Assembly: GCF_024707545.1 (NCBI RefSeq)
Contig: NZ_CP062229.1
Span: forward strand, 5,313,501 to 5,377,500
From: Mesorhizobium onobrychidis
GTDB lineage: Bacteria > Pseudomonadota > Alphaproteobacteria > Rhizobiales > Rhizobiaceae
Reading direction: 5' to 3'
Length of the DNA: 64,000 nt
The notes beneath the pieces are model-generated. The model was given only the letters and a program-made list of their open reading frames with translations, had not been told where the DNA came from and made no database searches. The position numbers and the translations under genes were made by a program. Shown here one piece after another: positions 1 through 64,000 of the stretch (within the stretch, counting starts at the first letter, position 1; each line of letters opens with the position of its first letter).

Positions 1-1
1 G

Positions 2-1000
2 GCGTCCGGCGAAAAGCTGCCGAAGACGCAGAGCGAGATCACGCTCTCCGGTCACGCCTTCGAGGCGCGCATCTATGCCGAGGACGCGGCAAGGGGTTTT
101 TTGCCGGCGACGGGCACGCTGCATCACCTGAAATTTCCGGATACCGCGCCCGAGGGCGCCAGCATGCGGATCGAGACCGGCGTGCGGGCCGGCGATGCCA
201 TCTCGCCGTTCTACGATCCAATGATCGCCAAGCTGATCGTCCACGGCAAGGGCAGGCAGGCGGCGCTCGAAGCGCTAGGCATAACCCTTTCGCAGACCGA
301 GATCGCCGGCTCGACCGTCAACACCGCCTTTCTCGCTGCTCTTGCCGCTGACGCGGATTTTTCGGCAGGCGATGTCGATACCGGCCTGATCGGCAGGCAT
401 CAGCAAGCGCTCACCGCGGTGCCGCCGCCGAGCAGCGAGATCATCGCCGCAGCCGCGCTCGCGGCATCCGGCGCCGGGGCTCAGGCGCCGAGTGGCGATC
501 CATGGTCGTCGCTCGTCGGCTATGCGCATTTCCACGCGATCGCGCGGCGCACGCGGCTGCGTTACGGCGAGGATGATATCCTCGCGCTTGTGTCGGTGCG
601 GCCGGACAAGCGCTTCCAAGTGGCACTGGACGCACCTTATGACAGCGCGCTTGATCTTCGCGCTCCCCCTCGCCTCGCCCGCTGGCCCGGCCACGTCACT
701 GTCTTTTCGGGCGCCGTCGGCTACAGCTTCGCGGTGCCGGACCCGTTGGCAAGGGCCGACGAAATCGCCGCCGGTTCTGACAGCCTGCGCGCTCCCATGC
801 CGGGCCTGGTCAAGCTGGTGCGCGCGGCAAAAGGTGAGGCCGTCATCAAGGGCCAGCCGCTGTTGATCCTGGAAGCGATGAAGATGGAACACACGATTTC
901 CGCCACTCATGACGGGACGATCGCCGAGATCGCAGCGGAAGGCGCACAAGTCACCGACGGGACCGTGCTGGTGCGTTTTGCCGAGGAAGTACACGGCTGA
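2..1000 (+). CDS. Biotin-dependent acyl-CoA carboxylase alpha subunit, C-terminal part (3-methylcrotonyl-CoA carboxylase type)
   Basis: The 5' end lies outside the window; about 332 residues are visible in frame 2. The first residues belong to the end of the biotin-carboxylase domain (GHAFEARIYAED, then FLPATG), which is typical of methylcrotonyl-CoA and propionyl-CoA carboxylase alpha chains. The last 75 residues form the biotinyl carrier domain: APMPGLV is followed by the biotinylation motif EAMKMEH, whose second lysine carries biotin. The enzyme carboxylates an acyl-CoA in leucine or odd-chain breakdown together with a beta subunit that should lie upstream. The methylcrotonyl assignment rests on the overall look of the biotin-carboxylase end; a propionyl- or geranyl-CoA carboxylase cannot be excluded. 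Confidence 0.85.
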   Translation, partial: ASGEKLPKTQSEITLSGHAFEARIYAEDAARGFLPATGTLHHLKFPDTAPEGASMRIETGVRAGDAISPFYDPMIAKLIVHGKGRQAALEALGITLSQTEIAGSTVNTAFLAALAADADFSAGDVDTGLIGRHQQALTAVPPPSSEIIAAAALAASGAGAQAPSGDPWSSLVGYAHFHAIARRTRLRYGEDDILALVSVRPDKRFQVALDAPYDSALDLRAPPRLARWPGHVTVFSGAVGYSFAVPDPLARADEIAAGSDSLRAPMPGLVKLVRAAKGEAVIKGQPLLILEAMKMEHTISATHDGTIAEIAAEGAQVTDGTVLVRFAEEVHG

Positions 1001-1106
1001 CGCTGTTCCTTAATCCACGAGGCGATGTAGGGGCACCCGCCACAGACGCACGCCCAAAATGAAAATGGCCGAGTCTGCCCCGGCCATCTCCGATAGTCAC
1101 TAGGCG

Positions 1107-1149
1107 CTAAAGCGCGTCTCATACGACGCGCTTTAGTTCTTGTTTTTAT
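1107..1149. terminator. Hairpin terminator between convergent genes
   Basis: A perfect 12-bp stem (CTAAAGCGCGTC / GACGCGCTTTAG) with a 6-base loop is followed on the plus strand by TTCTTGTTTTT. It sits between the carboxylase gene and the convergent livK-like gene and fits a Rho-independent terminator for the former. Confidence 0.7.
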
Positions 1150-1196
1150 GCATGTCGTTATCGCAAAACCGCTGCGCACTTTTGCGCGACATGCAT
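1148..1196. repeat. Palindromic intergenic repeat, family A, copy 1
   Basis: Outer arms ATGCATGTCG and CGACATGCAT (10 bp, perfect) enclose inner arms CGCAAAA and TTTTGCG around CCGCTGCGCAC. The same plan recurs at 10568-10610, 26557-26605 and 30926-30970, usually preceded by TTTGTTTT. It ends 7 bases before the livK-like stop codon. Confidence 0.8.
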
Positions 1197-1202
1197 TAGC
1201 CA

Positions 1203-2324
1203 TCACGGCTGGATCGGCGCGTATTTGCCGTCGTGCCACTGGTTGATGTCGTAGCTGACGTTCTTGAGGTCGCCCTTTTCATCGAAAGTGACAGGGCCGA
1301 CGACGGTGCTGATCGGCTCGCCGTTCTTCAACGCTTCGGCAACCTTGGCCGCGTCGTCGCTGCCGGCGCGCTTGATACCCTCGGCAAAGGCCTGGATCAC
1401 GGCATAGGAGAACAGCGTAAAGCCCTCGGGCACGAAGCCGCCCGCCTTGATCTTTTCGATGGCTTCCTTGGCTTCGGGCTTCGCCTGCGGATCCGACGGG
1501 AAGACGAACATGGTGCCTTCGCCGGCCGGGCCGGCAACCTGCCAGAATTCCGGCGTGGCAATCGAGTCCGGCATGATCAGCTGGAACTTGAGGTTCTGTT
1601 CCGCCGACTGGCGCAGGATGAGGCCGGCCTCGGGGTGGTAGCCGCCGAAATAGACCACATCAGCCTTCAGTTCCTTGAGCTTGGTGACAAGCGCCGAGTA
1701 GTCCTTTTCGCCGGCGTTAATGCCCTCGTAGAGGATCTCGTTGAGGCCGTTCTGGTTCATCGTCGCTTTGACGGCATCGGCCACGCCCTGCCCATAGGCG
1801 CTCTTGTCATGCATGATGACGACCTTCTTGCCGGCATATTTCTTGGCGATCCATGGACCGATGAAGGCGCCCTGCGCATCGTCGCGCGTATAAAGGCGCA
1901 TGATCGTCGACCAGCCGGCTTTCGCCGCCGCGTCGGTCAGCTCTGGGTTCGACGAAGCCGGACTCATCATCAGCGCACCGGCTTCAGCATAAACGGCCGA
2001 GGCCGGGATGCTCGAGCCCGAGCAGGCATGGCCATCGATGAACTTGACCCCGTTGGCGACGATGCGGTTGGCGACCGAAACCGCCTGCTTCGGATCGCAC
2101 TGGTCATCCTGGACGTCGAGCTTGATCTGGCGGCCGTCGACGCCGCCGGCCGCGTTGATCGCGTCGGCGGCGGCTTGTGCGCCCTGCTTGAACTGGTCGC
2201 CGATGGTGGCAAGCTGGCCGGTCATCGGTCCGACCACCGAAAAGGTGATGTCTTCGGCGAAGGCAATCGGCGCGCTCATCACCAGGCCCACTATGGCCGC
2301 GCTCAAAATACCCAACTTTTTCAT
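1203..2324 (-). CDS. Branched-chain amino acid ABC transporter substrate-binding protein (LivJ/LivK type)
   Basis: A 373-residue periplasmic binding protein of the Leu/Ile/Val family. The N-terminus has a Sec signal (MKKLGILSAAIVGLVMSAPIAFA, probable cleavage after AFA). It is followed by the family opening FSVVGPMTGQLATIGDQFKQG, the DDQCDPKQAV segment and the cysteine-containing DGHACSGSS motif. The start is fixed by GGAGGAG about 10 bases upstream. Permease and ATPase genes (livHMGF) are not adjacent, so the protein must work with a transporter encoded elsewhere. True substrate unknown; branched-chain amino acids are the family default. Confidence 0.9.
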   Translation of the reverse strand: MKKLGILSAAIVGLVMSAPIAFAEDITFSVVGPMTGQLATIGDQFKQGAQAAADAINAAGGVDGRQIKLDVQDDQCDPKQAVSVANRIVANGVKFIDGHACSGSSIPASAVYAEAGALMMSPASSNPELTDAAAKAGWSTIMRLYTRDDAQGAFIGPWIAKKYAGKKVVIMHDKSAYGQGVADAVKATMNQNGLNEILYEGINAGEKDYSALVTKLKELKADVVYFGGYHPEAGLILRQSAEQNLKFQLIMPDSIATPEFWQVAGPAGEGTMFVFPSDPQAKPEAKEAIEKIKAGGFVPEGFTLFSYAVIQAFAEGIKRAGSDDAAKVAEALKNGEPISTVVGPVTFDEKGDLKNVSYDINQWHDGKYAPIQP

Positions 2325-2716
2325 GGTGATACAACTCCTCCACTCTCGCGCGGCCGTCCCGGCCGCGCCTCTTCCAGAGTGGCCGGGAGAATCTCACCCT
2401 TCGCCAAGCCTGTCTAGGCGCATTGGCGGCACTCGATTGGGCCTGCAACCTGAGGCCTGAACGCAAAAGCCACGCCGGCCTTGTTCCGGCCGGTCGCGGC
2501 TTTTGTCGATCGAACGATCCCAAGCGCCCCCGCGTCCGAACCGCTCGCCTTCCCCGTCCGTCGCGCAGCTTGGCTGTATCCGGCCTGCCGCGTTCTTGTC
2601 ATTGTTGGTGCGACCGTCTTGCGCGGCCTTGTTCTTGCCGGTCCTGCCGTCTTGCGCGGCCTTGACCTGAAGCGTCCCTGTCGATGATCTCGGTGCCTGA
2701 TGAGTTCAGGGCCAAC
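2325..2716. other. Intergenic region upstream of the livK-like gene
   Basis: No convincing gene in 392 bases. It must contain the livK-like promoter. It holds a 17-bp perfect direct repeat (CGTCTTGCGCGGCCTTG at 2615-2631 and 2648-2664, 33-bp period). Open frames here have no ribosome-binding site or recognisable product. Confidence 0.5.
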
Positions 2717-2983
2717 TTAGTGCATCGTCATCCATTCGCGGGCTTCGCGCAGCGCCCTGGCGATCTCGACCTTCGACATGGCGGCCGACAATTCCGAGCG
2801 CAGTTCCGCGGCGCGGACCGAGCCCTTGATCGCAGCGATGTTGAACCATTTGTGGGCGGCGACGACATCGGTCTCGCAATCGCGGCCGGTCGCATACATC
2901 ATGCCCAATTCGAAAAGGATGTCGGCCTGGGCAGTTGCCCCCATGGCGCCGAAGCCGGCTTCAGGCATTTCAAAACGTGCCAT
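2717..2983 (-). CDS. Small Sel1-like repeat protein
   Basis: An 88-residue protein without signal peptide. The centre (ADILFELGMMYATGRDCETD, then AAHKWFNIAA) is one and a half Sel1-type helical repeats: LG..Y..G followed by A..W...A. Such repeats mediate protein contacts. Short single-Sel1 proteins like this are common in Rhizobiales; their role is unknown. The start is supported by AGGGG 8 bases upstream. It is isolated, with its own intergenic regions on both sides. Confidence 0.75.
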   Translation of the reverse strand: MARFEMPEAGFGAMGATAQADILFELGMMYATGRDCETDVVAAHKWFNIAAIKGSVRAAELRSELSAAMSKVEIARALREAREWMTMH

Positions 2984-3456
2984 TTCAATCCCCTGTTCTA
3001 GCCCCTGTCAGGCTCCCGAGAGCTGCCTCGTTCTGTCCCTTGGTGTCTGTTGATAACCCTTGGGGCGGCCGCTCTTTCGATGCTTTCGAGAATGAACCGG
3101 AGGCTTGAATCCGCGGTTAAGTGGCGTGCTTAATTTGAGGAAAACAAAGCTAAAACAAGAGGTAAACGCGAGAATTCGTTAAGGATGCAAAGCCAGCAAT
3201 TGCGCCGGTTTGCACTAAATTTGACGAAAATTTGCGAGGCGAAGATCAAGACTCCGCTAACCACGGGAGACAAAGACGGAGTCGCGAACGTTTCATTTCT
3301 CGCCGACGAGACCCGCTTCGGGCGGCCAGAAAATCCTGAAGTCTTCCGCGGCGGCACCGCTTTTGTTTTGCCGGGAGGTGAATTAGCTTACGTTTGCGTA
3401 AAAGGCAGACCGGCGGGGCGGAACACCCGGCCGGATGCCCACAGGGGAGGAGAAAC
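2984..3456. other. AT-richer intergenic region
   Basis: 473 bases between a minus-strand and a plus-strand gene, so probably both promoters. The AT-rich stretch 3110-3245 stands out from the surroundings. A 103-codon frame at 3185-3496 has no ribosome-binding site, overlaps the next gene and resembles nothing known; I treat it as non-coding. Confidence 0.45.
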
Positions 3457-3801
3457 ATGTTTCGCAAAATCAGCATGGCCCTTGCGGCCACCTTGATCAT
3501 GGCCGGCGCGGCTTGGGCCGATCCGATCGAAGGCAACTGGAAAACGCAAGCCGGTTCGACTGCCGCCATTGCGGGCGGCGGCGGTGCATTTTCCATCACG
3601 CTCAAATCAGGCAAATTTGCCGGCAAGCGGATCGGTTCGTTCAAGGTGTCCGGCGCCAACAAATATTCGGGCACCATAACCGACCCGGAAACCGACAAGA
3701 CCTATTCGGGCAAGGCCTCGGTCTCGGGCGCTTCGCTCAAGATGAGCGGCTGCGTGCTCGGCGGGCTGATCTGCAGGAGCCAGACCTGGCACAAGCTCTG
3801 A
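3457..3801 (+). CDS. Exported DUF2147-like protein
   Basis: A 114-residue secreted protein. The signal peptide MFRKISMALAATLIMAGAAWA is followed by DPIEGNWKTQAG, the typical beginning of DUF2147 proteins, and the C-terminus has LKMSGCVLGGLICRSQTW with two cysteines that could form a disulfide. A longer frame begins at 3394, but GGGGAGG lies right before the ATG at 3457 and the signal peptide begins there. Members are periplasmic lipocalin-like barrels of unknown function. It is a monocistronic unit ending in a strong terminator. Confidence 0.8.
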   Translation: MFRKISMALAATLIMAGAAWADPIEGNWKTQAGSTAAIAGGGGAFSITLKSGKFAGKRIGSFKVSGANKYSGTITDPETDKTYSGKASVSGASLKMSGCVLGGLICRSQTWHKL

Positions 3802-3828
3802 TCGTTTCCGCTGCCACAAATTGAAAAC

Positions 3829-3851
3829 GGGGCCGCGAAGGCCCCTTTTTT
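3829..3851 (+). terminator. Rho-independent terminator
   Basis: GGGGCC / GGCCCC stem followed by TTTTTT, 27 bases after the DUF2147-like stop codon. Confidence 0.9.
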
Positions 3852-4113
3852 GTTTGCGCCGTCTGTTTGGGACAACGGATCAATCGTGCGGGCCGCGCCT
3901 TCAGCGCCCTAACAGCAATTTTACCCGGCCCTTGTCGGCAGCAAGATTGGGTGCCGGTAGCAAGACTGCGGCGGCGCTGGTGGCCGGCGCGGCGCGGTGG
4001 CGGCGGGCACTCGACCCTCCGTCGATAAACTTGAACCGCAGATGAACGCCGGCATCAGAACCGGTTCAGTTGCATCAGGGCATTCTCATGCGTGTTGAAG
4101 GAGACACCACGCA

Positions 4114-4266
4114 ATGTTCGCCCGCCGCTTCACCATCGTCTGCCTGCTGATGAGCCTGTTCGGCATGTCGTTCGCCATCCTCGTTGCCGAGGCCGGCCGC
4201 CCAGCCCGCTCCTGGGATCAGGCCAATTCCTGCCGGTTCGGTTGCCCGAGCCACCTTCGCCATTGA
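4114..4266 (+). CDS. Small exported protein, 50 residues
   Basis: Not recognised. It starts at an ATG preceded by AAGGAG (10-base spacing) and encodes a basic N-terminus (MFARRF), a hydrophobic segment (TIVCLLMSLFGMSFAILVA) and a short polar tail with two cysteines (SCRFGC). This is either a signal peptide plus a 25-residue mature peptide or a single-pass small membrane protein. It lies 35 bases before a second small gene of the same build, so the two may be co-transcribed. No homologue comes to mind; coding status rests on the ribosome-binding site and the membrane segment. Confidence 0.45.
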   Translation: MFARRFTIVCLLMSLFGMSFAILVAEAGRPARSWDQANSCRFGCPSHLRH

Positions 4267-4301
4267 CGCCGACAGAAACCCTTAGAGAGAAGCAACACAC
4301 C

Positions 4302-4496
4302 ATGAACCGCATCGTCGCCAACGCCCTCAAGACCCTTCGGCTTGTGCCGCGGGCGACGCTCATCCTGATGGTTCTTGCAGCGCCGGTTCTGGCCGTGCCC
4401 TCGATGCGCGCCGATGCCGGCTCGACGATCGAAGCGCCGGCGTTGAAGAAGACCGGCGTCGGCTTTGTGCTGTTGGTCAGCCTGCGGCGCGGCTAG
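4302..4496 (+). CDS. Small exported protein, 64 residues
   Basis: Not recognised. The start chosen is the ATG after GAGAGAAG; a frame open from 4092 has no ribosome-binding site. The first 31 residues look like a Sec signal (basic start, then ATLILMVLAAPVLA), leaving a mature peptide of about 33 residues ending in GVGFVLLVSLRRG, itself hydrophobic. It follows another small exported gene by 35 bases and precedes AMP nucleosidase by about 90 bases. Either a genuine small protein or chance. Confidence 0.4.
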   Translation: MNRIVANALKTLRLVPRATLILMVLAAPVLAVPSMRADAGSTIEAPALKKTGVGFVLLVSLRRG

Positions 4497-4584
4497 GCGC
4501 AATCGGCCTTCATCGAAACTATCCAAAACAAAAAACGAGCCTTTGGCCCCTCCCAACCGCATGGCCAAGCCTCTATATTGGGTC

Positions 4585-6087
4585 ATGGAAAAGCGAATCT
4601 ATCCCCAAGCCATAGACTCAGTCGTGATGCCGGAGCCGTTTGGTCGGCAAAGCTTCAATGATGCCGGAAAGGCCGTCGCGGCCTTGCAGGTCCTCTACGA
4701 CCGCAACACCAAATTCCTGCGCGATTCATTTACGGCGCTCGCCGCAGGCGGCGACAACAACAAGCGCTACCGGGCCTTCTATCCCGAGGTCGGCGTCACC
4801 ACGACTTCGTTCACCCAGATCGACTCGCGGCAGGCTTACGGCCACATGCCGACACCTGGGCATTTCTCGACCACCATCACCCAACCTGCCCTTTTCGAAC
4901 GCTATCTTACCGAACAGCTTGGTCTGATCATGCGCAATCACGGCGTTCCGGTCACGGTTTCGGAATCGACGACGCCAATCCCGCTGCATTTCGCCTTCCT
5001 GGAAGGCTCCCATGTCGACGGCGCGGCAGCCGAGCGCATTAGGCGGCCGATCCGTGACCTGTTCGACGTGCCGGACCTCGACGGCACCGACGACCAGATC
5101 GCCAACGGCACGTTCGAAGTGGCGTTAGGCGAGGCCAGGCCGCTGGCGGCGTTCACGGCGCAACGCATCGACTACTCGCTGCACCGGATGTCGCACTACA
5201 CGGCGACCAGTCCGCAGCATTTCCAGAATTTCGTGCTGTTCACCAATTACCAGTTCTACATCGACGAATTCGTCGCCCGTGCGCACAAGCTGATGGCGAA
5301 TGGCGGCGGCGGATATGTCGAATTCGTCGAGCCGGGAAACGTCGTCACCAAGGCTGGACAAAGCGCGTCTGGCGATGGCGCGGCGCCGCCGCGCTTGCCG
5401 CAGATGCCGGCCTATCATCTGAAGAAGCCGAACCATGGCGGCATCACGATGGTCAACATCGGCGTCGGCCCCTCGAATGCCAAGACGATCACCGACCACA
5501 TCGCGGTGCTCAGGCCGCATGCCTGGGTGATGCTCGGCCATTGCGCCGGGCTGCGTAACACCCAGGCGCTGGGCGACTATGTGCTGGCGCATGCCTATGT
5601 GCGCGAGGATCATGTTCTGGACGACGATCTTCCGGTCTGGGTGCCGATCCCGCCGCTGGCCGAAATCCAGGTGGCGCTGCAAGAGGCGGTCGCCGAAGTC
5701 ACCGGCCTTTCCGGCTACGACCTCAAGCGTATCATGCGCACCGGCACCGTCGCCACCATCGACAACCGCAACTGGGAGTTGCGCGACCAGCGAGGGCCGG
5801 TGCAGCGGCTGTCGCAGTCACGGGCGATTGCGCTCGACATGGAATCGGCGACGATCGCGGCCAATGGCTTCCGTTTCCGCGTGCCCTACGGCACGCTGCT
5901 TTGTGTCTCGGACAAGCCCCTGCATGGCGAATTGAAGCTGCGCGGCATGGCGACCGAGTTCTACAAGCGCCAGGTGGCACAGCATTTGACCATCGGCATC
6001 AGGGCGATGGAAAAGCTGGCCGAGATGCCGATGGAACGGTTGCATTCGCGCAAGCTCAGAAGCTTTTCGGAGACGGCGTTCCAGTAG
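4585..6087 (+). CDS. amn: AMP nucleosidase
   Basis: About 500 residues, the usual length. It hydrolyses AMP to adenine and ribose 5-phosphate and so tunes the adenylate pool. The N-terminal domain runs to about residue 180. The C-terminal nucleoside-phosphorylase-like domain carries NIGVGPSNAKTITDHIAVLR, MLGHCAGLR, the aspartate-glutamate pair in IALDMESATIA and VSDKPLHGELKL. The frame is open from 4465 and another ATG is at 4561. I prefer 4585 (MEKRIYPQ) because family members begin close to this sequence; no strong ribosome-binding site is seen, and a TATATT ten bases upstream could be a -10 box of a leaderless message. Confidence 0.93.
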   Translation: MEKRIYPQAIDSVVMPEPFGRQSFNDAGKAVAALQVLYDRNTKFLRDSFTALAAGGDNNKRYRAFYPEVGVTTTSFTQIDSRQAYGHMPTPGHFSTTITQPALFERYLTEQLGLIMRNHGVPVTVSESTTPIPLHFAFLEGSHVDGAAAERIRRPIRDLFDVPDLDGTDDQIANGTFEVALGEARPLAAFTAQRIDYSLHRMSHYTATSPQHFQNFVLFTNYQFYIDEFVARAHKLMANGGGGYVEFVEPGNVVTKAGQSASGDGAAPPRLPQMPAYHLKKPNHGGITMVNIGVGPSNAKTITDHIAVLRPHAWVMLGHCAGLRNTQALGDYVLAHAYVREDHVLDDDLPVWVPIPPLAEIQVALQEAVAEVTGLSGYDLKRIMRTGTVATIDNRNWELRDQRGPVQRLSQSRAIALDMESATIAANGFRFRVPYGTLLCVSDKPLHGELKLRGMATEFYKRQVAQHLTIGIRAMEKLAEMPMERLHSRKLRSFSETAFQ

Positions 6088-6181
6088 CACCGATCGGCCT
6101 GCATCGACCGGACCTTGGTAACAGCGGCAGGGCATTTCGTAATCTTGATTTGGGCTGCATTTCTGCCGATAAGCAAAGTAG

Positions 6182-7219
6182 ATGGCACGCGTTCGAAACA
6201 TGATGGCGTCGGCAGCATTCGTAGCAATGCTCGTCTTCTCGGTCGCGCTGGTGGCCGGGTTTTTCGGAACGCTGCATCCGGCCTTCGATTCCTTCGCTCA
6301 TTTCCGCGTTCATCTTGCCGTGCTGATGGCGCTTTGCGCGCTGCCGCTGCTGGCGACCTCGTTTCGCCTGGAGGCGGCCACAGCGCTGCTCTTTGCGGTG
6401 GCTGCCTTTGCCACCACCTCGAACGCCCTGTCGGTGCCCCGACTGTGGCCGGTCCAGGCAGCCTACGAAGCCGAGGCCGGCGATCAGGCGGTCTACCGCC
6501 TGCTGCAGATGAATCTGCGGTTCAACAATCCAACGCCTGAAAAAGTCCTGTCGCTGATCGGCCGGACCCAGCCTGATGTGATCACCCTCAACGAGGTGTC
6601 CGACATGTGGGAGGCGAAGCTTGGCCCTCTCGCCAGCGCCTACCCCCACCGGATCTTCTGCCCCTACCCCAATGGCGTGTTCGGCGTTGCGCTGCTGTCC
6701 AGACGGCCGTTTGCCGCCGGCACGCAACCGCGCTGCGATGGCCGCGGTGCGATGGCCATCGCGACGGTCGATTTCGGCGGAACCGACGTCGACGTCGCCG
6801 CCATGCACCTCACCTGGCCATGGCCGCGCAACCAGTCACGGCAGATCGGCGGATTGTCGGGCGAACTCGCCTCGCTTGGCGAGACATCGATCATGGCATG
6901 CGACTGCAATGCAGTGCCGTGGAGCGCCGCCGTCCGGCGCGTCGCAGACATCGGCAAGCTGACCGTGGTGCCTTCGCCGGGGCCGACCTGGCTCTATATC
7001 GAGTTGCCTGATTTCCTTCGCTTCGCCGGACTGCCGATCGACCAGGTTTTCAGCAAGGGCGCGGTTCTCATCCATTCGGTGTCGAGGTTGGAAGACACAG
7101 GCTCCGACCATCTTCCGGTGATGGTGGAATTCTCGCTCAGGCCGGAAGAGAAAAAGCCGGTCGACGAACATGAAACCGCGACCGCATCCGTGAGACAGAA
7201 CGGCAGGACTCGAAGCTGA
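6182..7219 (+). CDS. Membrane-anchored endonuclease/exonuclease/phosphatase (EEP) family protein
   Basis: 345 residues. Three hydrophobic segments occupy roughly residues 8-30, 38-60 and 62-82; the EEP domain follows. Recognisable EEP motifs, in order: MNLRFNN (metal-site Asn), TLNEVSD (metal-site Glu), AAMHLTWP, MACDCNAVPW (Asp and Asn), LPIDQVF and GSDHLPVMVEF (catalytic Asp-His). All key residues are present, so it should be an active Mg-dependent phosphodiesterase or phosphatase. Substrate unknown: relatives cleave nucleic acids, sphingomyelin or phosphoinositides. An alternative start lies 6-7 codons downstream. Confidence 0.85.
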   Translation: MARVRNMMASAAFVAMLVFSVALVAGFFGTLHPAFDSFAHFRVHLAVLMALCALPLLATSFRLEAATALLFAVAAFATTSNALSVPRLWPVQAAYEAEAGDQAVYRLLQMNLRFNNPTPEKVLSLIGRTQPDVITLNEVSDMWEAKLGPLASAYPHRIFCPYPNGVFGVALLSRRPFAAGTQPRCDGRGAMAIATVDFGGTDVDVAAMHLTWPWPRNQSRQIGGLSGELASLGETSIMACDCNAVPWSAAVRRVADIGKLTVVPSPGPTWLYIELPDFLRFAGLPIDQVFSKGAVLIHSVSRLEDTGSDHLPVMVEFSLRPEEKKPVDEHETATASVRQNGRTRS

Positions 7220-7223
7220 GCGC

Positions 7224-7829
7224 CTAGCGCTTGCGCACCAGGGCACGAATGAGGTGCTCGACATGGCCGCCGTCGCGATGCTCGCGCGCGTCGAAGGCAT
7301 TCTGTTTCGCCTCGTATTCGGCATAGACGGCCTTGATCCGGCGCCTCGCCTCGCGGTGTGTCTTGCTGCAAGCCCAGTTGTCGGCGAACTTCAGTCCTGT
7401 GATCGATTTCTCGGTGGCCCGCATCATTGTCCTGGCGATGCGGCCGTGGCTATGCTCATGGGCTTGAACGCCCGCGAAAAACCGCTTCCAGCGCTTCTGG
7501 AGCGCCGGCGTCGCGGGTGATGCCATGCGAGGTAAGGTGTAGGTGAGATCGAGGGTCCCGTTGGCCTGCCGCAGCCGGCAGACACCACCCTCCCTGCTAA
7601 CCTCAAGGCCCCAATTTACGGTATAGGCGGTCAGCGCGATGGCGTGCGTCATGAAGCCATGCCTCTTCGGACCCTTACGGTCCATGGCCTCGATCAGGGC
7701 GGCGCCCGTGGTTCCTGATATCTCGTAGGTCCGGGTCTTGACCAGCACCTTCGTGTCAGCCGATGCCGACGGTGCGAAGCCGCACAAGGCGCCAATCGCC
7801 GCAAGGCACGTCAGAACCGCCAGGCGCAT
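7224..7829 (-). CDS. Secreted DUF922 putative zinc-dependent protease
   Basis: 201 residues with a signal peptide (MRLAVLTCLAAIGALCGFAPSASA). Family features are the early YEISGTTGAALIEAM segment and the HExxH motif in QAHEHSHGRIA, which gives DUF922 its annotation as a predicted secreted Zn protease. GGAGGA sits six bases before the second of two in-frame ATGs and directly touches the first, so the second (7829) is the real start. The gene converges on the EEP gene with only 4 bases between the stops. Substrate unknown. Confidence 0.8.
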   Translation of the reverse strand: MRLAVLTCLAAIGALCGFAPSASADTKVLVKTRTYEISGTTGAALIEAMDRKGPKRHGFMTHAIALTAYTVNWGLEVSREGGVCRLRQANGTLDLTYTLPRMASPATPALQKRWKRFFAGVQAHEHSHGRIARTMMRATEKSITGLKFADNWACSKTHREARRRIKAVYAEYEAKQNAFDAREHRDGGHVEHLIRALVRKR

Positions 7830-7969
7830 GGTCATTCCTCCGGGTCAGGAGGGAATGGAACCACAAGCGCCGCGCCGCTTCAATGTTTTTTAGAGGCCGC
7901 AAATATAATGGGCCTTTACGGGCGTTCATTTTGGTCGACGTCGAGACGGCCGACGCGGCCGTTCTGACG

Positions 7970-9649
7970 CTACATGTTCTGGTAGACGGGTCCCTCTCCA
8001 CCTTGTGGCGGCACCCAGGTTATGTTTCGGTTCGGGTCCTTGATGTCGCAAGTCTTGCAGTGGACGCAGTTCTGCGCGTTGATGACGAAGCGCACGTCCT
8101 TCGCCTCGGGATCGGCGGCGGCGTTGCCATCCTTGTCGACCCATTCGTAGACGCTGGCCGGGCAGTAGCGTGTCGAAGGCCCGGCATAGACATCGTGCTC
8201 GGAACGCTGCTGCAGATCCATATTGGCAACCAGCAGGTGGACAGGCTCGTTTTCCTCGTGGTTGGTGTTGGAGAGAAACACCGAGGACAGGCGGTCGAAG
8301 GTGAGCACGCCGTCCGGCTTCGGATAGGCGATCTTCTTATGCTTGGCCGCCGGCTCCAGCGTCGCATAATCGGCCTTGCCGTGCTTCAGCGTGCCGAAAG
8401 GCGAGAAGCCGAACAGCGTGTTCAGCCACATGTCGAGGCCGCCAATGCCGACGCCGACGACGGTGCCGAAGCGCGACCACAATGGCTTGACATTGCGGAC
8501 CTTCTTCAAATCCTTGCCGATGTCGGTTGCCCGCCATGCCGCCTCGTAAGAAGCCAGTTCGTCGTTGGCACGGCCGGCGCCGATCGCCTCGGCGACATGC
8601 TCGGCCGCCAGCATTCCCGAGAGCACCGCATTGTGCGAGCCTTTGATGCGCGGCACGTTGACGAAACCGGCAGCACACCCCATCAGCGCGCCCCCGGGGA
8701 AGGACAGTTTCGGCACCGACTGCCAGCCGCCCTCGGTGATGGCACGGGCGCCATAACCCAGTCGCTTGCCGCCCTCGAATGTGCCCTTGATCGCCGGATG
8801 GGTCTTGAAGCGCTGGAACTCGTCGAAAGGCGACAGATAGGGGTTCTTGTAGTTGAGGTGGACGACGAAGCCGACCGCCACCTGGTTGTCCTCCAGATGG
8901 TAGAGGAAGGAGCCGCCGCCGGTCTTCACGTCGAGCGGCCAGCCGAAGGAATGCTGGACAAGGCCTGGCCGGTGGTTCTCCGGCTTGACCTGCCAGAGCT
9001 CCTTGAGGCCGATGCCGTATTTGCCGGGCTCACGGCCGTCGGAAAGATGGTATTTGGCGATCAGCTGCTTGGCCAGCGAGCCGCGCGCGCCCTCGCCGAT
9101 CAGCACATACTTGCCCATCAGCGCCATGCCCGGCGCGAAGCCCGGGCCATGCGTGCCGTCCTTCTCGACGCCCATATCGCCGGTGACAACGCCGGTGACC
9201 GCGCCCTCGTCACTGTAGATGAGGCCCACGGCGGCAAAGCCCGGATAGACCTCGACGCCCAGCGCCTCGGCCTTGGTCGCCAGCCAGCGGCAGACATTGC
9301 CGAGCGAAACGATGTAGTTGCCGTGATTGTTCATCAGCGGCGGCATCAGGATGTTAGGCAGACGGAACGAACCGGCGGGGCCGAGGACCAGGAAATGATC
9401 TGCCGTGACCGGCGTCTTGAACGGATGTCCCTCTTCGTCACGCCAGCCCGGCAACAGCCGGTCGATACCGATCGGATCGACGACGGCGCCGGACAGGATG
9501 TGGGCGCCGACTTCGCCGCCCTTTTCAAGGACGACGACGGAAAGCTCGGGATTGACCTGCTTGAGACGGATCGCGGCGGCGAGGCCGGCTGGGCCGGCGC
9601 CGACGATCACCACGTCGAATTCCATGCTTTCGCGTTCGATCTCGCTCAT
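7970..9649 (-). CDS. Electron transfer flavoprotein-ubiquinone oxidoreductase
   Basis: 559 residues, full length for the family. It passes electrons from ETF (fatty-acid and amino-acid acyl-CoA dehydrogenases) to ubiquinone at the inner membrane. The N-terminus has the FAD motif VVIVGAGPAGLAAAIRL. The C-terminus has the 4Fe-4S ligands CPASVYEW and NCVHCKTCDIKDP, and the typical end WVPPQGGEGPVYQNM. The frame is open to 9712, but GAGGGG precedes the ATG at 9649 and family members start here. A broad housekeeping role is likely; ETF genes are not adjacent. Confidence 0.95.
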   Translation of the reverse strand: MSEIERESMEFDVVIVGAGPAGLAAAIRLKQVNPELSVVVLEKGGEVGAHILSGAVVDPIGIDRLLPGWRDEEGHPFKTPVTADHFLVLGPAGSFRLPNILMPPLMNNHGNYIVSLGNVCRWLATKAEALGVEVYPGFAAVGLIYSDEGAVTGVVTGDMGVEKDGTHGPGFAPGMALMGKYVLIGEGARGSLAKQLIAKYHLSDGREPGKYGIGLKELWQVKPENHRPGLVQHSFGWPLDVKTGGGSFLYHLEDNQVAVGFVVHLNYKNPYLSPFDEFQRFKTHPAIKGTFEGGKRLGYGARAITEGGWQSVPKLSFPGGALMGCAAGFVNVPRIKGSHNAVLSGMLAAEHVAEAIGAGRANDELASYEAAWRATDIGKDLKKVRNVKPLWSRFGTVVGVGIGGLDMWLNTLFGFSPFGTLKHGKADYATLEPAAKHKKIAYPKPDGVLTFDRLSSVFLSNTNHEENEPVHLLVANMDLQQRSEHDVYAGPSTRYCPASVYEWVDKDGNAAADPEAKDVRFVINAQNCVHCKTCDIKDPNRNITWVPPQGGEGPVYQNM

Positions 9650-9909
9650 CAACCCCTCACTGGCTGCCGCATTTGCGCATCTTGCTGGCTTATCCGCTGC
9701 ATAGCGCATCAATTCGCGACGCGAAACCGGCGCTGACGTGACAATGCCGATTTCGTCAAAAAGTCGCGCATCGTACTACAAAATCGCGGGTTGCGGTCCA
9801 CCGGAACATCGATCCGGGCCAAGCCGTTCCAACAAGCCATTCCAAGGAGAGCCGTCGCCCTGACGTTTTTAATTGTTCGACGGCTTGCTTATCGGCCATA
9901 CTTCGCGCC

Positions 9910-10551
9910 ATGCGCACTCCTGGGCCATCCGGCTTTTCATCGACGCGCTTTTCCTCGCCCGGACGGATTTGCCGGGCGCTTGTTTTGGCCCTGTGGCCGC
10001 TGGCGCCCATTGGCGCCCATGCCGAGCCGCAGAGGGTCTGGGCGGCCGGAGCCTACTCCTTTTCCGACGAGCTAGGCGGCTTTCGCATCACCAGCGCCTC
10101 GGGCATCGGGACAAAGGAGGACCCGCTTGTCATCACCGAAGAGCTGAATTCGGCAACACCGGTGACATTGACTATCCGCACGACAAAACCGATCCAGCCC
10201 TTCGGCACCGCAGGCCAATTTGCCAACGGCCTCATGTATATGCGCATCGACGTGCTCAACAACAGCGGTCAGGCCTGGGTCGAGTTTCAGTTCGAGCTCC
10301 AGGAGGTGCTCCACCGGCCGAGCGTGTTCGGCGACGGCCTGTCATTCGACCAGCGCAACAAGACGCCTGACAACATCTGGTCGAGCAGCTTTGCCGATTT
10401 CGATCGCGACTTCGAACCCTATGACCGGCTGCTGTTCAAGAGCGGCAAGATCGACCCGCTGAAGACGGCAAAATTCGATTACCTGATCACCGACTACACA
10501 CCGCGCTGGACGTTCTATCTGGTGCAGGATCCGCGTATACCGTCGAGCTAA
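9910..10551 (+). CDS. Exported hypothetical protein
   Basis: Not recognised at family level. It has 213 residues with an N-terminal export signal ending around LAPIGAHA, then a soluble beta-rich domain (RVWAAGAYSFSDELGGFRI, VTLTIRTTKPIQPFG, WVEFQFELQEVLH). No cysteines after the signal, no catalytic motif. The alternation of hydrophobic and polar residues suggests a periplasmic beta-sandwich. The signal is preceded by an unusually long Ser/Pro/Arg stretch, so the true start may be later. It is followed by a palindromic repeat and then the uracil-DNA glycosylase gene. Confidence 0.65.
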   Translation: MRTPGPSGFSSTRFSSPGRICRALVLALWPLAPIGAHAEPQRVWAAGAYSFSDELGGFRITSASGIGTKEDPLVITEELNSATPVTLTIRTTKPIQPFGTAGQFANGLMYMRIDVLNNSGQAWVEFQFELQEVLHRPSVFGDGLSFDQRNKTPDNIWSSSFADFDRDFEPYDRLLFKSGKIDPLKTAKFDYLITDYTPRWTFYLVQDPRIPSS

Positions 10552-10567
10552 GAATCTTTGTTTTCAT

Positions 10568-10610
10568 CATGTCGTTGTGCCAAAACCGCTGCGCGCTTTT
10601 GGGCGACATG
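10568..10610. repeat. Palindromic intergenic repeat, family A, copy 2
   Basis: Outer arms CATGTCG / CGACATG and inner arms CCAAAA / TTTTGG around CCGCTGCGCGC, preceded by TTTGTTTT. It lies 16 bases after one stop codon and 41 before the next start. Confidence 0.8.
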
Positions 10611-10651
10611 CATTACTTGCAAATTGCCGCCGAGCGACGGAATGTGAAAGT

Positions 10652-11536
10652 ATGACTGCCGTTTCCCGAGACGACCGACCAGATATCGCCGACCTGCTGG
10701 CCTTCTACGCCAGCGCCGGCGTCGATGACGCGCTCGAAGAGGAGCCGCTGAACAGGTTTGCTGAGGCTGCGTCAAAGCCGGCTGAGCGGGCGCCGGCGAC
10801 AGTTACGCCAACCGGTGGAAGCGCCACACTGCCACGCTCGACAAGCGTGTCACGCGCCGAGATGAGCGAAATGCCGGGTGCGGCATCGGTAGCACGCGCA
10901 CAGTCTGCCACCGCGACCGTGCCCGACGAGCAGCAAGCGACATTGGCTCGCCAATTGGCGATGAGGGCGGCGACCCTGGACGAGCTTCGCCAGCACATGG
11001 CGGCATTCGACGGCTGCAATCTCAAATTCACCGCCAAGAACCTGGTGTTCGCCGACGGCAATCCGAATGCTGCGGTGATGCTGGTCGGCGAGGCGCCCGG
11101 CCGCGATGAGGATATCGAGGGATTGCCGTTCGTCGGCCGCTCGGGCCGGCTGCTCGACCGGATGCTGGCCGCGATCGGCCTCGACCGGACGTCGGCCTAC
11201 ATCGCCAATGTCATCCCCTGGCGGCCGCCGGGCAACCGCACGCCGACGCCGCACGAGACCGAGATCTGCCGGCCGTTCATCGAACGGCAGATCGAGCTGG
11301 TCAATCCCAAGGTGCTGGTCAATTTAGGCGGCCCTTCGGCCAAGACCCTTCTCAACACAACCGAGGGTATACTGCGGCTACGCGGCAATTGGCGCGTCCA
11401 CACAACCGCCTCCGGCACTGCCATTCCCGCCATGCCGACCCTTCACCCGGCCTATCTCTTGAGAACCCCCGCGCACAAGAAGCTGGCGTGGCGGGATTTT
11501 CTTGAGGTGAAAGCGAAGCTGCGGGCGCTGGGTTGA
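10652..11536 (+). CDS. Uracil-DNA glycosylase, family 4-like, missing two Fe-S cysteines
   Basis: 294 residues. An Ala/Thr/Pro-rich N-terminal arm of about 110 residues precedes the catalytic domain. The domain carries the motif-A segment VGEAPGRDEDIEGLPFVGRSG and the motif-B segment TLHPAYLLR, and removes uracil from DNA to start base-excision repair. In ordinary family 4 enzymes four cysteines hold a 4Fe-4S cluster. Here GCNLKF keeps one and EICRPF another, but the second is not found and the third is tryptophan (IPWRPPGNR). The start is taken at MTAVSRDD; the upstream frame runs through a repeat. Confidence 0.88.
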   Translation: MTAVSRDDRPDIADLLAFYASAGVDDALEEEPLNRFAEAASKPAERAPATVTPTGGSATLPRSTSVSRAEMSEMPGAASVARAQSATATVPDEQQATLARQLAMRAATLDELRQHMAAFDGCNLKFTAKNLVFADGNPNAAVMLVGEAPGRDEDIEGLPFVGRSGRLLDRMLAAIGLDRTSAYIANVIPWRPPGNRTPTPHETEICRPFIERQIELVNPKVLVNLGGPSAKTLLNTTEGILRLRGNWRVHTTASGTAIPAMPTLHPAYLLRTPAHKKLAWRDFLEVKAKLRALG

Positions 11537-11553
11537 CGACCAGGCGCAGCTTC

Positions 11554-11590
11554 CCTTCTCCCCTTGGGGCGGTCCCCTTGTGGGAGAAGG
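11554..11590. repeat. Short inverted repeat of the 'CCTTCTCCC' family
   Basis: Perfect 9-bp arms CCTTCTCCC / GGGAGAAGG 17 bases after the glycosylase stop. It shares its arm sequence with the longer element at 18534-18679 and may act as a transcription end. Confidence 0.65.
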
Positions 11591-11656
11591 AAAGGGCGTC
11601 ATCCATAACCTCCCCGGTAATTGAAATACATCTGCTGCCGGCCTAGTCATGCGCTC

Positions 11657-12469
11657 ATGACAGCAACCCAGACTTCCGCCGGTAGCCTCATTCGCGAATG
11701 GCGCACGCGCCGGCGCATGAGCCAGCTCGATCTCGCCATGGAAGCCGAAATCTCACAGCGGCATCTGAGCTTCGTGGAAAGCGGTCGCGCGGCACCCTCG
11801 CGCGACATGGTGCTGCATCTGGCCGAGCAGCTGTCGATCCCGCTGAGGCAGCGCAACCAACTCCTGCTGGCCGCGGGCTTTGCCCCTAGCTTCAGCGAGC
11901 GTTCGCTCACCGATGTTTCACTGGCGCCGGCGATGGCGGCCGTCGAGATCGTGCTCAAGGGGCACGAACCCTTCCCGGCGCTCGCTGTCGACCGGCACTG
12001 GAACCTGGTATCGGCGAACGCCGCCATCGGCCCGTTCCTTGCCGATGTCGCCGAGCCCTCCTTGCTGAAGCCGCCGGTCAACGTGCTGCGACTCAGCCTG
12101 CACCCAGGTGGCGTCGCGCCGCGCATCGTCAACCTGGCCGAATGGCGCGCGCATCTTCTTGACCGGTTGAAACACCAGAACGACGCCTCAGGCGACCCGG
12201 TTCTGATCGAACTGGAACGCGAGCTTCGGACCTATCCGTCCGGCCTGAACGGTACACGGCCGGTTCCGGTCGAGCCAAACGCCATCGTGCACCCGCTGCG
12301 GCTTGCCCATGGCGATGCCGTGCTGTCGTTCATCAGCACCATCACCGTGTTCGGCACGCCGCTCGACGTGACGCTGTCGGAACTGGCGATCGAATCCTTT
12401 TTCCCCGCTGATGAGCAGACAAGGACCGTGCTGGTGCGATTGGCGAAGGAGCGGGGCGAGCCGTCCTGA
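11657..12469 (+). CDS. XRE-family transcriptional regulator with MmyB-like ligand domain
   Basis: 270 residues. Residues about 8-65 are a Cro/CI-type helix-turn-helix (LIREWRTRRRMSQLDLAMEA, then ISQRHLSFVESGRAAPSR). The rest is the PAS-like MmyB domain (ALAVDRHWNLVSANAAIGPFL, RELRTYPSG) thought to bind a small ligand such as a fatty acid. The ATG at 11657 is chosen because the helix-turn-helix starts soon after; no clear ribosome-binding site, possibly leaderless. Its stop directly abuts that of the convergent DMT gene (no spacer), so no terminator separates them. Target genes unknown. Confidence 0.85.
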   Translation: MTATQTSAGSLIREWRTRRRMSQLDLAMEAEISQRHLSFVESGRAAPSRDMVLHLAEQLSIPLRQRNQLLLAAGFAPSFSERSLTDVSLAPAMAAVEIVLKGHEPFPALAVDRHWNLVSANAAIGPFLADVAEPSLLKPPVNVLRLSLHPGGVAPRIVNLAEWRAHLLDRLKHQNDASGDPVLIELERELRTYPSGLNGTRPVPVEPNAIVHPLRLAHGDAVLSFISTITVFGTPLDVTLSELAIESFFPADEQTRTVLVRLAKERGEPS

Positions 12470-13420
12470 TCATCCTTGCGGCGGCGTCGCCTGGCGGGTG
12501 CGGGCACGTTCGAGGCCAAGCTGGCGCTCGCGCCAGATGATGAAGATGCCGGCGGCAACGACGATCAGGCCGCCGACAAGCATGTGAACCGTCGGGACGT
12601 CGCCGAAGGCGAGATAGCCGACGGCTATGCCAAGCAGCATCGACGTATATTCGAAGGGCGCCACGACCGAGGCCTCGGCGTGGCGATAGGCGGCCGTCAT
12701 CAGAATCTGAGCGAGCCCGCCGCAAAAGCCCGCAGCTATGAGAAGACCCGCCTGCGCCGGTGTCAGCGCCTGCCAGCCGAACGGCAGCGAAAGCAACGCC
12801 ACGACGCTCGCCGTCACCGAAAACCACAGCACGATGGTTGCCGTCGGTTCGCTCTGGACGAGATTGCGCACCAGCAGCATGGCGACGGCCGAGATCGCTG
12901 CCGCGACCAGGGCGGCGATGACGCCGAGCACCTCCTGATCGCCGAGTGCAGCGCCCGAACCAAGCAGCGTCAGTTCCGGCCATGAGATGACCAGCACCCC
13001 GACCAGTCCGACCGCAACCGCGCTCCAGCGATAGACGCGGATTGCTTCGCCGAGGAAGATCGAACTGAACACCACCACCAGCAGCGGTTGTGCGTAGTTC
13101 AGCGTGATCGCCTCGGGAAGCGGCAGCCGTGTCAGCGCAAAGAAGCCGAGGCCCATGGCGCAGACGCCGACAACGCCGCGCGCAATATGGTTGAGCGGAC
13201 GTTTGGTCGAGAACGCCGTGCCAAGCTTTCCCTGGAAGGCCAGTAAGACGATGATCGGAAAGATGGCGAAGAAGGAGCGGAAGAACACGATCTGGCCAGC
13301 CGGCACCGTGCCCGCCGCCTTGATGCAGGACGACATGCCGACAAAGACCGCCACCGACACGATCTTGAGCATGATCCCGGTCAGCGTGTTGTGCGCGCCG
13401 GGATGATCCGCCGGGTTCAC
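12470..13420 (-). CDS. DMT-superfamily (EamA) transporter
   Basis: 316 residues with about ten hydrophobic segments, two EamA halves, and the signature FFALTRLPLPEAITLNYAQPLLVVVFSS in the first half. Inner-membrane exporter of a metabolite or drug; substrate unknown. It starts with GTG overlapping the stop of the upstream CoxL-like gene (GTGA, four shared bases), which implies translational coupling. An internal ATG at codon 17 is a weaker alternative. The overlap ties its expression to the molybdenum hydroxylase gene. Confidence 0.88.
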   Translation of the reverse strand: MNPADHPGAHNTLTGIMLKIVSVAVFVGMSSCIKAAGTVPAGQIVFFRSFFAIFPIIVLLAFQGKLGTAFSTKRPLNHIARGVVGVCAMGLGFFALTRLPLPEAITLNYAQPLLVVVFSSIFLGEAIRVYRWSAVAVGLVGVLVISWPELTLLGSGAALGDQEVLGVIAALVAAAISAVAMLLVRNLVQSEPTATIVLWFSVTASVVALLSLPFGWQALTPAQAGLLIAAGFCGGLAQILMTAAYRHAEASVVAPFEYTSMLLGIAVGYLAFGDVPTVHMLVGGLIVVAAGIFIIWRERQLGLERARTRQATPPQG

Positions 13421-15723
13421 TTAGCAGCTGCTTCCTGGATCGCTGCCCAGATGCGCGCCGGCGTTGCCGGCATGTCGATATGCCTGATGCCGTAGGCGCG
13501 ATAGAGCGCATCCGTCACCGCGTTGAGCGCGGCAGGCGTCGCTCCGATCGTGCCGGCCTCGCCGGCGCCCTTGATGCCAAGTGCATTGGTGGTCGAGGAC
13601 ACGTTGCGGGTCTCGAAATGGAAGAACGGCAAATCGTCGGCGCGCGGCATGGCGTAGTCCATGAAGCTTGCCGTCAACAGCTGCCCGTCCTCGTCATAGA
13701 CCGTGTTCTCGGTCAGCGCCTGGCCGATGCCCTGGACGACGCCGCCATGCACTTGGCCGGCCAGCAGGATCGGATTCACGGTGACGCCGAAATCGTCGAC
13801 GATCGTATAGCGGACAACCTTCGTCATGCCGGTGTCGGGATCGATCTCCACCTCGCAGATGTGGGTGCCGTTCGGATAGGTGCATTCGTCCTGCACGAAT
13901 TCGCCAAAGCCCTTGAGATCGTCCGGGTTCTTGGCGGCCTTCGCGATGCTCGAAAAATCGATCATGCGGTCGGTGCCGACGATGCGGGCAACGCCGTTGG
14001 ACAGTTCGATGTCGCCGGCCGAGGCTTCCAGCTCATCCGCTGCGATGCGCTTGATCTTGTTGGCCAGATCCTCGCCCGCGCGAGACGCTGATACGCCGCC
14101 AAGGGGAATGGAGCGCGAGCCGCCGGTGCCGCCGCCGGCCTTCAGCTCGTCGGTGTCGCCCTGGCGGACATGGATCTTGTCGATGTCGAGATGTAGCTTT
14201 TCCGAGAGGAACTGCGCATAGGCGGTCGCATGCCCCTGCCCGTTGGTCTGGGTGCCGATCTTCAGCGTCACGGTGCCGTCGCCGTTCAGTTCGACAAAGG
14301 CCGGTTCAGAGCCCGGAAAGGCGCAGGCCTCGATATAGGTCGCCATGCCGATGCCGCGGATTTTTCCGGCCGCCTTCGACTGCGCCAGCCGCTCCGGAAA
14401 CACCTGCCACTCCGCCTGTTCGATGGCGCGGTCCATATGGCCTGCGAATTCGCCGGTATCATAGAGGCGGTCGGTCTGCGTGCGGTAAGGGAACTGCTCG
14501 GGTTTGATGAAATTGCGCCGGCGGATCTCTTCGACGGGCAAGCCCAGATCGTGGGCGCAGGCGTCGACGAGCTTTTCCAGTAGGAATGCTGCTTCCGGAC
14601 GGCCGGCGCCGCGATAGGCGTCGACCGGGCAGGTATTGGTGTAGAGGCCGGTCACCGAGACATCGAGCGCCTGGATGTCGTAGACGCCGGTCGACATGGT
14701 GACGCCGATATAGGGGATGAACGGGCCGTATTGCGAGACATAGGCGCCGATATTGGCGAGGAGATCGACCTTCATGCCGAGGAAGCGGCCGTCCATATCC
14801 ATGGCCATCTCGGCGGTCACGACATTGTCGCGGCCTTGCGCATCGGTGAGGAAATGCTCGGTGCGGTCGCCGGCCCATTTCACCGGGCGGCCAAGACGCC
14901 TGGCGGCCTCGAGTACCAGCGGATGCTCGCGATAGACGAAGCTTTTCGGCCCGAAGCCGCCGCCGACATCCGGCGTGATGACGCGCAGCTGGTTCTTCTT
15001 GATCTTGAACACGTCGGCCAGGATGTACTGCATGGAATGCACGCCCTGCGAGCCCGTGGTCAGCACGAAGCGGTTCTCTTGCGTGTTCCATTCGCCGATC
15101 GCCGAGCGCGGCTCAATGTAGTTGCAGACCAGCCGGTTGTTGATGAATTCGATGCGGGTGACATGCGCCGCCCTGGCGAATGCCGCGGCGATCTTCGCCT
15201 TGTCGCCGATGTGGTAGCTGAAGGCACGGTTGGAGCCGAGTTCCGGCCAGACCAGCGGCGTGCCTTCGTCAAGCGCCGTGGCGGTGCCGGACGCGGCATC
15301 CTCGCCCTCGTAATCGACCTCGATCAATTCGGCCGCGTCCTGCGCCAGCGCGCGGCTGTCGGCGACGACGAAGGCGACGGCGTCGCCGACATAATTGACG
15401 CGGTCGCGGCAAAGGACCGGAATATCGCGGGTCGGCGCCTTGGTGCCGTCCGGCTGCCTCTGCATGACGCCGGATTTCAGCTTGCCGAGATGAGCAACAT
15501 CCGCACCGGTCAGCACCAGATGGACGCCAGGTGCTGCCTTGGCCGCCTCGGTCGAACCGACGGTGAAGCTTGCCTTGGCCACCGGCGAGCGCAGGACGTA
15601 GCCGTGCAGGAGACCGGCCGGCTGGATGTCGTCCGTGTAGCGACCGAGACCCTTGAGGAAGGCTTGGTCCTCGCGACGCAGCACAGAGGCGCCCATGCCG
15701 AATTTCGGTGTGACGACGGTCAT
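13417..15723 (-). CDS. Xanthine dehydrogenase/CO dehydrogenase-family molybdenum-binding large subunit
   Basis: 768 residues, full length for a CoxL-type large subunit. The active-site loop reads AYRGAGR (residues 369-375), the so-called form II sequence, not the AYxCSFR of true CO dehydrogenase. The molybdopterin motifs GGGFGPKS and GQGHATAYAQ are present, as is the catalytic glutamate segment GAGEAGTIGATPAALNAV. It should be an aerobic hydroxylase or aldehyde oxidoreductase of unknown substrate. The FAD and 2Fe-2S subunits normally encoded beside it are absent here: upstream is divergent pepN, downstream a transporter. Confidence 0.92.
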   Translation of the reverse strand: MTVVTPKFGMGASVLRREDQAFLKGLGRYTDDIQPAGLLHGYVLRSPVAKASFTVGSTEAAKAAPGVHLVLTGADVAHLGKLKSGVMQRQPDGTKAPTRDIPVLCRDRVNYVGDAVAFVVADSRALAQDAAELIEVDYEGEDAASGTATALDEGTPLVWPELGSNRAFSYHIGDKAKIAAAFARAAHVTRIEFINNRLVCNYIEPRSAIGEWNTQENRFVLTTGSQGVHSMQYILADVFKIKKNQLRVITPDVGGGFGPKSFVYREHPLVLEAARRLGRPVKWAGDRTEHFLTDAQGRDNVVTAEMAMDMDGRFLGMKVDLLANIGAYVSQYGPFIPYIGVTMSTGVYDIQALDVSVTGLYTNTCPVDAYRGAGRPEAAFLLEKLVDACAHDLGLPVEEIRRRNFIKPEQFPYRTQTDRLYDTGEFAGHMDRAIEQAEWQVFPERLAQSKAAGKIRGIGMATYIEACAFPGSEPAFVELNGDGTVTLKIGTQTNGQGHATAYAQFLSEKLHLDIDKIHVRQGDTDELKAGGGTGGSRSIPLGGVSASRAGEDLANKIKRIAADELEASAGDIELSNGVARIVGTDRMIDFSSIAKAAKNPDDLKGFGEFVQDECTYPNGTHICEVEIDPDTGMTKVVRYTIVDDFGVTVNPILLAGQVHGGVVQGIGQALTENTVYDEDGQLLTASFMDYAMPRADDLPFFHFETRNVSSTTNALGIKGAGEAGTIGATPAALNAVTDALYRAYGIRHIDMPATPARIWAAIQEAAAK

Positions 15724-15878
15724 GGATACCTCGCGATGATGATTGGAAAACGAGTGCCTGAAATAGGCGCTGCGCCAGTTTTGTCGAGTGACGGTTTCGT
15801 GTAAAGAGCGCGGGCTTCAAATTTCTTGGACCAGCGGACTCACATGCCGCTGCGGGAATCGACAGGAAACCTCACGGA

Positions 15879-18524
15879 ATGCGCACGGACACCGGCCAGG
15901 TCTTCAGGCTCGAAGACTATCGCCCCACCGACTATCTCATTCCGGAAACCGGCCTGACTTTCCGCCTGTCACCAGAAGCCACGCGCGTCATCGCCGTGCT
16001 GACGGTCGAACGCCGCGACGGCATAGCGGCGTCAGTGCCGCTGGTGCTGGACGGCGATGGGCTGACGCTCAGCCGCATCGCAATCGACGGCCGGACACTC
16101 GCGCCGACTGATTTTTTTGCCACGCCCGATCAACTGACGATCACCAGGCCGCCCGCAACACCCCGCTTCCAGCTCCTGATCGAAACCGAGTTGGCGCCGG
16201 CGCACAACGAAGCGCTGATGGGCCTCTATCGCTCCAGCAACGTCTATTGCACGCAATGCGAGGCCGAGGGCTTTCGGCGCATCACCTATTTTCTCGATCG
16301 CCCCGATATCCTGTCCGTCTATACGGTGCGCATCGAGGCGCGGCACCACGAGGCGCCGCTGCTTCTTTCCAACGGCAACCCGGTGGGCAGCGGCGAACTT
16401 GCCGACGGCTGGCACTATGCGATCTGGCACGACCCCTTCCCCAAGCCGTCCTATCTGTTCGCCCTGGTGGCGGGCGCTCTCGGCAAGGTCGCTGACAGCT
16501 TCGTCACGTTGTCCGGCCACGAGGTCGAACTCGGCATCTATGTCGAGCCGGGCAAGGAGCGGCTCGCCGGCTATGCTATGGACGCCCTGAAACGGTCGAT
16601 GAAATGGGACGAGGAGGCGTTCGGCCGCGAATACGACCTCGACGTCTTCAACATAGTCGCCGTGTCCGACTTCAACATGGGCGCGATGGAGAACAAGGGC
16701 CTCAACATCTTCAACGACAAGTATGTGCTGGCCGATCAGGAGACCGCAACGGACGCCGATTTCGCCAATATCGAGGCGATCATCGCGCATGAGTATTTCC
16801 ACAATTGGACCGGCAACAGAATCACTTGCCGCGACTGGTTCCAGCTTTGCCTGAAGGAAGGGCTGACGGTTTTCCGCGATCACGAATTCTCCGCCGACCA
16901 ACGCTCGCGAGCGGTGAAACGCATTGCCGAAGTGCGCACGCTGCGGGCGCATCAGTTTCCCGAAGACCAGGGACCGCTGGCGCATCCGGTGCGACCGCGC
17001 CGCTACCGCGAGATCAACAATTTCTACACGGCCACGGTCTACGAAAAGGGCTCGGAAGTGGTGCGCATGATCCGCACCATTCTCGGCAGCGAGACGTTCC
17101 GGGCCGGCATGGATCTCTATTTCGAGCGCCACGACGGCGAGGCTGCGACGATCGAGGACTTCATCAAGGTGTTCGAGGATGTGTCCGGCCGCGACCTCTC
17201 GCAATTTTCGCTCTGGTACCATCAGGCGGGCACGCCCAATCTGACGATCAGTTCGACGTACAATCCGGCAGCCCAGGAATTCATGCTCGAGATCGAGCAG
17301 TCGGTACCGCCAACGCCGTCCGAAAGCCGCAAGCGGCTGATGCATATTCCGCTGACCTTTAGCCTGGTCGGCGCCGACGGCAAAGCGATAGCCTATAGCG
17401 GCGTCGAGGGCGCCAGCGTCGAGGACGGCGTCATCCATATCCGCAAGCGCCGGCACATGGTGCGCTTCTCGGGCGTTGGCGAGCGCCCGGCGATGTCGCT
17501 TAACCGCGGCTTCTCCGCGCCGGTGACGCTTTCCGTCGAGCAGAAGGCCGACGATCAGTTCTTCCTTGCCGGCCATGACAACGATACCTTCTCGCGATGG
17601 CAGGCGTTCAACACGCTCTTGACCGACGCGCTGATTGCAGCCTTCCGCCAGGTGCTTGGCGGCGAGCGGCCCAGTTTCGCGTCACGGTTGACCGAGCTTG
17701 CCGGCAAGATAGGCGGCGACGAGACACTCGAACTGGCCTATCGGGCGCTGGCTCTGGCGCTTCCGAGCGAAGCCGATATCGCCCGCGACATAGGCAAGAA
17801 CATCGACCCCGATGCCATCTTCTCGGCCCGCGAGGCGCTGACGGTCGCGATCGCCGAGGCTAACCGCGAGATATTCTCCGACCTCTACGGTCGACTGGCC
17901 GACCAGGACGCTTTCAGTCCTGATGCGGCGAGCGCCGGACGCCGGGCGCTGCGCAACATCCTCCTCGACTATCTCTCGCTGCTGCCGGGAGGTGCGGCGC
18001 TTGCGGCCCGGCACTTCCAGTCCGCGACCAACATGACGGACCGTGCCGCCGCACTCACCGTGCTTGCGCTCCGCCACCGCGGTTCGCCCGAGACGGTCAA
18101 GGCGCTGGCCGACTTCGAAGCGAAATATGCGACCGATCCGCTGGTGATGGACAAATGGTTCCAGATCCAGGCCAGCGTGCCGGGCCCGCAAACCATTCGT
18201 GCGGTGCGCGCCCTCACCGGCCACCCGGCCTTCTCGATGGCCAATCCGAACCGGGTGCGCTCGCTCGTCGGCACGTTTTCCAGCGCCAACCAGACCGGCT
18301 TCCATCGCGCCGACGGCGAAGGCTACCGGTTTTTCGCCGAAACGGTCCTGCAGGTCGAAAAGCGCAACCCGCAGCTGGCTGCCAGGCTGGCGACGGCACT
18401 CAGATCATGGCGCTCGCTCGAACCTGCCCGGCAGGCCAAGGCAAGGGAAGCGCTGCTTTCGATTGCCAAGACCGAGAACCTGTCGGCCGATTTGCGGGAT
18501 ATTGTCGAGCGCACGCTGGCGTAG
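15879..18524 (+). CDS. pepN: Aminopeptidase N (M1 family)
   Basis: 881 residues, the length of the proteobacterial PepN group. It removes N-terminal residues from peptides in the cytoplasm. The zinc site is HEYFH (His304, Glu305, His308) with the third ligand Glu327 nineteen residues later. The exopeptidase motif GAMEN precedes it in FNMGAMENKGLNIF. The C-terminal helical domain continues to the end without breaks. It is monocistronic and followed within ten bases by a 146-bp inverted-repeat element. Confidence 0.96.
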   Translation: MRTDTGQVFRLEDYRPTDYLIPETGLTFRLSPEATRVIAVLTVERRDGIAASVPLVLDGDGLTLSRIAIDGRTLAPTDFFATPDQLTITRPPATPRFQLLIETELAPAHNEALMGLYRSSNVYCTQCEAEGFRRITYFLDRPDILSVYTVRIEARHHEAPLLLSNGNPVGSGELADGWHYAIWHDPFPKPSYLFALVAGALGKVADSFVTLSGHEVELGIYVEPGKERLAGYAMDALKRSMKWDEEAFGREYDLDVFNIVAVSDFNMGAMENKGLNIFNDKYVLADQETATDADFANIEAIIAHEYFHNWTGNRITCRDWFQLCLKEGLTVFRDHEFSADQRSRAVKRIAEVRTLRAHQFPEDQGPLAHPVRPRRYREINNFYTATVYEKGSEVVRMIRTILGSETFRAGMDLYFERHDGEAATIEDFIKVFEDVSGRDLSQFSLWYHQAGTPNLTISSTYNPAAQEFMLEIEQSVPPTPSESRKRLMHIPLTFSLVGADGKAIAYSGVEGASVEDGVIHIRKRRHMVRFSGVGERPAMSLNRGFSAPVTLSVEQKADDQFFLAGHDNDTFSRWQAFNTLLTDALIAAFRQVLGGERPSFASRLTELAGKIGGDETLELAYRALALALPSEADIARDIGKNIDPDAIFSAREALTVAIAEANREIFSDLYGRLADQDAFSPDAASAGRRALRNILLDYLSLLPGGAALAARHFQSATNMTDRAAALTVLALRHRGSPETVKALADFEAKYATDPLVMDKWFQIQASVPGPQTIRAVRALTGHPAFSMANPNRVRSLVGTFSSANQTGFHRADGEGYRFFAETVLQVEKRNPQLAARLATALRSWRSLEPARQAKAREALLSIAKTENLSADLRDIVERTLA

Positions 18525-18533
18525 GCGTCCTTT

Positions 18534-18679
18534 CCTTCTCCCCTTGTAGGAGAAGGTGGATCGGCGCGTAGCGCCGAGACGGTTGAGGGGTGTTGGACGG
18601 AGTGCCGTAGGTGCCAAGCTGGAGCACCCCTCATCCGACCGAACTTCGCTCGGCCACCTTCTCCCACAAGGGGAGAAGG
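18534..18679. repeat. 146-bp non-coding element with 26-bp terminal inverted repeats (family B)
   Basis: Left arm 18534-18559 and right arm 18654-18679 are inverse copies with one mismatch, beginning CCTTCTCCCCTTGT. Internal inverted pieces are also visible. No open frame of interest. It resembles the RIME/MITE-like mosaic elements of rhizobia. A short relative lies at 11554-11590. Confidence 0.8.
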
Positions 18680-18834
18680 GAAGACCGCTCATAAAGCCAT
18701 TATTTTAGTCGATTTTTAATCTTTTTTCGCCGCGCCTCTGGACAAGGCGAATCACCTTTGATTCTTTAGCTGAAGATTCGGAAGTGCGGCGTCGCCGGAT
18801 CGTCAAGCAGATTTAAAATCGGGGAGAGCCATTT

Positions 18835-21162
18835 ATGGCGAAGGCGGACGCGTGGGGCGCGCCCGGAAAGACGGCTTTTGAGCGGCGTGAGGCGAGAAGC
18901 GATGGTCTCGCCGGCAACGCGCGGCTCATCGCCGAACCCGCCTACCGACGGCTTCTGGCAGCCGAGCCATTGTTGCGCCGATCGATACCGGCCCTCATCA
19001 TCATTTTCCTGGTCGTCATCGCGGCGCTGCGGTTCCTGTCGCTGATGAACGAACGTGACGACGTGGAACGCGACGCCAAGGCGATCCTTTCGCTCGCGGC
19101 GGGCCAACTGGCCAGTTCGATTAGCGTCGATGCGAACTTGGCCTCAACGCCTGGCGCGACGCAGGACCTGTTGGAGGGCATCAGCCGTCAGGGCGCGATG
19201 GGCCGAAGCCATGTGCTTGCGGTCACCGACAGCGCGTTCAAGATCGTTGCCGTGACACCGCAATCGACGGGCTGGGAAGGGCGGTCGCTCGACGCCATCG
19301 CCCAGGGCGGTCAGCCGCTGTTCATGTTCGGCGACCGCGCCGGGGTGATGGAGGTCAGAATCGGCGGCCAGGACTGGTATGCGGCGGTGAGCCTGACAAA
19401 CGGCAGGAACGGCGCTGCCGCAGCGCTCGTTCCGCAGGAAGCGGTCTTCGACACGTGGCGCAAGACCGTTTCGCTCAACGTCACGCTGTTCGTGCTGACA
19501 GCCGGCGTGCTGATCGTCATCCTCTACGCCTATTTCGGCCAGGCGGCGCGCGCCCAGGCCGCCGACCGCATTTATCTCGAAGCGCACCAGCGCATCGATA
19601 TGGCGCTGGTGCGCGGCCGCTGCGGCCTGTGGGACTGGGACATGGTGCGCGGCAAGATGTACTGGTCGCGCTCGATGTACGACATGCTGGGCTATGAGCC
19701 CTGCGACACAATGCTGTCGTTCGGCGAGGTCGACGAGATCATCCATCCCGAGGACGGCGACCTGTTCCAGCTCGCCAACAGGATCGTCGCACGCGAGATC
19801 GATCACATCGACCAGGTGTTCCGGATGCGCCATGCCGACGGACAATGGGTGTGGATGCGCGCAAGAGCGCAGGTGATCGACCCGGAAGCGCCGGAGATCC
19901 AGCTGATCGGCATCGCCGTTGATGTCACCGAGCAGCGGCACCTGGCGCTGCGCTCCGAGGCCGCGGATCTTCGCCTGCGAACGGCCATCGAAAACATCAA
20001 CGAATCCTTCGTGCTCTGGGATTCCGCCCAGCGCCTGATCATGTGCAATTCCAAATACCAGCAGGACAACGGCCTGTCGGACCGCGACGTGATGCCGGGC
20101 GCCTCGCGCGCCGTTCTGGAAGATCGCATGCTTGCCTTCGCCTCGGAGCGCCGGCTTGCCAACACCAACGGGCAGCAAGGCGGCGTAACCTTCGAGCGGC
20201 AGCTTGCCGATGGCCGCTGGCTGCAGGTGAACGAATTGCGGACCAGGGACGGCGGCACCGTCTCGGTCGGCTCCGACATCACCCAGATCAAGCTGCACCA
20301 GGAGAAGCTGGTCGACAGCGAGCGCCGGCTGATGGCGACGATCCACGATCTCAGCCTTGCCCGCCGGGCTGAGGAAGAGCGGTCGCGCGAACTGGTCGAT
20401 CTCAATCACAAATACATGAAGGAAACCGAGCGCGCCGAGGCCGCGAACCGAGCCAAATCCGAGTTCCTGGCCAACATGTCGCATGAATTGCGCACGCCGC
20501 TCAACGCGATCATCGGCTTCTCGGAGCTGATGGAACAGGCGCTATTCGGGCCCTTGGGTTCGCCGCGCTACGAGGAATACGCTACCGACATCAACGGCAG
20601 CGGCAAATATCTTCTGGGCGTCATCAACGACATCCTCGACATGTCGAAGATCGAGGCCGGCCAGTTCTCGATGGATCAGGAGGAAATCGACCTCTGCCCG
20701 CTGATGCGGGAAACGGTGCGCGTCATCTCGCTGCAGGCAGCGGAAAAGTCGATCACCGTCGAAACACGCATCCCTGACTCACTGACGCTGTTCGCCGACC
20801 GCCGGGCGATCAAGCAGATCATCATCAACCTCCTGTCGAACGCGGTGAAATTCACCGGCCAGGGCGGCCGCATCGCGGTAAGGGCCCGCAACACATCCAG
20901 CGCTCTGGTGCTGACGATCGAAGACAATGGCTGCGGCATCCCGAAGGAGGCGCTGAGCAAGCTCGGGCGGCCGTTCGAACAGGTGCAGAACCAGTTTTCC
21001 AAGAGCCATGCCGGTTCCGGCCTTGGCCTTGCCATCTCACGTTCGTTGGCCGAGCTTCAGGGCGGCGCTTTGAAAATCCGCTCAACCGAAGGCACCGGCA
21101 CGATCGTGTCGGTGCGCATTCCGACCAGGAAGCCGACGCAGCCGGTCAGGGCCGCCGCCTGA
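18835..21162 (+). CDS. Membrane-bound PAS sensor histidine kinase (DivJ/PleC/PdhS type, possibly CbrA-like)
   Basis: 775 residues. Two membrane segments (about residues 52-70 and 220-240) flank a periplasmic sensory region; then come two PAS regions (GLWDWDMVRGKMYWS; AIENINESFVLWDSAQR), a coiled coil, HisKA with SHELRTPLNAIIGFSE (His550) and HATPase with NLLSNAVKF, DNGCGIP and GSGLGLAIS. The HisKA sequence and the following FGPLGSPRYEEYATDI are typical of kinases that act on DivK/PleD-type regulators in alphaproteobacterial cell-cycle control. No regulator gene is adjacent, which suits such a role. CbrA identity is a guess. Confidence 0.85.
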   Translation: MAKADAWGAPGKTAFERREARSDGLAGNARLIAEPAYRRLLAAEPLLRRSIPALIIIFLVVIAALRFLSLMNERDDVERDAKAILSLAAGQLASSISVDANLASTPGATQDLLEGISRQGAMGRSHVLAVTDSAFKIVAVTPQSTGWEGRSLDAIAQGGQPLFMFGDRAGVMEVRIGGQDWYAAVSLTNGRNGAAAALVPQEAVFDTWRKTVSLNVTLFVLTAGVLIVILYAYFGQAARAQAADRIYLEAHQRIDMALVRGRCGLWDWDMVRGKMYWSRSMYDMLGYEPCDTMLSFGEVDEIIHPEDGDLFQLANRIVAREIDHIDQVFRMRHADGQWVWMRARAQVIDPEAPEIQLIGIAVDVTEQRHLALRSEAADLRLRTAIENINESFVLWDSAQRLIMCNSKYQQDNGLSDRDVMPGASRAVLEDRMLAFASERRLANTNGQQGGVTFERQLADGRWLQVNELRTRDGGTVSVGSDITQIKLHQEKLVDSERRLMATIHDLSLARRAEEERSRELVDLNHKYMKETERAEAANRAKSEFLANMSHELRTPLNAIIGFSELMEQALFGPLGSPRYEEYATDINGSGKYLLGVINDILDMSKIEAGQFSMDQEEIDLCPLMRETVRVISLQAAEKSITVETRIPDSLTLFADRRAIKQIIINLLSNAVKFTGQGGRIAVRARNTSSALVLTIEDNGCGIPKEALSKLGRPFEQVQNQFSKSHAGSGLGLAISRSLAELQGGALKIRSTEGTGTIVSVRIPTRKPTQPVRAAA

Positions 21163-21255
21163 CCCTCTGTTGTCGTGAAGCGGTTGCAACTTTCGGGAAC
21201 GCCGGAGGGACAGCGCCCCCGATGCAATTCGAAACAGCTGTTTGATGTTGCGACG

Positions 21256-24216
21256 TCATGACCGTTTCGCACGAAGCAAAAGGTCGAAATCCTTTCTGAC
21301 CTTTTGCGAAGTCTCCTTGAGGTGCGCTTCCAGCACACCGAAATCCGGCAGGTCGGTGACCGCCAGAAGCAGATCCAAAAGCCCCGGCGGAACATCGTCC
21401 CGTTCGAACACGCCGGTGAGGCAGAGCCGCGTCATCTGGGTCAGCGCCAGATAAAGCGCATAGGCATCGCAAAGCTCCTGCCTGACTTGGGCCTCGGCGA
21501 AATCCGGCACCAGCCTCGACAGGACTTCCGCCGTCCCGGTGACCCGGCGGCCGGCTTCGACCTTTCCCGTGATCACCGCCACCTGCGCGATGAATTCGAG
21601 ATCGATGAGACCGCCCGGGATCAGCTTGATGTCCCAGAGATCGCGCGGCGGCTTCTCCTTCTCGATCATCGCGCGCATTTCGGCCGCCTCGGCCATCACC
21701 TTGGCGCTGTCGCGCGGCAGGGCAAGCACCGCCGCCACCTCGGCCTCGACCTCGGTGCACAGCGCTTGATCGCCACCGATCGCGCGGGCCCTGGACAGCG
21801 CCATATGCTCCCATGTCCAGGCGTCCTTGCGCTGGTACTTCTTGAATGCATCGACATGGGTGGCCACCGGCCCCTTGTTGCCGGACGGCCGCAAGCGAAG
21901 GTCGAGCTCGTAGAGAACGCCCTCGGCGGTCGGCGCGGACACGGCTGATATCAGCCGCTGCGTCATCCTGGAGTAATAGTGGGATGGGGCGAGCGGCTTG
22001 TCGCCGTCGGATTCTTCGGCATCCGCATCGTGATCATAGAGGAGGATGAGGTCGACGTCTGAGCCGGCCGTCAATTCGCGGCTGCCGAGCTTGCCCATGC
22101 CGAGCAGCGCAACGGTGCCGCCGGCGATGCGACCGTGACGCAGCGCGAACTCGGCGATGACCGCCCGCAGCGCCGCGTCTATGGTGAGATCGGCCAGATC
22201 GGAAAAGGCACGGCCGGCGCGGGCCGGATCAATCGAGCCGGCAAGCAGCCTGACACCGATCAGGAATTTTTGCTCGGACGCAAAGATGCGCAAGCGGTCG
22301 AGCACGTCCTCATAGGCCCTGTCGCCATCGAGGAAGGCGCCGAGACGGCCGGACAGATAGGCGCGGTCCGGCAGCTCGGTCAAAAGGGCCGGATCCAACA
22401 GGCCATCGAACACGTGCGGCCGGCGCGTGATGATAGCGGCCAGCCGTGGGGCCGCGCCCATGATCGTCGCCAGCAGCTTCAGCAGAGCCGGATTGGACTG
22501 GAGCAGCGAGAAGAGCTGGATGCCGGCGGGCAGGCCGGCAAGGAATTCGTCGAAGCGTATCAACGCCTCGTCCGCCCGGCGCGTCTGACCGAAGGATTGC
22601 AGCAGCGCCGGCGTCAGTTCGGTCAACCGCTCGCGCGCCTCGGCCGACTGGGTGACGCGATAGCGGCCGAAATGCCAGCCGCGGATGACGCGGCAGATGT
22701 CGCTCGCCCGCTGGAACCCCAATCTCTGCAGGGTCTGCAACGTATCGGGGTCATCGACATCGCCGGTAAAGACCAGATTGCCGATGCCCGCCGAAAGCTC
22801 GGGCGCAGTTTCGAAGAGTGCTGCGTAGTGGCGTTCGACCTGGTGGAGTGCGGCGCGGAACGCCTCGGCAAAGGCCGCCGCATCGGCAAAGCCCAGAATG
22901 CGGGCAATGCGTTCGAGCTCTTCGTCATCTTCCGGCAGTACATGGATCTGCTCATCGGCGACCATCTGGACGGCATGCTCGACGCGGCGCAGGAACCAGT
23001 ATTGCCGGGCGAGCGCGTCGCGCGCATCGGCCGTGATCCAGCCGCGTGCCGCAAGCTGGCCAAGCATCGGCACGGTCTCGCGGCCGCGCAGCTCGGGGAA
23101 GCGACCGCCGGCGATGAGCTGCTGGGTCTGGACGAAAAATTCGATCTCGCGAATGCCGCCGCGGCCGAGCTTGACGTTGTGGCCCTTCACCGCGATCTCA
23201 CCAAGACCCTTGTGGGCGTGGATCTGGCGCTTGATCGAATGGACGTCGGCGATCGCCGCATAGTCCATGTATTTGCGCCAGATGTAGGGCTGGAGATCCT
23301 TCAGGAACGCAGCACCGGCATCAAGATCGCCGGCCACCGGACGCGCCTTGATCATGGCGGCGCGCTCCCAGTTCTGGCCGCGCGCCTCGTAGTAGCGCAG
23401 TGCCGCCTCGACCGGGATCGCCAGCGGCGTAGAACCGGGATCGGGACGAAGCCTGAGGTCGGTGCGGAAAACATAGCCGTGTTCGGTGCGATCCTGGAGA
23501 ATGCGGACCAGCCGGCGCGTCAGGCGCGAAAACAGCTCCGTCGCATCGAGCGGGTCGACGACCGCAGACGCCTGCGGGTCGAAGAAAACGACGAGGTCGA
23601 TGTCGGAGGAGAAGTTCAGCTCATGGGCGCCCAGCTTGCCCATGCCGAGCAGGATCCAGCCCGACCGGCGCGCCGGATCCTCGAGGTCCGGCAGTTTGAG
23701 CTTGCCTTGTCCGTGCGCGTCGCGAAGCAGGAAGTCGACGGCAGCGCGGGTGCAGGCGTCGGCAAGATCGCTCAGCCGCTGTACTGTGACTGCTGTTTCA
23801 GCCTCGCCTGCAAGGTCGGCCAGCGCGATCAGAACATGCGCTTTCGCTTTCCATTGCCGCAGCTCCATCATCAGGCTGTTTTCAGAGATGGCTTCCGCCC
23901 GCGCGGCCTTGTCGATGGCGGCGCCGATCGACGCTAGCCGGGCCACGACCGTCTCACCGAAAAGCGCGTCCAGGATCTGCGGGCGGCGGCGTACTGTGTC
24001 GCGGAGAAACGGCGACAGGTCGAACACTGCGGCGAGGAAATCCTGGACGGCGCCCTTGCCGGTGAGAAATTTCGCGAGCCGGGGAAGCCCGTCTTCCTGC
24101 GCAGCGGAAGCGATTTCCGACAATTCCCGCCTGGCGCGGTTCCGATCCAAGGGAACGAGCTTTGCCGCCGGCTTCAGAAGCCAGTTGGTCTGTTCCGCAG
24201 CCGCCCTCACCGCCAT
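21256..24216 (-). CDS. glnE: Glutamine synthetase adenylyltransferase/adenylyl-removing enzyme
   Basis: 986 residues, full length. It has two nucleotidyltransferase domains: the N-terminal one with GMGKLGAHELNFSSDIDLVVF (adenylyl removal) and the C-terminal one with GMGKLGSRELTAGSDVDLILLYD (adenylylation), each with the G-S-D-x-D metal motif. It switches glutamine synthetase activity in response to PII. Its ATG overlaps the last base of the upstream sensor-kinase stop (TGATG), so translation is coupled to the two-component genes. This gene order is conserved in rhizobia. Confidence 0.97.
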   Translation of the reverse strand: MAVRAAAEQTNWLLKPAAKLVPLDRNRARRELSEIASAAQEDGLPRLAKFLTGKGAVQDFLAAVFDLSPFLRDTVRRRPQILDALFGETVVARLASIGAAIDKAARAEAISENSLMMELRQWKAKAHVLIALADLAGEAETAVTVQRLSDLADACTRAAVDFLLRDAHGQGKLKLPDLEDPARRSGWILLGMGKLGAHELNFSSDIDLVVFFDPQASAVVDPLDATELFSRLTRRLVRILQDRTEHGYVFRTDLRLRPDPGSTPLAIPVEAALRYYEARGQNWERAAMIKARPVAGDLDAGAAFLKDLQPYIWRKYMDYAAIADVHSIKRQIHAHKGLGEIAVKGHNVKLGRGGIREIEFFVQTQQLIAGGRFPELRGRETVPMLGQLAARGWITADARDALARQYWFLRRVEHAVQMVADEQIHVLPEDDEELERIARILGFADAAAFAEAFRAALHQVERHYAALFETAPELSAGIGNLVFTGDVDDPDTLQTLQRLGFQRASDICRVIRGWHFGRYRVTQSAEARERLTELTPALLQSFGQTRRADEALIRFDEFLAGLPAGIQLFSLLQSNPALLKLLATIMGAAPRLAAIITRRPHVFDGLLDPALLTELPDRAYLSGRLGAFLDGDRAYEDVLDRLRIFASEQKFLIGVRLLAGSIDPARAGRAFSDLADLTIDAALRAVIAEFALRHGRIAGGTVALLGMGKLGSRELTAGSDVDLILLYDHDADAEESDGDKPLAPSHYYSRMTQRLISAVSAPTAEGVLYELDLRLRPSGNKGPVATHVDAFKKYQRKDAWTWEHMALSRARAIGGDQALCTEVEAEVAAVLALPRDSAKVMAEAAEMRAMIEKEKPPRDLWDIKLIPGGLIDLEFIAQVAVITGKVEAGRRVTGTAEVLSRLVPDFAEAQVRQELCDAYALYLALTQMTRLCLTGVFERDDVPPGLLDLLLAVTDLPDFGVLEAHLKETSQKVRKDFDLLLRAKRS

Positions 24217-25685
24217 CAGCGATCCTCCCGTTCGGGAAAACTCATGACGACGGACAATCCGGGATCGGCGGGCAGGAGATCAAGCCGTCCGTTGTGGAAT
24301 GTCATGATTGCCTTGGCGAGACTGAGGCCCAGGCCGGAGCCCGGCTGCGAGCGGCTCTTCTCCAGGCGCACGAAACGCTCGGTCGCCCTGGCGCGATCGG
24401 CATCGTCGGGAATGCCCTGGCCGTTGTCTGTGACGGAAAGCCTGATTTCGCTACCGACGCGATCGAGCGCCACGCGGACGGTCGGCTTGGCGGTCGAATC
24501 GGTCGAATATTTTATCGCGTTGTCGACGATGTTCGATAGCGCCTGGCCGATTAGCTCGCGATTGCCTTCGACGGCGAAGCCATCCTGCACCCAGGTCTCG
24601 AGTGTCACTCCCGCCTCCTCCGCCACCGGCTCGTAGAGCTCGACGACATCGCGCACGGACGCAGCCAGATCGACCCGGCTGGTGCTTTCTGAGGAATAGC
24701 CCGTCTCCAGCCTGGAGATCATCAGGATGGCGTTGAAGGTCTTTATCAGCTGGTCGGACTCGGCGATGGTCGCTTCCAGCGCCTGGCGGTAGTCGGTGGG
24801 GTTGTGCTTGCCGGAGAGCGTCGCTTCGGCGCGGTTGCGCAGCCGGGTCAGCGGCGTCTTCAGATCGTGGGCGATGTTGTCGGAGACCTGCTTCAGCCCT
24901 TCGTTCAGCGTGGCGATTCTGGCCAGCATGGAATTGAGATTTTCGGAGAGGCGATCGAACTCGTCGCCGGCGCCGGTGACCGGTAGCCGGCCGGAAAGGT
25001 CGCCGCCCATGATGCGGCGACTGGCCTCCGACACCGAGTCGATCCGCTTCAACGCCGCGCGTCCGACGAAGAACCAGATCAAGAATCCGCCAAGCGCCAT
25101 CATCCCGAGCGCCAGCATCAAAGCGCGGCGGATGACGGCGCGGAACCGCTCCGGCTCGCCAAGATCGCGGCCGACGAGCATGATCATCTGGTTCGGCAGG
25201 CGCAGCACCAAGGCAATGGCGTTGTGGCCCTTCTCGCCTTCGACCTGGACTTCGCTCTGGCTGGGTTCGTTCGGGTCGGCGACCGGGTTGCGCTGCCGCT
25301 CGAGCTCGCCCTCGCCGAAGCGTCGGTAGGAAAACGGCTCCGTCGTCCAGCCCTCGGCCTCGAGAACGCCGGGCTCCAGGCTCTGCACGTTTCCGGTTAG
25401 GATCTGGCCGTTGGTGTCGGCGATCAAATAGAGATTGGCGCCGGGCTGGCGGGAGCGCTGCTCCACCACGCGGACCAGTAGCGGCAAGCCGCCGCGCTGG
25501 TAGGCCCGGGCGAGGCCGAGCACTTCGTCGTTGATAGTCTCCTGAGTCTGGCCGGTCAGCATGCGTGCCGACAGCGAGGTCATGTAGAAGACGAGCAGCA
25601 CCGCACAGATGGCGAACAGCAGGAGATAGAGCGCCGAAAGCCGCGCTGCCGTCGTCTTCATGATGGCCGGCATGGAGAGAGCCAT
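24216..25685 (-). CDS. Two-component sensor histidine kinase
   Basis: 489 residues. N-terminal membrane segment (LSALYLLLFAICAVLLVFY), a periplasmic domain of about 140 residues, a second membrane segment near residue 175, HAMP, HisKA with NIAHDLKTPLTRLRNRAEA (His273) and HATPase with NIVDNAIKYS, DNGQGIP and GSGLGLSLA. The frame extends upstream inside the regulator gene, but the first start consistent with the membrane segment is the ATG at 25685, one base after the regulator stop; ATGs at 25673 and 25661 are also possible. Partner of the adjacent OmpR-type regulator; signal unknown, though degP next door hints at envelope stress. Confidence 0.88.
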   Translation of the reverse strand: MALSMPAIMKTTAARLSALYLLLFAICAVLLVFYMTSLSARMLTGQTQETINDEVLGLARAYQRGGLPLLVRVVEQRSRQPGANLYLIADTNGQILTGNVQSLEPGVLEAEGWTTEPFSYRRFGEGELERQRNPVADPNEPSQSEVQVEGEKGHNAIALVLRLPNQMIMLVGRDLGEPERFRAVIRRALMLALGMMALGGFLIWFFVGRAALKRIDSVSEASRRIMGGDLSGRLPVTGAGDEFDRLSENLNSMLARIATLNEGLKQVSDNIAHDLKTPLTRLRNRAEATLSGKHNPTDYRQALEATIAESDQLIKTFNAILMISRLETGYSSESTSRVDLAASVRDVVELYEPVAEEAGVTLETWVQDGFAVEGNRELIGQALSNIVDNAIKYSTDSTAKPTVRVALDRVGSEIRLSVTDNGQGIPDDADRARATERFVRLEKSRSQPGSGLGLSLAKAIMTFHNGRLDLLPADPGLSVVMSFPEREDR

Positions 25686-25686
25686 G

Positions 25687-26361
25687 CTACCCGCTCTTGA
25701 GCATATAGCCGGCGCCACGAACCGTGTGCAGGATCGGCTTGTCGAAGCCCTTCTCGATCTTGCCGCGCAGCCGCGAGACGTGAACGTCGATGACGTTGGT
25801 CTGCGGATCGAAATGGTAGTCCCAGACATTTTCCAGCAGCATGGTGCGCGTCACCACCTGGCCTGCATGGCGCATCAGATATTCAAGCAGGCGGAACTCG
25901 CGCGGCTGCAGCGTGATCTCGCGCGCCGCGCGCCGCACCGAATGAGAGAGCCTGTCGAGTTCGAGATCGCCGACCCGGTAGACGGTTTCGGCTTCCTTGG
26001 CGCTGGCGCGGCGGTTCAGCACCTCGACCCGGGCCAGAAGCTCGGAAAAGGCATAGGGCTTGGTCAGATAGTCGTCGCCGCCGGCGCGCAAGCCGGTGAC
26101 CCGGTCGTCGACTTCGCCGAGCGCCGACAGGATCAGCACCGGCGTTGTATTGCCTCTGGATCTCAGACCGGCGATGACCGACAGGCCGTCGCGGCGCGGC
26201 AACATGCGGTCGACGACCATCACGTCATAGTCGCCGGAGTCAGCGAGCGCGAAGCCGGTTTCGCCGTCGCCGGCGACATGGGCGGTGTGGCCGGCCTCGG
26301 TAAAGGCTTTCTGGAGGTAATCGGCCGCCTCGCGATCGTCTTCTATGACGAGAATCTTCAT
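25687..26361 (-). CDS. OmpR-family response regulator
   Basis: 224 residues: receiver domain with phospho-acceptor Asp51 (VVDRMLPR), Thr/Ser in LILSA and Lys in LTKPY, then a winged-helix domain ending DVHVSRLRGKIEKG and HTVRGAGYMLK. The ATG at 26361 begins MKILVIEDD; the longer upstream frame has no support. It is transcribed with its kinase and glnE, and sits downstream of degP across a repeat-filled gap. Confidence 0.9.
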   Translation of the reverse strand: MKILVIEDDREAADYLQKAFTEAGHTAHVAGDGETGFALADSGDYDVMVVDRMLPRRDGLSVIAGLRSRGNTTPVLILSALGEVDDRVTGLRAGGDDYLTKPYAFSELLARVEVLNRRASAKEAETVYRVGDLELDRLSHSVRRAAREITLQPREFRLLEYLMRHAGQVVTRTMLLENVWDYHFDPQTNVIDVHVSRLRGKIEKGFDKPILHTVRGAGYMLKSG

Positions 26362-26556
26362 GGGACCGTTATACGCGATTTCGCTGGAAGATTGAGTGGC
26401 CGGCATATGCATCGTGGCCTTCACCAGGGTGTATCGCGAACAAATTGATTCAAGGATACGCAGTAAGTCTTTGTTTTGAAATGTCGTTGCCCCAGAGCCA
26501 TCGGCACCCTCGGATCAAGCCCGAGGCAGGCTTTTGGGCGAGATGCTTCGTTGTCT

Positions 26557-26605
26557 GAGCATATCGTCATCCCAAAACCGCTTCACACTTTTGGGCGAGA
26601 TGCTC
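26557..26605. repeat. Palindromic intergenic repeat, family A, copy 3
   Basis: Outer arms GAGCATATCG / CGAGATGCTC (one mismatch) and inner arms CCCAAAA / TTTTGGG around CCGCTTCACAC. Diverged truncated pieces flank it on both sides. Confidence 0.75.
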
Positions 26606-26637
26606 TGTTGTTCGAGCATATCGTCATGCTCTGTTCG

Positions 26638-26670
26638 AGCGGCAGCGGGCGATGGGAGCCCGCTGCCGCT
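26638..26670. terminator. Strong hairpin downstream of degP
   Basis: Perfect 13-bp stem AGCGGCAGCGGGC / GCCCGCTGCCGCT with a 7-base loop. No T-run follows on either strand, so it may be an attenuator or mRNA-stabilising hairpin; a terminator is only a guess. Confidence 0.5.
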
Positions 26671-26771
26671 GGGGCGGAACACGATGACTGACTAACGTAT
26701 TCAAGCCCCGTGCTTTCCCCATGCGACGGCTCGGGGTGTTTGAAACCGCCGCACCGGAAAAGTCTGGAACG

Positions 26772-28307
26772 TCAGCCCTTGGCGACAGGCAGCGCGACGA
26801 AGCGGTTGCTGTCGTCGCGGCTGATCTGCATCAGCACCGACTTGCGGCCGGACTTCATGGCGTCGGCCATGGCCTTGGCGACGTCGTCGGCGCCATTGAC
26901 CTCCGTCGAATTGACTGAGGTGATGATGTCGCCGGGCTGGATGCCGCGATCGGCGGCATCGCTGTCGGGATCGACATCGGTCACCACAAGCCCCTTGCCA
27001 TCGTCGGACCTGGTGACGGTGAGACCGAGATCGGCCAGCGTGTCGGCCGTTGGCGGAGCGGAAGGCTGCTGCTCGACCGAGGCCTGCTTGTCGCTCGAGG
27101 GCAGTTTGCCGAGATCGACTTTGACGGTCTCACTCTTGCCGTCACGCCACACCGTGACGTCGACCGGCTTGCCGGGCTGGTAGGCGCCGATCAGACGGGC
27201 GAGTTCCCTCGGCGAAGCAACGTCCTTGCCGTCCACCTGAGTGATGACGTCACCGGCTGATATGCCGGCCTTCTTGCCGGGACCATCGTCCTGGGCGCTG
27301 GAAACGAGCGCACCCTTATCGGATTTCAGCCCGAGCGATTCGGCAATTTCGGAAGTGACCGGCTGGATCTCGACGCCAAGCCAGCCGCGCTGGACGGAGC
27401 CGTTCTTCATCAGATCCTGCACGACCGCCTTTGCCGTCGAGGCAGGAATGTCGAAGGCAATGCCGACGCTGCCGCCGGACGGCGAGAAGATTGCGGTGTT
27501 GATGCCGACGACCTGGCCGTTGAGGTTGAAGGTCGGGCCGCCCGAATTGCCGCGGTTCACCGAGGCGTCGATCTGGATGAAGTCGTCATAGGGGCCGGCG
27601 CCGATATCGCGGCCACGGGCCGAGACGATGCCGGCGGTGACCGTGCCGCCGAGGCCGAACGGATTGCCGACGGCCACGACCCAGTCGCCGACGCGAACCT
27701 TGGAATCATCGGCGAAGTCGACATAGGTGAACTTGCCGTCGCCTTCGACCTTGAGCACGGCGAGATCGGTGCGCGGATCTGTGCCAACCAACTTGGCGTC
27801 GAGTTCCTTGCCGTCATGCATCACCACCGTGAAGGACGAGCCGTCTCCGACGACATGGTTGTTGGTGACGAGGTAGCCATCCTCGGAGATGAAGAAACCG
27901 GACCCCTGGGCGACCGGCCGCGGCTGGCGGTTGTGGTCACGGCGCCCGAAACGCCGCATTCCATCCTGGCCATCCTGATCGCCGAAGCCACGGAACTCCC
28001 TGAAGAAGCGGCGCAATTGCGGATCGTCGGGAAGATTGCCGAAGCCGTCGGGCAGGTCGGAGCCGTCGTCGGCGGTCGATTCTATCTTGGCTTTGACGCG
28101 GACACTGACGACCGCCGGCGAAACGCGCTCGACCACATCGGCGAAGCTCGGGACCTGCGGCGCCTCGACACGCACGGCCTCGGCCAGGACCGGGGCTGTC
28201 CCGGTGGCAACGGCGCCGAAGCCGATCGCGCCGGCAATGGCCACTGAAGCGGCGGCAGCCATCAGGCGTTTGCGGGTGCGGGGATATGAATTGGGGGCAA
28301 TATTCAT
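26772..28307 (-). CDS. degP: DegP/HtrA-family periplasmic serine protease (Do-like)
   Basis: 511 residues from the ATG at 28307, supported by AGAGGA ten bases upstream. The export signal ends near VLAEA. The trypsin-like domain has His151 (TNNHVV), Asp181 (RTDLAVLK) and Ser255 (RGNSGGP); two PDZ domains follow (RGWLGVEIQP..., and the C-terminal GLVVTDVDPDSDAADRGIQPGD). A glycine/aspartate-rich flexible insertion (residues about 75-125) precedes the catalytic domain. It degrades misfolded envelope proteins. Its position after cycHJKL is conserved in rhizobia. Confidence 0.95.
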   Translation of the reverse strand: MNIAPNSYPRTRKRLMAAAASVAIAGAIGFGAVATGTAPVLAEAVRVEAPQVPSFADVVERVSPAVVSVRVKAKIESTADDGSDLPDGFGNLPDDPQLRRFFREFRGFGDQDGQDGMRRFGRRDHNRQPRPVAQGSGFFISEDGYLVTNNHVVGDGSSFTVVMHDGKELDAKLVGTDPRTDLAVLKVEGDGKFTYVDFADDSKVRVGDWVVAVGNPFGLGGTVTAGIVSARGRDIGAGPYDDFIQIDASVNRGNSGGPTFNLNGQVVGINTAIFSPSGGSVGIAFDIPASTAKAVVQDLMKNGSVQRGWLGVEIQPVTSEIAESLGLKSDKGALVSSAQDDGPGKKAGISAGDVITQVDGKDVASPRELARLIGAYQPGKPVDVTVWRDGKSETVKVDLGKLPSSDKQASVEQQPSAPPTADTLADLGLTVTRSDDGKGLVVTDVDPDSDAADRGIQPGDIITSVNSTEVNGADDVAKAMADAMKSGRKSVLMQISRDDSNRFVALPVAKG

Positions 28308-28437
28308 GGGTCTCGTATCCTCTTTCAAGGGATGCGCTTCGGTCGGCATCCTAAGGCAAGAGAAATAGAAGGGTGCACATTACGGCGCCATTTCCGGTGC
28401 ATGAAACTTTTGTAATGTTTGCGGGCGGCCGCCGCGT

Positions 28438-28905
28438 TCAGTCCCGGTGCAAAATAGTGTCCAGCTTCGCCTGCTCCTCGGCGGTCAACGTATTGGTTGC
28501 CGTCGAACGGCGCGACCGGGCGGTCAGCACGATGAAAATCCCGCCGGCAAGGAGCAGAAGGACCGGCGTGCCCCAGAGCAACGCATTGCGCAGGCTGAAG
28601 CGCGGCTTCAACAGCACGAACTCGCCGTAGCGGGAAACGATGTAGTCGATCACCTGCCGGTCGGTGTCGCCGGCGACGAGGCGCTGGCGCACCAGCACGC
28701 GCAGGTCGCGGGCAAGGTCAGCATCGGATTCGTCGATCGACTGGTTCTGGCAAACCATGCAGCGCAGCTCCTCCGAAAGCGTCCGCGCCCGCGCCTCGAG
28801 CGCCGGGTCGGCCAGAACCTCGTCGGGCTTCACCGCAAGTGCGGCGCCGGCAAACAACAGCGTCAGCAGCAGGATCAGCGAGGCCAGCGAAAATCTTGCG
28901 GTCAT
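28438..28905 (-). CDS. cycL: Cytochrome c maturation thioreductant protein CcmH/CycL
   Basis: 155 residues with an N-terminal signal, the apocytochrome-handling motif LRCMVCQNQSIDES (Cys49, Cys52) and a C-terminal membrane segment (ALLWGTPVLLLLAGGIFIVL). It keeps apocytochrome cysteines reduced for heme attachment in the periplasm. The ATG overlaps the CycK stop by four bases (ATGA), which fixes the start and indicates translational coupling. Last gene of the cycHJKL cluster. Confidence 0.95.
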   Translation of the reverse strand: MTARFSLASLILLLTLLFAGAALAVKPDEVLADPALEARARTLSEELRCMVCQNQSIDESDADLARDLRVLVRQRLVAGDTDRQVIDYIVSRYGEFVLLKPRFSLRNALLWGTPVLLLLAGGIFIVLTARSRRSTATNTLTAEEQAKLDTILHRD

Positions 28906-30893
28906 GGCAGGCTCGCGGAAGGCACGGCGCCCGTCGACTTGCGGCGGCGGGACGGTGCCCCGACGCGCAGGCGCCGGTCCATGAGCGACATCGCAGCACC
29001 TGTCATCATGATAAGGGCACCACCCCAGATCAGCGTCACCAGCGGCTTCCACCACAGCCGCACCACGACAGAGCCGTCTGGCCCCTCGTCGCCAAGCGAG
29101 AGGTAGAGCTGGCTGAATCCAATCGTCTTGATACCGGACTCGGTCGTCGTCATCTGCCGGACCGGATAGGAGCGCTTGGCCGAGGTGATTACGGCGGTAG
29201 TGTTTCCACCAGCGCCGAGCAGGGCGAAGCGGCCACGATCCTCGCTGTAATTAGGCCCCTGGGCTGGATAGAGCCCTTCGAAGCGCAGCATGTGGCCGGA
29301 CAGTTGCACGGTCTCGCCTGCATGCATCGACAGGATCTTCTCGGTGCCGAAGCAAAGTGTGCCGACGATGCCCAGCGTCGTCAGCCCGAGGCCGAGATGG
29401 GCGAGCGCGGTGCCGAAAACCGAACGCGGCAGGCCGGCGAAGCGCCTGAGCATGACGCCGGGCGCGACAGTGCCAAAGCCGCACTTGACGGCAACATCGG
29501 TGAGCGCGCCGCAGATCAGCCAGAATGCCAGGCCGACGCCAAGTGCTGCGAACACCGACGCGCCGTCGATGAACAAGGCCGTCACCAGCACGGCCAGAAG
29601 CGCTGCGGCGAAGGCCGCCATCAGGCGCTGGGCGACGGCGAAAATGTCGCCGCGTTTCCAGGCCAGCAGCGGCCCGAACGGGACCACGACCAATAGCGGC
29701 ACCATCAGCGGGCCGAATGTCAGGTTAAAGAACGGTGCGCCGACCGAAATCTTGTCGGCTGAAACGGCCTCGACCGCCAGCGGATAAAGCGTGCCGATCA
29801 GCACGGTGGCGGTGGCCGTGGTCAGGAACAGATTGTTGAGGACCAGCGCCCCTTCGCGCGAGATCGGATGAAACAGGCCACCGGCCGTCAACCTCGAGGC
29901 GCGAAAGGCGAACAGCGCCAACGATCCGCCGATGAACAGCGTCAGGATGCTGAGAATAAACACGCCGCGCGTCGGATCGGTGGCGAAGGTGTGGACGGAG
30001 GTGAGCACGCCGGAGCGCACCAGGAAGGTGCCGAGCAGCGACAGCGAGAAGGTCAGGATCGCCAGCAACAGCGTCCAGATCTTCAAGGCCGAGCGTTTTT
30101 CCATGACGATCGCCGAATGGAGCAGCGCCGTGCCCGCCAGCCATGGCATGAAGGAGGCGTTCTCGACCGGATCCCAGAACCAGAAACCACCCCAGCCAAG
30201 CTCGTAATAGGCCCAGTAGGACCCCATGGCGATGCCGCCGGTCAGGAACATCCAGGCGACCAGCGTCCATGGCCGCACCCAGCGCGCCCAGGACGCGTCG
30301 ATGCGGCCTTCGATGAGGGCGGCGACCGAGAAGGAAAAGCAGATCGAGAAGCCGACATAGCCGAGATAGAGCAGCGGCGGATGGATGGCGAGGCCGAGAT
30401 CCTGCAGGATCGGATTGAGATCGCGGCCCTCGATCGGCGCCGGATTGAGCCTGGCGAACGGGTTCGACGTCGCCAGGATGAACAGGAAAAAGGTGGCGCC
30501 GATCGCCCCTTGCACGGCCAGCACGTTGGCTCGAAGCGTCGCGGGAAGATTGCTGCCAAAAGCCGCGACGAGTGCGCCGAAAAAGGTCAGGATCAGCACC
30601 CAGAGCAGCATCGAGCCCTCGTGATTGCCCCAGGTGCCGGTGATCTTGTAGATCAGCGGCTGCAGCGAATGCGAGTTGTCCCAGACGTTGGCCACCGAAA
30701 AATCGGACGTTGCATAGGCTATCGCCAGCGCCGCGAAGGACAGAGCGGTCAAGGCAAAGCCGGTCACCGCGACCGGACCGCCGACGGCCATCATCTTCTG
30801 GTTGTTCATGCACGCGCCGAACATCGGCACCAGCGTCTGCACCAAAGACAGCGCGAACGCCAGGACCAGCGCGAAATGTCCGGTTTCAACCAT
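28902..30893 (-). CDS. cycK: Cytochrome c heme lyase CcmF/CycK
   Basis: 663 residues, polytopic inner-membrane protein with the WWD heme-handling motif WGGFWFWDPVENASFMPWL and the periplasmic histidine regions typical of CcmF. It ligates heme to apocytochrome c with CycH and CycL. The ATG at 30893 (MVETGHFALVLAFALSL) matches the family start; a TTG three codons earlier is less likely. A palindromic repeat separates it from cycJ, but all cyc genes point the same way with tight spacing otherwise. Confidence 0.96.
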   Translation of the reverse strand: MVETGHFALVLAFALSLVQTLVPMFGACMNNQKMMAVGGPVAVTGFALTALSFAALAIAYATSDFSVANVWDNSHSLQPLIYKITGTWGNHEGSMLLWVLILTFFGALVAAFGSNLPATLRANVLAVQGAIGATFFLFILATSNPFARLNPAPIEGRDLNPILQDLGLAIHPPLLYLGYVGFSICFSFSVAALIEGRIDASWARWVRPWTLVAWMFLTGGIAMGSYWAYYELGWGGFWFWDPVENASFMPWLAGTALLHSAIVMEKRSALKIWTLLLAILTFSLSLLGTFLVRSGVLTSVHTFATDPTRGVFILSILTLFIGGSLALFAFRASRLTAGGLFHPISREGALVLNNLFLTTATATVLIGTLYPLAVEAVSADKISVGAPFFNLTFGPLMVPLLVVVPFGPLLAWKRGDIFAVAQRLMAAFAAALLAVLVTALFIDGASVFAALGVGLAFWLICGALTDVAVKCGFGTVAPGVMLRRFAGLPRSVFGTALAHLGLGLTTLGIVGTLCFGTEKILSMHAGETVQLSGHMLRFEGLYPAQGPNYSEDRGRFALLGAGGNTTAVITSAKRSYPVRQMTTTESGIKTIGFSQLYLSLGDEGPDGSVVVRLWWKPLVTLIWGGALIMMTGAAMSLMDRRLRVGAPSRRRKSTGAVPSASLP

Positions 30894-30925
30894 TGTGGCC
30901 AAGCCCGCCAGGTTTTTGTTTTGCC

Positions 30926-30970
30926 GCAGGATCTTGCCGCAAAACCGAGGGACACTTTTGCGGAACCTGC
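30926..30970. repeat. Palindromic intergenic repeat, family A, copy 4
   Basis: Outer arms GCAGG / CCTGC, inner arms CCGCAAAA / TTTTGCGG, preceded by TTTGTTTT. It lies inside the cycJ-cycK spacer and touches the cycJ stop codon. Confidence 0.75.
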
Positions 30971-31414
30971 TTAGTCACTCTTGCTCTCCTGCCACACGCC
31001 CTTGGATTTGAGGCTCTCGGCCACCTCCTTGGGCATGTAGTTCTCGTCGTGTTTGGCCAGCACGCTGTCGGCGACGAAGACGCCGTCCGGGCGAAACGTG
31101 CCTTCAGTGATGACGCCCTGCTCCTCGCGGAAAAGGTCGGGAAGAATGCCGGTGTAGGTGACCTTGACCTGCTTCTGGTTGTCGGTCACCGAAAAGGCGA
31201 CGGTGGCCCCCTGACCGCGCTCGATCGTACCTTTTTCGACGAGGCCGCCGAGCCTGATACGCTGCCCGGGCTGCAGGCTGGCGTTGGTCAGATCGGCGGG
31301 CATGTAGAAGTAGGAGGCCTTCTGGCCGAGCGCGTAGAAGGTCAGACCGGTGGCGGCACCGAGAAAGGCCAACCCTCCGGCGACCACCGACAGTCTTTTC
31401 TGCTTGCGCGTCAT
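30971..31414 (-). CDS. cycJ: Cytochrome c maturation heme chaperone CcmE/CycJ
   Basis: 147 residues: one N-terminal membrane anchor (LSVVAGGLAFLGAATGLTFYAL) and a periplasmic OB-fold domain. The covalent heme-binding motif is LAKHDENYMP (His122, Tyr126). It carries heme to the CycK/CycH lyase. The start lies three bases after the cycH stop. Confidence 0.96.
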   Translation of the reverse strand: MTRKQKRLSVVAGGLAFLGAATGLTFYALGQKASYFYMPADLTNASLQPGQRIRLGGLVEKGTIERGQGATVAFSVTDNQKQVKVTYTGILPDLFREEQGVITEGTFRPDGVFVADSVLAKHDENYMPKEVAESLKSKGVWQESKSD

Positions 31415-31417
31415 GTT

Positions 31418-32551
31418 TTACTCCGTCGCCGTCAGGCCAAGCGAGACGGCAAAGGCGGTGAATTTCTTCGCTTCCTCACTATCGGAGCCAAAAACGGCGA
31501 TACCGCGATTGAGCGCGTCGCGTGCTTGATCGGCCTTGCCCAGCACGACATAGGAACGAATAAGCTGCATCCATCCTTCCGCATCGCGCGGGTTTTGCCG
31601 AAGTCTTTCATCAAGTCCCGCAACCATGGTGTTGATCATCGCTTCCCTATCCTGCGGCGACATCGACGAGGCGGCATCGACATCCCCGGCGTCCGGGCCT
31701 TCTGCAGGCACTCCCGAAGCCACGCTCCGCCTGGCGGATTGGGCCAGTGCCTGCTCGACGGCGCTGCGCCAAGGCGAGTCCTGCGGCAAGGCCGCGAGCA
31801 TTTTCTGCCAGCCAGCTGTCGCCTCCTCAATGCGGCCTTCCTGCGCCATGCCCATCGCCAGATAAAAGCTGGCCTTGGGATTTGCCGGATCGAGCTTCAG
31901 CGCCGCCTCGAAGGCGGCCTGAGCGTCGGCCGAGACAATGCCGCCCGCTGCGCTGGCGATCGCCTCGCCGAGGCCGGCCTGGCGGGCAGCGCTGTCGCCG
32001 TCGAGGCGAATGGCGTTGCGGTACGCCGTCACCGCGTCGGAAAACCGCTGCATGCGCAGATAGACCGGCGCCAGAACATCCCAACCCCTGCCGTCGGACG
32101 GATTGGCGGCAAGGTGGGCCTCGGCGCGTGCCACCAGTTCGTCCACCGAACTGTCGGCGGGATTCTTGGCCAGTCGCTCGCTGAGCGGCTGCGACGGCAG
32201 CTCGGGCGAGCCGAGCTGGCTGTACAAGCCCCAACTGACCAGCGGAACCGCCAGGACCGCGGCCGTCGCAACCAGCCTGGTCGCCATCGACGGCTGCCGC
32301 GCCGCTGCTTTGTCGGCGGCATTGTCCAGGCGAAGGATGCGGCGGGCGATCTCCGCACGCGCCTCTTCGGCCTCCGCCGGCGGGATCAGGCCACGCGCCA
32401 CGTCCCGGTCAAGCTCGGACAACTGGTCGCGATAGACTTCAAGGTCATGATCGCTGCTCGCTGAACCACCCTTCGGGCCGCCGGCCAGCGGCAGCAGAAC
32501 CGCCAGGCTTGCACCCAGCGTGAGAATGGCAGCTATGACCCAGAACAGCAT
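31418..32551 (-). CDS. cycH: Cytochrome c maturation protein CcmI/CycH
   Basis: 377 residues. It starts with MLFWVIAAILTLGASLAVLL (membrane segment), a cytoplasmic loop, a second membrane segment (ATRLVATAAVLAVPLVSWGLY) and a periplasmic TPR domain (SVDELVARAEAHLAANPSDG; FSDAVTAYRNAIRLDGDSA; AQAAFEAALKLDPANPKASF). It holds the apocytochrome C-terminus during heme ligation. The start is chosen at the ATG after GGAAG; a frame open to 32842 lacks support. First gene of cycHJKL. Confidence 0.93.
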   Translation of the reverse strand: MLFWVIAAILTLGASLAVLLPLAGGPKGGSASSDHDLEVYRDQLSELDRDVARGLIPPAEAEEARAEIARRILRLDNAADKAAARQPSMATRLVATAAVLAVPLVSWGLYSQLGSPELPSQPLSERLAKNPADSSVDELVARAEAHLAANPSDGRGWDVLAPVYLRMQRFSDAVTAYRNAIRLDGDSAARQAGLGEAIASAAGGIVSADAQAAFEAALKLDPANPKASFYLAMGMAQEGRIEEATAGWQKMLAALPQDSPWRSAVEQALAQSARRSVASGVPAEGPDAGDVDAASSMSPQDREAMINTMVAGLDERLRQNPRDAEGWMQLIRSYVVLGKADQARDALNRGIAVFGSDSEEAKKFTAFAVSLGLTATE

Positions 32552-32667
32552 GCTTCTTCCAATAACGGCAGAGCCCTGCCCTGCCAACACAGGCGTCCTG
32601 CGACGCTTTGACGGCAGGTGCGTCGCATGTCCTTGATTGATGTCAACCGGACCTATCCGGCCGGTCG

Positions 32668-33108
32668 TTATGTCAGCGGCGTCCAGCTGCCATCGGCGTT
32701 GCGGCAAGCGGTTCCGCGCGCGGTGGCGCCGGCAGCGCCGGTAAAGACCGTATGGGTGTATTGCCGGCAGTCCTGCGAGCCGACACGATAGGGCTGGGCG
32801 GGCACGACTTCGCCGTAATGCGCCGACCGATCGCTCTTCCATGTCACCTTCTGGCCGCTCGCCGTGTACTCGAGCGCCCTGTATTCCGCTTCCAGCGCCT
32901 TGCGCTTTTCCGGATCGCTCAAGCCGGTACCGATGGATCCGCTGACGAGGCCGCCCCCCATGGCGGAAATGATCGTCGTCGCGATCTTGCCGTCACTTGG
33001 CGGCGTGGCGGCCGGCTGCGGCGCCACCGTGGGGCCAGAGCTCTTGCCCAGCGTCGTGCAGCCGGAAACGGCCAGCAGTGCGGAAACGAGCGCGACGCGA
33101 ATCTTCAT
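32668..33108 (-). CDS. Outer-membrane surface lipoprotein, glycine-zipper type (RT0821/17 kDa antigen-like)
   Basis: 146 residues. A lipobox ends at SGC (MKIRVALVSALLAVSGC), so the mature protein is lipidated. A short glycine zipper follows (AMGGGLVSGSIGTGLS), then the conserved domain with RALEY.ASGQ and, after cysteine CRQYTHTV, the end ARGTACRNADGSW. This matches the rickettsial 17-kDa-antigen-like surface proteins of alphaproteobacteria. It lies between feuQ and cycH and is probably transcribed alone. Confidence 0.82.
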   Translation of the reverse strand: MKIRVALVSALLAVSGCTTLGKSSGPTVAPQPAATPPSDGKIATTIISAMGGGLVSGSIGTGLSDPEKRKALEAEYRALEYTASGQKVTWKSDRSAHYGEVVPAQPYRVGSQDCRQYTHTVFTGAAGATARGTACRNADGSWTPLT

Positions 33109-33284
33109 GCCAACAACCGGTTTTCTTGAGTTAGAGCTGGGCCGCGCCATCGGGGAAGTCGGCGTGGCCATAGTGTCGATGTTTGTCGGAAATTTGGCCG
33201 CGGCCGACGGCTCCGGGACCAGTCGACATGCCGCAATATCACGCACCGTCGATCAATGTCGACTGGCCCAGCAAAAGCATAAGT

Positions 33285-34736
33285 CTAGTGAAGGCTCCGC
33301 AATCGAACCACCGCCTTCAACCCGCCCATGCTCGACCGTTCCAGAGCCAGAACGCCTCCATACTCGTTGACCAGGTCGGCGACAATGGCAAGTCCAAGCC
33401 CGGTCCCCGGCTTTGTCTCGTCGAGCCGCCGTCCGCGCTTCAGCGCCTCGCGCGCCTTGTCTTCGGGAATGCCCGGGCCGTCATCTTCGATGCTGATCTC
33501 GAACAGATTGACAGCACTCTCCTTGCCGACGCCACTCCTCTTGCCGGAGATTGGCGCCACCGACACGGAGACCGCGCTCTTTGCCCATTTCATGGCGTTG
33601 TCGAGCAGATTGCCAAGCAATTCTTCCAAATCCTCGCGTTCGCCGGCAAAGACGATATCGACTGCCGGCAGCGAAAGCGAGAGAGCGGTCTGCGGGTTGA
33701 GTTTTTGTAGCACGCGCACCATGCGCTGGACCAGCGGCGCCACCGGCGTGCGGTAGACGACGCTGTCGCGTTGCGCCGCAACCCGGGCGCGCTGCAGATA
33801 ATGGTCAACCTGCTTCTGCATAGAGGCGGCCTGCTCGGCTATGAGCTGGCCCTTGGCGCCGCCGAGCGCCCGCCCCTCATTGATCAGCACCGCCAGCGGC
33901 GTCTTCAGCGAATGGGCAAGGTTGCCGACCTGCGTCCGCGAGCGCTCGACGATACGCTTGTTGTTTTCGATCAGCGCGTTGGTCTCGTTGGCGAGCGGCT
34001 CGATCTCGGCCGGGAAGCGACCGTCGAGCCTTTGCGCGGTTCCTTCGCGCACCATGGCGAGAGCGTTCCTGACCCGGCGCAATGGCTGCAGGCCCAACAG
34101 GATCGCGATGGCGTTGATGGCGATCATGCCGACGCCGAACAGGGAAAGATAGGTCAGCAGGCGACGCTGGAAGGCGCCTATCTCCTGCTCGAGCTCGGTC
34201 TTGTTGCCCATGACACGGAAGCGCGCTGCGCGATTTTTCGCGTCGAGAACGAATTCGCTCTCGAACACTTCCAGTTCCTCGCCATCGATGCCTTCTGTCG
34301 CATAGCTGCGCTGGAAGCTGGCATTGAAAGGAACCTCGGCGACGCTTGGCGACAGGATCGTCTTGGTCATCGAGGAAGAGTGCAGATCACCGCGCACGCC
34401 TTCCGACGCAGGCTCCACCGACCAGTACCAGCCGGAATTCGGCTCCGAGAACCGGAGGTCGCCAAGGTCGGGAGCGCCGGTCAGCGAACCGCCTTCGGAC
34501 ACGCCGACCGAGCCGATCAGGTTGAACAGATGCGCCGACAATAAGCTGTCGAAACCCCGCTCGCTCGCCTGGCGATAAAGGGTCGTGATCAGCGTGAAGA
34601 TGACAATCAGGGTGAGTATCGCCCAGACCGTGGAAAAGGCGATCACCCGGAACGCCAGCGAACGCGGCCAGAACCGCAGTGAAAGCGGCGTTCTTGCAGT
34701 CTGTTTGAGCGGTTCCGCCTTACGCCTCCGGCTCAC
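33285..34736 (-). CDS. feuQ: Sensor histidine kinase FeuQ
   Basis: 483 residues: membrane segments near residues 28-50 and 198-218, a periplasmic domain between them, HAMP, a PhoQ-like HisKA (VGNLAHSLKTPLAVLINEG, His275) and HATPase (LGNLLDNAMKWA, DDGPGIPEDK, GTGLGLAIV). It starts with GTG inside the feuP gene, overlapping by 17 bases. FeuP/FeuQ in Sinorhizobium respond to osmotic conditions and control cyclic-glucan export; the name is given by sequence type and the pairing with feuP and a small exported protein. Confidence 0.82.
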   Translation of the reverse strand: MSRRRKAEPLKQTARTPLSLRFWPRSLAFRVIAFSTVWAILTLIVIFTLITTLYRQASERGFDSLLSAHLFNLIGSVGVSEGGSLTGAPDLGDLRFSEPNSGWYWSVEPASEGVRGDLHSSSMTKTILSPSVAEVPFNASFQRSYATEGIDGEELEVFESEFVLDAKNRAARFRVMGNKTELEQEIGAFQRRLLTYLSLFGVGMIAINAIAILLGLQPLRRVRNALAMVREGTAQRLDGRFPAEIEPLANETNALIENNKRIVERSRTQVGNLAHSLKTPLAVLINEGRALGGAKGQLIAEQAASMQKQVDHYLQRARVAAQRDSVVYRTPVAPLVQRMVRVLQKLNPQTALSLSLPAVDIVFAGEREDLEELLGNLLDNAMKWAKSAVSVSVAPISGKRSGVGKESAVNLFEISIEDDGPGIPEDKAREALKRGRRLDETKPGTGLGLAIVADLVNEYGGVLALERSSMGGLKAVVRLRSLH

Positions 34737-35385
34737 GCATTCGATAGCCCATGCCGCGAACGGTTTCTATCATGTCGATGCCCATCTTCTTGCGAAGCCG
34801 CCCGACAAAGACCTCGATTGTGTTGGAATCGCGGTCGAAATCCTGATCGTAGAGATGCTCGACCAGCTCGGTCCGGGACACGACCTCGCCCATATGGTGC
34901 ATCAAATAGGCAAGCAGGCGAAATTCGTGCGACGTCAACTTGAGCGGCACGCCGGCGACATCGGCCTTGGAGGCCTTGGTGTCGAGCCGCAGCGGCCCGC
35001 AGGTCAGTTCGGACGACGCATGGCCGGCCGCGCGCCGGATGAGCGCCCGGACCCTGGCCAGCACCTCTTCGATGTGGAACGGCTTGGTGACATAATCGTC
35101 GGCGCCGGCGTCGATGCCGGATACCTTGTCGCTCCAGCGATCGCGCGCCGTCAGAATCAGGACCGGCATCTTGCGGCCGCCGCGCCGCCAGCGCTCGACC
35201 ACGCTGATGCCGTCCATCTGCGGCAAGCCAATGTCGAGCACCACGGCATCATAGGGTTCGGTGTCGCCGAGGAAATGCCCTTCTTCACCGTCGAAAGCCC
35301 GGTCGACGACATAGCCGGCATCGACCAGCGCGTCCGATATCTGCCGGTTGAGATCCTTGTCATCTTCGACAACGAGTACGCGCAT
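34720..35385 (-). CDS. feuP: Response regulator FeuP (OmpR/PhoP type)
   Basis: 221 residues. Receiver domain with Asp51 (VVLDIGLPQMDG), Thr in LILTARD and Lys in VTKPFHIEEVLAR; winged helix ending NTIEVFVGRLRKKMG and ETVRGMGYRM. Length and sequence match rhizobial FeuP. The kinase gene starts inside its 3' end. Preceded by a small exported protein gene in the position of feuN. Confidence 0.85.
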   Translation of the reverse strand: MRVLVVEDDKDLNRQISDALVDAGYVVDRAFDGEEGHFLGDTEPYDAVVLDIGLPQMDGISVVERWRRGGRKMPVLILTARDRWSDKVSGIDAGADDYVTKPFHIEEVLARVRALIRRAAGHASSELTCGPLRLDTKASKADVAGVPLKLTSHEFRLLAYLMHHMGEVVSRTELVEHLYDQDFDRDSNTIEVFVGRLRKKMGIDMIETVRGMGYRMREPEA

Positions 35386-35489
35386 GCGGGGATCATACCT
35401 GTTGAAGATCTGGCCTGTTGAAGAGCTGCCCTGTTGAGAAGCTGGGCGTCAGATATAGGCCGATTCCAGCGCCTGGGAAACGGCAGGGA

Positions 35490-35789
35490 TCAGTTCAGCG
35501 GAACCACGATCTCGGTGCGGCGCGGGCGCTGCCCATCCTTGCCCGGGACCAGCACGACGATGACGCAGACCGGCTGGCCACCGCGCGTCGACTGCGACGC
35601 CTTAGCCAGCGTGCCGCCATTCTGCTCGGCAACCTGCTGACCGATCGCGTAGCAGTCGGAGGCAGCCAGGACGATCGGCCGGTTCTGCTCGGGCACGACG
35701 ACCGGCAGTGCCGTCGCCTGCGACGCAAACAGACCGGCAGCGCAGAGCGCCAGTGTCGCGGTTCGGAAATGGGAGCGAAGCGTTTTCAT
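35490..35789 (-). CDS. Small periplasmic protein in the feuN position
   Basis: 99 residues: Sec signal MKTLRSHFRTATLALCAAGLFASQATA, then a mature domain of about 72 residues with two cysteines (ASDCYAIGQQVAEQNGG and QPVCVIVVLVPGKDG) and ending RTEIVVPLN. In Sinorhizobium a small periplasmic protein, FeuN, is encoded just upstream of feuP and restrains FeuQ. Position, size and export signal agree, but I cannot confirm sequence similarity. It lies 104 bases before feuP on the same strand. Confidence 0.6.
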   Translation of the reverse strand: MKTLRSHFRTATLALCAAGLFASQATALPVVVPEQNRPIVLAASDCYAIGQQVAEQNGGTLAKASQSTRGGQPVCVIVVLVPGKDGQRPRRTEIVVPLN

Positions 35790-35964
35790 GATCAGCGTCC
35801 TAACGCATCGGTGCTGAACGTGAAATGAACAGTGAACGCCTGCAAAACATGCCTATCTCACCCCCCTGAAACGCGAGACAACCGACCCTATGATTCGCCG
35901 CCCCAATCCGGCAAACTCATCCAAGCGCCAGTCTAGACTCTGTTGCAGCCAGATTGAAAGCGCG

Positions 35965-36375
35965 TCAGGCGTTTTCTTCCGTCACGGCGAGAAAGCGCAG
36001 CAGCCCGTGATAGGCTGAAAGATCCTCATCATAACGGTCCTCAGTGAATTCGAGCCTGAGATTGACGCGGTGATGCTCGTCGAGCGCGAGCGCCGTATCC
36101 TGAAGCCGCGCGCTGACCATGTCCATCAAATCGAGCATTTCTTTCCTGGCCTCGGACTTCGACCAGAAATGCAGCGTGAAAAGCTGCTCGGCTTCGTTCT
36201 CCATGCCGGTTGTCCAGTCGTAGACGCTGGTCCGGCCGTAGGTGACATAGGGAAATGGGACATTTTCCGGGGCATGATCGAACAGTTTTGCGCCGCCCAA
36301 TGCAGCTGACAGGGAACCATCACCGTTCAGCGCTTCGAACAAGGCCTTCTGCAGCGCGGCGGCCGGCGCGGTCAT
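35965..36375 (-). CDS. DUF3168 protein, tail/head-closure component of phages and gene transfer agents
   Basis: 136 residues, with the family course LQKALFEALNGDGSLSAALGG, FPYVTYGRTSVYDWTTG and QLFTLHFWSK, ending GLLRFLAVTEE. DUF3168 proteins sit in head-tail gene sets of siphophages and in the alphaproteobacterial gene-transfer-agent cluster. Here no terminase, portal, capsid or tail gene is nearby, so it is an orphan or relic. No frameshift is visible. Confidence 0.75.
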   Translation of the reverse strand: MTAPAAALQKALFEALNGDGSLSAALGGAKLFDHAPENVPFPYVTYGRTSVYDWTTGMENEAEQLFTLHFWSKSEARKEMLDLMDMVSARLQDTALALDEHHRVNLRLEFTEDRYDEDLSAYHGLLRFLAVTEENA

Positions 36376-37026
36376 CGTCTTCTCCCTCGCCCGTCACGGC
36401 TGAACAGGCCTTTGTGCCGTCAGCGACTCCTGCTTGCAGCGTAGCCGCGTTGAAGTTGCTGCGCCAGATCAAGGGATCTCGAGTGGCTAACCCACACCTT
36501 TCATTTGGCATGCAAGGCGTTTGAAAAACGGTGCTATGGAGTGTTTGTTTCTCCAGACATTCGAGGTTGTTTTCGTGCGCGAGCCATCGCTGCTGCCTGT
36601 TTTCGGAAAGCTTGGGATCAAGTCGCCAGTCGTCATTGCGGCGGCACCGACCATGTCGAAGAGCATTAAGAACAGTGTGCCCCGCATGCGGGAGGTTCTG
36701 TCTTCACACGGAGGCTTGGCCCTGAAGCTGTCCGTGGTCGTGTGGACGGTCCTTGTCCTGGCGGCAGTGTTCTACATCACGCAGGCCTGACCAATCGACG
36801 TTTCATCGATCGGGGCACCCAGGTCATGGTCGGCACCAGATCATGGTCGGCATGAAAACACGCGACGCAGACGTGATGCTCGATCGGCTGAACAGCCGAG
36901 ACGTCAAGCGGCGGGCAAAGGCCGACCGCAAGTCCTGATCCTGCCGCTAGGTTCACCCGGCACATCTGTGCGCCTGGATCGGGGATCGGATCTGGCGTTG
37001 GCCCTGAACGCGACGACGTTCGGGAT
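36376..37026. other. Poorly coding region with possible small genes
   Basis: 651 bases between a DUF3168 gene and a DUF1488 gene. A 45-codon frame at 36653-36790 ends in a membrane segment. A 31-codon frame beginning near 36844 follows a short direct repeat (CATGGTCGGCA, twice) and lacks a ribosome-binding site. Otherwise nothing recognisable. Confidence 0.4.
36653..36790 (+). CDS. Possible 45-residue single-pass membrane protein
   Basis: Not recognised. A basic N-terminus (MSKSIKNSVPRMREVL) is followed by one hydrophobic helix (LALKLSVVVWTVLVLAAVFYI). The same frame is open from 36521. No clear ribosome-binding site, so the coding status is open. Confidence 0.3.
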   Translation: MSKSIKNSVPRMREVLSSHGGLALKLSVVVWTVLVLAAVFYITQA

Positions 37027-37293
37027 TTAGCGAAAATCGGCCGCGGTCAGCACATATATGCTCTTGCGAGTGCGGGCATAGGCATTTCTGGCGATTTCAT
37101 GGATGGAACTGGAGGCGGTGTCGAACGCCGCCAGATAGGTGGCTTCAGCAGTTGGTGCCTCTGATGGTGCCTTCGAGATGGCATCCGTGGCGACTGAGAA
37201 GGAAATCTGGAACATGCCGTCATGGCCGACGAAGCGGATGCGTTTGCCCGCCTCGTCGTAGCTGCGGCTTCGATTGGGAAATGTCAGGCTCAT
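37027..37293 (-). CDS. DUF1488 family protein
   Basis: 88 residues, cytoplasmic. The start MSLTFPNRSRSYDEAGKRIRFVGHDG is the conserved opening of DUF1488, which is common in Rhizobiales and of unknown function. GGAGG precedes the ATG, which overlaps the stop of the upstream small gene (ATGA), so the pair is translationally coupled. Confidence 0.8.
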   Translation of the reverse strand: MSLTFPNRSRSYDEAGKRIRFVGHDGMFQISFSVATDAISKAPSEAPTAEATYLAAFDTASSSIHEIARNAYARTRKSIYVLTAADFR

Positions 37294-37562
37294 GACTTGA
37301 CCTCCGTTGATGCAACCTCTGCTTTCTTGATCGCCCGTGACGCCCGCTTTTTCTTGGGGGCGACGGGATTGAGTGCCTCCGCGGCGCGGTCGGCCTCTTC
37401 CTTGGCTAGCCGCAACGCCCGCAATCTTGCCGTCTTGATGACCCTGGCCTTGGCCTCGGAAACATACTCGGCAGTTGCCTGGTTTCGCTCCGCAGTCTTT
37501 TTCTGCTTTTCCATGAAGCGCGCTTCAGCTTTCTCCATGATATTCTGACTGAATTCCGCCAT
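37290..37562 (-). CDS. Small basic helical protein
   Basis: Not recognised. 90 residues, rich in Lys, Arg, Ala and Glu with a long predicted helix (MEKAEARFMEKQKKTAERNQ onward) and a basic tail (KKKRASRAIKKAE), as in a nucleic-acid or protein-binding coiled coil. AAGGAGG lies 11 bases before the ATG. First gene of a two-gene unit with the DUF1488 gene, transcribed away from groES. Confidence 0.6.
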   Translation of the reverse strand: MAEFSQNIMEKAEARFMEKQKKTAERNQATAEYVSEAKARVIKTARLRALRLAKEEADRAAEALNPVAPKKKRASRAIKKAEVASTEVKS

Positions 37563-37730
37563 CGATTAAAACCTCCTTTTTGCTGGAATGATGAAAATGA
37601 TTTTCGTACTTAAAATAGGGACTCGAGGTGGAAAAATCAATTTCTGATGTACTTTTGATGAGGCAAATTTCTGAAAGCGAAAGGGCAAAATAATACTATT
37701 CAATATTTTACGACCGCCAATGAATATTTT

Positions 37731-37757
37731 TTGGCACTCCTATCTATCGAGTGCCAA
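37731..37757 (+). promoter_or_regulatory. CIRCE operator (HrcA-binding site) of groESL
   Basis: TTGGCACTC-N9-GAGTGCCAA is a perfect inverted repeat with the 9-base spacer of CIRCE and one transition per arm from the consensus TTAGCACTC. It lies 53 bases before groES, so HrcA should repress groES-groEL and release it on heat shock. The DNA just upstream (37563-37735) is distinctly AT-rich. Confidence 0.95.
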
Positions 37758-37809
37758 CGCGCCTATAGAAGGGAGCGGCCGCCTAAGCCGGCCCCAGAAA
37801 GAAGTTTCC

Positions 37810-38124
37810 ATGAAATTCCGGCCACTCCACGACCGCGTCGTCATTCGGCGCGCGGAAGGCGATACCAAATCCAAGGGCGGGATCATTATTCCCGACACCG
37901 CCAAGGAAAAGCCTCAGGAAGGCGAAGTGATCGCCGTTGGGCCCGGCTCGCGTGACGAGAGCGGCAAGCTGATCCCGCTCGACGTCAAGGCCGGCGATCT
38001 CATCCTGTTCGGCAAATGGTCCGGCACCGAGGTCAAGATCGACGGCGAGGATCTCCTGATCATGAAGGAGAGCGACATTTTGGGCATCGTCGAGAAGACC
38101 AAAGCGGCCAAGAAAGCCGCCTGA
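37810..38124 (+). CDS. groES: Co-chaperonin GroES
   Basis: 104 residues beginning [14 protein letters not shown], with the mobile loop [16 protein letters not shown] and the base motif [11 protein letters not shown]. It caps GroEL in ATP-driven folding. The tail KTKAAKKAA is longer and more basic than the major rhizobial copy. The start is fixed by homology; a frame extending up to 37720 covers the CIRCE site and is rejected. Followed by groEL after 50 bases. Confidence 0.97.
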
Positions 38125-38159
38125 CCGGGCGATTTCCGATCCCGCAATTTCAAGACTGA

Positions 38160-39794
<1,635 letters not shown>

Positions 39795-39814
39795 TAATCG
39801 CCTGGACAAGCCTG

Positions 39815-39843
39815 CAGCGCCCGGCCGGAAAGGCCGGACGCTG
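39815..39843. terminator. Hairpin after groEL
   Basis: CAGCGCCCGGCC / GGCCGGACGCTG, 12 bp with one mismatch and a 5-base loop, 20 bases after the groEL stop. No T-run; may protect the groESL message or reduce read-through. Confidence 0.5.
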
Positions 39844-39873
39844 ATCCAACATCAACCAAGAAGGAACTGTTCC

Positions 39874-40263
39874 GTGGCCACACAAAGCAGCAAGCCATCT
39901 CTCGCGCGTCGATGGGAAGATTACCAGCCGGCCAAATCCACGCTTCTGTGGGCATGCGCGGCAACCGTCGTCGCCACGCTGATCATCGGTTTCAACTGGG
40001 GTGGCTGGGTGACCGGTGGCACCTCACGCGCGCTGGCGGCAACCGCCGGCGACGTGGCGCGCGGCGAGCTGGCCTCGGCGGTCTGCGTCGATCGCTTCAA
40101 CACGGCACCCGACGCGGCCGTCAAGCTTATCGAGTTCAAGGCCATAACCGACAGCTACAAGAAGCGGCAGTTCATCGAGACGGGCGGCTGGGCGACTATG
40201 CCCGGGAAAACCTCGCCCGACAAGCTGGGTGCGCAAAGCTGTGCGGTCGCTCTCGCCGCCTGA
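39874..40263 (+). CDS. Single-pass membrane protein of unknown function (Rhizobiales)
   Basis: 129 residues beginning at GTG after AAGGA (nine-base spacing). It starts ATQSSKPSLARRWEDYQPAK, then a membrane helix (STLLWACAATVVATLIIGF) and a C-terminal domain with two cysteines (LASAVCVDRFN, GAQSCAVAL) and a conserved FIETGGWATMPG. Similar hypothetical proteins with the 'R-W-x-x-Y-x-P-S/A-K' start are familiar in rhizobia. It lies 79 bases after groEL and may be read with it. Confidence 0.7.
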   Translation: MATQSSKPSLARRWEDYQPAKSTLLWACAATVVATLIIGFNWGGWVTGGTSRALAATAGDVARGELASAVCVDRFNTAPDAAVKLIEFKAITDSYKKRQFIETGGWATMPGKTSPDKLGAQSCAVALAA

Positions 40264-40368
40264 TATCTTCGAGCTCTTCGAAAGAAGCGAGACCTTCACG
40301 AGAGAGCCTGAAAGACGGCCGCCGGGGCATCCTCCCCGGCGCTAGCCCATCAGCAAGGAGATCGATCC

Positions 40369-40530
40369 ATGATCGCATTCGTCCCGAAGCCAAATGCAGC
40401 GGCGAAGACCAAAGTGGCCGAGGAAAGCCGCTTCGATCGCATTCGCAGGCTTGCCGACAAGCACAGGAAAGCCGACGTCGGCACGATACGCCGCGACCCG
40501 CAAAAGATCGCGGACAAGCGTCCCATGTAA
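40369..40530 (+). CDS. Small basic protein, 53 residues
   Basis: Not recognised. AAGGAG lies eight bases before the ATG, and a hairpin (CGCCGGGG / CCCCGGCG, 40320-40341) is just upstream. The sequence MIAFVPKPNAAAKTKVAEES followed by FDRIRRLADKHRKAD is basic and probably helical. The strong ribosome-binding site makes it a credible gene. Confidence 0.5.
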   Translation: MIAFVPKPNAAAKTKVAEESRFDRIRRLADKHRKADVGTIRRDPQKIADKRPM

Positions 40531-40610
40531 GCCGCGGGATCGGCGTTAGATCACGAGACCGGCGGCTAAAAGTCGACAAGCATCCGTTTCCAGCGCCGAC
40601 GGCATTCAAG

Positions 40611-41252
40611 TCAACGGCTTGTTGCCTCGGCAGCTCGCAAACTCGACCTGACGCTGCGGACGAAGACGAGCATGGTTTCCACCGCCTCTTCGTCCGAGAG
40701 GCCCTGGTTCTCGACAAGCGACAGCCAGGTCGTGAAGTCCAGCGCATGTCCTATTGCGGCAACGAGCAACCTTGCAGTTCCGCCATCCGAATCGAAGCAG
40801 CCTTGTGAAAGGACCGCGACGCCTTTTGCGAGAACCTCTCGCCGGCGGGCCAGTGCGGCAGCGACAACCGGCATTTCTGCATCGCGATACAGATTGGCTA
40901 GGAGTTGCCGCTTGCGCCTGTAGTAGCTGTAGAGTTGAAAAAGCGCCGTCCGCAGCCGGACTTCCGGTTCGACGATCGATCGCCAGGTTTCAGGGTTGGG
41001 AGGCGGGTCCTGGCCGAACGAATACGCCGAGCAAGCATTGAAGACCGCTTCCTCGTCGGGAAAATGACGGTAGACGGTCAGCCGCTGCACCCCCGCTTTC
41101 TCGGCGATGGCGCTCACGGTTGTTCGCGACGGACCCACCGAACTGTGCAGCTCGAATGCCGCGCGGGCGAGCGCAAGATGGGTCTCGGCCTGTTTGACCG
41201 CGCGCCGCTGCAATCGATATGAGCGCCGCTGGCCTTCTTTCAGTGAACTCAC
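40611..41252 (-). CDS. TetR-family transcriptional regulator (cupin-linked)
   Basis: 213 residues from GTG at 41252. The helix-turn-helix (TTVSAIAEKAGVQRLTVYRHF) is followed by a ligand domain with few distinctive features. The frame is open to an ATG at 41315, but this would leave only 19 bases to the divergent cupin gene and run through its promoter, so the GTG is preferred. It probably represses the cupin gene and itself through the inverted repeat at 41292-41321. Ligand unknown. Confidence 0.82.
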   Translation of the reverse strand: MSSLKEGQRRSYRLQRRAVKQAETHLALARAAFELHSSVGPSRTTVSAIAEKAGVQRLTVYRHFPDEEAVFNACSAYSFGQDPPPNPETWRSIVEPEVRLRTALFQLYSYYRRKRQLLANLYRDAEMPVVAAALARRREVLAKGVAVLSQGCFDSDGGTARLLVAAIGHALDFTTWLSLVENQGLSDEEAVETMLVFVRSVRSSLRAAEATSR

Positions 41253-41265
41253 GTGATCACCGATG

Positions 41266-41321
41266 TTGACATGGGTTTGAATGACGCCTAGAAATGGGTG
41301 ATCGGCAGCGTACACCCATTT
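41266..41321 (+). promoter_or_regulatory. Promoter and candidate operator of the cupin gene
   Basis: TTGACA (41266-41271), 17-base spacer, TAGAAA (41289-41294) form a good housekeeping promoter. A perfect 9-bp inverted repeat AAATGGGTG-N12-CACCCATTT (41292-41321) overlaps the -10 box and the expected start point, the usual place for a repressor. Palindrome GTGATCAC (41253-41260) touches the regulator's start. Confidence 0.75.
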
Positions 41322-41334
41322 TCAGGAGGATGAT

Positions 41335-41913
41335 ATGGAACGCGCATTGCCTGAGTCGAGCCTCCAACATACGACAGCTCATCCGACTGCCAACCAGGCA
41401 TCCGGCCCCATCACAGTTCTGCCTGGAGCCGGCGACCGTTTCGACCTGGGTGGTTTCGGCATCCATTGGAAGATAGACGGGTTCCATACCGGCGAGCGCT
41501 TCTCCATCGTGCACCATCCGCTCGCCCCCCGTGCACTGGCGGCGCCGTTGCACCGGCATCACCGCGAAGACGAATATTCGTATGTGCTGAGCGGCAATCT
41601 GGGCGCGTTGCTTGGCGACGACGTCGTTACCGCCGGGCCGGGCACATGGATGTTCAAGCCGCGAGGCCAGTGGCATACGTTCTGGAATGCGGGCGACACG
41701 CAGTGCGAAATCATCGAGGTGATTTCGCCGGCGGGCTTCGAGGACTATTTTCGTGAGTTGGCAGCGATCTGGCCCGACAGGACAAAGTCCGGCGAACTTT
41801 TACGAAAGTACGAACTGGATATGGACTTCGAGAGTGTTCCAGCCCTCTGCGCTCGTTTTGGACTGACGTCCGCCCGCCCCGCCGCAACGATCCGCGCCGA
41901 GGATAGCGGATGA
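41335..41913 (+). CDS. Cupin-domain protein
   Basis: 192 residues, one cupin barrel. Motif 1: LHRHHREDEYSYVLSG (His, His, Glu metal ligands). Motif 2: PRGQWHTFWNAG (His). GGAGG is seven bases before the ATG. It is divergent from a TetR gene that probably controls it. Such small cupins bind metals or act as dioxygenases and isomerases on aromatic or sugar compounds; the substrate cannot be told from sequence. Confidence 0.85.
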   Translation: MERALPESSLQHTTAHPTANQASGPITVLPGAGDRFDLGGFGIHWKIDGFHTGERFSIVHHPLAPRALAAPLHRHHREDEYSYVLSGNLGALLGDDVVTAGPGTWMFKPRGQWHTFWNAGDTQCEIIEVISPAGFEDYFRELAAIWPDRTKSGELLRKYELDMDFESVPALCARFGLTSARPAATIRAEDSG

Positions 41914-42052
41914 CGGCGCAGCGCCTCCGCCCGATTTCGCAGCGATAGACGAACGAAACGGGATGACCGCCGAAAGGGCAAGGCGCAGCATCCGCGGTTC
42001 GGATACGGTTAGGGCTCATGGCCGCCATCTATTCGTGCAGGGACGCTGATCC

Positions 42053-43606
42053 TCACGACACCGGTGCTGCGCCACCCTCTTCGGTGCGCCGCGCTATGAA
42101 TTCGTCGAGAACACCTGATGTGGCAGCGGCGGAAGCCGGCGGCCGAAAATCGGCCAGCAGCCGTTTCCAGATGCCGGTGGCGCGCTCCGTGGCGGTTCTT
42201 GACCCGGCCTGCGTCCAGTTGCCGAAATTCGACCAATCGGCGACCAGCGGCTCGTAGAATGCGGTGCGGTAGCGCGCCATTGTGTGCCCGGCCGAAAAGA
42301 AATGCCCGCCCGGCTGCACTTCAGCGATGGCCTCGAAGCCGATCGCGTCCTCGTCTCCGGGCGTCGCCGCGCAGAGTTCGGCGACCGTCTGCAGCGCCTC
42401 GATATCGGTGATCAGCTTCTCGAACGAGACGCTCAAGCCGCCTTCGAGCCAGCCCGCGGCATGGATGCAGACCGTTGCACCCGCAAGTACCGAGCCCCAC
42501 AGAGCGAACTGCGTTTCATGGGCCGCCTGCGCGTCCGATATGTTGGCGGCGCTGCCGCCGCCGGACCGCCAGGGAAGGCCGGTGAGGCGCGCAAGCTGAC
42601 CGGCGCCGAGAGTCGCCTTGACGTGCTCCGGCGTGCCGAACGCCGGCGCCCCCGACTTCATGTCGACATTGGAGGAGAACGAACCATAGACGACCGGCGC
42701 GCCCGGTCGCACATTCTGGGCCAGCGTCAGCCCGGCCAGCGCTTCGGCGTGCTGCAGCGTCAGTGCGCCGGCCACCGTGATCGGCGCCATGGCGCCGGCT
42801 AGGCAGAAGGGCGTGATGATCGACACCTGCCCCGCCTTGGCAAAGTCGATGATGCCTTGCGCCATCGGAATGTCGAGCTGACGCGGCGAATTGGTGTTGA
42901 TGACGGTGTAGCAATGAGCGCCCGAACGGAATTCGGCCTTGGACAGGCCGCGCGCCAGCCGCAGCATCTCGAAGCCGTCCTCGACCTGCGGCGTGCCGCG
43001 CGCGAAGACGAACGGTAACTTGTCCGACAGCGTCAGCTGCGCGCGGTTGACGGCATAGTGGCGGAAGCGGTTGTCGACGTCCTGCGGCTCGATGCAGGGT
43101 CCTAGCATGTGCAGCACGTCGAAATGCTGCACCAGGCGAATGAGATCCTCGAAAGCGGCAAGCGTTCCCGGCCGCCGGCCGCGCTCTAGATCAGTGACGT
43201 TGGGCGCTCCGGATCCCGCCAGGAACGTCATCGAGCCAAGCTCGAGCGTCAGGTCGCGGGCACGGTCACCAGCGTGCGCCCGGATCGATTTCGGCGCAGA
43301 GACCAGCGCCGCCGCGACAATGTCGCGGCCGATGCGCACCATTTGACTGTCTTCGTCGACCAGCGCACCGGCACGAGCAAGAATGGTGCGCGCCTCCGGC
43401 AGCAGCACCTTGACGCCGAGTTCCTCGAGCACGCGCAGCGCCGCGTCATGTATCGCGGCGACCTGGTCGGCCGAAAAGATCGGCTGCGGCAGGAACGGGT
43501 TCTTCAGCGAACGATAGTCCGGCCGGCGGCTGCTCTCGCTGCCGGCCTCGCCGGTTCGTCCGCGCCTGCGTTCGCGCCTGAGATCACGTGCGGCGTCATC
43601 GATCAT
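42053..43606 (-). CDS. MttB-superfamily trimethylamine/betaine methyltransferase-like protein, without pyrrolysine
   Basis: 517 residues, a full-length member of the corrinoid-dependent MttB family (COG5598). It shows NPFLPQPIFSADQVAAIHDA at the start, ITPFCLAGAMAPITVAGALT and VVYGSFSSNVDMKSGAPAFG in the barrel, and QPGGHFFSAGHTM near the end. There is no in-frame TAG, so it is the non-pyrrolysine type. Characterised relatives demethylate glycine betaine or other quaternary amines and pass the methyl group to a corrinoid protein, which is not encoded here. GAGGAG lies eight bases before the start. Divergent from a TetR gene. Confidence 0.88.
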   Translation of the reverse strand: MIDDAARDLRRERRRGRTGEAGSESSRRPDYRSLKNPFLPQPIFSADQVAAIHDAALRVLEELGVKVLLPEARTILARAGALVDEDSQMVRIGRDIVAAALVSAPKSIRAHAGDRARDLTLELGSMTFLAGSGAPNVTDLERGRRPGTLAAFEDLIRLVQHFDVLHMLGPCIEPQDVDNRFRHYAVNRAQLTLSDKLPFVFARGTPQVEDGFEMLRLARGLSKAEFRSGAHCYTVINTNSPRQLDIPMAQGIIDFAKAGQVSIITPFCLAGAMAPITVAGALTLQHAEALAGLTLAQNVRPGAPVVYGSFSSNVDMKSGAPAFGTPEHVKATLGAGQLARLTGLPWRSGGGSAANISDAQAAHETQFALWGSVLAGATVCIHAAGWLEGGLSVSFEKLITDIEALQTVAELCAATPGDEDAIGFEAIAEVQPGGHFFSAGHTMARYRTAFYEPLVADWSNFGNWTQAGSRTATERATGIWKRLLADFRPPASAAATSGVLDEFIARRTEEGGAAPVS

Positions 43607-43713
43607 GGCGGATACTCCTCATTGCCGTATTGCCTTGCCCTGGGGATCGTAGGGAGAAGCCGCTATGACGCGCGCCGGCCGCTCGGCCCAGTTCGTTGAG
43701 GCGGGCAGGATAC

Positions 43714-43744
43714 TTGCACTGTACATATGTGTCTAGTACGGTTG
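43714..43744 (+). promoter_or_regulatory. Possible promoter with dyad between mttB-like and tetR genes
   Basis: TTGCAC, 17 bases, TACGGT form a weak plus-strand promoter. GTAC repeats at 43721-43724 and 43736-43739 make a loose 19-bp dyad. Suggestive only. Confidence 0.3.
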
Positions 43745-43777
43745 TATGCAGTTCCCCCTCATGCCTATTGTGCGGCC

Positions 43778-44416
43778 ATGATCATGATTGCCCCGCAGGA
43801 CGAGCCGGCGCCCGGCAACATCAAGGTGACGCGCTGGGACTGGATCAATCTTGCACTCCAGACATTGATTTCAGACGGCATCGAAAGCGTGCGCGTGCTG
43901 CCGCTCGGCCAGAAGCTCGGCGTTTCGCGCTCAAGCTTTTACTGGTATTTCGAGAGCCGTCAGGATCTGCTCGACCAGTTGCTTGCCCATTGGCGGAACA
44001 CCAACACCAGGGCGATCGTCGAACGCGCGCAGCGGCCAGCCGAAAGCATCATCATGGGCGTCATGAACGTGTTCGAATGCTGGGCGGACCAGCGCCTGTT
44101 CGATCCCAGGCTCGACTTCGCCATCCGGGAATGGGCGCGTCGCTCCGACGACGTGCGCCGGGCCATCGACCAAGCCGACAATGACCGGCTAGGCGCGATC
44201 CGCGACATGTATCGCCGGCATGGCTACGACGAAGAGGATGCCTTCATCCGCGCCCGTGTCCTTTATTACATGCAGATCGGTTATTATGTGCTCGACCTCA
44301 AGGAACCGGTCGAGGCGAGAGTCAGTCATCTCGCCGCCTATCTGCGCAGTTTCACCGGCCAGGAGCCAAGCGACGCCGACGTGGCACGTTTCATGCGCTT
44401 TATCGCGGCGCGGTAA
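43778..44416 (+). CDS. TetR-family transcriptional regulator (mttB-linked)
   Basis: 212 residues from the ATG at 43778 (MIMIAPQDEPAPGN). The helix-turn-helix GQKLGVSRSSFYWYFESRQDLLDQLL is clear. The C-terminal part (ADQRLFDPRLDFAIREWARRS, VLYYMQIGYYVLD) resembles TetR regulators next to MttB-like or betaine genes in rhizobia. It is divergent from the methyltransferase gene and likely controls it. A longer upstream frame is not supported. Confidence 0.85.
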   Translation: MIMIAPQDEPAPGNIKVTRWDWINLALQTLISDGIESVRVLPLGQKLGVSRSSFYWYFESRQDLLDQLLAHWRNTNTRAIVERAQRPAESIIMGVMNVFECWADQRLFDPRLDFAIREWARRSDDVRRAIDQADNDRLGAIRDMYRRHGYDEEDAFIRARVLYYMQIGYYVLDLKEPVEARVSHLAAYLRSFTGQEPSDADVARFMRFIAAR

Positions 44417-44614
44417 TTTGATCGCGGATGCGAGGTGCCAAGGCGGTGGAGGTTGCAGGCCCTACCCCCTCGCATCGACAATCTGTGCCACAAAAGCCCT
44501 CCTCGCACTTGTGAGCGGGGCCAAAATGGACGAATAGTCTTGGCTGGCGCGCCGCCCTGAAATTGCCCGCATGCAGTTTCTCAGTGAGAGGCGTAGCCGC
44601 AGCCGGATCCTGGA

Positions 44615-46774
44615 ATGGCCAGTCCTTTGAAACCACGCAAGAGAAGAGGTCCGATTGCCGCAAGACTGCTGGCAGCGGATGCGTGGTTCGATTCCTCACT
44701 CTACGAGATCGGCTTCAAGGCGCGCCGGTTCTGGGAAGCGGCCACCATTTTTTTCCGGCGCTTCCGCGTCTCCGGCTGGCGCCGCGGCATCATCGAACTG
44801 TTGAGCGAGGGCTTCACGCTCGGCGCCGGCGGCATCGTCGTCATGCTGGCGCTTGCCTTGCCGGCCTTCCAGGAAACCGCTGGCGACTGGCGTGCCCAGG
44901 GCGATTTCGCCGTCACTTTCCTCGACCGCTATGGCAACGAGATCGGCCAGCGCGGCATCATCCAGCGTGATTCGGTGCCGGTCGACGAGATGCCCGACCA
45001 GGTCATCAAGGCGGTTCTGGCCACCGAGGATCGGCGGTTCTTCGATCACTACGGCATCGATGCGCTCGGCCTTTCGCGCGCGATCTTCGCGAATGTGCGG
45101 GCGAATTCCGTGGTTCAGGGCGGATCGAGCATCACCCAGCAACTGGCCAAGAACCTGTTCCTTACCAATGAACGGACTTTGGAGCGCAAGGTCAAGGAAG
45201 CCTTCCTGTCGCTGTGGCTCGAGGCCAATCTGTCGAAGAAGGAGATCCTGCAGCTCTATCTCGACCGCGTCTATATGGGCGGTGGCACCTTCGGCATCGA
45301 AGCGGCCGCCGATTTCTATTTCGGCAAAAGCGTCAAGGATCTGAACCTCGCCGAAGCGGCTATGCTGGCCGGCCTGTTCAAGGCGCCGACCAAATACGCG
45401 CCGCACATCAACCTGCCTGCTGCCAGGGCGCGGGCCAACGTGGTGCTGTCCAATCTCGTCGAGGCCGGCTTCATGAGCGAGGGTCAGGTGCTGCAGGCGC
45501 GGCTGCATCCGGCCGAAATCGTCGACCGCGGCGAGCAGAAGAGCCCGGACTACTACCTCGACTGGGCATTCGAAGAGGTCAAGAGGATCGCGGCGAAGTC
45601 CGGCCAGCATTCGCTGGTCGCTCACACCACTTTCGATGCCAACATCCAGAAGGCGGCGGAAGAATCAATGGAGTTCCATCTCCGCCAGTTCGGCAAGGAA
45701 TACAACGTCACCGAAGGCGCCATGGTCGTCATCGAAACCAATGGCGCAGTCAGGGCGATCGTCGGCGGCCGCGACTACGGTGCCAGCCAGTTCAACCGCG
45801 CCACCAAGGCGCTGCGCCAGAGCGGCTCATCGTTCAAACCCTATGTCTACGCGACGGCGATGGAGCACGGCTTCACGCCGGACTCTGTCGTTTCCGGCGG
45901 GCCGATCTCCTGGGGCGGCTGGTCGCCTCACAATTACAATGGCGGATCGGCCGGCAATGTCACGCTGATCACGGCGATGGCCAAGTCGATCAACACCGTA
46001 CCGGTGCGGCTGGCCAAGAATTCTCTCGGTATCAAGCCGATCAAGGCGATGGCGGAAGCCATGGGCGTCGAATCGCCGCTCGAATCGCATAAGACGATGG
46101 TGCTCGGCACATCGGGCATGACCGTAATGGACCAGGCGACAGGCTACAGCGTGTTCGCCCAGAACGGCTTTGTCGGCTCCCGGCATGGCGTCACCCAGCT
46201 GGTTACCCGTACCGGCGAGGTGGTTTACGATTTCGCCAAGGATGCGCCGCCGCCGCACCGTGTGCTCTCGGAACAGGCGCTGAAGTATATGAACTCCATG
46301 CTGGCGGCGGTGCCGGTGATGGGCACGGCGCGGCGCGCTGCACTTCCCAACATCGTTTCGGCCGGCAAGACCGGCACCACGCAGTCTTATCGCGACGCCT
46401 GGTATGTCGGCTTCACCGGCAACTACACGGCTGCCGTATGGCTCGGCAATGACGACTTCACCCCGACCAACAACATGACCGGCGGCTCGCTGCCGGCGAT
46501 GGTTTGGCAGCGGCTGATGGTCTATGCGCACCAGAATATCGACCTCAGGCCGATCCCCGGTCTCGATCATCCCTTCGTAGACGAAGAAATCGCCGCCAAG
46601 GCCGAGGAAGCGGAAAAGAAGAATGCCGAGCAGGCAGCGGCCGACGCTGCCGCCGAGCGCCCGCCGGTGCTGTCCAGCCAAACAACGCGGGCGCTCAGGG
46701 ACATCACAAGACTGTTCCAGTCAGCGCCCGTCCTACAGGCGCCTGCGACGCCGGAGACCCTGTCTGCGCTTTGA
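44615..46774 (+). CDS. Class A penicillin-binding protein (PBP1-type, transglycosylase/transpeptidase)
   Basis: 719 residues. Basic N-terminus, one membrane segment (LGAGGIVVMLALALPAF, near 70-87), a GT51 glycosyltransferase domain (TEDRRFFDHYGID; QGGSSITQQLAKNLFL) and a transpeptidase domain with S405-x-x-K (SGSSFKPYVYA), S458-x-N (KSINT) and K585-T-G (AGKTGTTQS). It polymerises and cross-links peptidoglycan. The C-terminal 70 residues are an Ala/Glu-rich linker. The ATG at 44615 lacks a strong ribosome-binding site but precedes the conserved start. Confidence 0.93.
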   Translation: MASPLKPRKRRGPIAARLLAADAWFDSSLYEIGFKARRFWEAATIFFRRFRVSGWRRGIIELLSEGFTLGAGGIVVMLALALPAFQETAGDWRAQGDFAVTFLDRYGNEIGQRGIIQRDSVPVDEMPDQVIKAVLATEDRRFFDHYGIDALGLSRAIFANVRANSVVQGGSSITQQLAKNLFLTNERTLERKVKEAFLSLWLEANLSKKEILQLYLDRVYMGGGTFGIEAAADFYFGKSVKDLNLAEAAMLAGLFKAPTKYAPHINLPAARARANVVLSNLVEAGFMSEGQVLQARLHPAEIVDRGEQKSPDYYLDWAFEEVKRIAAKSGQHSLVAHTTFDANIQKAAEESMEFHLRQFGKEYNVTEGAMVVIETNGAVRAIVGGRDYGASQFNRATKALRQSGSSFKPYVYATAMEHGFTPDSVVSGGPISWGGWSPHNYNGGSAGNVTLITAMAKSINTVPVRLAKNSLGIKPIKAMAEAMGVESPLESHKTMVLGTSGMTVMDQATGYSVFAQNGFVGSRHGVTQLVTRTGEVVYDFAKDAPPPHRVLSEQALKYMNSMLAAVPVMGTARRAALPNIVSAGKTGTTQSYRDAWYVGFTGNYTAAVWLGNDDFTPTNNMTGGSLPAMVWQRLMVYAHQNIDLRPIPGLDHPFVDEEIAAKAEEAEKKNAEQAAADAAAERPPVLSSQTTRALRDITRLFQSAPVLQAPATPETLSAL

Positions 46775-46889
46775 CGCCGGCACGACGGGATAGGCCATCC
46801 TCGCGCCGACAATTCCACAGAGGTCCGCTTGCCATCGCACCCTGCCCCGCGATATCCCCGAGCGGCACTCCTCTTTCCCGCGGCTCTTC

Positions 46890-47474
46890 ATGCTCAAGAA
46901 CGCATTCCTGACGCTCTTCGCGCTTGCCATAGCCATCGGCGCCGGCGGCGGCAGCGTCTGGTACGCTCTCAAGACGCAGGATGGCATCGGCGCGATCAGG
47001 ATCGGCCCATGGACGGCGTTCCCCGATATCGGCACGCAGGCGGCGGATCCTTATTCGAAAGCCCGCGTCGCGCGCGAGGGTGTCCTTGCACTCGGGCAGG
47101 CAGAAGGCCTGTCCTTTATCGCCGAACGCGATTCCGATGGCGAACAATTGAAACGCCAATGCGCCTATGAAATCGAAGGCGGATTTCCCGCGGCCCGGTT
47201 CTGGACCCTCTATGCCGCCGATCAATCGCTCGGGGTGGTCGAGACCGGCAAGCCAAGGCTTGCGGCACTTCAATCATACCAGGTGCTGCGCCAGCCCGAC
47301 AATTCGGTAGTGATTTCCGTCAGCAACCGCCCCGCACCCGGCAACTGGCTGCTTTCCGACGGCTTCGGCCGGATGTTTTTCGTGCTGACATTCTACGACA
47401 CGCCGATCGCCAGCAGCACGGGTCTTTCGGATATCACGCTGCCGCAGATCCTTAAGGTCGGCTGCAATGCGTAG
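46890..47474 (+). CDS. DUF1214 protein, membrane-anchored
   Basis: 194 residues: an N-terminal membrane helix (AFLTLFALAIAIGAGGGSVWY), then the DUF1214 domain with FWTLYAADQSLG, SVSNRPAPGNWLLSDG and a C-terminal TLPQILKVGC. The domain usually follows DUF1254 in one protein; here the two are separate neighbouring genes in reverse order, overlapping by eight bases. Periplasmic. Function unknown; relatives are sometimes called putative exported or murein-related proteins. Confidence 0.85.
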   Translation: MLKNAFLTLFALAIAIGAGGGSVWYALKTQDGIGAIRIGPWTAFPDIGTQAADPYSKARVAREGVLALGQAEGLSFIAERDSDGEQLKRQCAYEIEGGFPAARFWTLYAADQSLGVVETGKPRLAALQSYQVLRQPDNSVVISVSNRPAPGNWLLSDGFGRMFFVLTFYDTPIASSTGLSDITLPQILKVGCNA

Positions 47475-48015
47475 GCTGCTGCACGCGATCCTGCTCGGTC
47501 TGCTGGGCGCCGGCATCGTGCACATCGTCGTGCTGCTGCTCGTCCCGGAATTTTCCGAACGTGATGCGTGGTCGCGGCTGGCCATGGCCTCGGACCTCTA
47601 TAAGATGACCAGGCTGGACGCAGAGGTCGGCGGTACGCCGGTGGTAAAATCCGTCGATCCGCTGTTTTATGCGGCTGCTTGCCGGTTCGATCTGTCCGAA
47701 GGGATGGTTCGAGTGAAGGCACCGGGGAACGTCCCGTTCTGGTCCGTATCGGTCTATGACCGCAGCGGCCATAACATCTACTCCTTCAACGACCACAGTG
47801 CGACCGGAAGGTTGCTGGACAGTATCGTACTGACGCCGGCGCAGATGATCGAGATCCGCAAGGAACTCCCGGAGGAATTGCAAGGAGCAATCTTCGTCGA
47901 GGCGGCCGTCGACCAAGGCATGTTCGTCATCCGCTCGTTCGTGCCCGACGACAGCTGGAAGCCGGTCGTGTCGCGGTTTCTCGAGCAGAGTTCCTGCGAG
48001 TTGCAGGACTACTGA
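47467..48015 (+). CDS. DUF1254 protein, membrane-anchored
   Basis: 182 residues: membrane helix LLHAILLGLLGAGIVHIVVLLLV, then the DUF1254 domain (DPLFYAAACRFDLSEGMVRV, FWSVSVYDRSGHNIYSFND). Its start lies inside the end of the DUF1214 gene, so the two are translationally coupled and probably form a complex equivalent to the fused DUF1254-DUF1214 protein. Confidence 0.85.
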   Translation: MRRLLHAILLGLLGAGIVHIVVLLLVPEFSERDAWSRLAMASDLYKMTRLDAEVGGTPVVKSVDPLFYAAACRFDLSEGMVRVKAPGNVPFWSVSVYDRSGHNIYSFNDHSATGRLLDSIVLTPAQMIEIRKELPEELQGAIFVEAAVDQGMFVIRSFVPDDSWKPVVSRFLEQSSCELQDY

Positions 48016-48064
48016 CGTCAACCGAAATATGCCGCCGGTTTCCGGCCCAACAGGGTGCGCGGCG

Positions 48065-48280
48065 CTAATGATGCGGAACAGGCATCGTCCCCGGCGATCC
48101 CGGCATCGTCCTTGACGAGCCCGGCTTATCCGGACCGGCGCCTGGCCGCGTCTCGCCCGTCAGCTGCCGTAGCTCGTAGCGGACGCCGGGGAAAATGATC
48201 ACCGCCGCCGGCGTTCCGGTGTTTCGTTCTGCTCGATTGGTTGCCGCCGTTCGCGGCACGAAAGACAGTACCATGCCCAT
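48065..48280 (-). CDS. Small conserved hypothetical protein
   Basis: 71 residues from the ATG at 48280, with GAGAGGA about eleven bases upstream. Key part MGMVLSFVPRTAAT...AAVIIFPGVRYE is a pattern I associate with small rhizobial proteins. The rest is Gly/Pro/Ser-rich and low in complexity. Function unknown; it converges on the DUF1254 gene. Confidence 0.5.
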   Translation of the reverse strand: MGMVLSFVPRTAATNRAERNTGTPAAVIIFPGVRYELRQLTGETRPGAGPDKPGSSRTMPGSPGTMPVPHH

Positions 48281-48490
48281 GGTTAGTGCATTCCTCTCGG
48301 TTGCCCCGGAGCACAACGCAACGCCTCCAATCTGATTAAGGACGGCAGTAGGTTAACGGAACGCTAACGGATCGCCGCTAATTTGATCTTTGTTCTGAGG
48401 TCAGGAAGTCCTGACCCGAGGCAGATGCGAAACCGACACAGTCCCGGTCGAGCATGGTCCAGATCGTGTCGAGTGTCAGGCGTATCGTTC

Positions 48491-49510
48491 GTGTCAGCTT
48501 CGGATTTCAGGCAAATCGCTATACGGGCTGAATCGGGAAAGGCCGAAAGGCTGTTCCGCGCCGCGGTGTCGGCGTTCTGTTCGCTCACCCGCCCTTCGCG
48601 CCGGGAGATCGCGCAACTTGAGGATCTGACGCTTCCGCTTTTCGCCAATGTATCGGTCGAATCGCGCCGCTACGTCGCCGCCGCCCTTTCCGAATGCGAA
48701 TATGCACCTACTGTGCTGGTCCGGCGGCTTTGCGAGGAGCCGGTGGACATCGCCGCGCCGTTGCTCATCCGCTCGCGCGCGCTGAGCGATATCGACTTGA
48801 TCGCCCTGATCGGACGGCACGGCCTGCCGCATGCGCGCGCCATCGCGCGTCGCAAGGATCTGAACCCGACCATCGCCAACCTGATCAGGGCGCTTGAAAA
48901 GCCGACGCTGGTGAGCGTGCGGCAGCAGGAGGCGGTCGCCAAGACGGCGCCTAAAAGCGCCGAAGTCGTCGCGCCCAGCCCCGACAGCCAGCATGTGCCC
49001 GGCGCCGCCGCCGAGAATGCACGGCGCCGGCTGCGGTCGATGATGCGTGCCGATGATGAGAGCGGCGGCGCGACCGTCAATCCGTTCGCCAGCGCTGAAA
49101 CCTATGTCAAACTGCGCGAGACGGCGCTGACCGGCAACGTCGCATTCTTCCAGACAGCACTGGCCGACGCGCTCGAGATCGATTTTTCAACGGCGCGGTC
49201 GCTCACCGCAAACCAGAACTACACGTCGCTTCTAGCCGCCCTACGCGCGCTTGATCTCGGCGAAGAGAGGGCGTTCCTGATTACCGTCGCCGTCTATCCC
49301 ACAGAGTTTCCGCATCCGCAGGCTATTCGCATCTTCCTCGACCGCTACCGACTGCTGCATCGCGACGCAGCGCTGGACAGGCTACGCGGCTGGAAGGCCG
49401 AGACACTGTCGAAGGCCATTCGCAATGCCGGGCCCGTTGCGGCAAACGCCGACATCCGCAAAGCGGACAGCGACAATGCTGCCGCCAGCCCTAAGGCGCG
49501 TCGGGTCTGA
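48491..49510 (+). CDS. DUF2336 protein
   Basis: About 339 residues from GTG at 48491. Helical-repeat-like text: AERLFRAAVSAFCSLTRPSR, AQLEDLTLPLFANVSVESRR, VVLVRRLCEEPVDIAAPLL and ISRARALSDIDLIALIGRHG are typical of DUF2336 of Rhizobiales, which look like HEAT-type scaffolds. The exact start is uncertain: the frame is open from 48383 and no ribosome-binding site is convincing. No enzyme motif. Monocistronic. Confidence 0.8.
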   Translation: MSASDFRQIAIRAESGKAERLFRAAVSAFCSLTRPSRREIAQLEDLTLPLFANVSVESRRYVAAALSECEYAPTVLVRRLCEEPVDIAAPLLIRSRALSDIDLIALIGRHGLPHARAIARRKDLNPTIANLIRALEKPTLVSVRQQEAVAKTAPKSAEVVAPSPDSQHVPGAAAENARRRLRSMMRADDESGGATVNPFASAETYVKLRETALTGNVAFFQTALADALEIDFSTARSLTANQNYTSLLAALRALDLGEERAFLITVAVYPTEFPHPQAIRIFLDRYRLLHRDAALDRLRGWKAETLSKAIRNAGPVAANADIRKADSDNAAASPKARRV

Positions 49511-49556
49511 AAGAGATTCAAGCGAACGCTTCAAGCCTTTGTTTTCATGCATATCG

Positions 49557-49904
49557 TTAGAGCGACTTGACGGAAATAAGTTCCTCGACGGGAACAGCGC
49601 CGGCCTCGATCTCGACGACCCAGATGTCGGGATCGAATCTCTTCTCCCTTTCCAGTCGTGCGTCAAAAACGGTGGCATCGTCACCGGCGCCGAGCAGACT
49701 GAAGAAACGGTCGTCGGGTTTGGCCGAATCGTAGCTCGTCTGCGGCGCCGGTCCAAACAAGGCAACCTCGCCCATGCGGCCACGCGCCAGCAAGAAGACC
49801 GCGCCGGCCTCGGTCGCGCCGCGCTTGACCACGGCGGCGAAGCCGCCAGCGCCGAAAACCCGGCGCAATAGGGCCGACACCCACAGATCGGTGGTTACGC
49901 GCAT
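49557..49904 (-). CDS. DUF1491 protein
   Basis: 115 residues: MRVTTDLWVSALLRRVFGAGGFAAVVKRGATEAGAVF is the diagnostic opening of DUF1491, a small cytoplasmic alphaproteobacterial family of unknown function. No catalytic motif. The stop codon lies inside a truncated family A repeat (TTTGTTTTCATGCAT at 49538-49552 and after). Monocistronic. Confidence 0.85.
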   Translation of the reverse strand: MRVTTDLWVSALLRRVFGAGGFAAVVKRGATEAGAVFLLARGRMGEVALFGPAPQTSYDSAKPDDRFFSLLGAGDDATVFDARLEREKRFDPDIWVVEIEAGAVPVEELISVKSL

Positions 49905-50104
49905 GGCAGCATTCTGGACGACATCGGACGGTACTTAGAGCGCTTTGCGTTTGGGTGAAACCAAAACCGCGCTCCAGGTTTTTGTTTCAACTCAATTTGT
50001 TGGACGCCAAACGAAGAGGTTTGGCTGCAAAATGCTCCAGAGCATAGGTCTGAAAACCGAAATCGGTTTTTGCCCACCCGGTTGGCGAGCGCCGGCCTCG
50101 ACCA
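49905..50104. other. Intergenic region with hairpins
   Basis: 200 bases without a gene. GCCAAAC / GTTTGGC form a hairpin (50007-50026), and the wording TTTTTGTTTCAAC resembles pieces of repeats seen elsewhere in the window. Confidence 0.4.
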
Positions 50105-50872
50105 TCAGTTGGTCAGGCCGATCTCGCGCATCTTGACGTAGACGACCTCGTCGGGCTCGCCGGTCTCCGGCAGCCCGAACAGCGACTGGAACTCCTTGAT
50201 CGCTGCCTTGGTGCGGGCCCCGACCACGCCGTCGAGTTGCATATCGTCATTGCCGAATGCCTTCAGCCCAGCCTGGATCTTGATGATACGGGCGTCGGGT
50301 GCCTGCGCCGGCGCATCTGCCGGCGCCGAAGCAGAGACGGGAATCGCGGCCAGGTCGTCCGGACGAGGTGCCGGATGCGGCACGACCGTCGAGGCGGTTG
50401 GCGTGGTGCCCAGTTGATCGAGCAGAACGCTGTCGATCTCACCGGAAGCGTTGAGCCCGACCTTCTGCTGATAGGCTTGTATGGCCTTACGCGTGTTGGG
50501 GCCAGAAATGCCGTCGACCGTGCCGGAATAGAAATCTAGGTCCTTCAATATGCCCTGGATCTGCTCGACGACCGGATCACTCTTGATCGGGGCCGAGCCC
50601 GGCCGCACGATGTTGATGGTGGTTTCGGGTTCGTCGGCGCCTGCTCGAGGAAAGCTCTCTATGCTCCTGGTCGCAAAAAACGCGTCGGCATGAGGAAAAG
50701 GCTGATACCACAGGGCGTTCGCCGAGACGTAGAACAGCGTCACCAGGAAGGCGGTCGAACCGCCGACCAGAACCGGATTGCGCGAGATCAGGCTGCCGAC
50801 CGCGACCGCGCCCCCCTGGAAGGCAATGCCGCGGCGCTTGACCGTCTTAGGCTGTTTTGCGGAGCGAGCCAT
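50105..50872 (-). CDS. Membrane-anchored peptidoglycan-binding-domain protein
   Basis: 255 residues: basic N-terminus, one membrane segment (NPVLVGGSTAFLVTLFYVSANALWY), and two PG_binding_1 domains (IQGILKDLDFYSGTVDGISGP...; IQAGLKAFGNDDMQLDGVVGA...) joined by an Ala/Pro-rich linker. It probably binds cell-wall glycan from the inner membrane. Its start overlaps the end of the DivJ-like kinase by 26 bases, so the two are co-expressed, which hints at a link between envelope and cell cycle. Confidence 0.88.
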   Translation of the reverse strand: MARSAKQPKTVKRRGIAFQGGAVAVGSLISRNPVLVGGSTAFLVTLFYVSANALWYQPFPHADAFFATRSIESFPRAGADEPETTINIVRPGSAPIKSDPVVEQIQGILKDLDFYSGTVDGISGPNTRKAIQAYQQKVGLNASGEIDSVLLDQLGTTPTASTVVPHPAPRPDDLAAIPVSASAPADAPAQAPDARIIKIQAGLKAFGNDDMQLDGVVGARTKAAIKEFQSLFGLPETGEPDEVVYVKMREIGLTN

Positions 50873-52583
50873 GCCTGTCCCCTTTCGTCTCCGCCTTCGC
50901 CGCAGGCATTGGCAGCACGCCGGGCTTGTCCGTCGAACGTCCCTTCGGTCCGTTCACCGGCAAGCTGATCGTGACCGTGGTGCCCTCGCCCGGCATGCTT
51001 TCGATCGACATCGTGCCCTCGTGCAGCGCCACCAGGCCCTTCACCAGTGACAGGCCGAGCCCGGTTCCCTCGAAGCGGCGCGTATAGTCGTTCTGGATCT
51101 GCATGAACGGCTTGCCAAGATTGGCAAAGTCTTCCTCGGCGATGCCGATGCCGGTGTCCCTGACCCAGAAATGCAGTCGCGAGCCGATCCGCTTGGCGCC
51201 GACGACGACATCGCCGCCATCGGGCGTGAACTTGATGGCATTGGAGACTAGGTTGATGAGTATCTGCTGCACGGCACGACGATCGGCGTTTATCTCGCCG
51301 GCATCCGGTGCGATCTGAGCCTGCAGATCGATATTCTTTGCCTCGGCCTGCAAGCGCATCATCGACTGGCACATTTCGACCGCTTCCACGAAACGGAACG
51401 GTTCCGGCTCGGTTGCATAGGCGCCGGCTTCGATCCTCGACACGTCGAGTATCGAGGTGACGACGGCAAGCAAATGCTGGCCGGACTCCTTGACCAGGCC
51501 GACATATTCCTTCTGGCGCGGATCCTTGAAGGTGCCGAACATCTCATGCAGCAGCATGTCGGAAAAACCGATGATGGCGTTCAACGGCGTGCGAAGCTCG
51601 TGGCTGACGACCGCCAGAAACCGTCCCTTCGCCACTTCGGCAGACGCGGCCGCCTCTTTCGCAGCGGCAAGCTCTTCGCGCAAGCCGGCGAGTTCGTCGT
51701 TCTCGCGCAGGACGAGCGCGAAGACATCCTCCTGCTCCGCCCGCATCAGTTCAAGGGAAAACGGCCGGTAATTGTCCGCCGTTGGGCCGTTGCCGTTTTG
51801 CGGAAGTCGGACGCGAAGATCGAGCCGACGCGCCGACGCGCCATCGCGCATATCGGCCAGCGCGCTGAGGTACGCGACGCGATCGGACAGATGGATACGG
51901 TCGAACAGGCCGCTACCGAACAGCAGTTCCGGCTGCAGCTTCAGGATCGTGCGCGCCTTTGCCGACGCATCCAGAACCTCGCCATGCCTGCCTGCCCGCA
52001 GGACAACGGCGTCGATGATGTTTTCGAGCCGATCGTCGGTCGCCGGATCAAGCTGCACGCCGGCCGGATTGCCAAGTCTCGCGACGCGCGGAACGAGGGT
52101 GAGCGCCCAACCCAGCGGCAGCAGCCAATGCCAAGCGGTGATTTCCGCCGGGCCGAACGGGAAAACAGAACCGGCAAAAGCCTGCAGCAGGATAGCGACA
52201 AATGCAGCTATGGCGCCCCAGAGTGCAGCGCGACGAGACGCGCCCATCCACCAGGCTTCGAACGGCAGCGCCACGACAAGCATGGCGACCGGCGAGGCCA
52301 GACCGCCCGCCGCGGCAATGACACCGGCAAGAGCAAGACTGCCCATCACCAGGGCGACCTGGCCGGCGAACGCCATCTTGCCCGATGCCGCCACCAGCAA
52401 GGCGGCAAACCAGCAGAGGCCGAAAGTCGCAAAGATCGCAGCCATGGTCACGGCCGCGCCCATGCCCGAGGTGACCAGCGTGATCGCTGCGCCTGCCGCA
52501 AAGAACGGAGCGGCCAGCATGACACCGATAAACCGGCGCTGGCACCGGCGGTCGTTCTGTCCGAGGATGGACGGATGAACCAT
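50847..52583 (-). CDS. Sensor histidine kinase of DivJ/PleC type (DivJ-like)
   Basis: About 578 residues. N-terminal half has five to six membrane segments (from FIGVMLAAPFFAAGAAITLV to WHWLLPLGWALTLV), then a PAS-like region (LENIIDAVVLRAGRHGEVLDAS), HisKA with VSHELRTPLNAIIGFSDM (His328), and HATPase with NLVSNAIKFT, DTGIGIAEED and GTGLGLSLVKG. The many membrane segments and this HisKA match DivJ, which phosphorylates DivK. The start is uncertain: the ATG at 52583 is preferred; a TTG at 52646 and an ATG at 52604 are also possible. Confidence 0.85.
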   Translation of the reverse strand: MVHPSILGQNDRRCQRRFIGVMLAAPFFAAGAAITLVTSGMGAAVTMAAIFATFGLCWFAALLVAASGKMAFAGQVALVMGSLALAGVIAAAGGLASPVAMLVVALPFEAWWMGASRRAALWGAIAAFVAILLQAFAGSVFPFGPAEITAWHWLLPLGWALTLVPRVARLGNPAGVQLDPATDDRLENIIDAVVLRAGRHGEVLDASAKARTILKLQPELLFGSGLFDRIHLSDRVAYLSALADMRDGASARRLDLRVRLPQNGNGPTADNYRPFSLELMRAEQEDVFALVLRENDELAGLREELAAAKEAAASAEVAKGRFLAVVSHELRTPLNAIIGFSDMLLHEMFGTFKDPRQKEYVGLVKESGQHLLAVVTSILDVSRIEAGAYATEPEPFRFVEAVEMCQSMMRLQAEAKNIDLQAQIAPDAGEINADRRAVQQILINLVSNAIKFTPDGGDVVVGAKRIGSRLHFWVRDTGIGIAEEDFANLGKPFMQIQNDYTRRFEGTGLGLSLVKGLVALHEGTMSIESMPGEGTTVTISLPVNGPKGRSTDKPGVLPMPAAKAETKGDRHGSLRKTA

Positions 52584-53116
52584 ACGTTCGCAACAGGCTG
52601 CCATCGCGCCGGGCAACTCAACGTATCTGGCCCTTATCGAACTCAAATCAACGCACTCGCACCTGGTCGTGAACAGCCCTGCTTCGCAGATTGCTTTTGT
52701 TGATCTGAAACTCGCATCCAGCGTTTAAGGAATGGATAAGGCAGGACCGATCAATGCCCGGCCTGAGACAAATATTGGGAGGCCGGCGCGGCAAAACCTT
52801 GGCAATTGCAGCCATAGTAAATGGAGCGTTATCCGGGCGAACCGCCCTTTCGCCTCTGACAATCGCCATCGGCACGCCGCGCTTCGGGGAAATAACTACG
52901 GAAAACAACTAGATGGGTGGTTAACCTCAAGTGAAGAAAATCGGCCGGATTTGAGACAAATCCATTGCAAAATGCTTCGTTTAGAATTTGCCTAAAATTT
53001 GAGGAAAATTTTCGCTGACCGGGCAAGCCGTCCTTTGCGCGTCTATGCCACTATCGTACCCATAAAGAGGTCATGCCGCACGAATGCATGATCCGGTCAC
53101 AGATGAGGGCATACAG
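52584..53116. other. Intergenic region
   Basis: 533 bases between divergent genes, AT-richer than its neighbours and carrying the promoters of the kinase and DUF5330 genes. Open frames on both strands lack ribosome-binding sites. No repeat of the families seen elsewhere. Confidence 0.45.
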
Positions 53117-53467
53117 ATGGGCTTTCTGATCAGAATGGCTTTCTGGTTTTCGCTGGTGCTTCTGGCGCTGCCGCTGAATGTCGGCTCGAACGAGACAGGC
53201 TACCAAAGCGTCGGGCCGATCCAGGCCTTGTTTGCGGCACGCGAAGCGGTCGGCGACATCGCCGGCATATGCGAGCGCAAGCCCGACGTCTGCGAGACCG
53301 GCAAATCCGCAATGCACACGATCACCGCCCGGGCCAAGGAGACCGCCAAGATCGCAGCCGCCATGTTGGACGACAAGACCGCCGAACCCGACACGGCGAC
53401 AACGACCGGCAGCGTGCCCGAAGACATCGTGTTGCCGGCGAAAGTCGACTTGCCGGCGAAAAACTGA
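53117..53467 (+). CDS. DUF5330 protein
   Basis: 116 residues: MGFLIRMAFWFSLVLLALPL is a membrane signal-anchor conserved in DUF5330, and AREAVGDIAGICERKPDVCETG carries the two family cysteines. The ATG at 53117 has GAGGG eight bases upstream; a start 11 codons earlier is less likely. Rhizobiales-specific, function unknown, exported or membrane-bound. Confidence 0.8.
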   Translation: MGFLIRMAFWFSLVLLALPLNVGSNETGYQSVGPIQALFAAREAVGDIAGICERKPDVCETGKSAMHTITARAKETAKIAAAMLDDKTAEPDTATTTGSVPEDIVLPAKVDLPAKN

Positions 53468-53578
53468 GATATTTTTCAGCGCATCTGTCACCCACCGAGG
53501 CCGTCCGCGCTCTCGGCGCCTATGGTGTTTTCCTCTTTTTCCGTGACGCGAGGTCGCCGGATGACTATATCCGGAGTG

Positions 53579-54019
53579 ATGACTACGACGATCCAAACGA
53601 TCCGCGACGACTTCTCCCTGCTTGACGAGTGGGAAGACCGCTATCGCTATGTGATCGAACTGGGCGAGGCCCTGCCCCCGTTTCCCGATGAGGAACGGAA
53701 CCCTGCCAACAAGGTGCCCGGCTGCGTCAGCCAGGTTTGGCTGACCACCGAATATGGACCGGGCCCCGACCCAGTCGTTACCTTCGCCGGCGATTCGGAC
53801 GCCCATATCGTGCGCGGCCTCGTCGCTATCATGCTGGCGCTGTTTTCCAGACGACCCGCCAGCGAGATCCAGAAAACCGACGCTGAAGCCACGCTGAAGG
53901 CACTCGGCCTCGACGAGCACCTGTCGCCGCAACGCGCCAATGGTCTTCGTTCCATGGTCAAGCGCATCAAGCGCGACGCCGAGGCGGCGTTGATTAGGCC
54001 GCGCGATTGCCCCGCATGA
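53579..54019 (+). CDS. sufE: SufE cysteine-desulfuration protein
   Basis: 146 residues. MTTTIQTIRDDFSLLDEWEDRYRYVIELG opens the family, and NKVPGCVSQVWL carries the sulfur-accepting Cys49. It takes sulfur from SufS in Fe-S cluster assembly. The start is chosen at the third ATG of the frame; earlier ATGs at 53522 and 53561 give longer N-termini not seen in relatives. It converges on mucR across a bidirectional terminator. Confidence 0.92.
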   Translation: MTTTIQTIRDDFSLLDEWEDRYRYVIELGEALPPFPDEERNPANKVPGCVSQVWLTTEYGPGPDPVVTFAGDSDAHIVRGLVAIMLALFSRRPASEIQKTDAEATLKALGLDEHLSPQRANGLRSMVKRIKRDAEAALIRPRDCPA

Positions 54020-54079
54020 CGGAGAGCCCGCACATGGCGCAACGCATATCGGCTGCTCCAGCAATGCTCCGAAACCAAA

Positions 54080-54101
54080 ACGGCGCCCGGAGGCGCCGTT
54101 G
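54080..54101. terminator. Bidirectional terminator between sufE and mucR
   Basis: Perfect 9-bp stem AACGGCGCC / GGCGCCGTT, four-base loop CGGA, between convergent stops. Confidence 0.75.
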
Positions 54102-54132
54102 ATCGTTCAACCCACGTTGGGAAGAGCCGGTG

Positions 54133-54558
54133 TCAGCGCCCCTTGCGCTTGCGGCCGAGACCCATCTTCTTGGCGAGCTGTGAGCGGGCGGCAGCATAGT
54201 TGGGGGCAACCATCGGGTAGCTTGCGTCCAGGCCCCATTTTTCACGATACTCGTCCGGCGTCAGACCGTAATGGGTCATCAAGTGACGCTTCAGCGACTT
54301 GAACTTCTTGCCGTCTTCAAGACAGACGATGTAGTCGTCATGGACGGAGCGTTTCGGGTTTACTGCCGGCTTCTGCTTGTCGGCAGGAGGCTGTTCACTG
54401 GCCCCGCCCACGCGCCCGAGGGCGGCATGGACATCGGCGATGAGGCTCGGCAGCTCGCCGACCGGCACCGGATTGTTGCTGACATAGGCGGCTACGACGT
54501 CGGCCGTCAATTCGATCAGCGCATCACTATTTCTGGAAGGTGTTTCGATAATATCCAT
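54133..54558 (-). CDS. Ros/MucR-family regulator with C-x2-D finger
   Basis: 141 residues. N-terminal dimer region ([20 protein letters not shown]), then the finger [21 protein letters not shown] and the C-terminal [26 protein letters not shown]. In MucR/Ros the finger is Cys79-x2-Cys82-x9-His92-x3-His96; here Cys79, His92 and His96 are kept but position 82 is Asp. Ros homologues of Mesorhizobium loti that fold without zinc have the same kind of change. MucR represses many genes of surface polysaccharide, motility and cell cycle. Confidence 0.92.
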
Positions 54559-54985
54559 GGCTTCCTGGCCCCAACGTGAGTTGTTTCTACCTGCGCCCTA
54601 TTTTTGATAGGTCGGGCATCGCGCGAAATTTTTGCAGGAAAGAGCCTCTGCGATTCGCGTCGCAGCATCCTAATGAGCCACTAAACCAAGTAAGTCAATT
54701 CGCTTCTTGCGCTGTATTCATCGATGGCAATAAAATATTCGACGATCAGCTTCAACCTTTCGTGCACTCTGTAACTTTGCGATATTTTCTGGGCAGACCA
54801 GCAGCGGCGGACGCCCGGTCGAGCTGCCGTTACATCCATGAGAGCCAGTAAAAAAATCTCAATGCTTGGCTATGCTTGGTTGTGGCGCAGGCTAGCTGGT
54901 TGTTTTCAGAGTCCACAAAACCATAGGTTGCGATTTGCTGTTTGCAAGCAAGCCGGAATCAGCACCGCGGACCGGCAGCGATCCA
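54559..54985. other. Long upstream region of the mucR-like gene
   Basis: 427 bases, AT-rich in part, with the mucR promoter. AGGAAG precedes the start codon by two bases. Contains a repeated GCTTGGCTATGCTTGG stretch near 54862. No supported gene; MucR genes of this group are often autoregulated from long leaders. Confidence 0.45.
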
Positions 54986-55457
54986 TCAATGTGGGGTGAT
55001 GTATTTTCCGTAGACCCAGCCGGTTACGAAATTGCCGTTCTGTGCCGGATCATGCCAGACTTCGCACCAGCGATAGCGGATCTTCTGTTCCTGCTTCCAG
55101 CGCATGACCCCGAAAATCGGAATCGATTTTCGGAAAGGATCATGCGCAGATTCAAAGGTTCTACAGCGTCCTTTGCGCGTCCAGAGGACGCGCGGCGCTG
55201 TAGTGCGGCTGCTTGGCGATGTCGAGCAGGTTTATGCCGCCGGTGCATTTCCCGGTCATCTGCAAAACGGCACCGTTGGGATAAGCAGCCTGCTTCTGGG
55301 ATGCCCCCGCCGGATACTTGCGCACGTTGAGCGTGTCGCCAAACGGGACGTTGGTCACTTGCCAAGCTGCGAACACGGTTGCATGAGATTGGCCGGTAAG
55401 GACCAAAACTGTCGAAGCGACGGCGAAAGCCGCGGCAGCGTGAAAACGGAATTTCAT
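54986..55457 (-). pseudogene. SH3-domain exported protein, split by a palindromic repeat
   Basis: The N-terminal part (55457 down to 55206) encodes a signal peptide (MKFRFHAAAAFAVASTVLVL) and an SH3-like domain (VPFGDTLNVRKYPA, MTGKCTGGINLLDIAKQP). A family C repeat then interrupts it, giving a premature end ...LDAQRTL after 98 residues. The missing C-terminus is intact beyond the repeat in another frame (55102 to 54986): RWKQEQKIRYRWCEVWHDP, then NGNFVTGWVYGKYITPH and a stop. Deleting 103 bases (55103-55205) joins both parts in frame. The truncated 98-residue form might still be made. Confidence 0.85.
55103..55203. repeat. Palindromic repeat element, family C, copy 1 (inserted in the SH3 gene)
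   Basis: About 101 bp, starting CATGACCCCGAAAATCGG with an internal CGAAAATCGG...CGATTTTCG dyad and ending in the large palindrome CTACAGCGTCC...GGCGCTGTAG. Copies 2 (opposite orientation) and 3 (same orientation) are at 57683-57782 and 62304-62403. Confidence 0.85.
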
Positions 55458-55572
55458 TTTTCTCTCTCCGCCGGCTCATCTTCTGGAGCCGGCGAAAACT
55501 TACTCCGGCTCTTGAACCTGCGCTGATCGGCGTGTTCATTCGCCATTCAAGTAACTTCCACAGCGAGACGCA

Positions 55573-57726
55573 ATGACCCGAACCCCAGCATTTCCGACTG
55601 CCAGTTCGCCGCAACCAGAGAAGCGACCGGTCTTCGACCTACATCATGGAGTAACCCGGACGGACGACTATGCCTGGCTGAGAGCCGACAATTGGCAAGA
55701 GATGTTCAGGGATCCGTCCCTGCTCGACAGCCAGATCCGCGCTCATCTCGAGGCCGAGAACACCTATCAGGCGGCGTTGATGGCCGACACCGCCCAGTTG
55801 CGGAAGCAACTTTTCAAGGAGATGAAGGGCCGCATCAAGGAAGACGATTCTTCCGTGCCGATGAAGGATGGGCCGTATGCCTATGGGTCATCTTTCAAGC
55901 TTGGCGGCGAGCAGCCGCGTTATTTCCGCACGCCGCGCGATGGCGGCGACCAGCAGATCCTGCTCGACGGCGACCTCGAGGCCGAAGGCAAGGCCTATTT
56001 TCGCCTCGGTGGCGTCGACCATTCGGCCGATCACGGCAAGCTCCTGTGGGCGTTCGACGACAAGGGCTCCGAATTCTTCACGCTTCGTGTGCGCGATCTT
56101 ACCAGCGGCAAGGAACTGCCGGACAGGATTCCGGACACAGGTGGCGGCGGCGTGTGGGATCCCGGCAACGACGGATTCTTCTACACCCGCCTCGATCCCA
56201 ACCACCGTCCCTCCAAGGTGCTGTTCCATGCCCTTGGCGACAGTCCTGAGAACGACCGGCTGATCTACGAAGAAACCGATCCAGGCTTCTTCATGAATGT
56301 CGGCGGCACACGCTCCAACGAGTGGATCATGGTCGGCATCAACGACCACGAGACCTCGGAATATCGCATCATGAGCGCCAGCGAGCCGTTCGCCGAACCG
56401 AAGCTGGTTTCGCCGCGTGAGACCGGCCTGCAATACGACCTCGAAGAAGGCGGCGATATCTTCTTCATTCTCACCAACGCCGACGGCGCCAAGGATTTCA
56501 AGATCATGACGGCGCCGGCGAGCGACCCGGTGCGCGCCAACTGGCAGGAAATGGTGCCGCACGAAGCGGGCCGGCTGATCCTTTCGGTGATCGGCTTCAA
56601 GGACCATATGGTCAGGCTTGAACGCAAGGAAGGCCTGCCGCGCATCGTCGTGCGTGACCGCAAGAGCGGCGAGGAACACCTTATCTCCTTCGACGAGGAA
56701 GCCTTCTCGCTCGGCCTGTCGGGATCCTATGAATACGACACCGAGATCATGCGCTTTTCCTACTCGTCCATGACAACTCCGGCGCAGGTCTTCGACTATA
56801 ATATGCGGACCCGCGAGCGCGTGCTGCTGAAGACCCAGGAAGTTCCGTCCGGTCACGACCCGGACCATTACGTGACACGCCGGCTGATGGCGCCCGCCGC
56901 CGACGGCGAACTGGTGCCGATCTCGCTCATCCACCATCGCGACACGCCGCTCGACGGCTCAGCGCCTTGCCTGCTTTACGGCTACGGCTCCTACGGCATC
57001 ACGGTCCCGGCCGCCTTCAACACCAATTTGTTTTCGCTGGTCGACCGCGGTTTCGTCTACGCGATTGCCCATATCCGCGGCGGCAAAGACAAGGGCTATG
57101 GCTGGTACGACGACGGCAAGCGGGCGCACAAGATGAACACGTTCACCGATTTCATCGCGGTCGCACACCACCTCGTCGCCGAGCGCTACACGGCCCATGA
57201 CCGCATTGTCGCACAGGGCGGCTCGGCCGGTGGCATGCTGATGGGCGCGATCGCCAACATGGCGCCGGAATGCTTCGGCGGCATCGTCGCCGAGGTTCCG
57301 TTCGTCGACGTACTCACCACCATGCTCGACGCGACCTTGCCGCTGACGCCACCGGAATGGCCTGAATGGGGCAACCCCATCGCTGCGGAGGAAGACTACC
57401 GGACGATCGCCGCCTACTCGCCCTACGACAATATCGCCGCGCTTGACTATCCACCAATCCTGGCGCTTGCCGGCCTCACCGACCCGCGTGTCACCTACTG
57501 GGAGCCGGCCAAATGGGTGGCGCGGCTGCGAGACCGCAAGACCGGCGACAATCCGGTGCTGTTCAAGATCAACATGGACTCCGGTCATGCCGGCGCATCC
57601 GGCCGGTTTTCCAGGCTCGAGGAAATCGCCTTCACCTATGCGTTTGCGCTGAAGGTGGCGGGCAAGGCCGACCTTGCCACCACCACAGCGCCGCCCATCC
57701 TTTTGGACGCGCAAAGGGCGCTGTAG
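55573..57726 (+). CDS. ptrB: Oligopeptidase B (S9 prolyl-oligopeptidase family)
   Basis: 717 residues. N-terminal beta-propeller, C-terminal hydrolase domain with catalytic Ser551 (QGGSAGGML), Asp637 (GLTDPRV) and His672 (SGHAG). It cleaves short peptides after Arg or Lys in the cytoplasm. The ATG follows a short leader. The last 14 or so codons (after DLATTT: APPILLDAQRAL and stop) come from a family C repeat, so the natural C-terminus was replaced or extended. Confidence 0.93.
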   Translation: MTRTPAFPTASSPQPEKRPVFDLHHGVTRTDDYAWLRADNWQEMFRDPSLLDSQIRAHLEAENTYQAALMADTAQLRKQLFKEMKGRIKEDDSSVPMKDGPYAYGSSFKLGGEQPRYFRTPRDGGDQQILLDGDLEAEGKAYFRLGGVDHSADHGKLLWAFDDKGSEFFTLRVRDLTSGKELPDRIPDTGGGGVWDPGNDGFFYTRLDPNHRPSKVLFHALGDSPENDRLIYEETDPGFFMNVGGTRSNEWIMVGINDHETSEYRIMSASEPFAEPKLVSPRETGLQYDLEEGGDIFFILTNADGAKDFKIMTAPASDPVRANWQEMVPHEAGRLILSVIGFKDHMVRLERKEGLPRIVVRDRKSGEEHLISFDEEAFSLGLSGSYEYDTEIMRFSYSSMTTPAQVFDYNMRTRERVLLKTQEVPSGHDPDHYVTRRLMAPAADGELVPISLIHHRDTPLDGSAPCLLYGYGSYGITVPAAFNTNLFSLVDRGFVYAIAHIRGGKDKGYGWYDDGKRAHKMNTFTDFIAVAHHLVAERYTAHDRIVAQGGSAGGMLMGAIANMAPECFGGIVAEVPFVDVLTTMLDATLPLTPPEWPEWGNPIAAEEDYRTIAAYSPYDNIAALDYPPILALAGLTDPRVTYWEPAKWVARLRDRKTGDNPVLFKINMDSGHAGASGRFSRLEEIAFTYAFALKVAGKADLATTTAPPILLDAQRAL

Positions 57727-57782
57727 GAGCTTGATCTTGCGCACGATCCCCAGCGGGAAATCGATTCCGATTTCGGGTCATG
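57683..57782. repeat. Palindromic repeat element, family C, copy 2 (inverted)
   Basis: The reverse complement reads CATGACCCGAAATCGGAATC... and ends in the palindrome near CCACAGCG. Its 5' part is translated as the end of oligopeptidase B. Confidence 0.8.
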
Positions 57783-57887
57783 GCGTGGCTGATTTTCCGC
57801 TCGCAATTGCGATGGCCGCGCGCTACCCAATGCGCGGCTTTTCGCAGCCGCGCCACCAAAATCGTCCAGTCACGCCAAGGGTCCGCC

Positions 57888-58271
57888 ATGTTGCTCGTCG
57901 ACGTCTATCTCGACAAATCGCCCATTCAGGGCATCGGTGTCTTTGCCAAGAACCACATCCCACGCGGCACACTGGTTTGGAAGCTCGATCCCAATTACGA
58001 CCGGCGCATCCCGGTCGAGACCTATGAGCGCGAAACCGGACCGATCAAAGCCTATCTCGATCGCTATTCCTATCCCGACCGGCGCGACCCGAACTACATC
58101 GTCTTCGAAGCCGACGACGCGCGCTACATGAACCATGCCGATGACCCGAATTGCGACGTCTCCTCGCCCGAGGAGACGTATGCGTCGCGCGACATCGCGC
58201 CCGGCGAGGAAATGACCTGCAACTACAATCATTTCTTCGAAGCCGGCTTCGATTTCCTCGGCGACCGCTGA
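57888..58271 (+). CDS. Small SET-domain protein
   Basis: 127 residues, a minimal SET domain: GIGVFAKNHIPRG at the start, YMNHADDPNCDVSS (residues 81-94, the N-H-x-x-x-P-N cofactor motif) and GEEMTCNYNHF (Tyr113). These give the S-adenosylmethionine and lysine sites, so it could be a protein lysine methyltransferase. The frame is open to 57780 but the ATG at 57888 follows AAGGG and begins the conserved part. Similar small SET proteins occur in many proteobacteria; the substrate is unknown. Confidence 0.88.
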   Translation: MLLVDVYLDKSPIQGIGVFAKNHIPRGTLVWKLDPNYDRRIPVETYERETGPIKAYLDRYSYPDRRDPNYIVFEADDARYMNHADDPNCDVSSPEETYASRDIAPGEEMTCNYNHFFEAGFDFLGDR

Positions 58272-58299
58272 CGCGCCGCCATCCCGTCCGGTTTTCGCG

Positions 58300-59250
58300 T
58301 CAGCTCGAAGGTTGCTTGCGCGCCGGATAGCCGCTGGGATGCGGCGGTATGGCCTTCAGATAGGCTGATATCGCCGCCCGGTCCTCGGGCGTCAGCTCGG
58401 CCATGTTTCTCTGCACGTCGACCATGGCGCCGCCCACAGAATCGAAATCCGGCATGAAGCCGGTTTCGAGAAAGTAGGCGATGTCGGCCTCCGACCAGTC
58501 GCCGATGCCGCCTTCGCCCGAGGTGATGTTCGGCACGATACCGCTGCCTTCGGCAGCAGTGGCTCCGGCCAGCCATTCGCTCTTCCTGGTGCCGCCAGCA
58601 AAATCACGCGGCGTGTGGCATTCGCCGCAATGGCCCGGCCCTTCGACCAGGTAGCGGCCGGCCATCACCGGATCCGGCGTGCCATCGGGGAAGGAAACCA
58701 CCGGCTGGTCACTGAAATAGAGACGTTTCCACAGCCCGATGCCGCGACGGATGTTGAACGGGAATCCCAGCGAACTGGGCGGCGCCTTGCCGGCGACCGC
58801 CGGAAGCGTTTTCAGGAAGGCATGGAGATCGGCAATGTCGGCCGGCTTCATGCGCGCGTAGGATGCATAGGGAAACGCCGGATAGAAGTGCTCGCCGCTC
58901 GGCGACACGCCCTTCAGCATGGCATTGGCGAGGTCTTCGACCGACCAGGCGCCGATACCGTCCTTGGCATCCTGCGAGATGTTCGGTGGCACGAAGGTGC
59001 CGAACGGTGTCTTGAGTTCGAGACCGCCAGCCAGTTGAAGGCGGGCATCGCCTCGCGAGCCTGGTTTCGCATGACAGGACGTGCAGCCTCCGGCATAAAA
59101 AATCCGCTTGCCCCTGGCGGCATCGCCGGGGCCGAGCTGCGCCAGGGTCTCAGTGTCGAGCCTGACCGGCGCCGACAACAGCCACCCGGCAACCGCGCCG
59201 ACGCCGCCTAGAACGAGGGCGGCGCCGACAATCTTTTTCAGCAGGCGCAT
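58300..59250 (-). CDS. Membrane-anchored di-heme cytochrome c
   Basis: 316 residues with an N-terminal anchor (IVGAALVLGGVGAVAGWLL) and two c-heme sites: GGCTSCHAKP (Cys56, Cys59, His60) and GHCGECHTPR (Cys208, Cys211, His212). The layout matches the di-heme cytochrome subunit family of alcohol/aldehyde dehydrogenase-type chains. It carries periplasmic electrons to a quinone or oxidase. The gene follows a c'-type cytochrome by nine bases and both are probably one operon. Confidence 0.9.
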   Translation of the reverse strand: MRLLKKIVGAALVLGGVGAVAGWLLSAPVRLDTETLAQLGPGDAARGKRIFYAGGCTSCHAKPGSRGDARLQLAGGLELKTPFGTFVPPNISQDAKDGIGAWSVEDLANAMLKGVSPSGEHFYPAFPYASYARMKPADIADLHAFLKTLPAVAGKAPPSSLGFPFNIRRGIGLWKRLYFSDQPVVSFPDGTPDPVMAGRYLVEGPGHCGECHTPRDFAGGTRKSEWLAGATAAEGSGIVPNITSGEGGIGDWSEADIAYFLETGFMPDFDSVGGAMVDVQRNMAELTPEDRAAISAYLKAIPPHPSGYPARKQPSS

Positions 59251-59259
59251 CGCCCGCTA

Positions 59260-59697
59260 TCAGTCCTTTTTTATCCGATAGGTCTCATGGCAGGTGCCGC
59301 AATCGCCGCCGATGGTGTTGAACTGCGCCTTCAAGGCATCGACGTCCGCGGGGGCGGCGGCGACCGCAGCCTTGACGTCGGCGAGATACTTGTCGTGAGT
59401 TGCCTTGAAACCGGCCATGTCTTGCCAGATCTTGGGAGCAGCCGTGGTGTCGCCGGTGTCGCTGCCGGCCGGGAAAAGCGCGTCGATATCGAGTTTTTCG
59501 GCATTAGCCTGAAGCGCCTGCAACGACGTCATCACGGCTGCGGCATCGAAAGGGTTTTCGCCCTTGACCACTTTCGACAATCCGCCGGCGATCTTGCCAC
59601 GTTCCTTCATCAGGGCCTGCCGGTCCAGGATCGGATCGGCAACTGCCACTGACCCGGCGAAGGCGAGCATCGAGATGGCGAGGATAAGCTTTCTCAT
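59260..59697 (-). CDS. Cytochrome c' (class II type)
   Basis: 145 residues: signal MRKLILAISMLAFAGSVAVA, four-helix bundle, and C-terminal heme motif CGTCH (Cys133, Cys136, His137) in GGDCGTCHETYRIKKD. This is cytochrome c'/c-556 type, which in other bacteria binds NO or buffers electrons. First gene of the pair with the di-heme cytochrome. Confidence 0.92.
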   Translation of the reverse strand: MRKLILAISMLAFAGSVAVADPILDRQALMKERGKIAGGLSKVVKGENPFDAAAVMTSLQALQANAEKLDIDALFPAGSDTGDTTAAPKIWQDMAGFKATHDKYLADVKAAVAAAPADVDALKAQFNTIGGDCGTCHETYRIKKD

Positions 59698-59856
59698 TCA
59701 ACTGGCTCCATGATGAAGACGTTTCGGGGTGAAGGCATTTCCGCAACGCATCGATAACGGCAAAGGTGGCTTAAAAATTCCGGAAATTCGCCTCACGCCT
59801 GTGTGAATTTCTGTGACGGTCGTTCTTGCGCTGGAAATGGCGGCCGATGTTGATCC

Positions 59857-59885
59857 AAAAAAGCCCCGGTTTTGCCGGGGCTTTT
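59857..59885 (-). terminator. Rho-independent terminator of the sod gene
   Basis: Perfect 11-bp stem AAAAGCCCCGG / CCGGGGCTTTT with a five-base loop, T-run on the minus strand, 19 bases after the stop of the superoxide dismutase gene. Confidence 0.9.
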
Positions 59886-59903
59886 CTGCAACTCGATCAG
59901 ACC

Positions 59904-60500
59904 TTACGCCTTTTCATAGAGCTCAAGGACATGGTCCCAGTTGATGAGACTGTCGACGAAGGCTTCGAGATATTTCGGCCGGGCGTTGCGATAGTCGATG
60001 TAATAGGAGTGCTCCCAGACATCGACGCCCAGGATCGGCGTCGCGCCATGGACGAGCGGGTTCTCGCCGTTCGGCGTCTTCGAGATCGCAAGCTTGCCGT
60101 CCTTGACCGACACCCAGGCCCAGCCTGAACCGAACTGGGTGGTTCCGGCGGCGATGAAGTCGGCCTTGAACTTATCGTAGCCGCCAAGGTCGCTGTCGAA
60201 CGCCTTTTGCAGCGCGCCCGGCAATTTGGTGCCGCCGCCACCCTTCTTCATCCACTTCCAGAAATGTATGTGGTTGTAGTGCTGGGCGGCATTGTTGAAG
60301 AGCCCGGCATTCTTGCCGAAGGACTGTTTCACAACCTCTTCGACCGACAAATCGCCGAGCCCGGCTTCGGCAGCCAGCTTGTTGCCGTTGTCGACATAGG
60401 CCTTGTGGTGCTTGTCGTGGTGATACTCCAGCGTCTCCTTCGACATGTAAGGCTGCAAGGCCTCGTAGTCATAGGGCAAGGCGGGCAGTTCAAAAGCCAT
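59904..60500 (-). CDS. sodB: Superoxide dismutase (Fe/Mn family)
   Basis: 198 residues. Metal ligands are His27 (LEYHHDKHH), His77 (AAQHYNHIHFW), Asp160 and His164 (LGVDVWEHSYYIDY). The second-shell FNNAAQHY and GSGWAWV look like the iron type, though cambialistic use is possible. Start at the ATG after GAGGAG; the frame continues upstream without support. It removes superoxide in the cytoplasm. Confidence 0.96.
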   Translation of the reverse strand: MAFELPALPYDYEALQPYMSKETLEYHHDKHHKAYVDNGNKLAAEAGLGDLSVEEVVKQSFGKNAGLFNNAAQHYNHIHFWKWMKKGGGGTKLPGALQKAFDSDLGGYDKFKADFIAAGTTQFGSGWAWVSVKDGKLAISKTPNGENPLVHGATPILGVDVWEHSYYIDYRNARPKYLEAFVDSLINWDHVLELYEKA

Positions 60501-60606
60501 CGGTCGTACTCCTCGTGGAAAAATCCGGTGTCGATACCGGACTAACATAGGTCTGGATTGATGTGGAGCAACTGCGGAATGAAGCGCCGGTTCGCTTTTT
60601 AGCCAG

Positions 60607-61485
60607 TCAGCCGGTCGAAGTCGAATGTGCCCAATCCCAGTAGAGTTCGCGCGCCTTCTTGGCTACAGGCCCGGGCTGGAGATTGCGGTCCTCGATGCGG
60701 GTGACCGGCACGACTTTCGAATGGTTTCCGGTCGAGAATATCTCGTCCGCTTCGAGGAAGTCGCGCACCGACAGCGTCTTCTCGGTGGTCTTGAACCCAT
60801 ACTCGCCAAGCAGCGTCATCGTCCGCGAGCGGGTGATGCCGGACAGGAACGTGCCGTTCGGCGCCGGCGTCAGGACATGACCGTCCTTGACCAGGAAAAT
60901 GTTCGAGGTTCCGGTCTCGGCGACATTGCCCAGCATGTCGAGCACCAGCGCGTTGTCGAAGCCGCGCATCTTGGCTTCGAGGATGGCACGACCGTTGTTG
61001 GGATAAAGGCAGCCGGCCTTGGCGTTGGTCGGCATGGTTTCGATGGTCGGGCGCCGGAACGGCGAGACAGTGACCGAAAAGCCCGCCGGCGAGATCATCG
61101 GCGATTCGTAGAGGCAAAGGCAGAAACGGGTCGAGGCCGGATCTGCCGGTACGCCCATATAGCCGCCATGCTCGGCCCAGTACATCGGCCTTATGTACAC
61201 CGCCGTCTTGCCGTCGAACTTCTTCAGCCCGTTCCAGGTCAGCCCGACGATCTTTTCGGCACTCAAGGATGGTTTGAGACCAAGCGCGATCGCCGAAGCG
61301 TTCACCCTCGCGGCGTGGCGGTCGAGATCTGGGGCGACGCCCTCGAACCAGCGGGCGCCGTCGAACACGCTGGTGCCGAGCCACATGGCGTGGCTGCGCG
61401 GCCCCAGGATGGCGACGTTGCCTTCATACCAGTCGCCATCCACGAAGGTCCATGTCGCGGATTGCGCCGCTGTCGCCAGTGTCAT
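60607..61485 (-). CDS. Branched-chain amino acid aminotransferase-like protein (class IV)
   Basis: 292 residues with PLP lysine Lys156 (TNAKAGCLYPNNGRA), the PLP-phosphate region AETGTSNIFLVKDG and FLSGITRSRTM. It should transfer amino groups between branched-chain amino acids and 2-oxoglutarate, although the family also holds D-amino-acid and aminodeoxychorismate enzymes. Start at the ATG at 61485; the longer frame is unsupported. Divergent from the dehalogenase gene. Confidence 0.88.
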   Translation of the reverse strand: MTLATAAQSATWTFVDGDWYEGNVAILGPRSHAMWLGTSVFDGARWFEGVAPDLDRHAARVNASAIALGLKPSLSAEKIVGLTWNGLKKFDGKTAVYIRPMYWAEHGGYMGVPADPASTRFCLCLYESPMISPAGFSVTVSPFRRPTIETMPTNAKAGCLYPNNGRAILEAKMRGFDNALVLDMLGNVAETGTSNIFLVKDGHVLTPAPNGTFLSGITRSRTMTLLGEYGFKTTEKTLSVRDFLEADEIFSTGNHSKVVPVTRIEDRNLQPGPVAKKARELYWDWAHSTSTG

Positions 61486-61638
61486 CGCTTGTTTCCGTTC
61501 CAGAGCTGTCCCGTCTCGCCATTGGAAGATGCTTTGGCGGCTGCCGTCAACGGGCATGGCTGAGATTTATTGAGGCCAGCGGTCTGTGATTGCAATCTGT
61601 GCTTGCGCCTCGCCTTGCCACGCCGCAAAACTGTCACC

Positions 61639-62301
61639 ATGCGTTATGCGGCTTACGTTTTCGACGCCTACGGCACGCTGTTCGATGTCCATGCCGCCGT
61701 GCGCCGTCATGCCGACCAGATCGGGCCGGAGGGCCAGCTCCTGTCGGAGATCTGGCGCGCCAAGCAGCTAGAATACTCCTGGGTCAGGACGCTGATGGGC
61801 GCCTACGCCGATTTCTGGCAACTCACTGAGCAGGCGCTCGATTTCGCCCTGCGCAAGGTTCCCTCCGCGGACAAGGGGCTCAGGGCCAAGCTGCTCGACG
61901 CCTATTGGCGGCTCGACTGCTATCCGGAGGTGCCGGCCGTGCTCAAGGCGCTCAAAGCGTCTGGCGCCAAGCTGGCGATCCTCTCCAACGGCTCGCCTGA
62001 AATGCTGGAGGCGGCGGTCAAATCGGCCGCGCTCGACCAGTTTCTGGACGACATCTATTCCGTCGATGTCGTCAAGCGCTTCAAGGCCGACCCGTCGGTC
62101 TACGACATGGTCACGACAGGCTGGCGCCTCTATCCGGATGCGGTGTCGTTTCAGTCGTCCAACCGCTGGGACGTCGCCGGCGCCACCAAATTCGGTTTCC
62201 GGACAGTCTGGATCAACCGCTCCAACCAGCCCGAGGAATATCGGGATTTTCCGCCGGCCCTGATCCTGCCCTCGCTCGAAGGCTTGCTGGCCGGAGGCTG
62301 A
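61639..62301 (+). CDS. Type II L-2-haloacid dehalogenase (HAD family)
   Basis: 220 residues. Nucleophile Asp9 in VFDAYGTLFDVH, then the haloacid-dehalogenase signatures ILSNGSPEM, VKRFKADPSVY and SSNRWDVAGATKFGF. It hydrolyses L-2-haloalkanoic acids to D-2-hydroxy acids; in some rhizobia the true substrates are other small acids. Start at ATG 61639. Confidence 0.92.
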   Translation: MRYAAYVFDAYGTLFDVHAAVRRHADQIGPEGQLLSEIWRAKQLEYSWVRTLMGAYADFWQLTEQALDFALRKVPSADKGLRAKLLDAYWRLDCYPEVPAVLKALKASGAKLAILSNGSPEMLEAAVKSAALDQFLDDIYSVDVVKRFKADPSVYDMVTTGWRLYPDAVSFQSSNRWDVAGATKFGFRTVWINRSNQPEEYRDFPPALILPSLEGLLAGG

Positions 62302-62303
62302 CA

Positions 62304-62403
62304 CATGACCCCAAAAATCGGAATCGATGTTGCAAAGGATCATGCGCAAATTAAAGGTGCTACAGCGTCCTTTACGCATCCAAATGGACGCGCAGCGCTG
62401 TAG
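62304..62403. repeat. Palindromic repeat element, family C, copy 3
   Basis: About 100 bp, CATGACCCCAAAAATCGG... to CAGCGCTGTAG, same orientation as copy 1, three bases after the dehalogenase stop. Some internal bases differ (CGATGTTGCAAAGG). Confidence 0.8.
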
Positions 62404-62571
62404 GCCTGTTGCCTCGGCGCAACAGGGGCGGAACCGTCACAGCTTTGCCTTTGTTTGTCCACCCTCAGGCCAGAATCGGAACCGCCTATCGCGCCGGGCA
62501 TTGGTAGGGCTGGCGCCGTACTGATCGGCGTATTGATGTTTGTTTCGATTTGAGACCTAAAAAAGGCAACC

Positions 62572-63396
62572 ATGTTCACAACCGAAATCGAACCCTATCG
62601 CCTGAGCCGTCGCGGCTTTCTCAACGCCGCTGCACTCGGCGCCGCCTCGATTGCGGTTTCCGCCTGCACCACGGTGGGAGGGCAGCCGGTCGAGCCTCCG
62701 CCGCCAGCCAATGTCGAGCCGCCGCTCCTGGACTATGCAACAATGTACGCTCCGGTCAGCGACGGTGGGTTCGAACTCCCGGGCATACCGTTCGAGAAAA
62801 TCGACGAGCGATTTCTGCGTCAGATCGTTCCCGATCCGACCGGCCAACGGCCCGGCACCATTGTCGTTGATACGGCTGGCCACCACCTCTATCTCGTGCG
62901 TCCGGGCGGACAAGCCATTCGTTACGGCGTCGGGCTGGGTCGCGCCGGTTTCGAATGGTCTGGCGATGCCGTCGTCCAGTGGAAGCAGAAGTGGCCGAAA
63001 TGGACCCCGCCGGCCGAAATGATCGCCCGCCAGTCCGAGCTCGCAAAATACAGCGCCGAGAATGGCGGCATGCCCGGCGGGCTGACGAATCCGCTCGGCG
63101 CGCGGGCGCTGTATCTCTTCGAGGGCAACGAGGACACGCTTTACCGCCTGCACGGCTCGCCGGAGTGGTACTCCATAGGCAAATCGGTGTCATCTGGCTG
63201 CGTTCGCTTGATAAATCAGGACATTATCGACCTTTATGACCGTGTGCCCAACAAGACGCCAGTGATCGTTACCGCCGGTGTCGGTCAGGAGCTGGTTGCC
63301 ACGGCAGACCGCAAAGCCATTCCGATCGATGCGGGCGTCCCAGAAGGATCCATCCTGCTCGGCCCGGCAAGAACAATCTCGGACTCGATCTTCTGA
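62572..63396 (+). CDS. L,D-transpeptidase (YkuD family), lipoprotein with twin-arginine signal
   Basis: 274 residues. The N-terminus SRRGFLNAAALGA has a twin-arginine motif (Arg13-Arg14) and the lipobox-like SAC ends at Cys32. The YkuD domain has TIVVDTAGHHLYLV, His194 (HGSPEWY) and the catalytic Cys210-x-Arg (SSGCVRL). It forms 3-3 peptidoglycan cross-links or attaches proteins to the wall. Common multi-copy family in rhizobia. Confidence 0.93.
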   Translation: MFTTEIEPYRLSRRGFLNAAALGAASIAVSACTTVGGQPVEPPPPANVEPPLLDYATMYAPVSDGGFELPGIPFEKIDERFLRQIVPDPTGQRPGTIVVDTAGHHLYLVRPGGQAIRYGVGLGRAGFEWSGDAVVQWKQKWPKWTPPAEMIARQSELAKYSAENGGMPGGLTNPLGARALYLFEGNEDTLYRLHGSPEWYSIGKSVSSGCVRLINQDIIDLYDRVPNKTPVIVTAGVGQELVATADRKAIPIDAGVPEGSILLGPARTISDSIF

Positions 63397-63473
63397 GCTG
63401 TCGAACATAGGCGGAGGCGGACCACCGCCCCTCCGGCATAACTTGCATTGGAAAAACGCGCGTCTGTGCAGTG

Positions 63474-64000
63474 CTAGAAATCGATCTGTGTCGGCGCTCC
63501 GTTCGAAACCGTGATGCGGTTGCCCTGTTGCCAGCGTTGGATGATCGGCGTGATCGCGTGGATTGCGGGATCGTACTTGATCGTCTTGTTGCTGCGCCAG
63601 GCCTCGTGCTGAGTATCGCAGCCCTGCGCCGCCACCGTCAGGTAGACGTTGATCTTGCGGTTGCCGGTGCCCTGTTCCAACATCTCGAGCGAGGCACGGT
63701 CAGGGTTACCGAAATGGCCGTTGGCCGAGATGATGTAGTGCTTGGCCTCGATGATCTCGAAGAAGCTCGTCTCAAGGTCGCGGTCCGAACCGTGATGAGG
63801 CACCTTCAGCACATCGACCTTCAGCTTGCCGTTCTTGATCAGGCCGGCCTTGTCGCAGGCCTTGATGATCACATCGCCTCTCGCATCGCCTGTCAGCAGC
63901 ACGGTGGTGCCGTCGTACTCGAGCAGGGCGACGATGCTGGCGAGGTTTGGAATTGAATCGTCGAGGTACTGCGCAAGCGCTGCCGGGCCGGCGCCCGCGG
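63474..64000 (-). CDS. ComEC/Rec2-like metallo-beta-lactamase-fold protein, C-terminal part
   Basis: The 5' end is outside the window; about 175 residues are visible. NLASIVALLEYDGTTVLLTGD with LLTGDARGD and VLKVPHHGSDRDLETSF are the C-terminal metal motifs of MBL hydrolases like the ComEC domain. No membrane segments appear in this part. It may be a stand-alone hydrolase; DNA uptake cannot be inferred. The frame ends at the stop just after a short gap from the convergent transpeptidase. Confidence 0.85.
   Translation of the reverse strand, partial: AGAGPAALAQYLDDSIPNLASIVALLEYDGTTVLLTGDARGDVIIKACDKAGLIKNGKLKVDVLKVPHHGSDRDLETSFFEIIEAKHYIISANGHFGNPDRASLEMLEQGTGNRKINVYLTVAAQGCDTQHEAWRSNKTIKYDPAIHAITPIIQRWQQGNRITVSNGAPTQIDF

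Follow-up and report, generated by a model that had tools for sequence, protein, structure and literature searches.

The Rhizobium-specific intergenic mosaic elements (RIME) were reportedly described by Osteras, Stanley and Finan in 1995, and RIME1 is about 105 nt long (about 106-109 nt) and consists of two large palindromes. REP elements are non-autonomous palindromic DNA of 20-40 bp that is moved by Y1 (RAYT) transposases. In rhizobial papers, RIMEs are masked as intergenic repeats (PMC2573895, PMC2245857), and they also appear in a further source (PMC3233446). Bru-RS1 and Bru-RS2 of Brucella are given as 103 and 106 bp (PMC10800456), and Rickettsia RPE and enterobacterial RU/ERIC are described as small palindromic mobile sequences located inside genes or at their ends (PMC3733652, PMC2759123). 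Related repeats act as hot spots for IS711, according to PMC2266754, which gives the IS711 target as YTAR with TA said to be duplicated.

We analyzed a stretch of 64,000 nt from Mesorhizobium onobrychidis (contig NZ_CP062229.1, positions 5,313,501 to 5,377,500), hereafter the window, in which a palindromic repeat splits an SH3-like gene. The repeat fits what rhizobial papers mask as RIME, and we call it RIME-like. Comparison across the genus established an insertion with empty sites in relatives, an altered frame, and near-identical copies of the repeat at one base in three non-sister genomes. The features of the locus, in window coordinates, are:

55206-55457, minus strand: codons 1-84 of the SH3-like gene (5' half), placed by alignment with intact orthologues
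55161-55457, minus strand: present open frame of 98 aa, from the list of open reading frames
55100-55203, minus strand: inserted RIME-like element, 104 nt, CTACAG to ATGCGC, with a net insert of 103 nt against relatives
55161-55203, minus strand: first palindrome, 43 nt, its final three bases being the TAG that closes the upstream frame (sequence, open reading frame and fold)
55100-55147, minus strand: second palindrome, 48 nt, which carries the ATG of the 39-aa frame (sequence, open reading frame and fold)
54986-55099, minus strand: 3' half of the SH3-like gene in the other frame, placed by alignment with intact orthologues
57685-57782, plus strand: further copy of the repeat, where the neighbouring 717-aa gene ends
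62302-62403, minus strand: further copy of the repeat (L055)

The gene starts at 55457 on the minus strand, and its first 84 codons match a protein present in 116 of 146 same-genus genomes. An earlier, sequence-only reading had the repeat separating two gene halves that lie in different frames, and the two open reading frames, 55161-55457 (minus, 98 aa) and 54986-55105 (minus, 39 aa), agree with this arrangement. The upstream frame comprises 84 native residues followed by 14 repeat-coded residues (HYSAARPLDAQRTL) and is stopped by a TAG inside the first hairpin; the downstream frame, whose 39-aa translation is a prediction from the open reading frame, is opened by an ATG within the second palindrome.

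Orthologous loci supplied the empty sites that an insertion into a once-continuous gene predicts. The repeat is absent from all 28 other loci compared (L010-L038 minus L019), so the contrary outcome, in which all relatives carry it, was checked and did not occur. In 27 of these 28 loci the gene halves are joined by exactly one codon (L033 has a small indel there), which bears out the net insert of 103 nt already read from the letters. Both halves are retained in 29 of the 80 named loci around the neighbouring gene, and of these 29 just L083 (Mesorhizobium prunaredense) has the repeat. The exact cut is ambiguous by up to 3 nt: removing 55100-55202 leaves CAC (His), and the 55103-55205 of the sequence-only reading leaves CGC (Arg). 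As the junction codon is variable among relatives (A, V, H, N, and also R in L086 and L121), both cut positions fit. The proposed two-base target duplication was not borne out in exact form, since the bases at the two ends of the element are TA (left) and TG (right). An assembly artefact was also considered and rejected on account of identical junctions in two further genomes.

At a threshold of E <= 0.01, the SH3_3 family of Pfam (PF08239) matched 19 of the 23 intact orthologues, the best at 9.1e-7, and the orthologue of M. temperatum scored 22.7 bits over residues 41-119, below the curated cut-off of 27. The insertion point, after residue 84, lies within these matched residues, and a Pfam search of each gene half alone returned no match at E <= 1. 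The predicted structure of an intact orthologue had a mean pLDDT of 53.9, too poor for judging the fold. Given this weak fit in 19 of 23 orthologues, "SH3-like" is fair as a label, with the fold unproven. The product is probably secreted, from the appearance of its N-terminus. In 13 of the 116 genomes the open frame is shorter than 110 aa (G000, G039, G145, G095, G020, G018, G110, G125, G089, G013, G103, G122, and G031), some of which may be contig ends, and G145 (M. wenxiniae) has a stop codon immediately past the insertion site. On the strength of these short frames, the gene looks dispensable.

Read along the minus strand, the two palindromes (55203-55161 and 55147-55100) are separated by a 13-nt linker, and the DNA fold computed for the element has a free energy of -40.3 kcal/mol, with z = -10.1 relative to 200 shuffled sequences. 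Its first 18 bases have 49 matches in the genome with up to 2 mismatches, 18 of them exact, versus 5 for the reversed control, and a 24-base core has 30 matches versus 0. From 156 first-look candidates, 40 copies were scored in the genome, and the repeats fall into two classes that start with CTACAG or TTAGAG. The repeat also matches 326 plasmid records, among them 243 of Rhizobium and 69 of Sinorhizobium; in 271 records the match spans 80% or more of the query, and identity is 85.7-88.3% among the 25 listed. First-look candidates, which are unconfirmed copies, number about 100-166 in the clade of the window and in some other genomes versus about 20-55 in many genomes, and this unevenness within the genus may reflect a lineage-specific expansion of the repeat. 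Other repeats occur nearby. Namely, a second family, D1 (about 61 nt; window 1138-1198 and 10555-10615), immediately precedes the RIME-like repeat in L039 and L042, with both repeats jointly missing from G073 at L039, and another repeat of about 70 nt, found in many places in G140, was seen there at the right flank of L062 (query 2072-2145). In G096, a different copy of the RIME-like repeat lies just upstream of the same SH3-like gene (L015:1372-1474) and is absent in G073, G142, and G140; by this comparison of sequences, it is a second insertion at the locus.

We compared 40 copies of our genome, 22 of G073, and 1 of G096 with the orthologous places in G140, G145, G096, G142, and G073. This gave 21 places with a gap below 30 nt, from which ten clean empty sites were picked by eye. 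Their junctions read TTGG (the SH3-like gene, in G140), TTGG (L043), CTTG (L045), GTAG (L046), CTAG (L047), CTAG (L058), GTGG (L063), TTAT (L077), CCGG (g73_771319), and CTGG (L015), and eight of the ten follow the pattern NYRG; L043, L045, L047, and L058 each have a single empty relative. Set aside were L051 and g73_313439 (one place, a probable loss in G140), L057 (a large deletion), and, for unclear alignment or polarity, L054, g73_115425, L062, L068, L069, g73_35709, g73_603997, and g73_786856. L042, whose left flank is unalignable, and L039, missing from G073 along with the second repeat, were omitted.

Out of 63 copies, with L071 dropped as a near duplicate of L066, 56 right ends and 45 left ends were counted. 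At the right junction, counted after ATGCG, 52 of the 56 ends have a purine at position 3 (P 5e-12) and 39 have G at position 4 (P 4e-9), with P values that assume an independence the copies do not have, at least five G073 copies being orthologous to our own. From these sites we infer insertion at a CTAG-like pyrimidine-purine core. At L058 a perfect CTAG stands on both sides, the sole perfect repeat of target bases among the ten empty sites, so a duplication of 2-4 bp is conceivable for the repeat family. CTAG occurs 30 times in the window versus 220 predicted by base composition, about a sevenfold depletion, and 3 of the 30 are at stop codons of the 44 coding-like frames.

Such a target bears on where the other copies are found. 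They had been said to lie at gene ends, and this holds in part. Among 62 copies examined with heuristic gene calls and coding-like frames, 15 frames terminate between -60 and +44 of a right end, 6 of them with a stop at exactly -2 whose last base comes from the element, and 3 of 13 left-end genes have a TAG at +1 supplied by the element. Because a CTAG-like target contains TAG, elements can land on stop codons without necessarily abolishing the stop; stop codons on the junction thus partly explain the copies at gene ends. Next to the SH3-like gene, the 717-aa gene (55573-57726), which we take to be peptidase-like, terminates inside the copy at 57685-57782, so its last residues, LDAQRAL, are repeat-coded, and its G073 orthologue ends likewise. 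At two annotated places on Rhizobium plasmids, chosen for a gene overlapping the match, the gene terminates at the right end of the repeat. Base composition proved too crude for sorting the copies, as it marked 4 of our 40 copies as holding the 3' end of a gene and missed the SH3-like insertion itself.

A recent insertion private to the M. onobrychidis genome is not supported. At least 3 of 144 same-genus genomes carry the insertion at this base: our own, M. prunaredense (G039), and G089; six candidates were scored per genome, so further carriers may exist. L019, L083, and G039 all denote M. prunaredense, G039 being identical to L083 across the 3252 nt compared, and G140, G145, and G034 are likewise identical to M. 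temperatum, M. wenxiniae, and M. muleiense over the compared stretch. Any two of the three carrier copies differ at 2 of 104 positions, and other copies are at most 95% identical among those listed. The carriers have the left codon CAC in common; their near relatives have GCT or GTT. The three are not a clade. A maximum-likelihood tree built from about 2.5 kb of flanks groups our genome with G140, which is intact, and G039 with G143 and G034, which have no repeat; with G089 added, our genome, G140, and G089 group together (support 83/99). In both trees the carriers fell on one side of a branch in 0 of 200 bootstrap trees, and the nearest relatives of M. prunaredense and G089 are without the insertion.

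The divergence of the copies argues for movement of the broken allele between species. Across 57 pairs of copies at orthologous sites, not all independent, elements diverge 1.44 times as much as their flanks (200-bp flanks) or 1.50 times (150-bp flanks). By this measure, 9.9 differences are expected between our element and that of M. prunaredense and 2 are seen (P 0.003), or 7.1 expected with the downstream flank alone (P 0.027). Among the 25 vertically shared pairs whose flanks diverge by at least 5%, none is as alike as the carriers. This likeness beyond the flank-based expectation speaks for spread by recombination over a short tract. The case is clearest for M. prunaredense, into which the broken allele was likely transferred. 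The tract so imported would be short, since G039 agrees with its sisters against both other carriers as close as -46 and +48 of the element. No direct trace of a conversion tract was found around the element in G039, which agrees with the carriers against its sisters at four sites, all more than 250 bp away. For G089, the downstream flank is about 1% diverged from ours, and descent predicts 1.65 differences with 2 seen, so plain descent suffices for this pair; transfer and descent are both possible origins of the G089 copy.

The alternative that survives best places one old insertion in the ancestor of a clade of eight genomes. Three of them would have kept it, and the other five would have lost it or had it replaced by an intact allele. 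This history accommodates the position of the carriers on both sides of that clade as well as the number of differences between our element and that of G089. Loss of the repeat also seems to occur: the L051 copy is missing in G140 and present in G073, G096, and G142, and copies are probably lost on occasion in this manner. Yet at such an age our copy and that of M. prunaredense are too alike, with 7.1-10.0 differences expected versus 2, and up to five losses would be needed, each restoring a clean codon. We consider this history unlikely, although it deserves to be kept in view. Transfer of the broken allele between species remains our preferred reading.

As for what moves the element, a Y1 transposase was ruled out in this genome, which has no match to PF01797, the control being positive in 5 of 14 genomes; the family is matched in 24 of 144 genomes of the genus. 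Judged by eye, the left end (CTACAGCGCC) and the reversed right end (GCGCATGACC) do not form the terminal inverted repeats of a DDE-type MITE. The target duplication of such elements has no exact counterpart at the SH3-like site and is perfect only at L058 among the ten empty sites. A transposase of the IS5/IS427 type that works in trans and duplicates TA, as IS711 does, is nevertheless conceivable, as the core resembles the YTAR at which IS711 reportedly duplicates TA (PMC2266754) and this genome holds seven loci of the IS5-type transposase family PF13340. We hold it to be improbable: the element ends are not mutual inverted repeats, TA duplication is inconsistent at the empty sites, none of the seven PF13340 loci contains a repeat match, and the ends of the sole IS pair inspected (L350/L351) are unlike those of the repeat. 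This pair is an IS5-type element of about 850 bp present on both contigs of the genome, with copies 86% identical. Our search for literature on the insertion mechanism of RIME returned none, weak evidence of absence given a coverage that leaves out most subscription papers. A hot spot, at which two or three lineages would each have acquired a near-identical element at the same base, might be suggested by the target preference of the family and by the IS711 hot spots at related repeats (PMC2266754). It is very improbable, because the carriers are 98% alike versus at most 95% to any other listed copy and have in common a CAC codon that near relatives are without.

Short-tract transfer after a single insertion is thus the account we favour, and we judge it reasonably probable as a whole, including the part played by a CTAG-like target in placing copies at gene ends. 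A non-autonomous RIME-like element of two hairpins would have entered a CTGG-like site inside the apparently dispensable SH3-like gene, adding 103 nt with no exact target duplication, shifting the frame, and ending the upstream part with its own TAG. The three carrier copies would trace to this one event, and the broken allele would later have moved between Mesorhizobium species by short-tract homologous recombination, in M. prunaredense on a tract within about -46 to +48 of the element. An enzyme would insert the element at a pyrimidine-purine core resembling CTAG. As CTAG is rare and includes the stop TAG, and insertion may keep a stop, many surviving copies would stand at gene ends, the SH3-like copy being the exception within a reading frame. 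We offer only tentatively, as a possibility that falls short of probable, the broader proposal that rhizobial RIME-like elements are still mobile, are inserted by a trans-acting enzyme at a CTAG-like YR core without exact duplication, pile up at stop codons largely through this target because CTAG is scarce elsewhere, and can carry a broken gene between species on tracts below about 200 bp.

An intragenic insertion with empty sites is a natural experiment that gives the boundaries, net length, and target of a RIME. The CTAG-like target provides a simple and testable explanation for finding such repeats at gene ends. That a single broken allele is shared so patchily suggests that insertions of repeats can depart from the species tree.

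The event itself is of a known kind, small palindromic DNA entering a gene, to which the empty sites, target, and patchy sharing add usefulness. The Rickettsia RPE and enterobacterial RU/ERIC copies are described as in-frame or end-fused (PMC3733652, PMC2759123), whereas here the frame is shifted and ended by the repeat's own stop. REP elements and this element are both non-autonomous and palindromic, but here a 104-nt hairpin pair resides in a genome without a Y1 transposase. Likened by description and not by sequence, the repeat resembles Bru-RS1 and Bru-RS2 in length, palindromic form, and dispersal. Rfam RF02600, which carries the name Brucella sRNA CI27, aligns weakly over the whole element (window 55090-55254; 29.1 bits versus a cut-off of 59.8) and presumably includes a Bru-RS, and given this weak coverage of the whole repeat the RNA family may rest on a dispersed repeat. 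The closest likeness is to RIME, known here by description and not by a consensus sequence. With 104 nt, the element is slightly shorter than the 106-109 nt of RIME1 and has palindromes of 43 and 48 nt, and like RIME it is dispersed and mostly intergenic, with relatives in Rhizobium and Sinorhizobium plasmids, but unlike RIME the present copy splits a gene.
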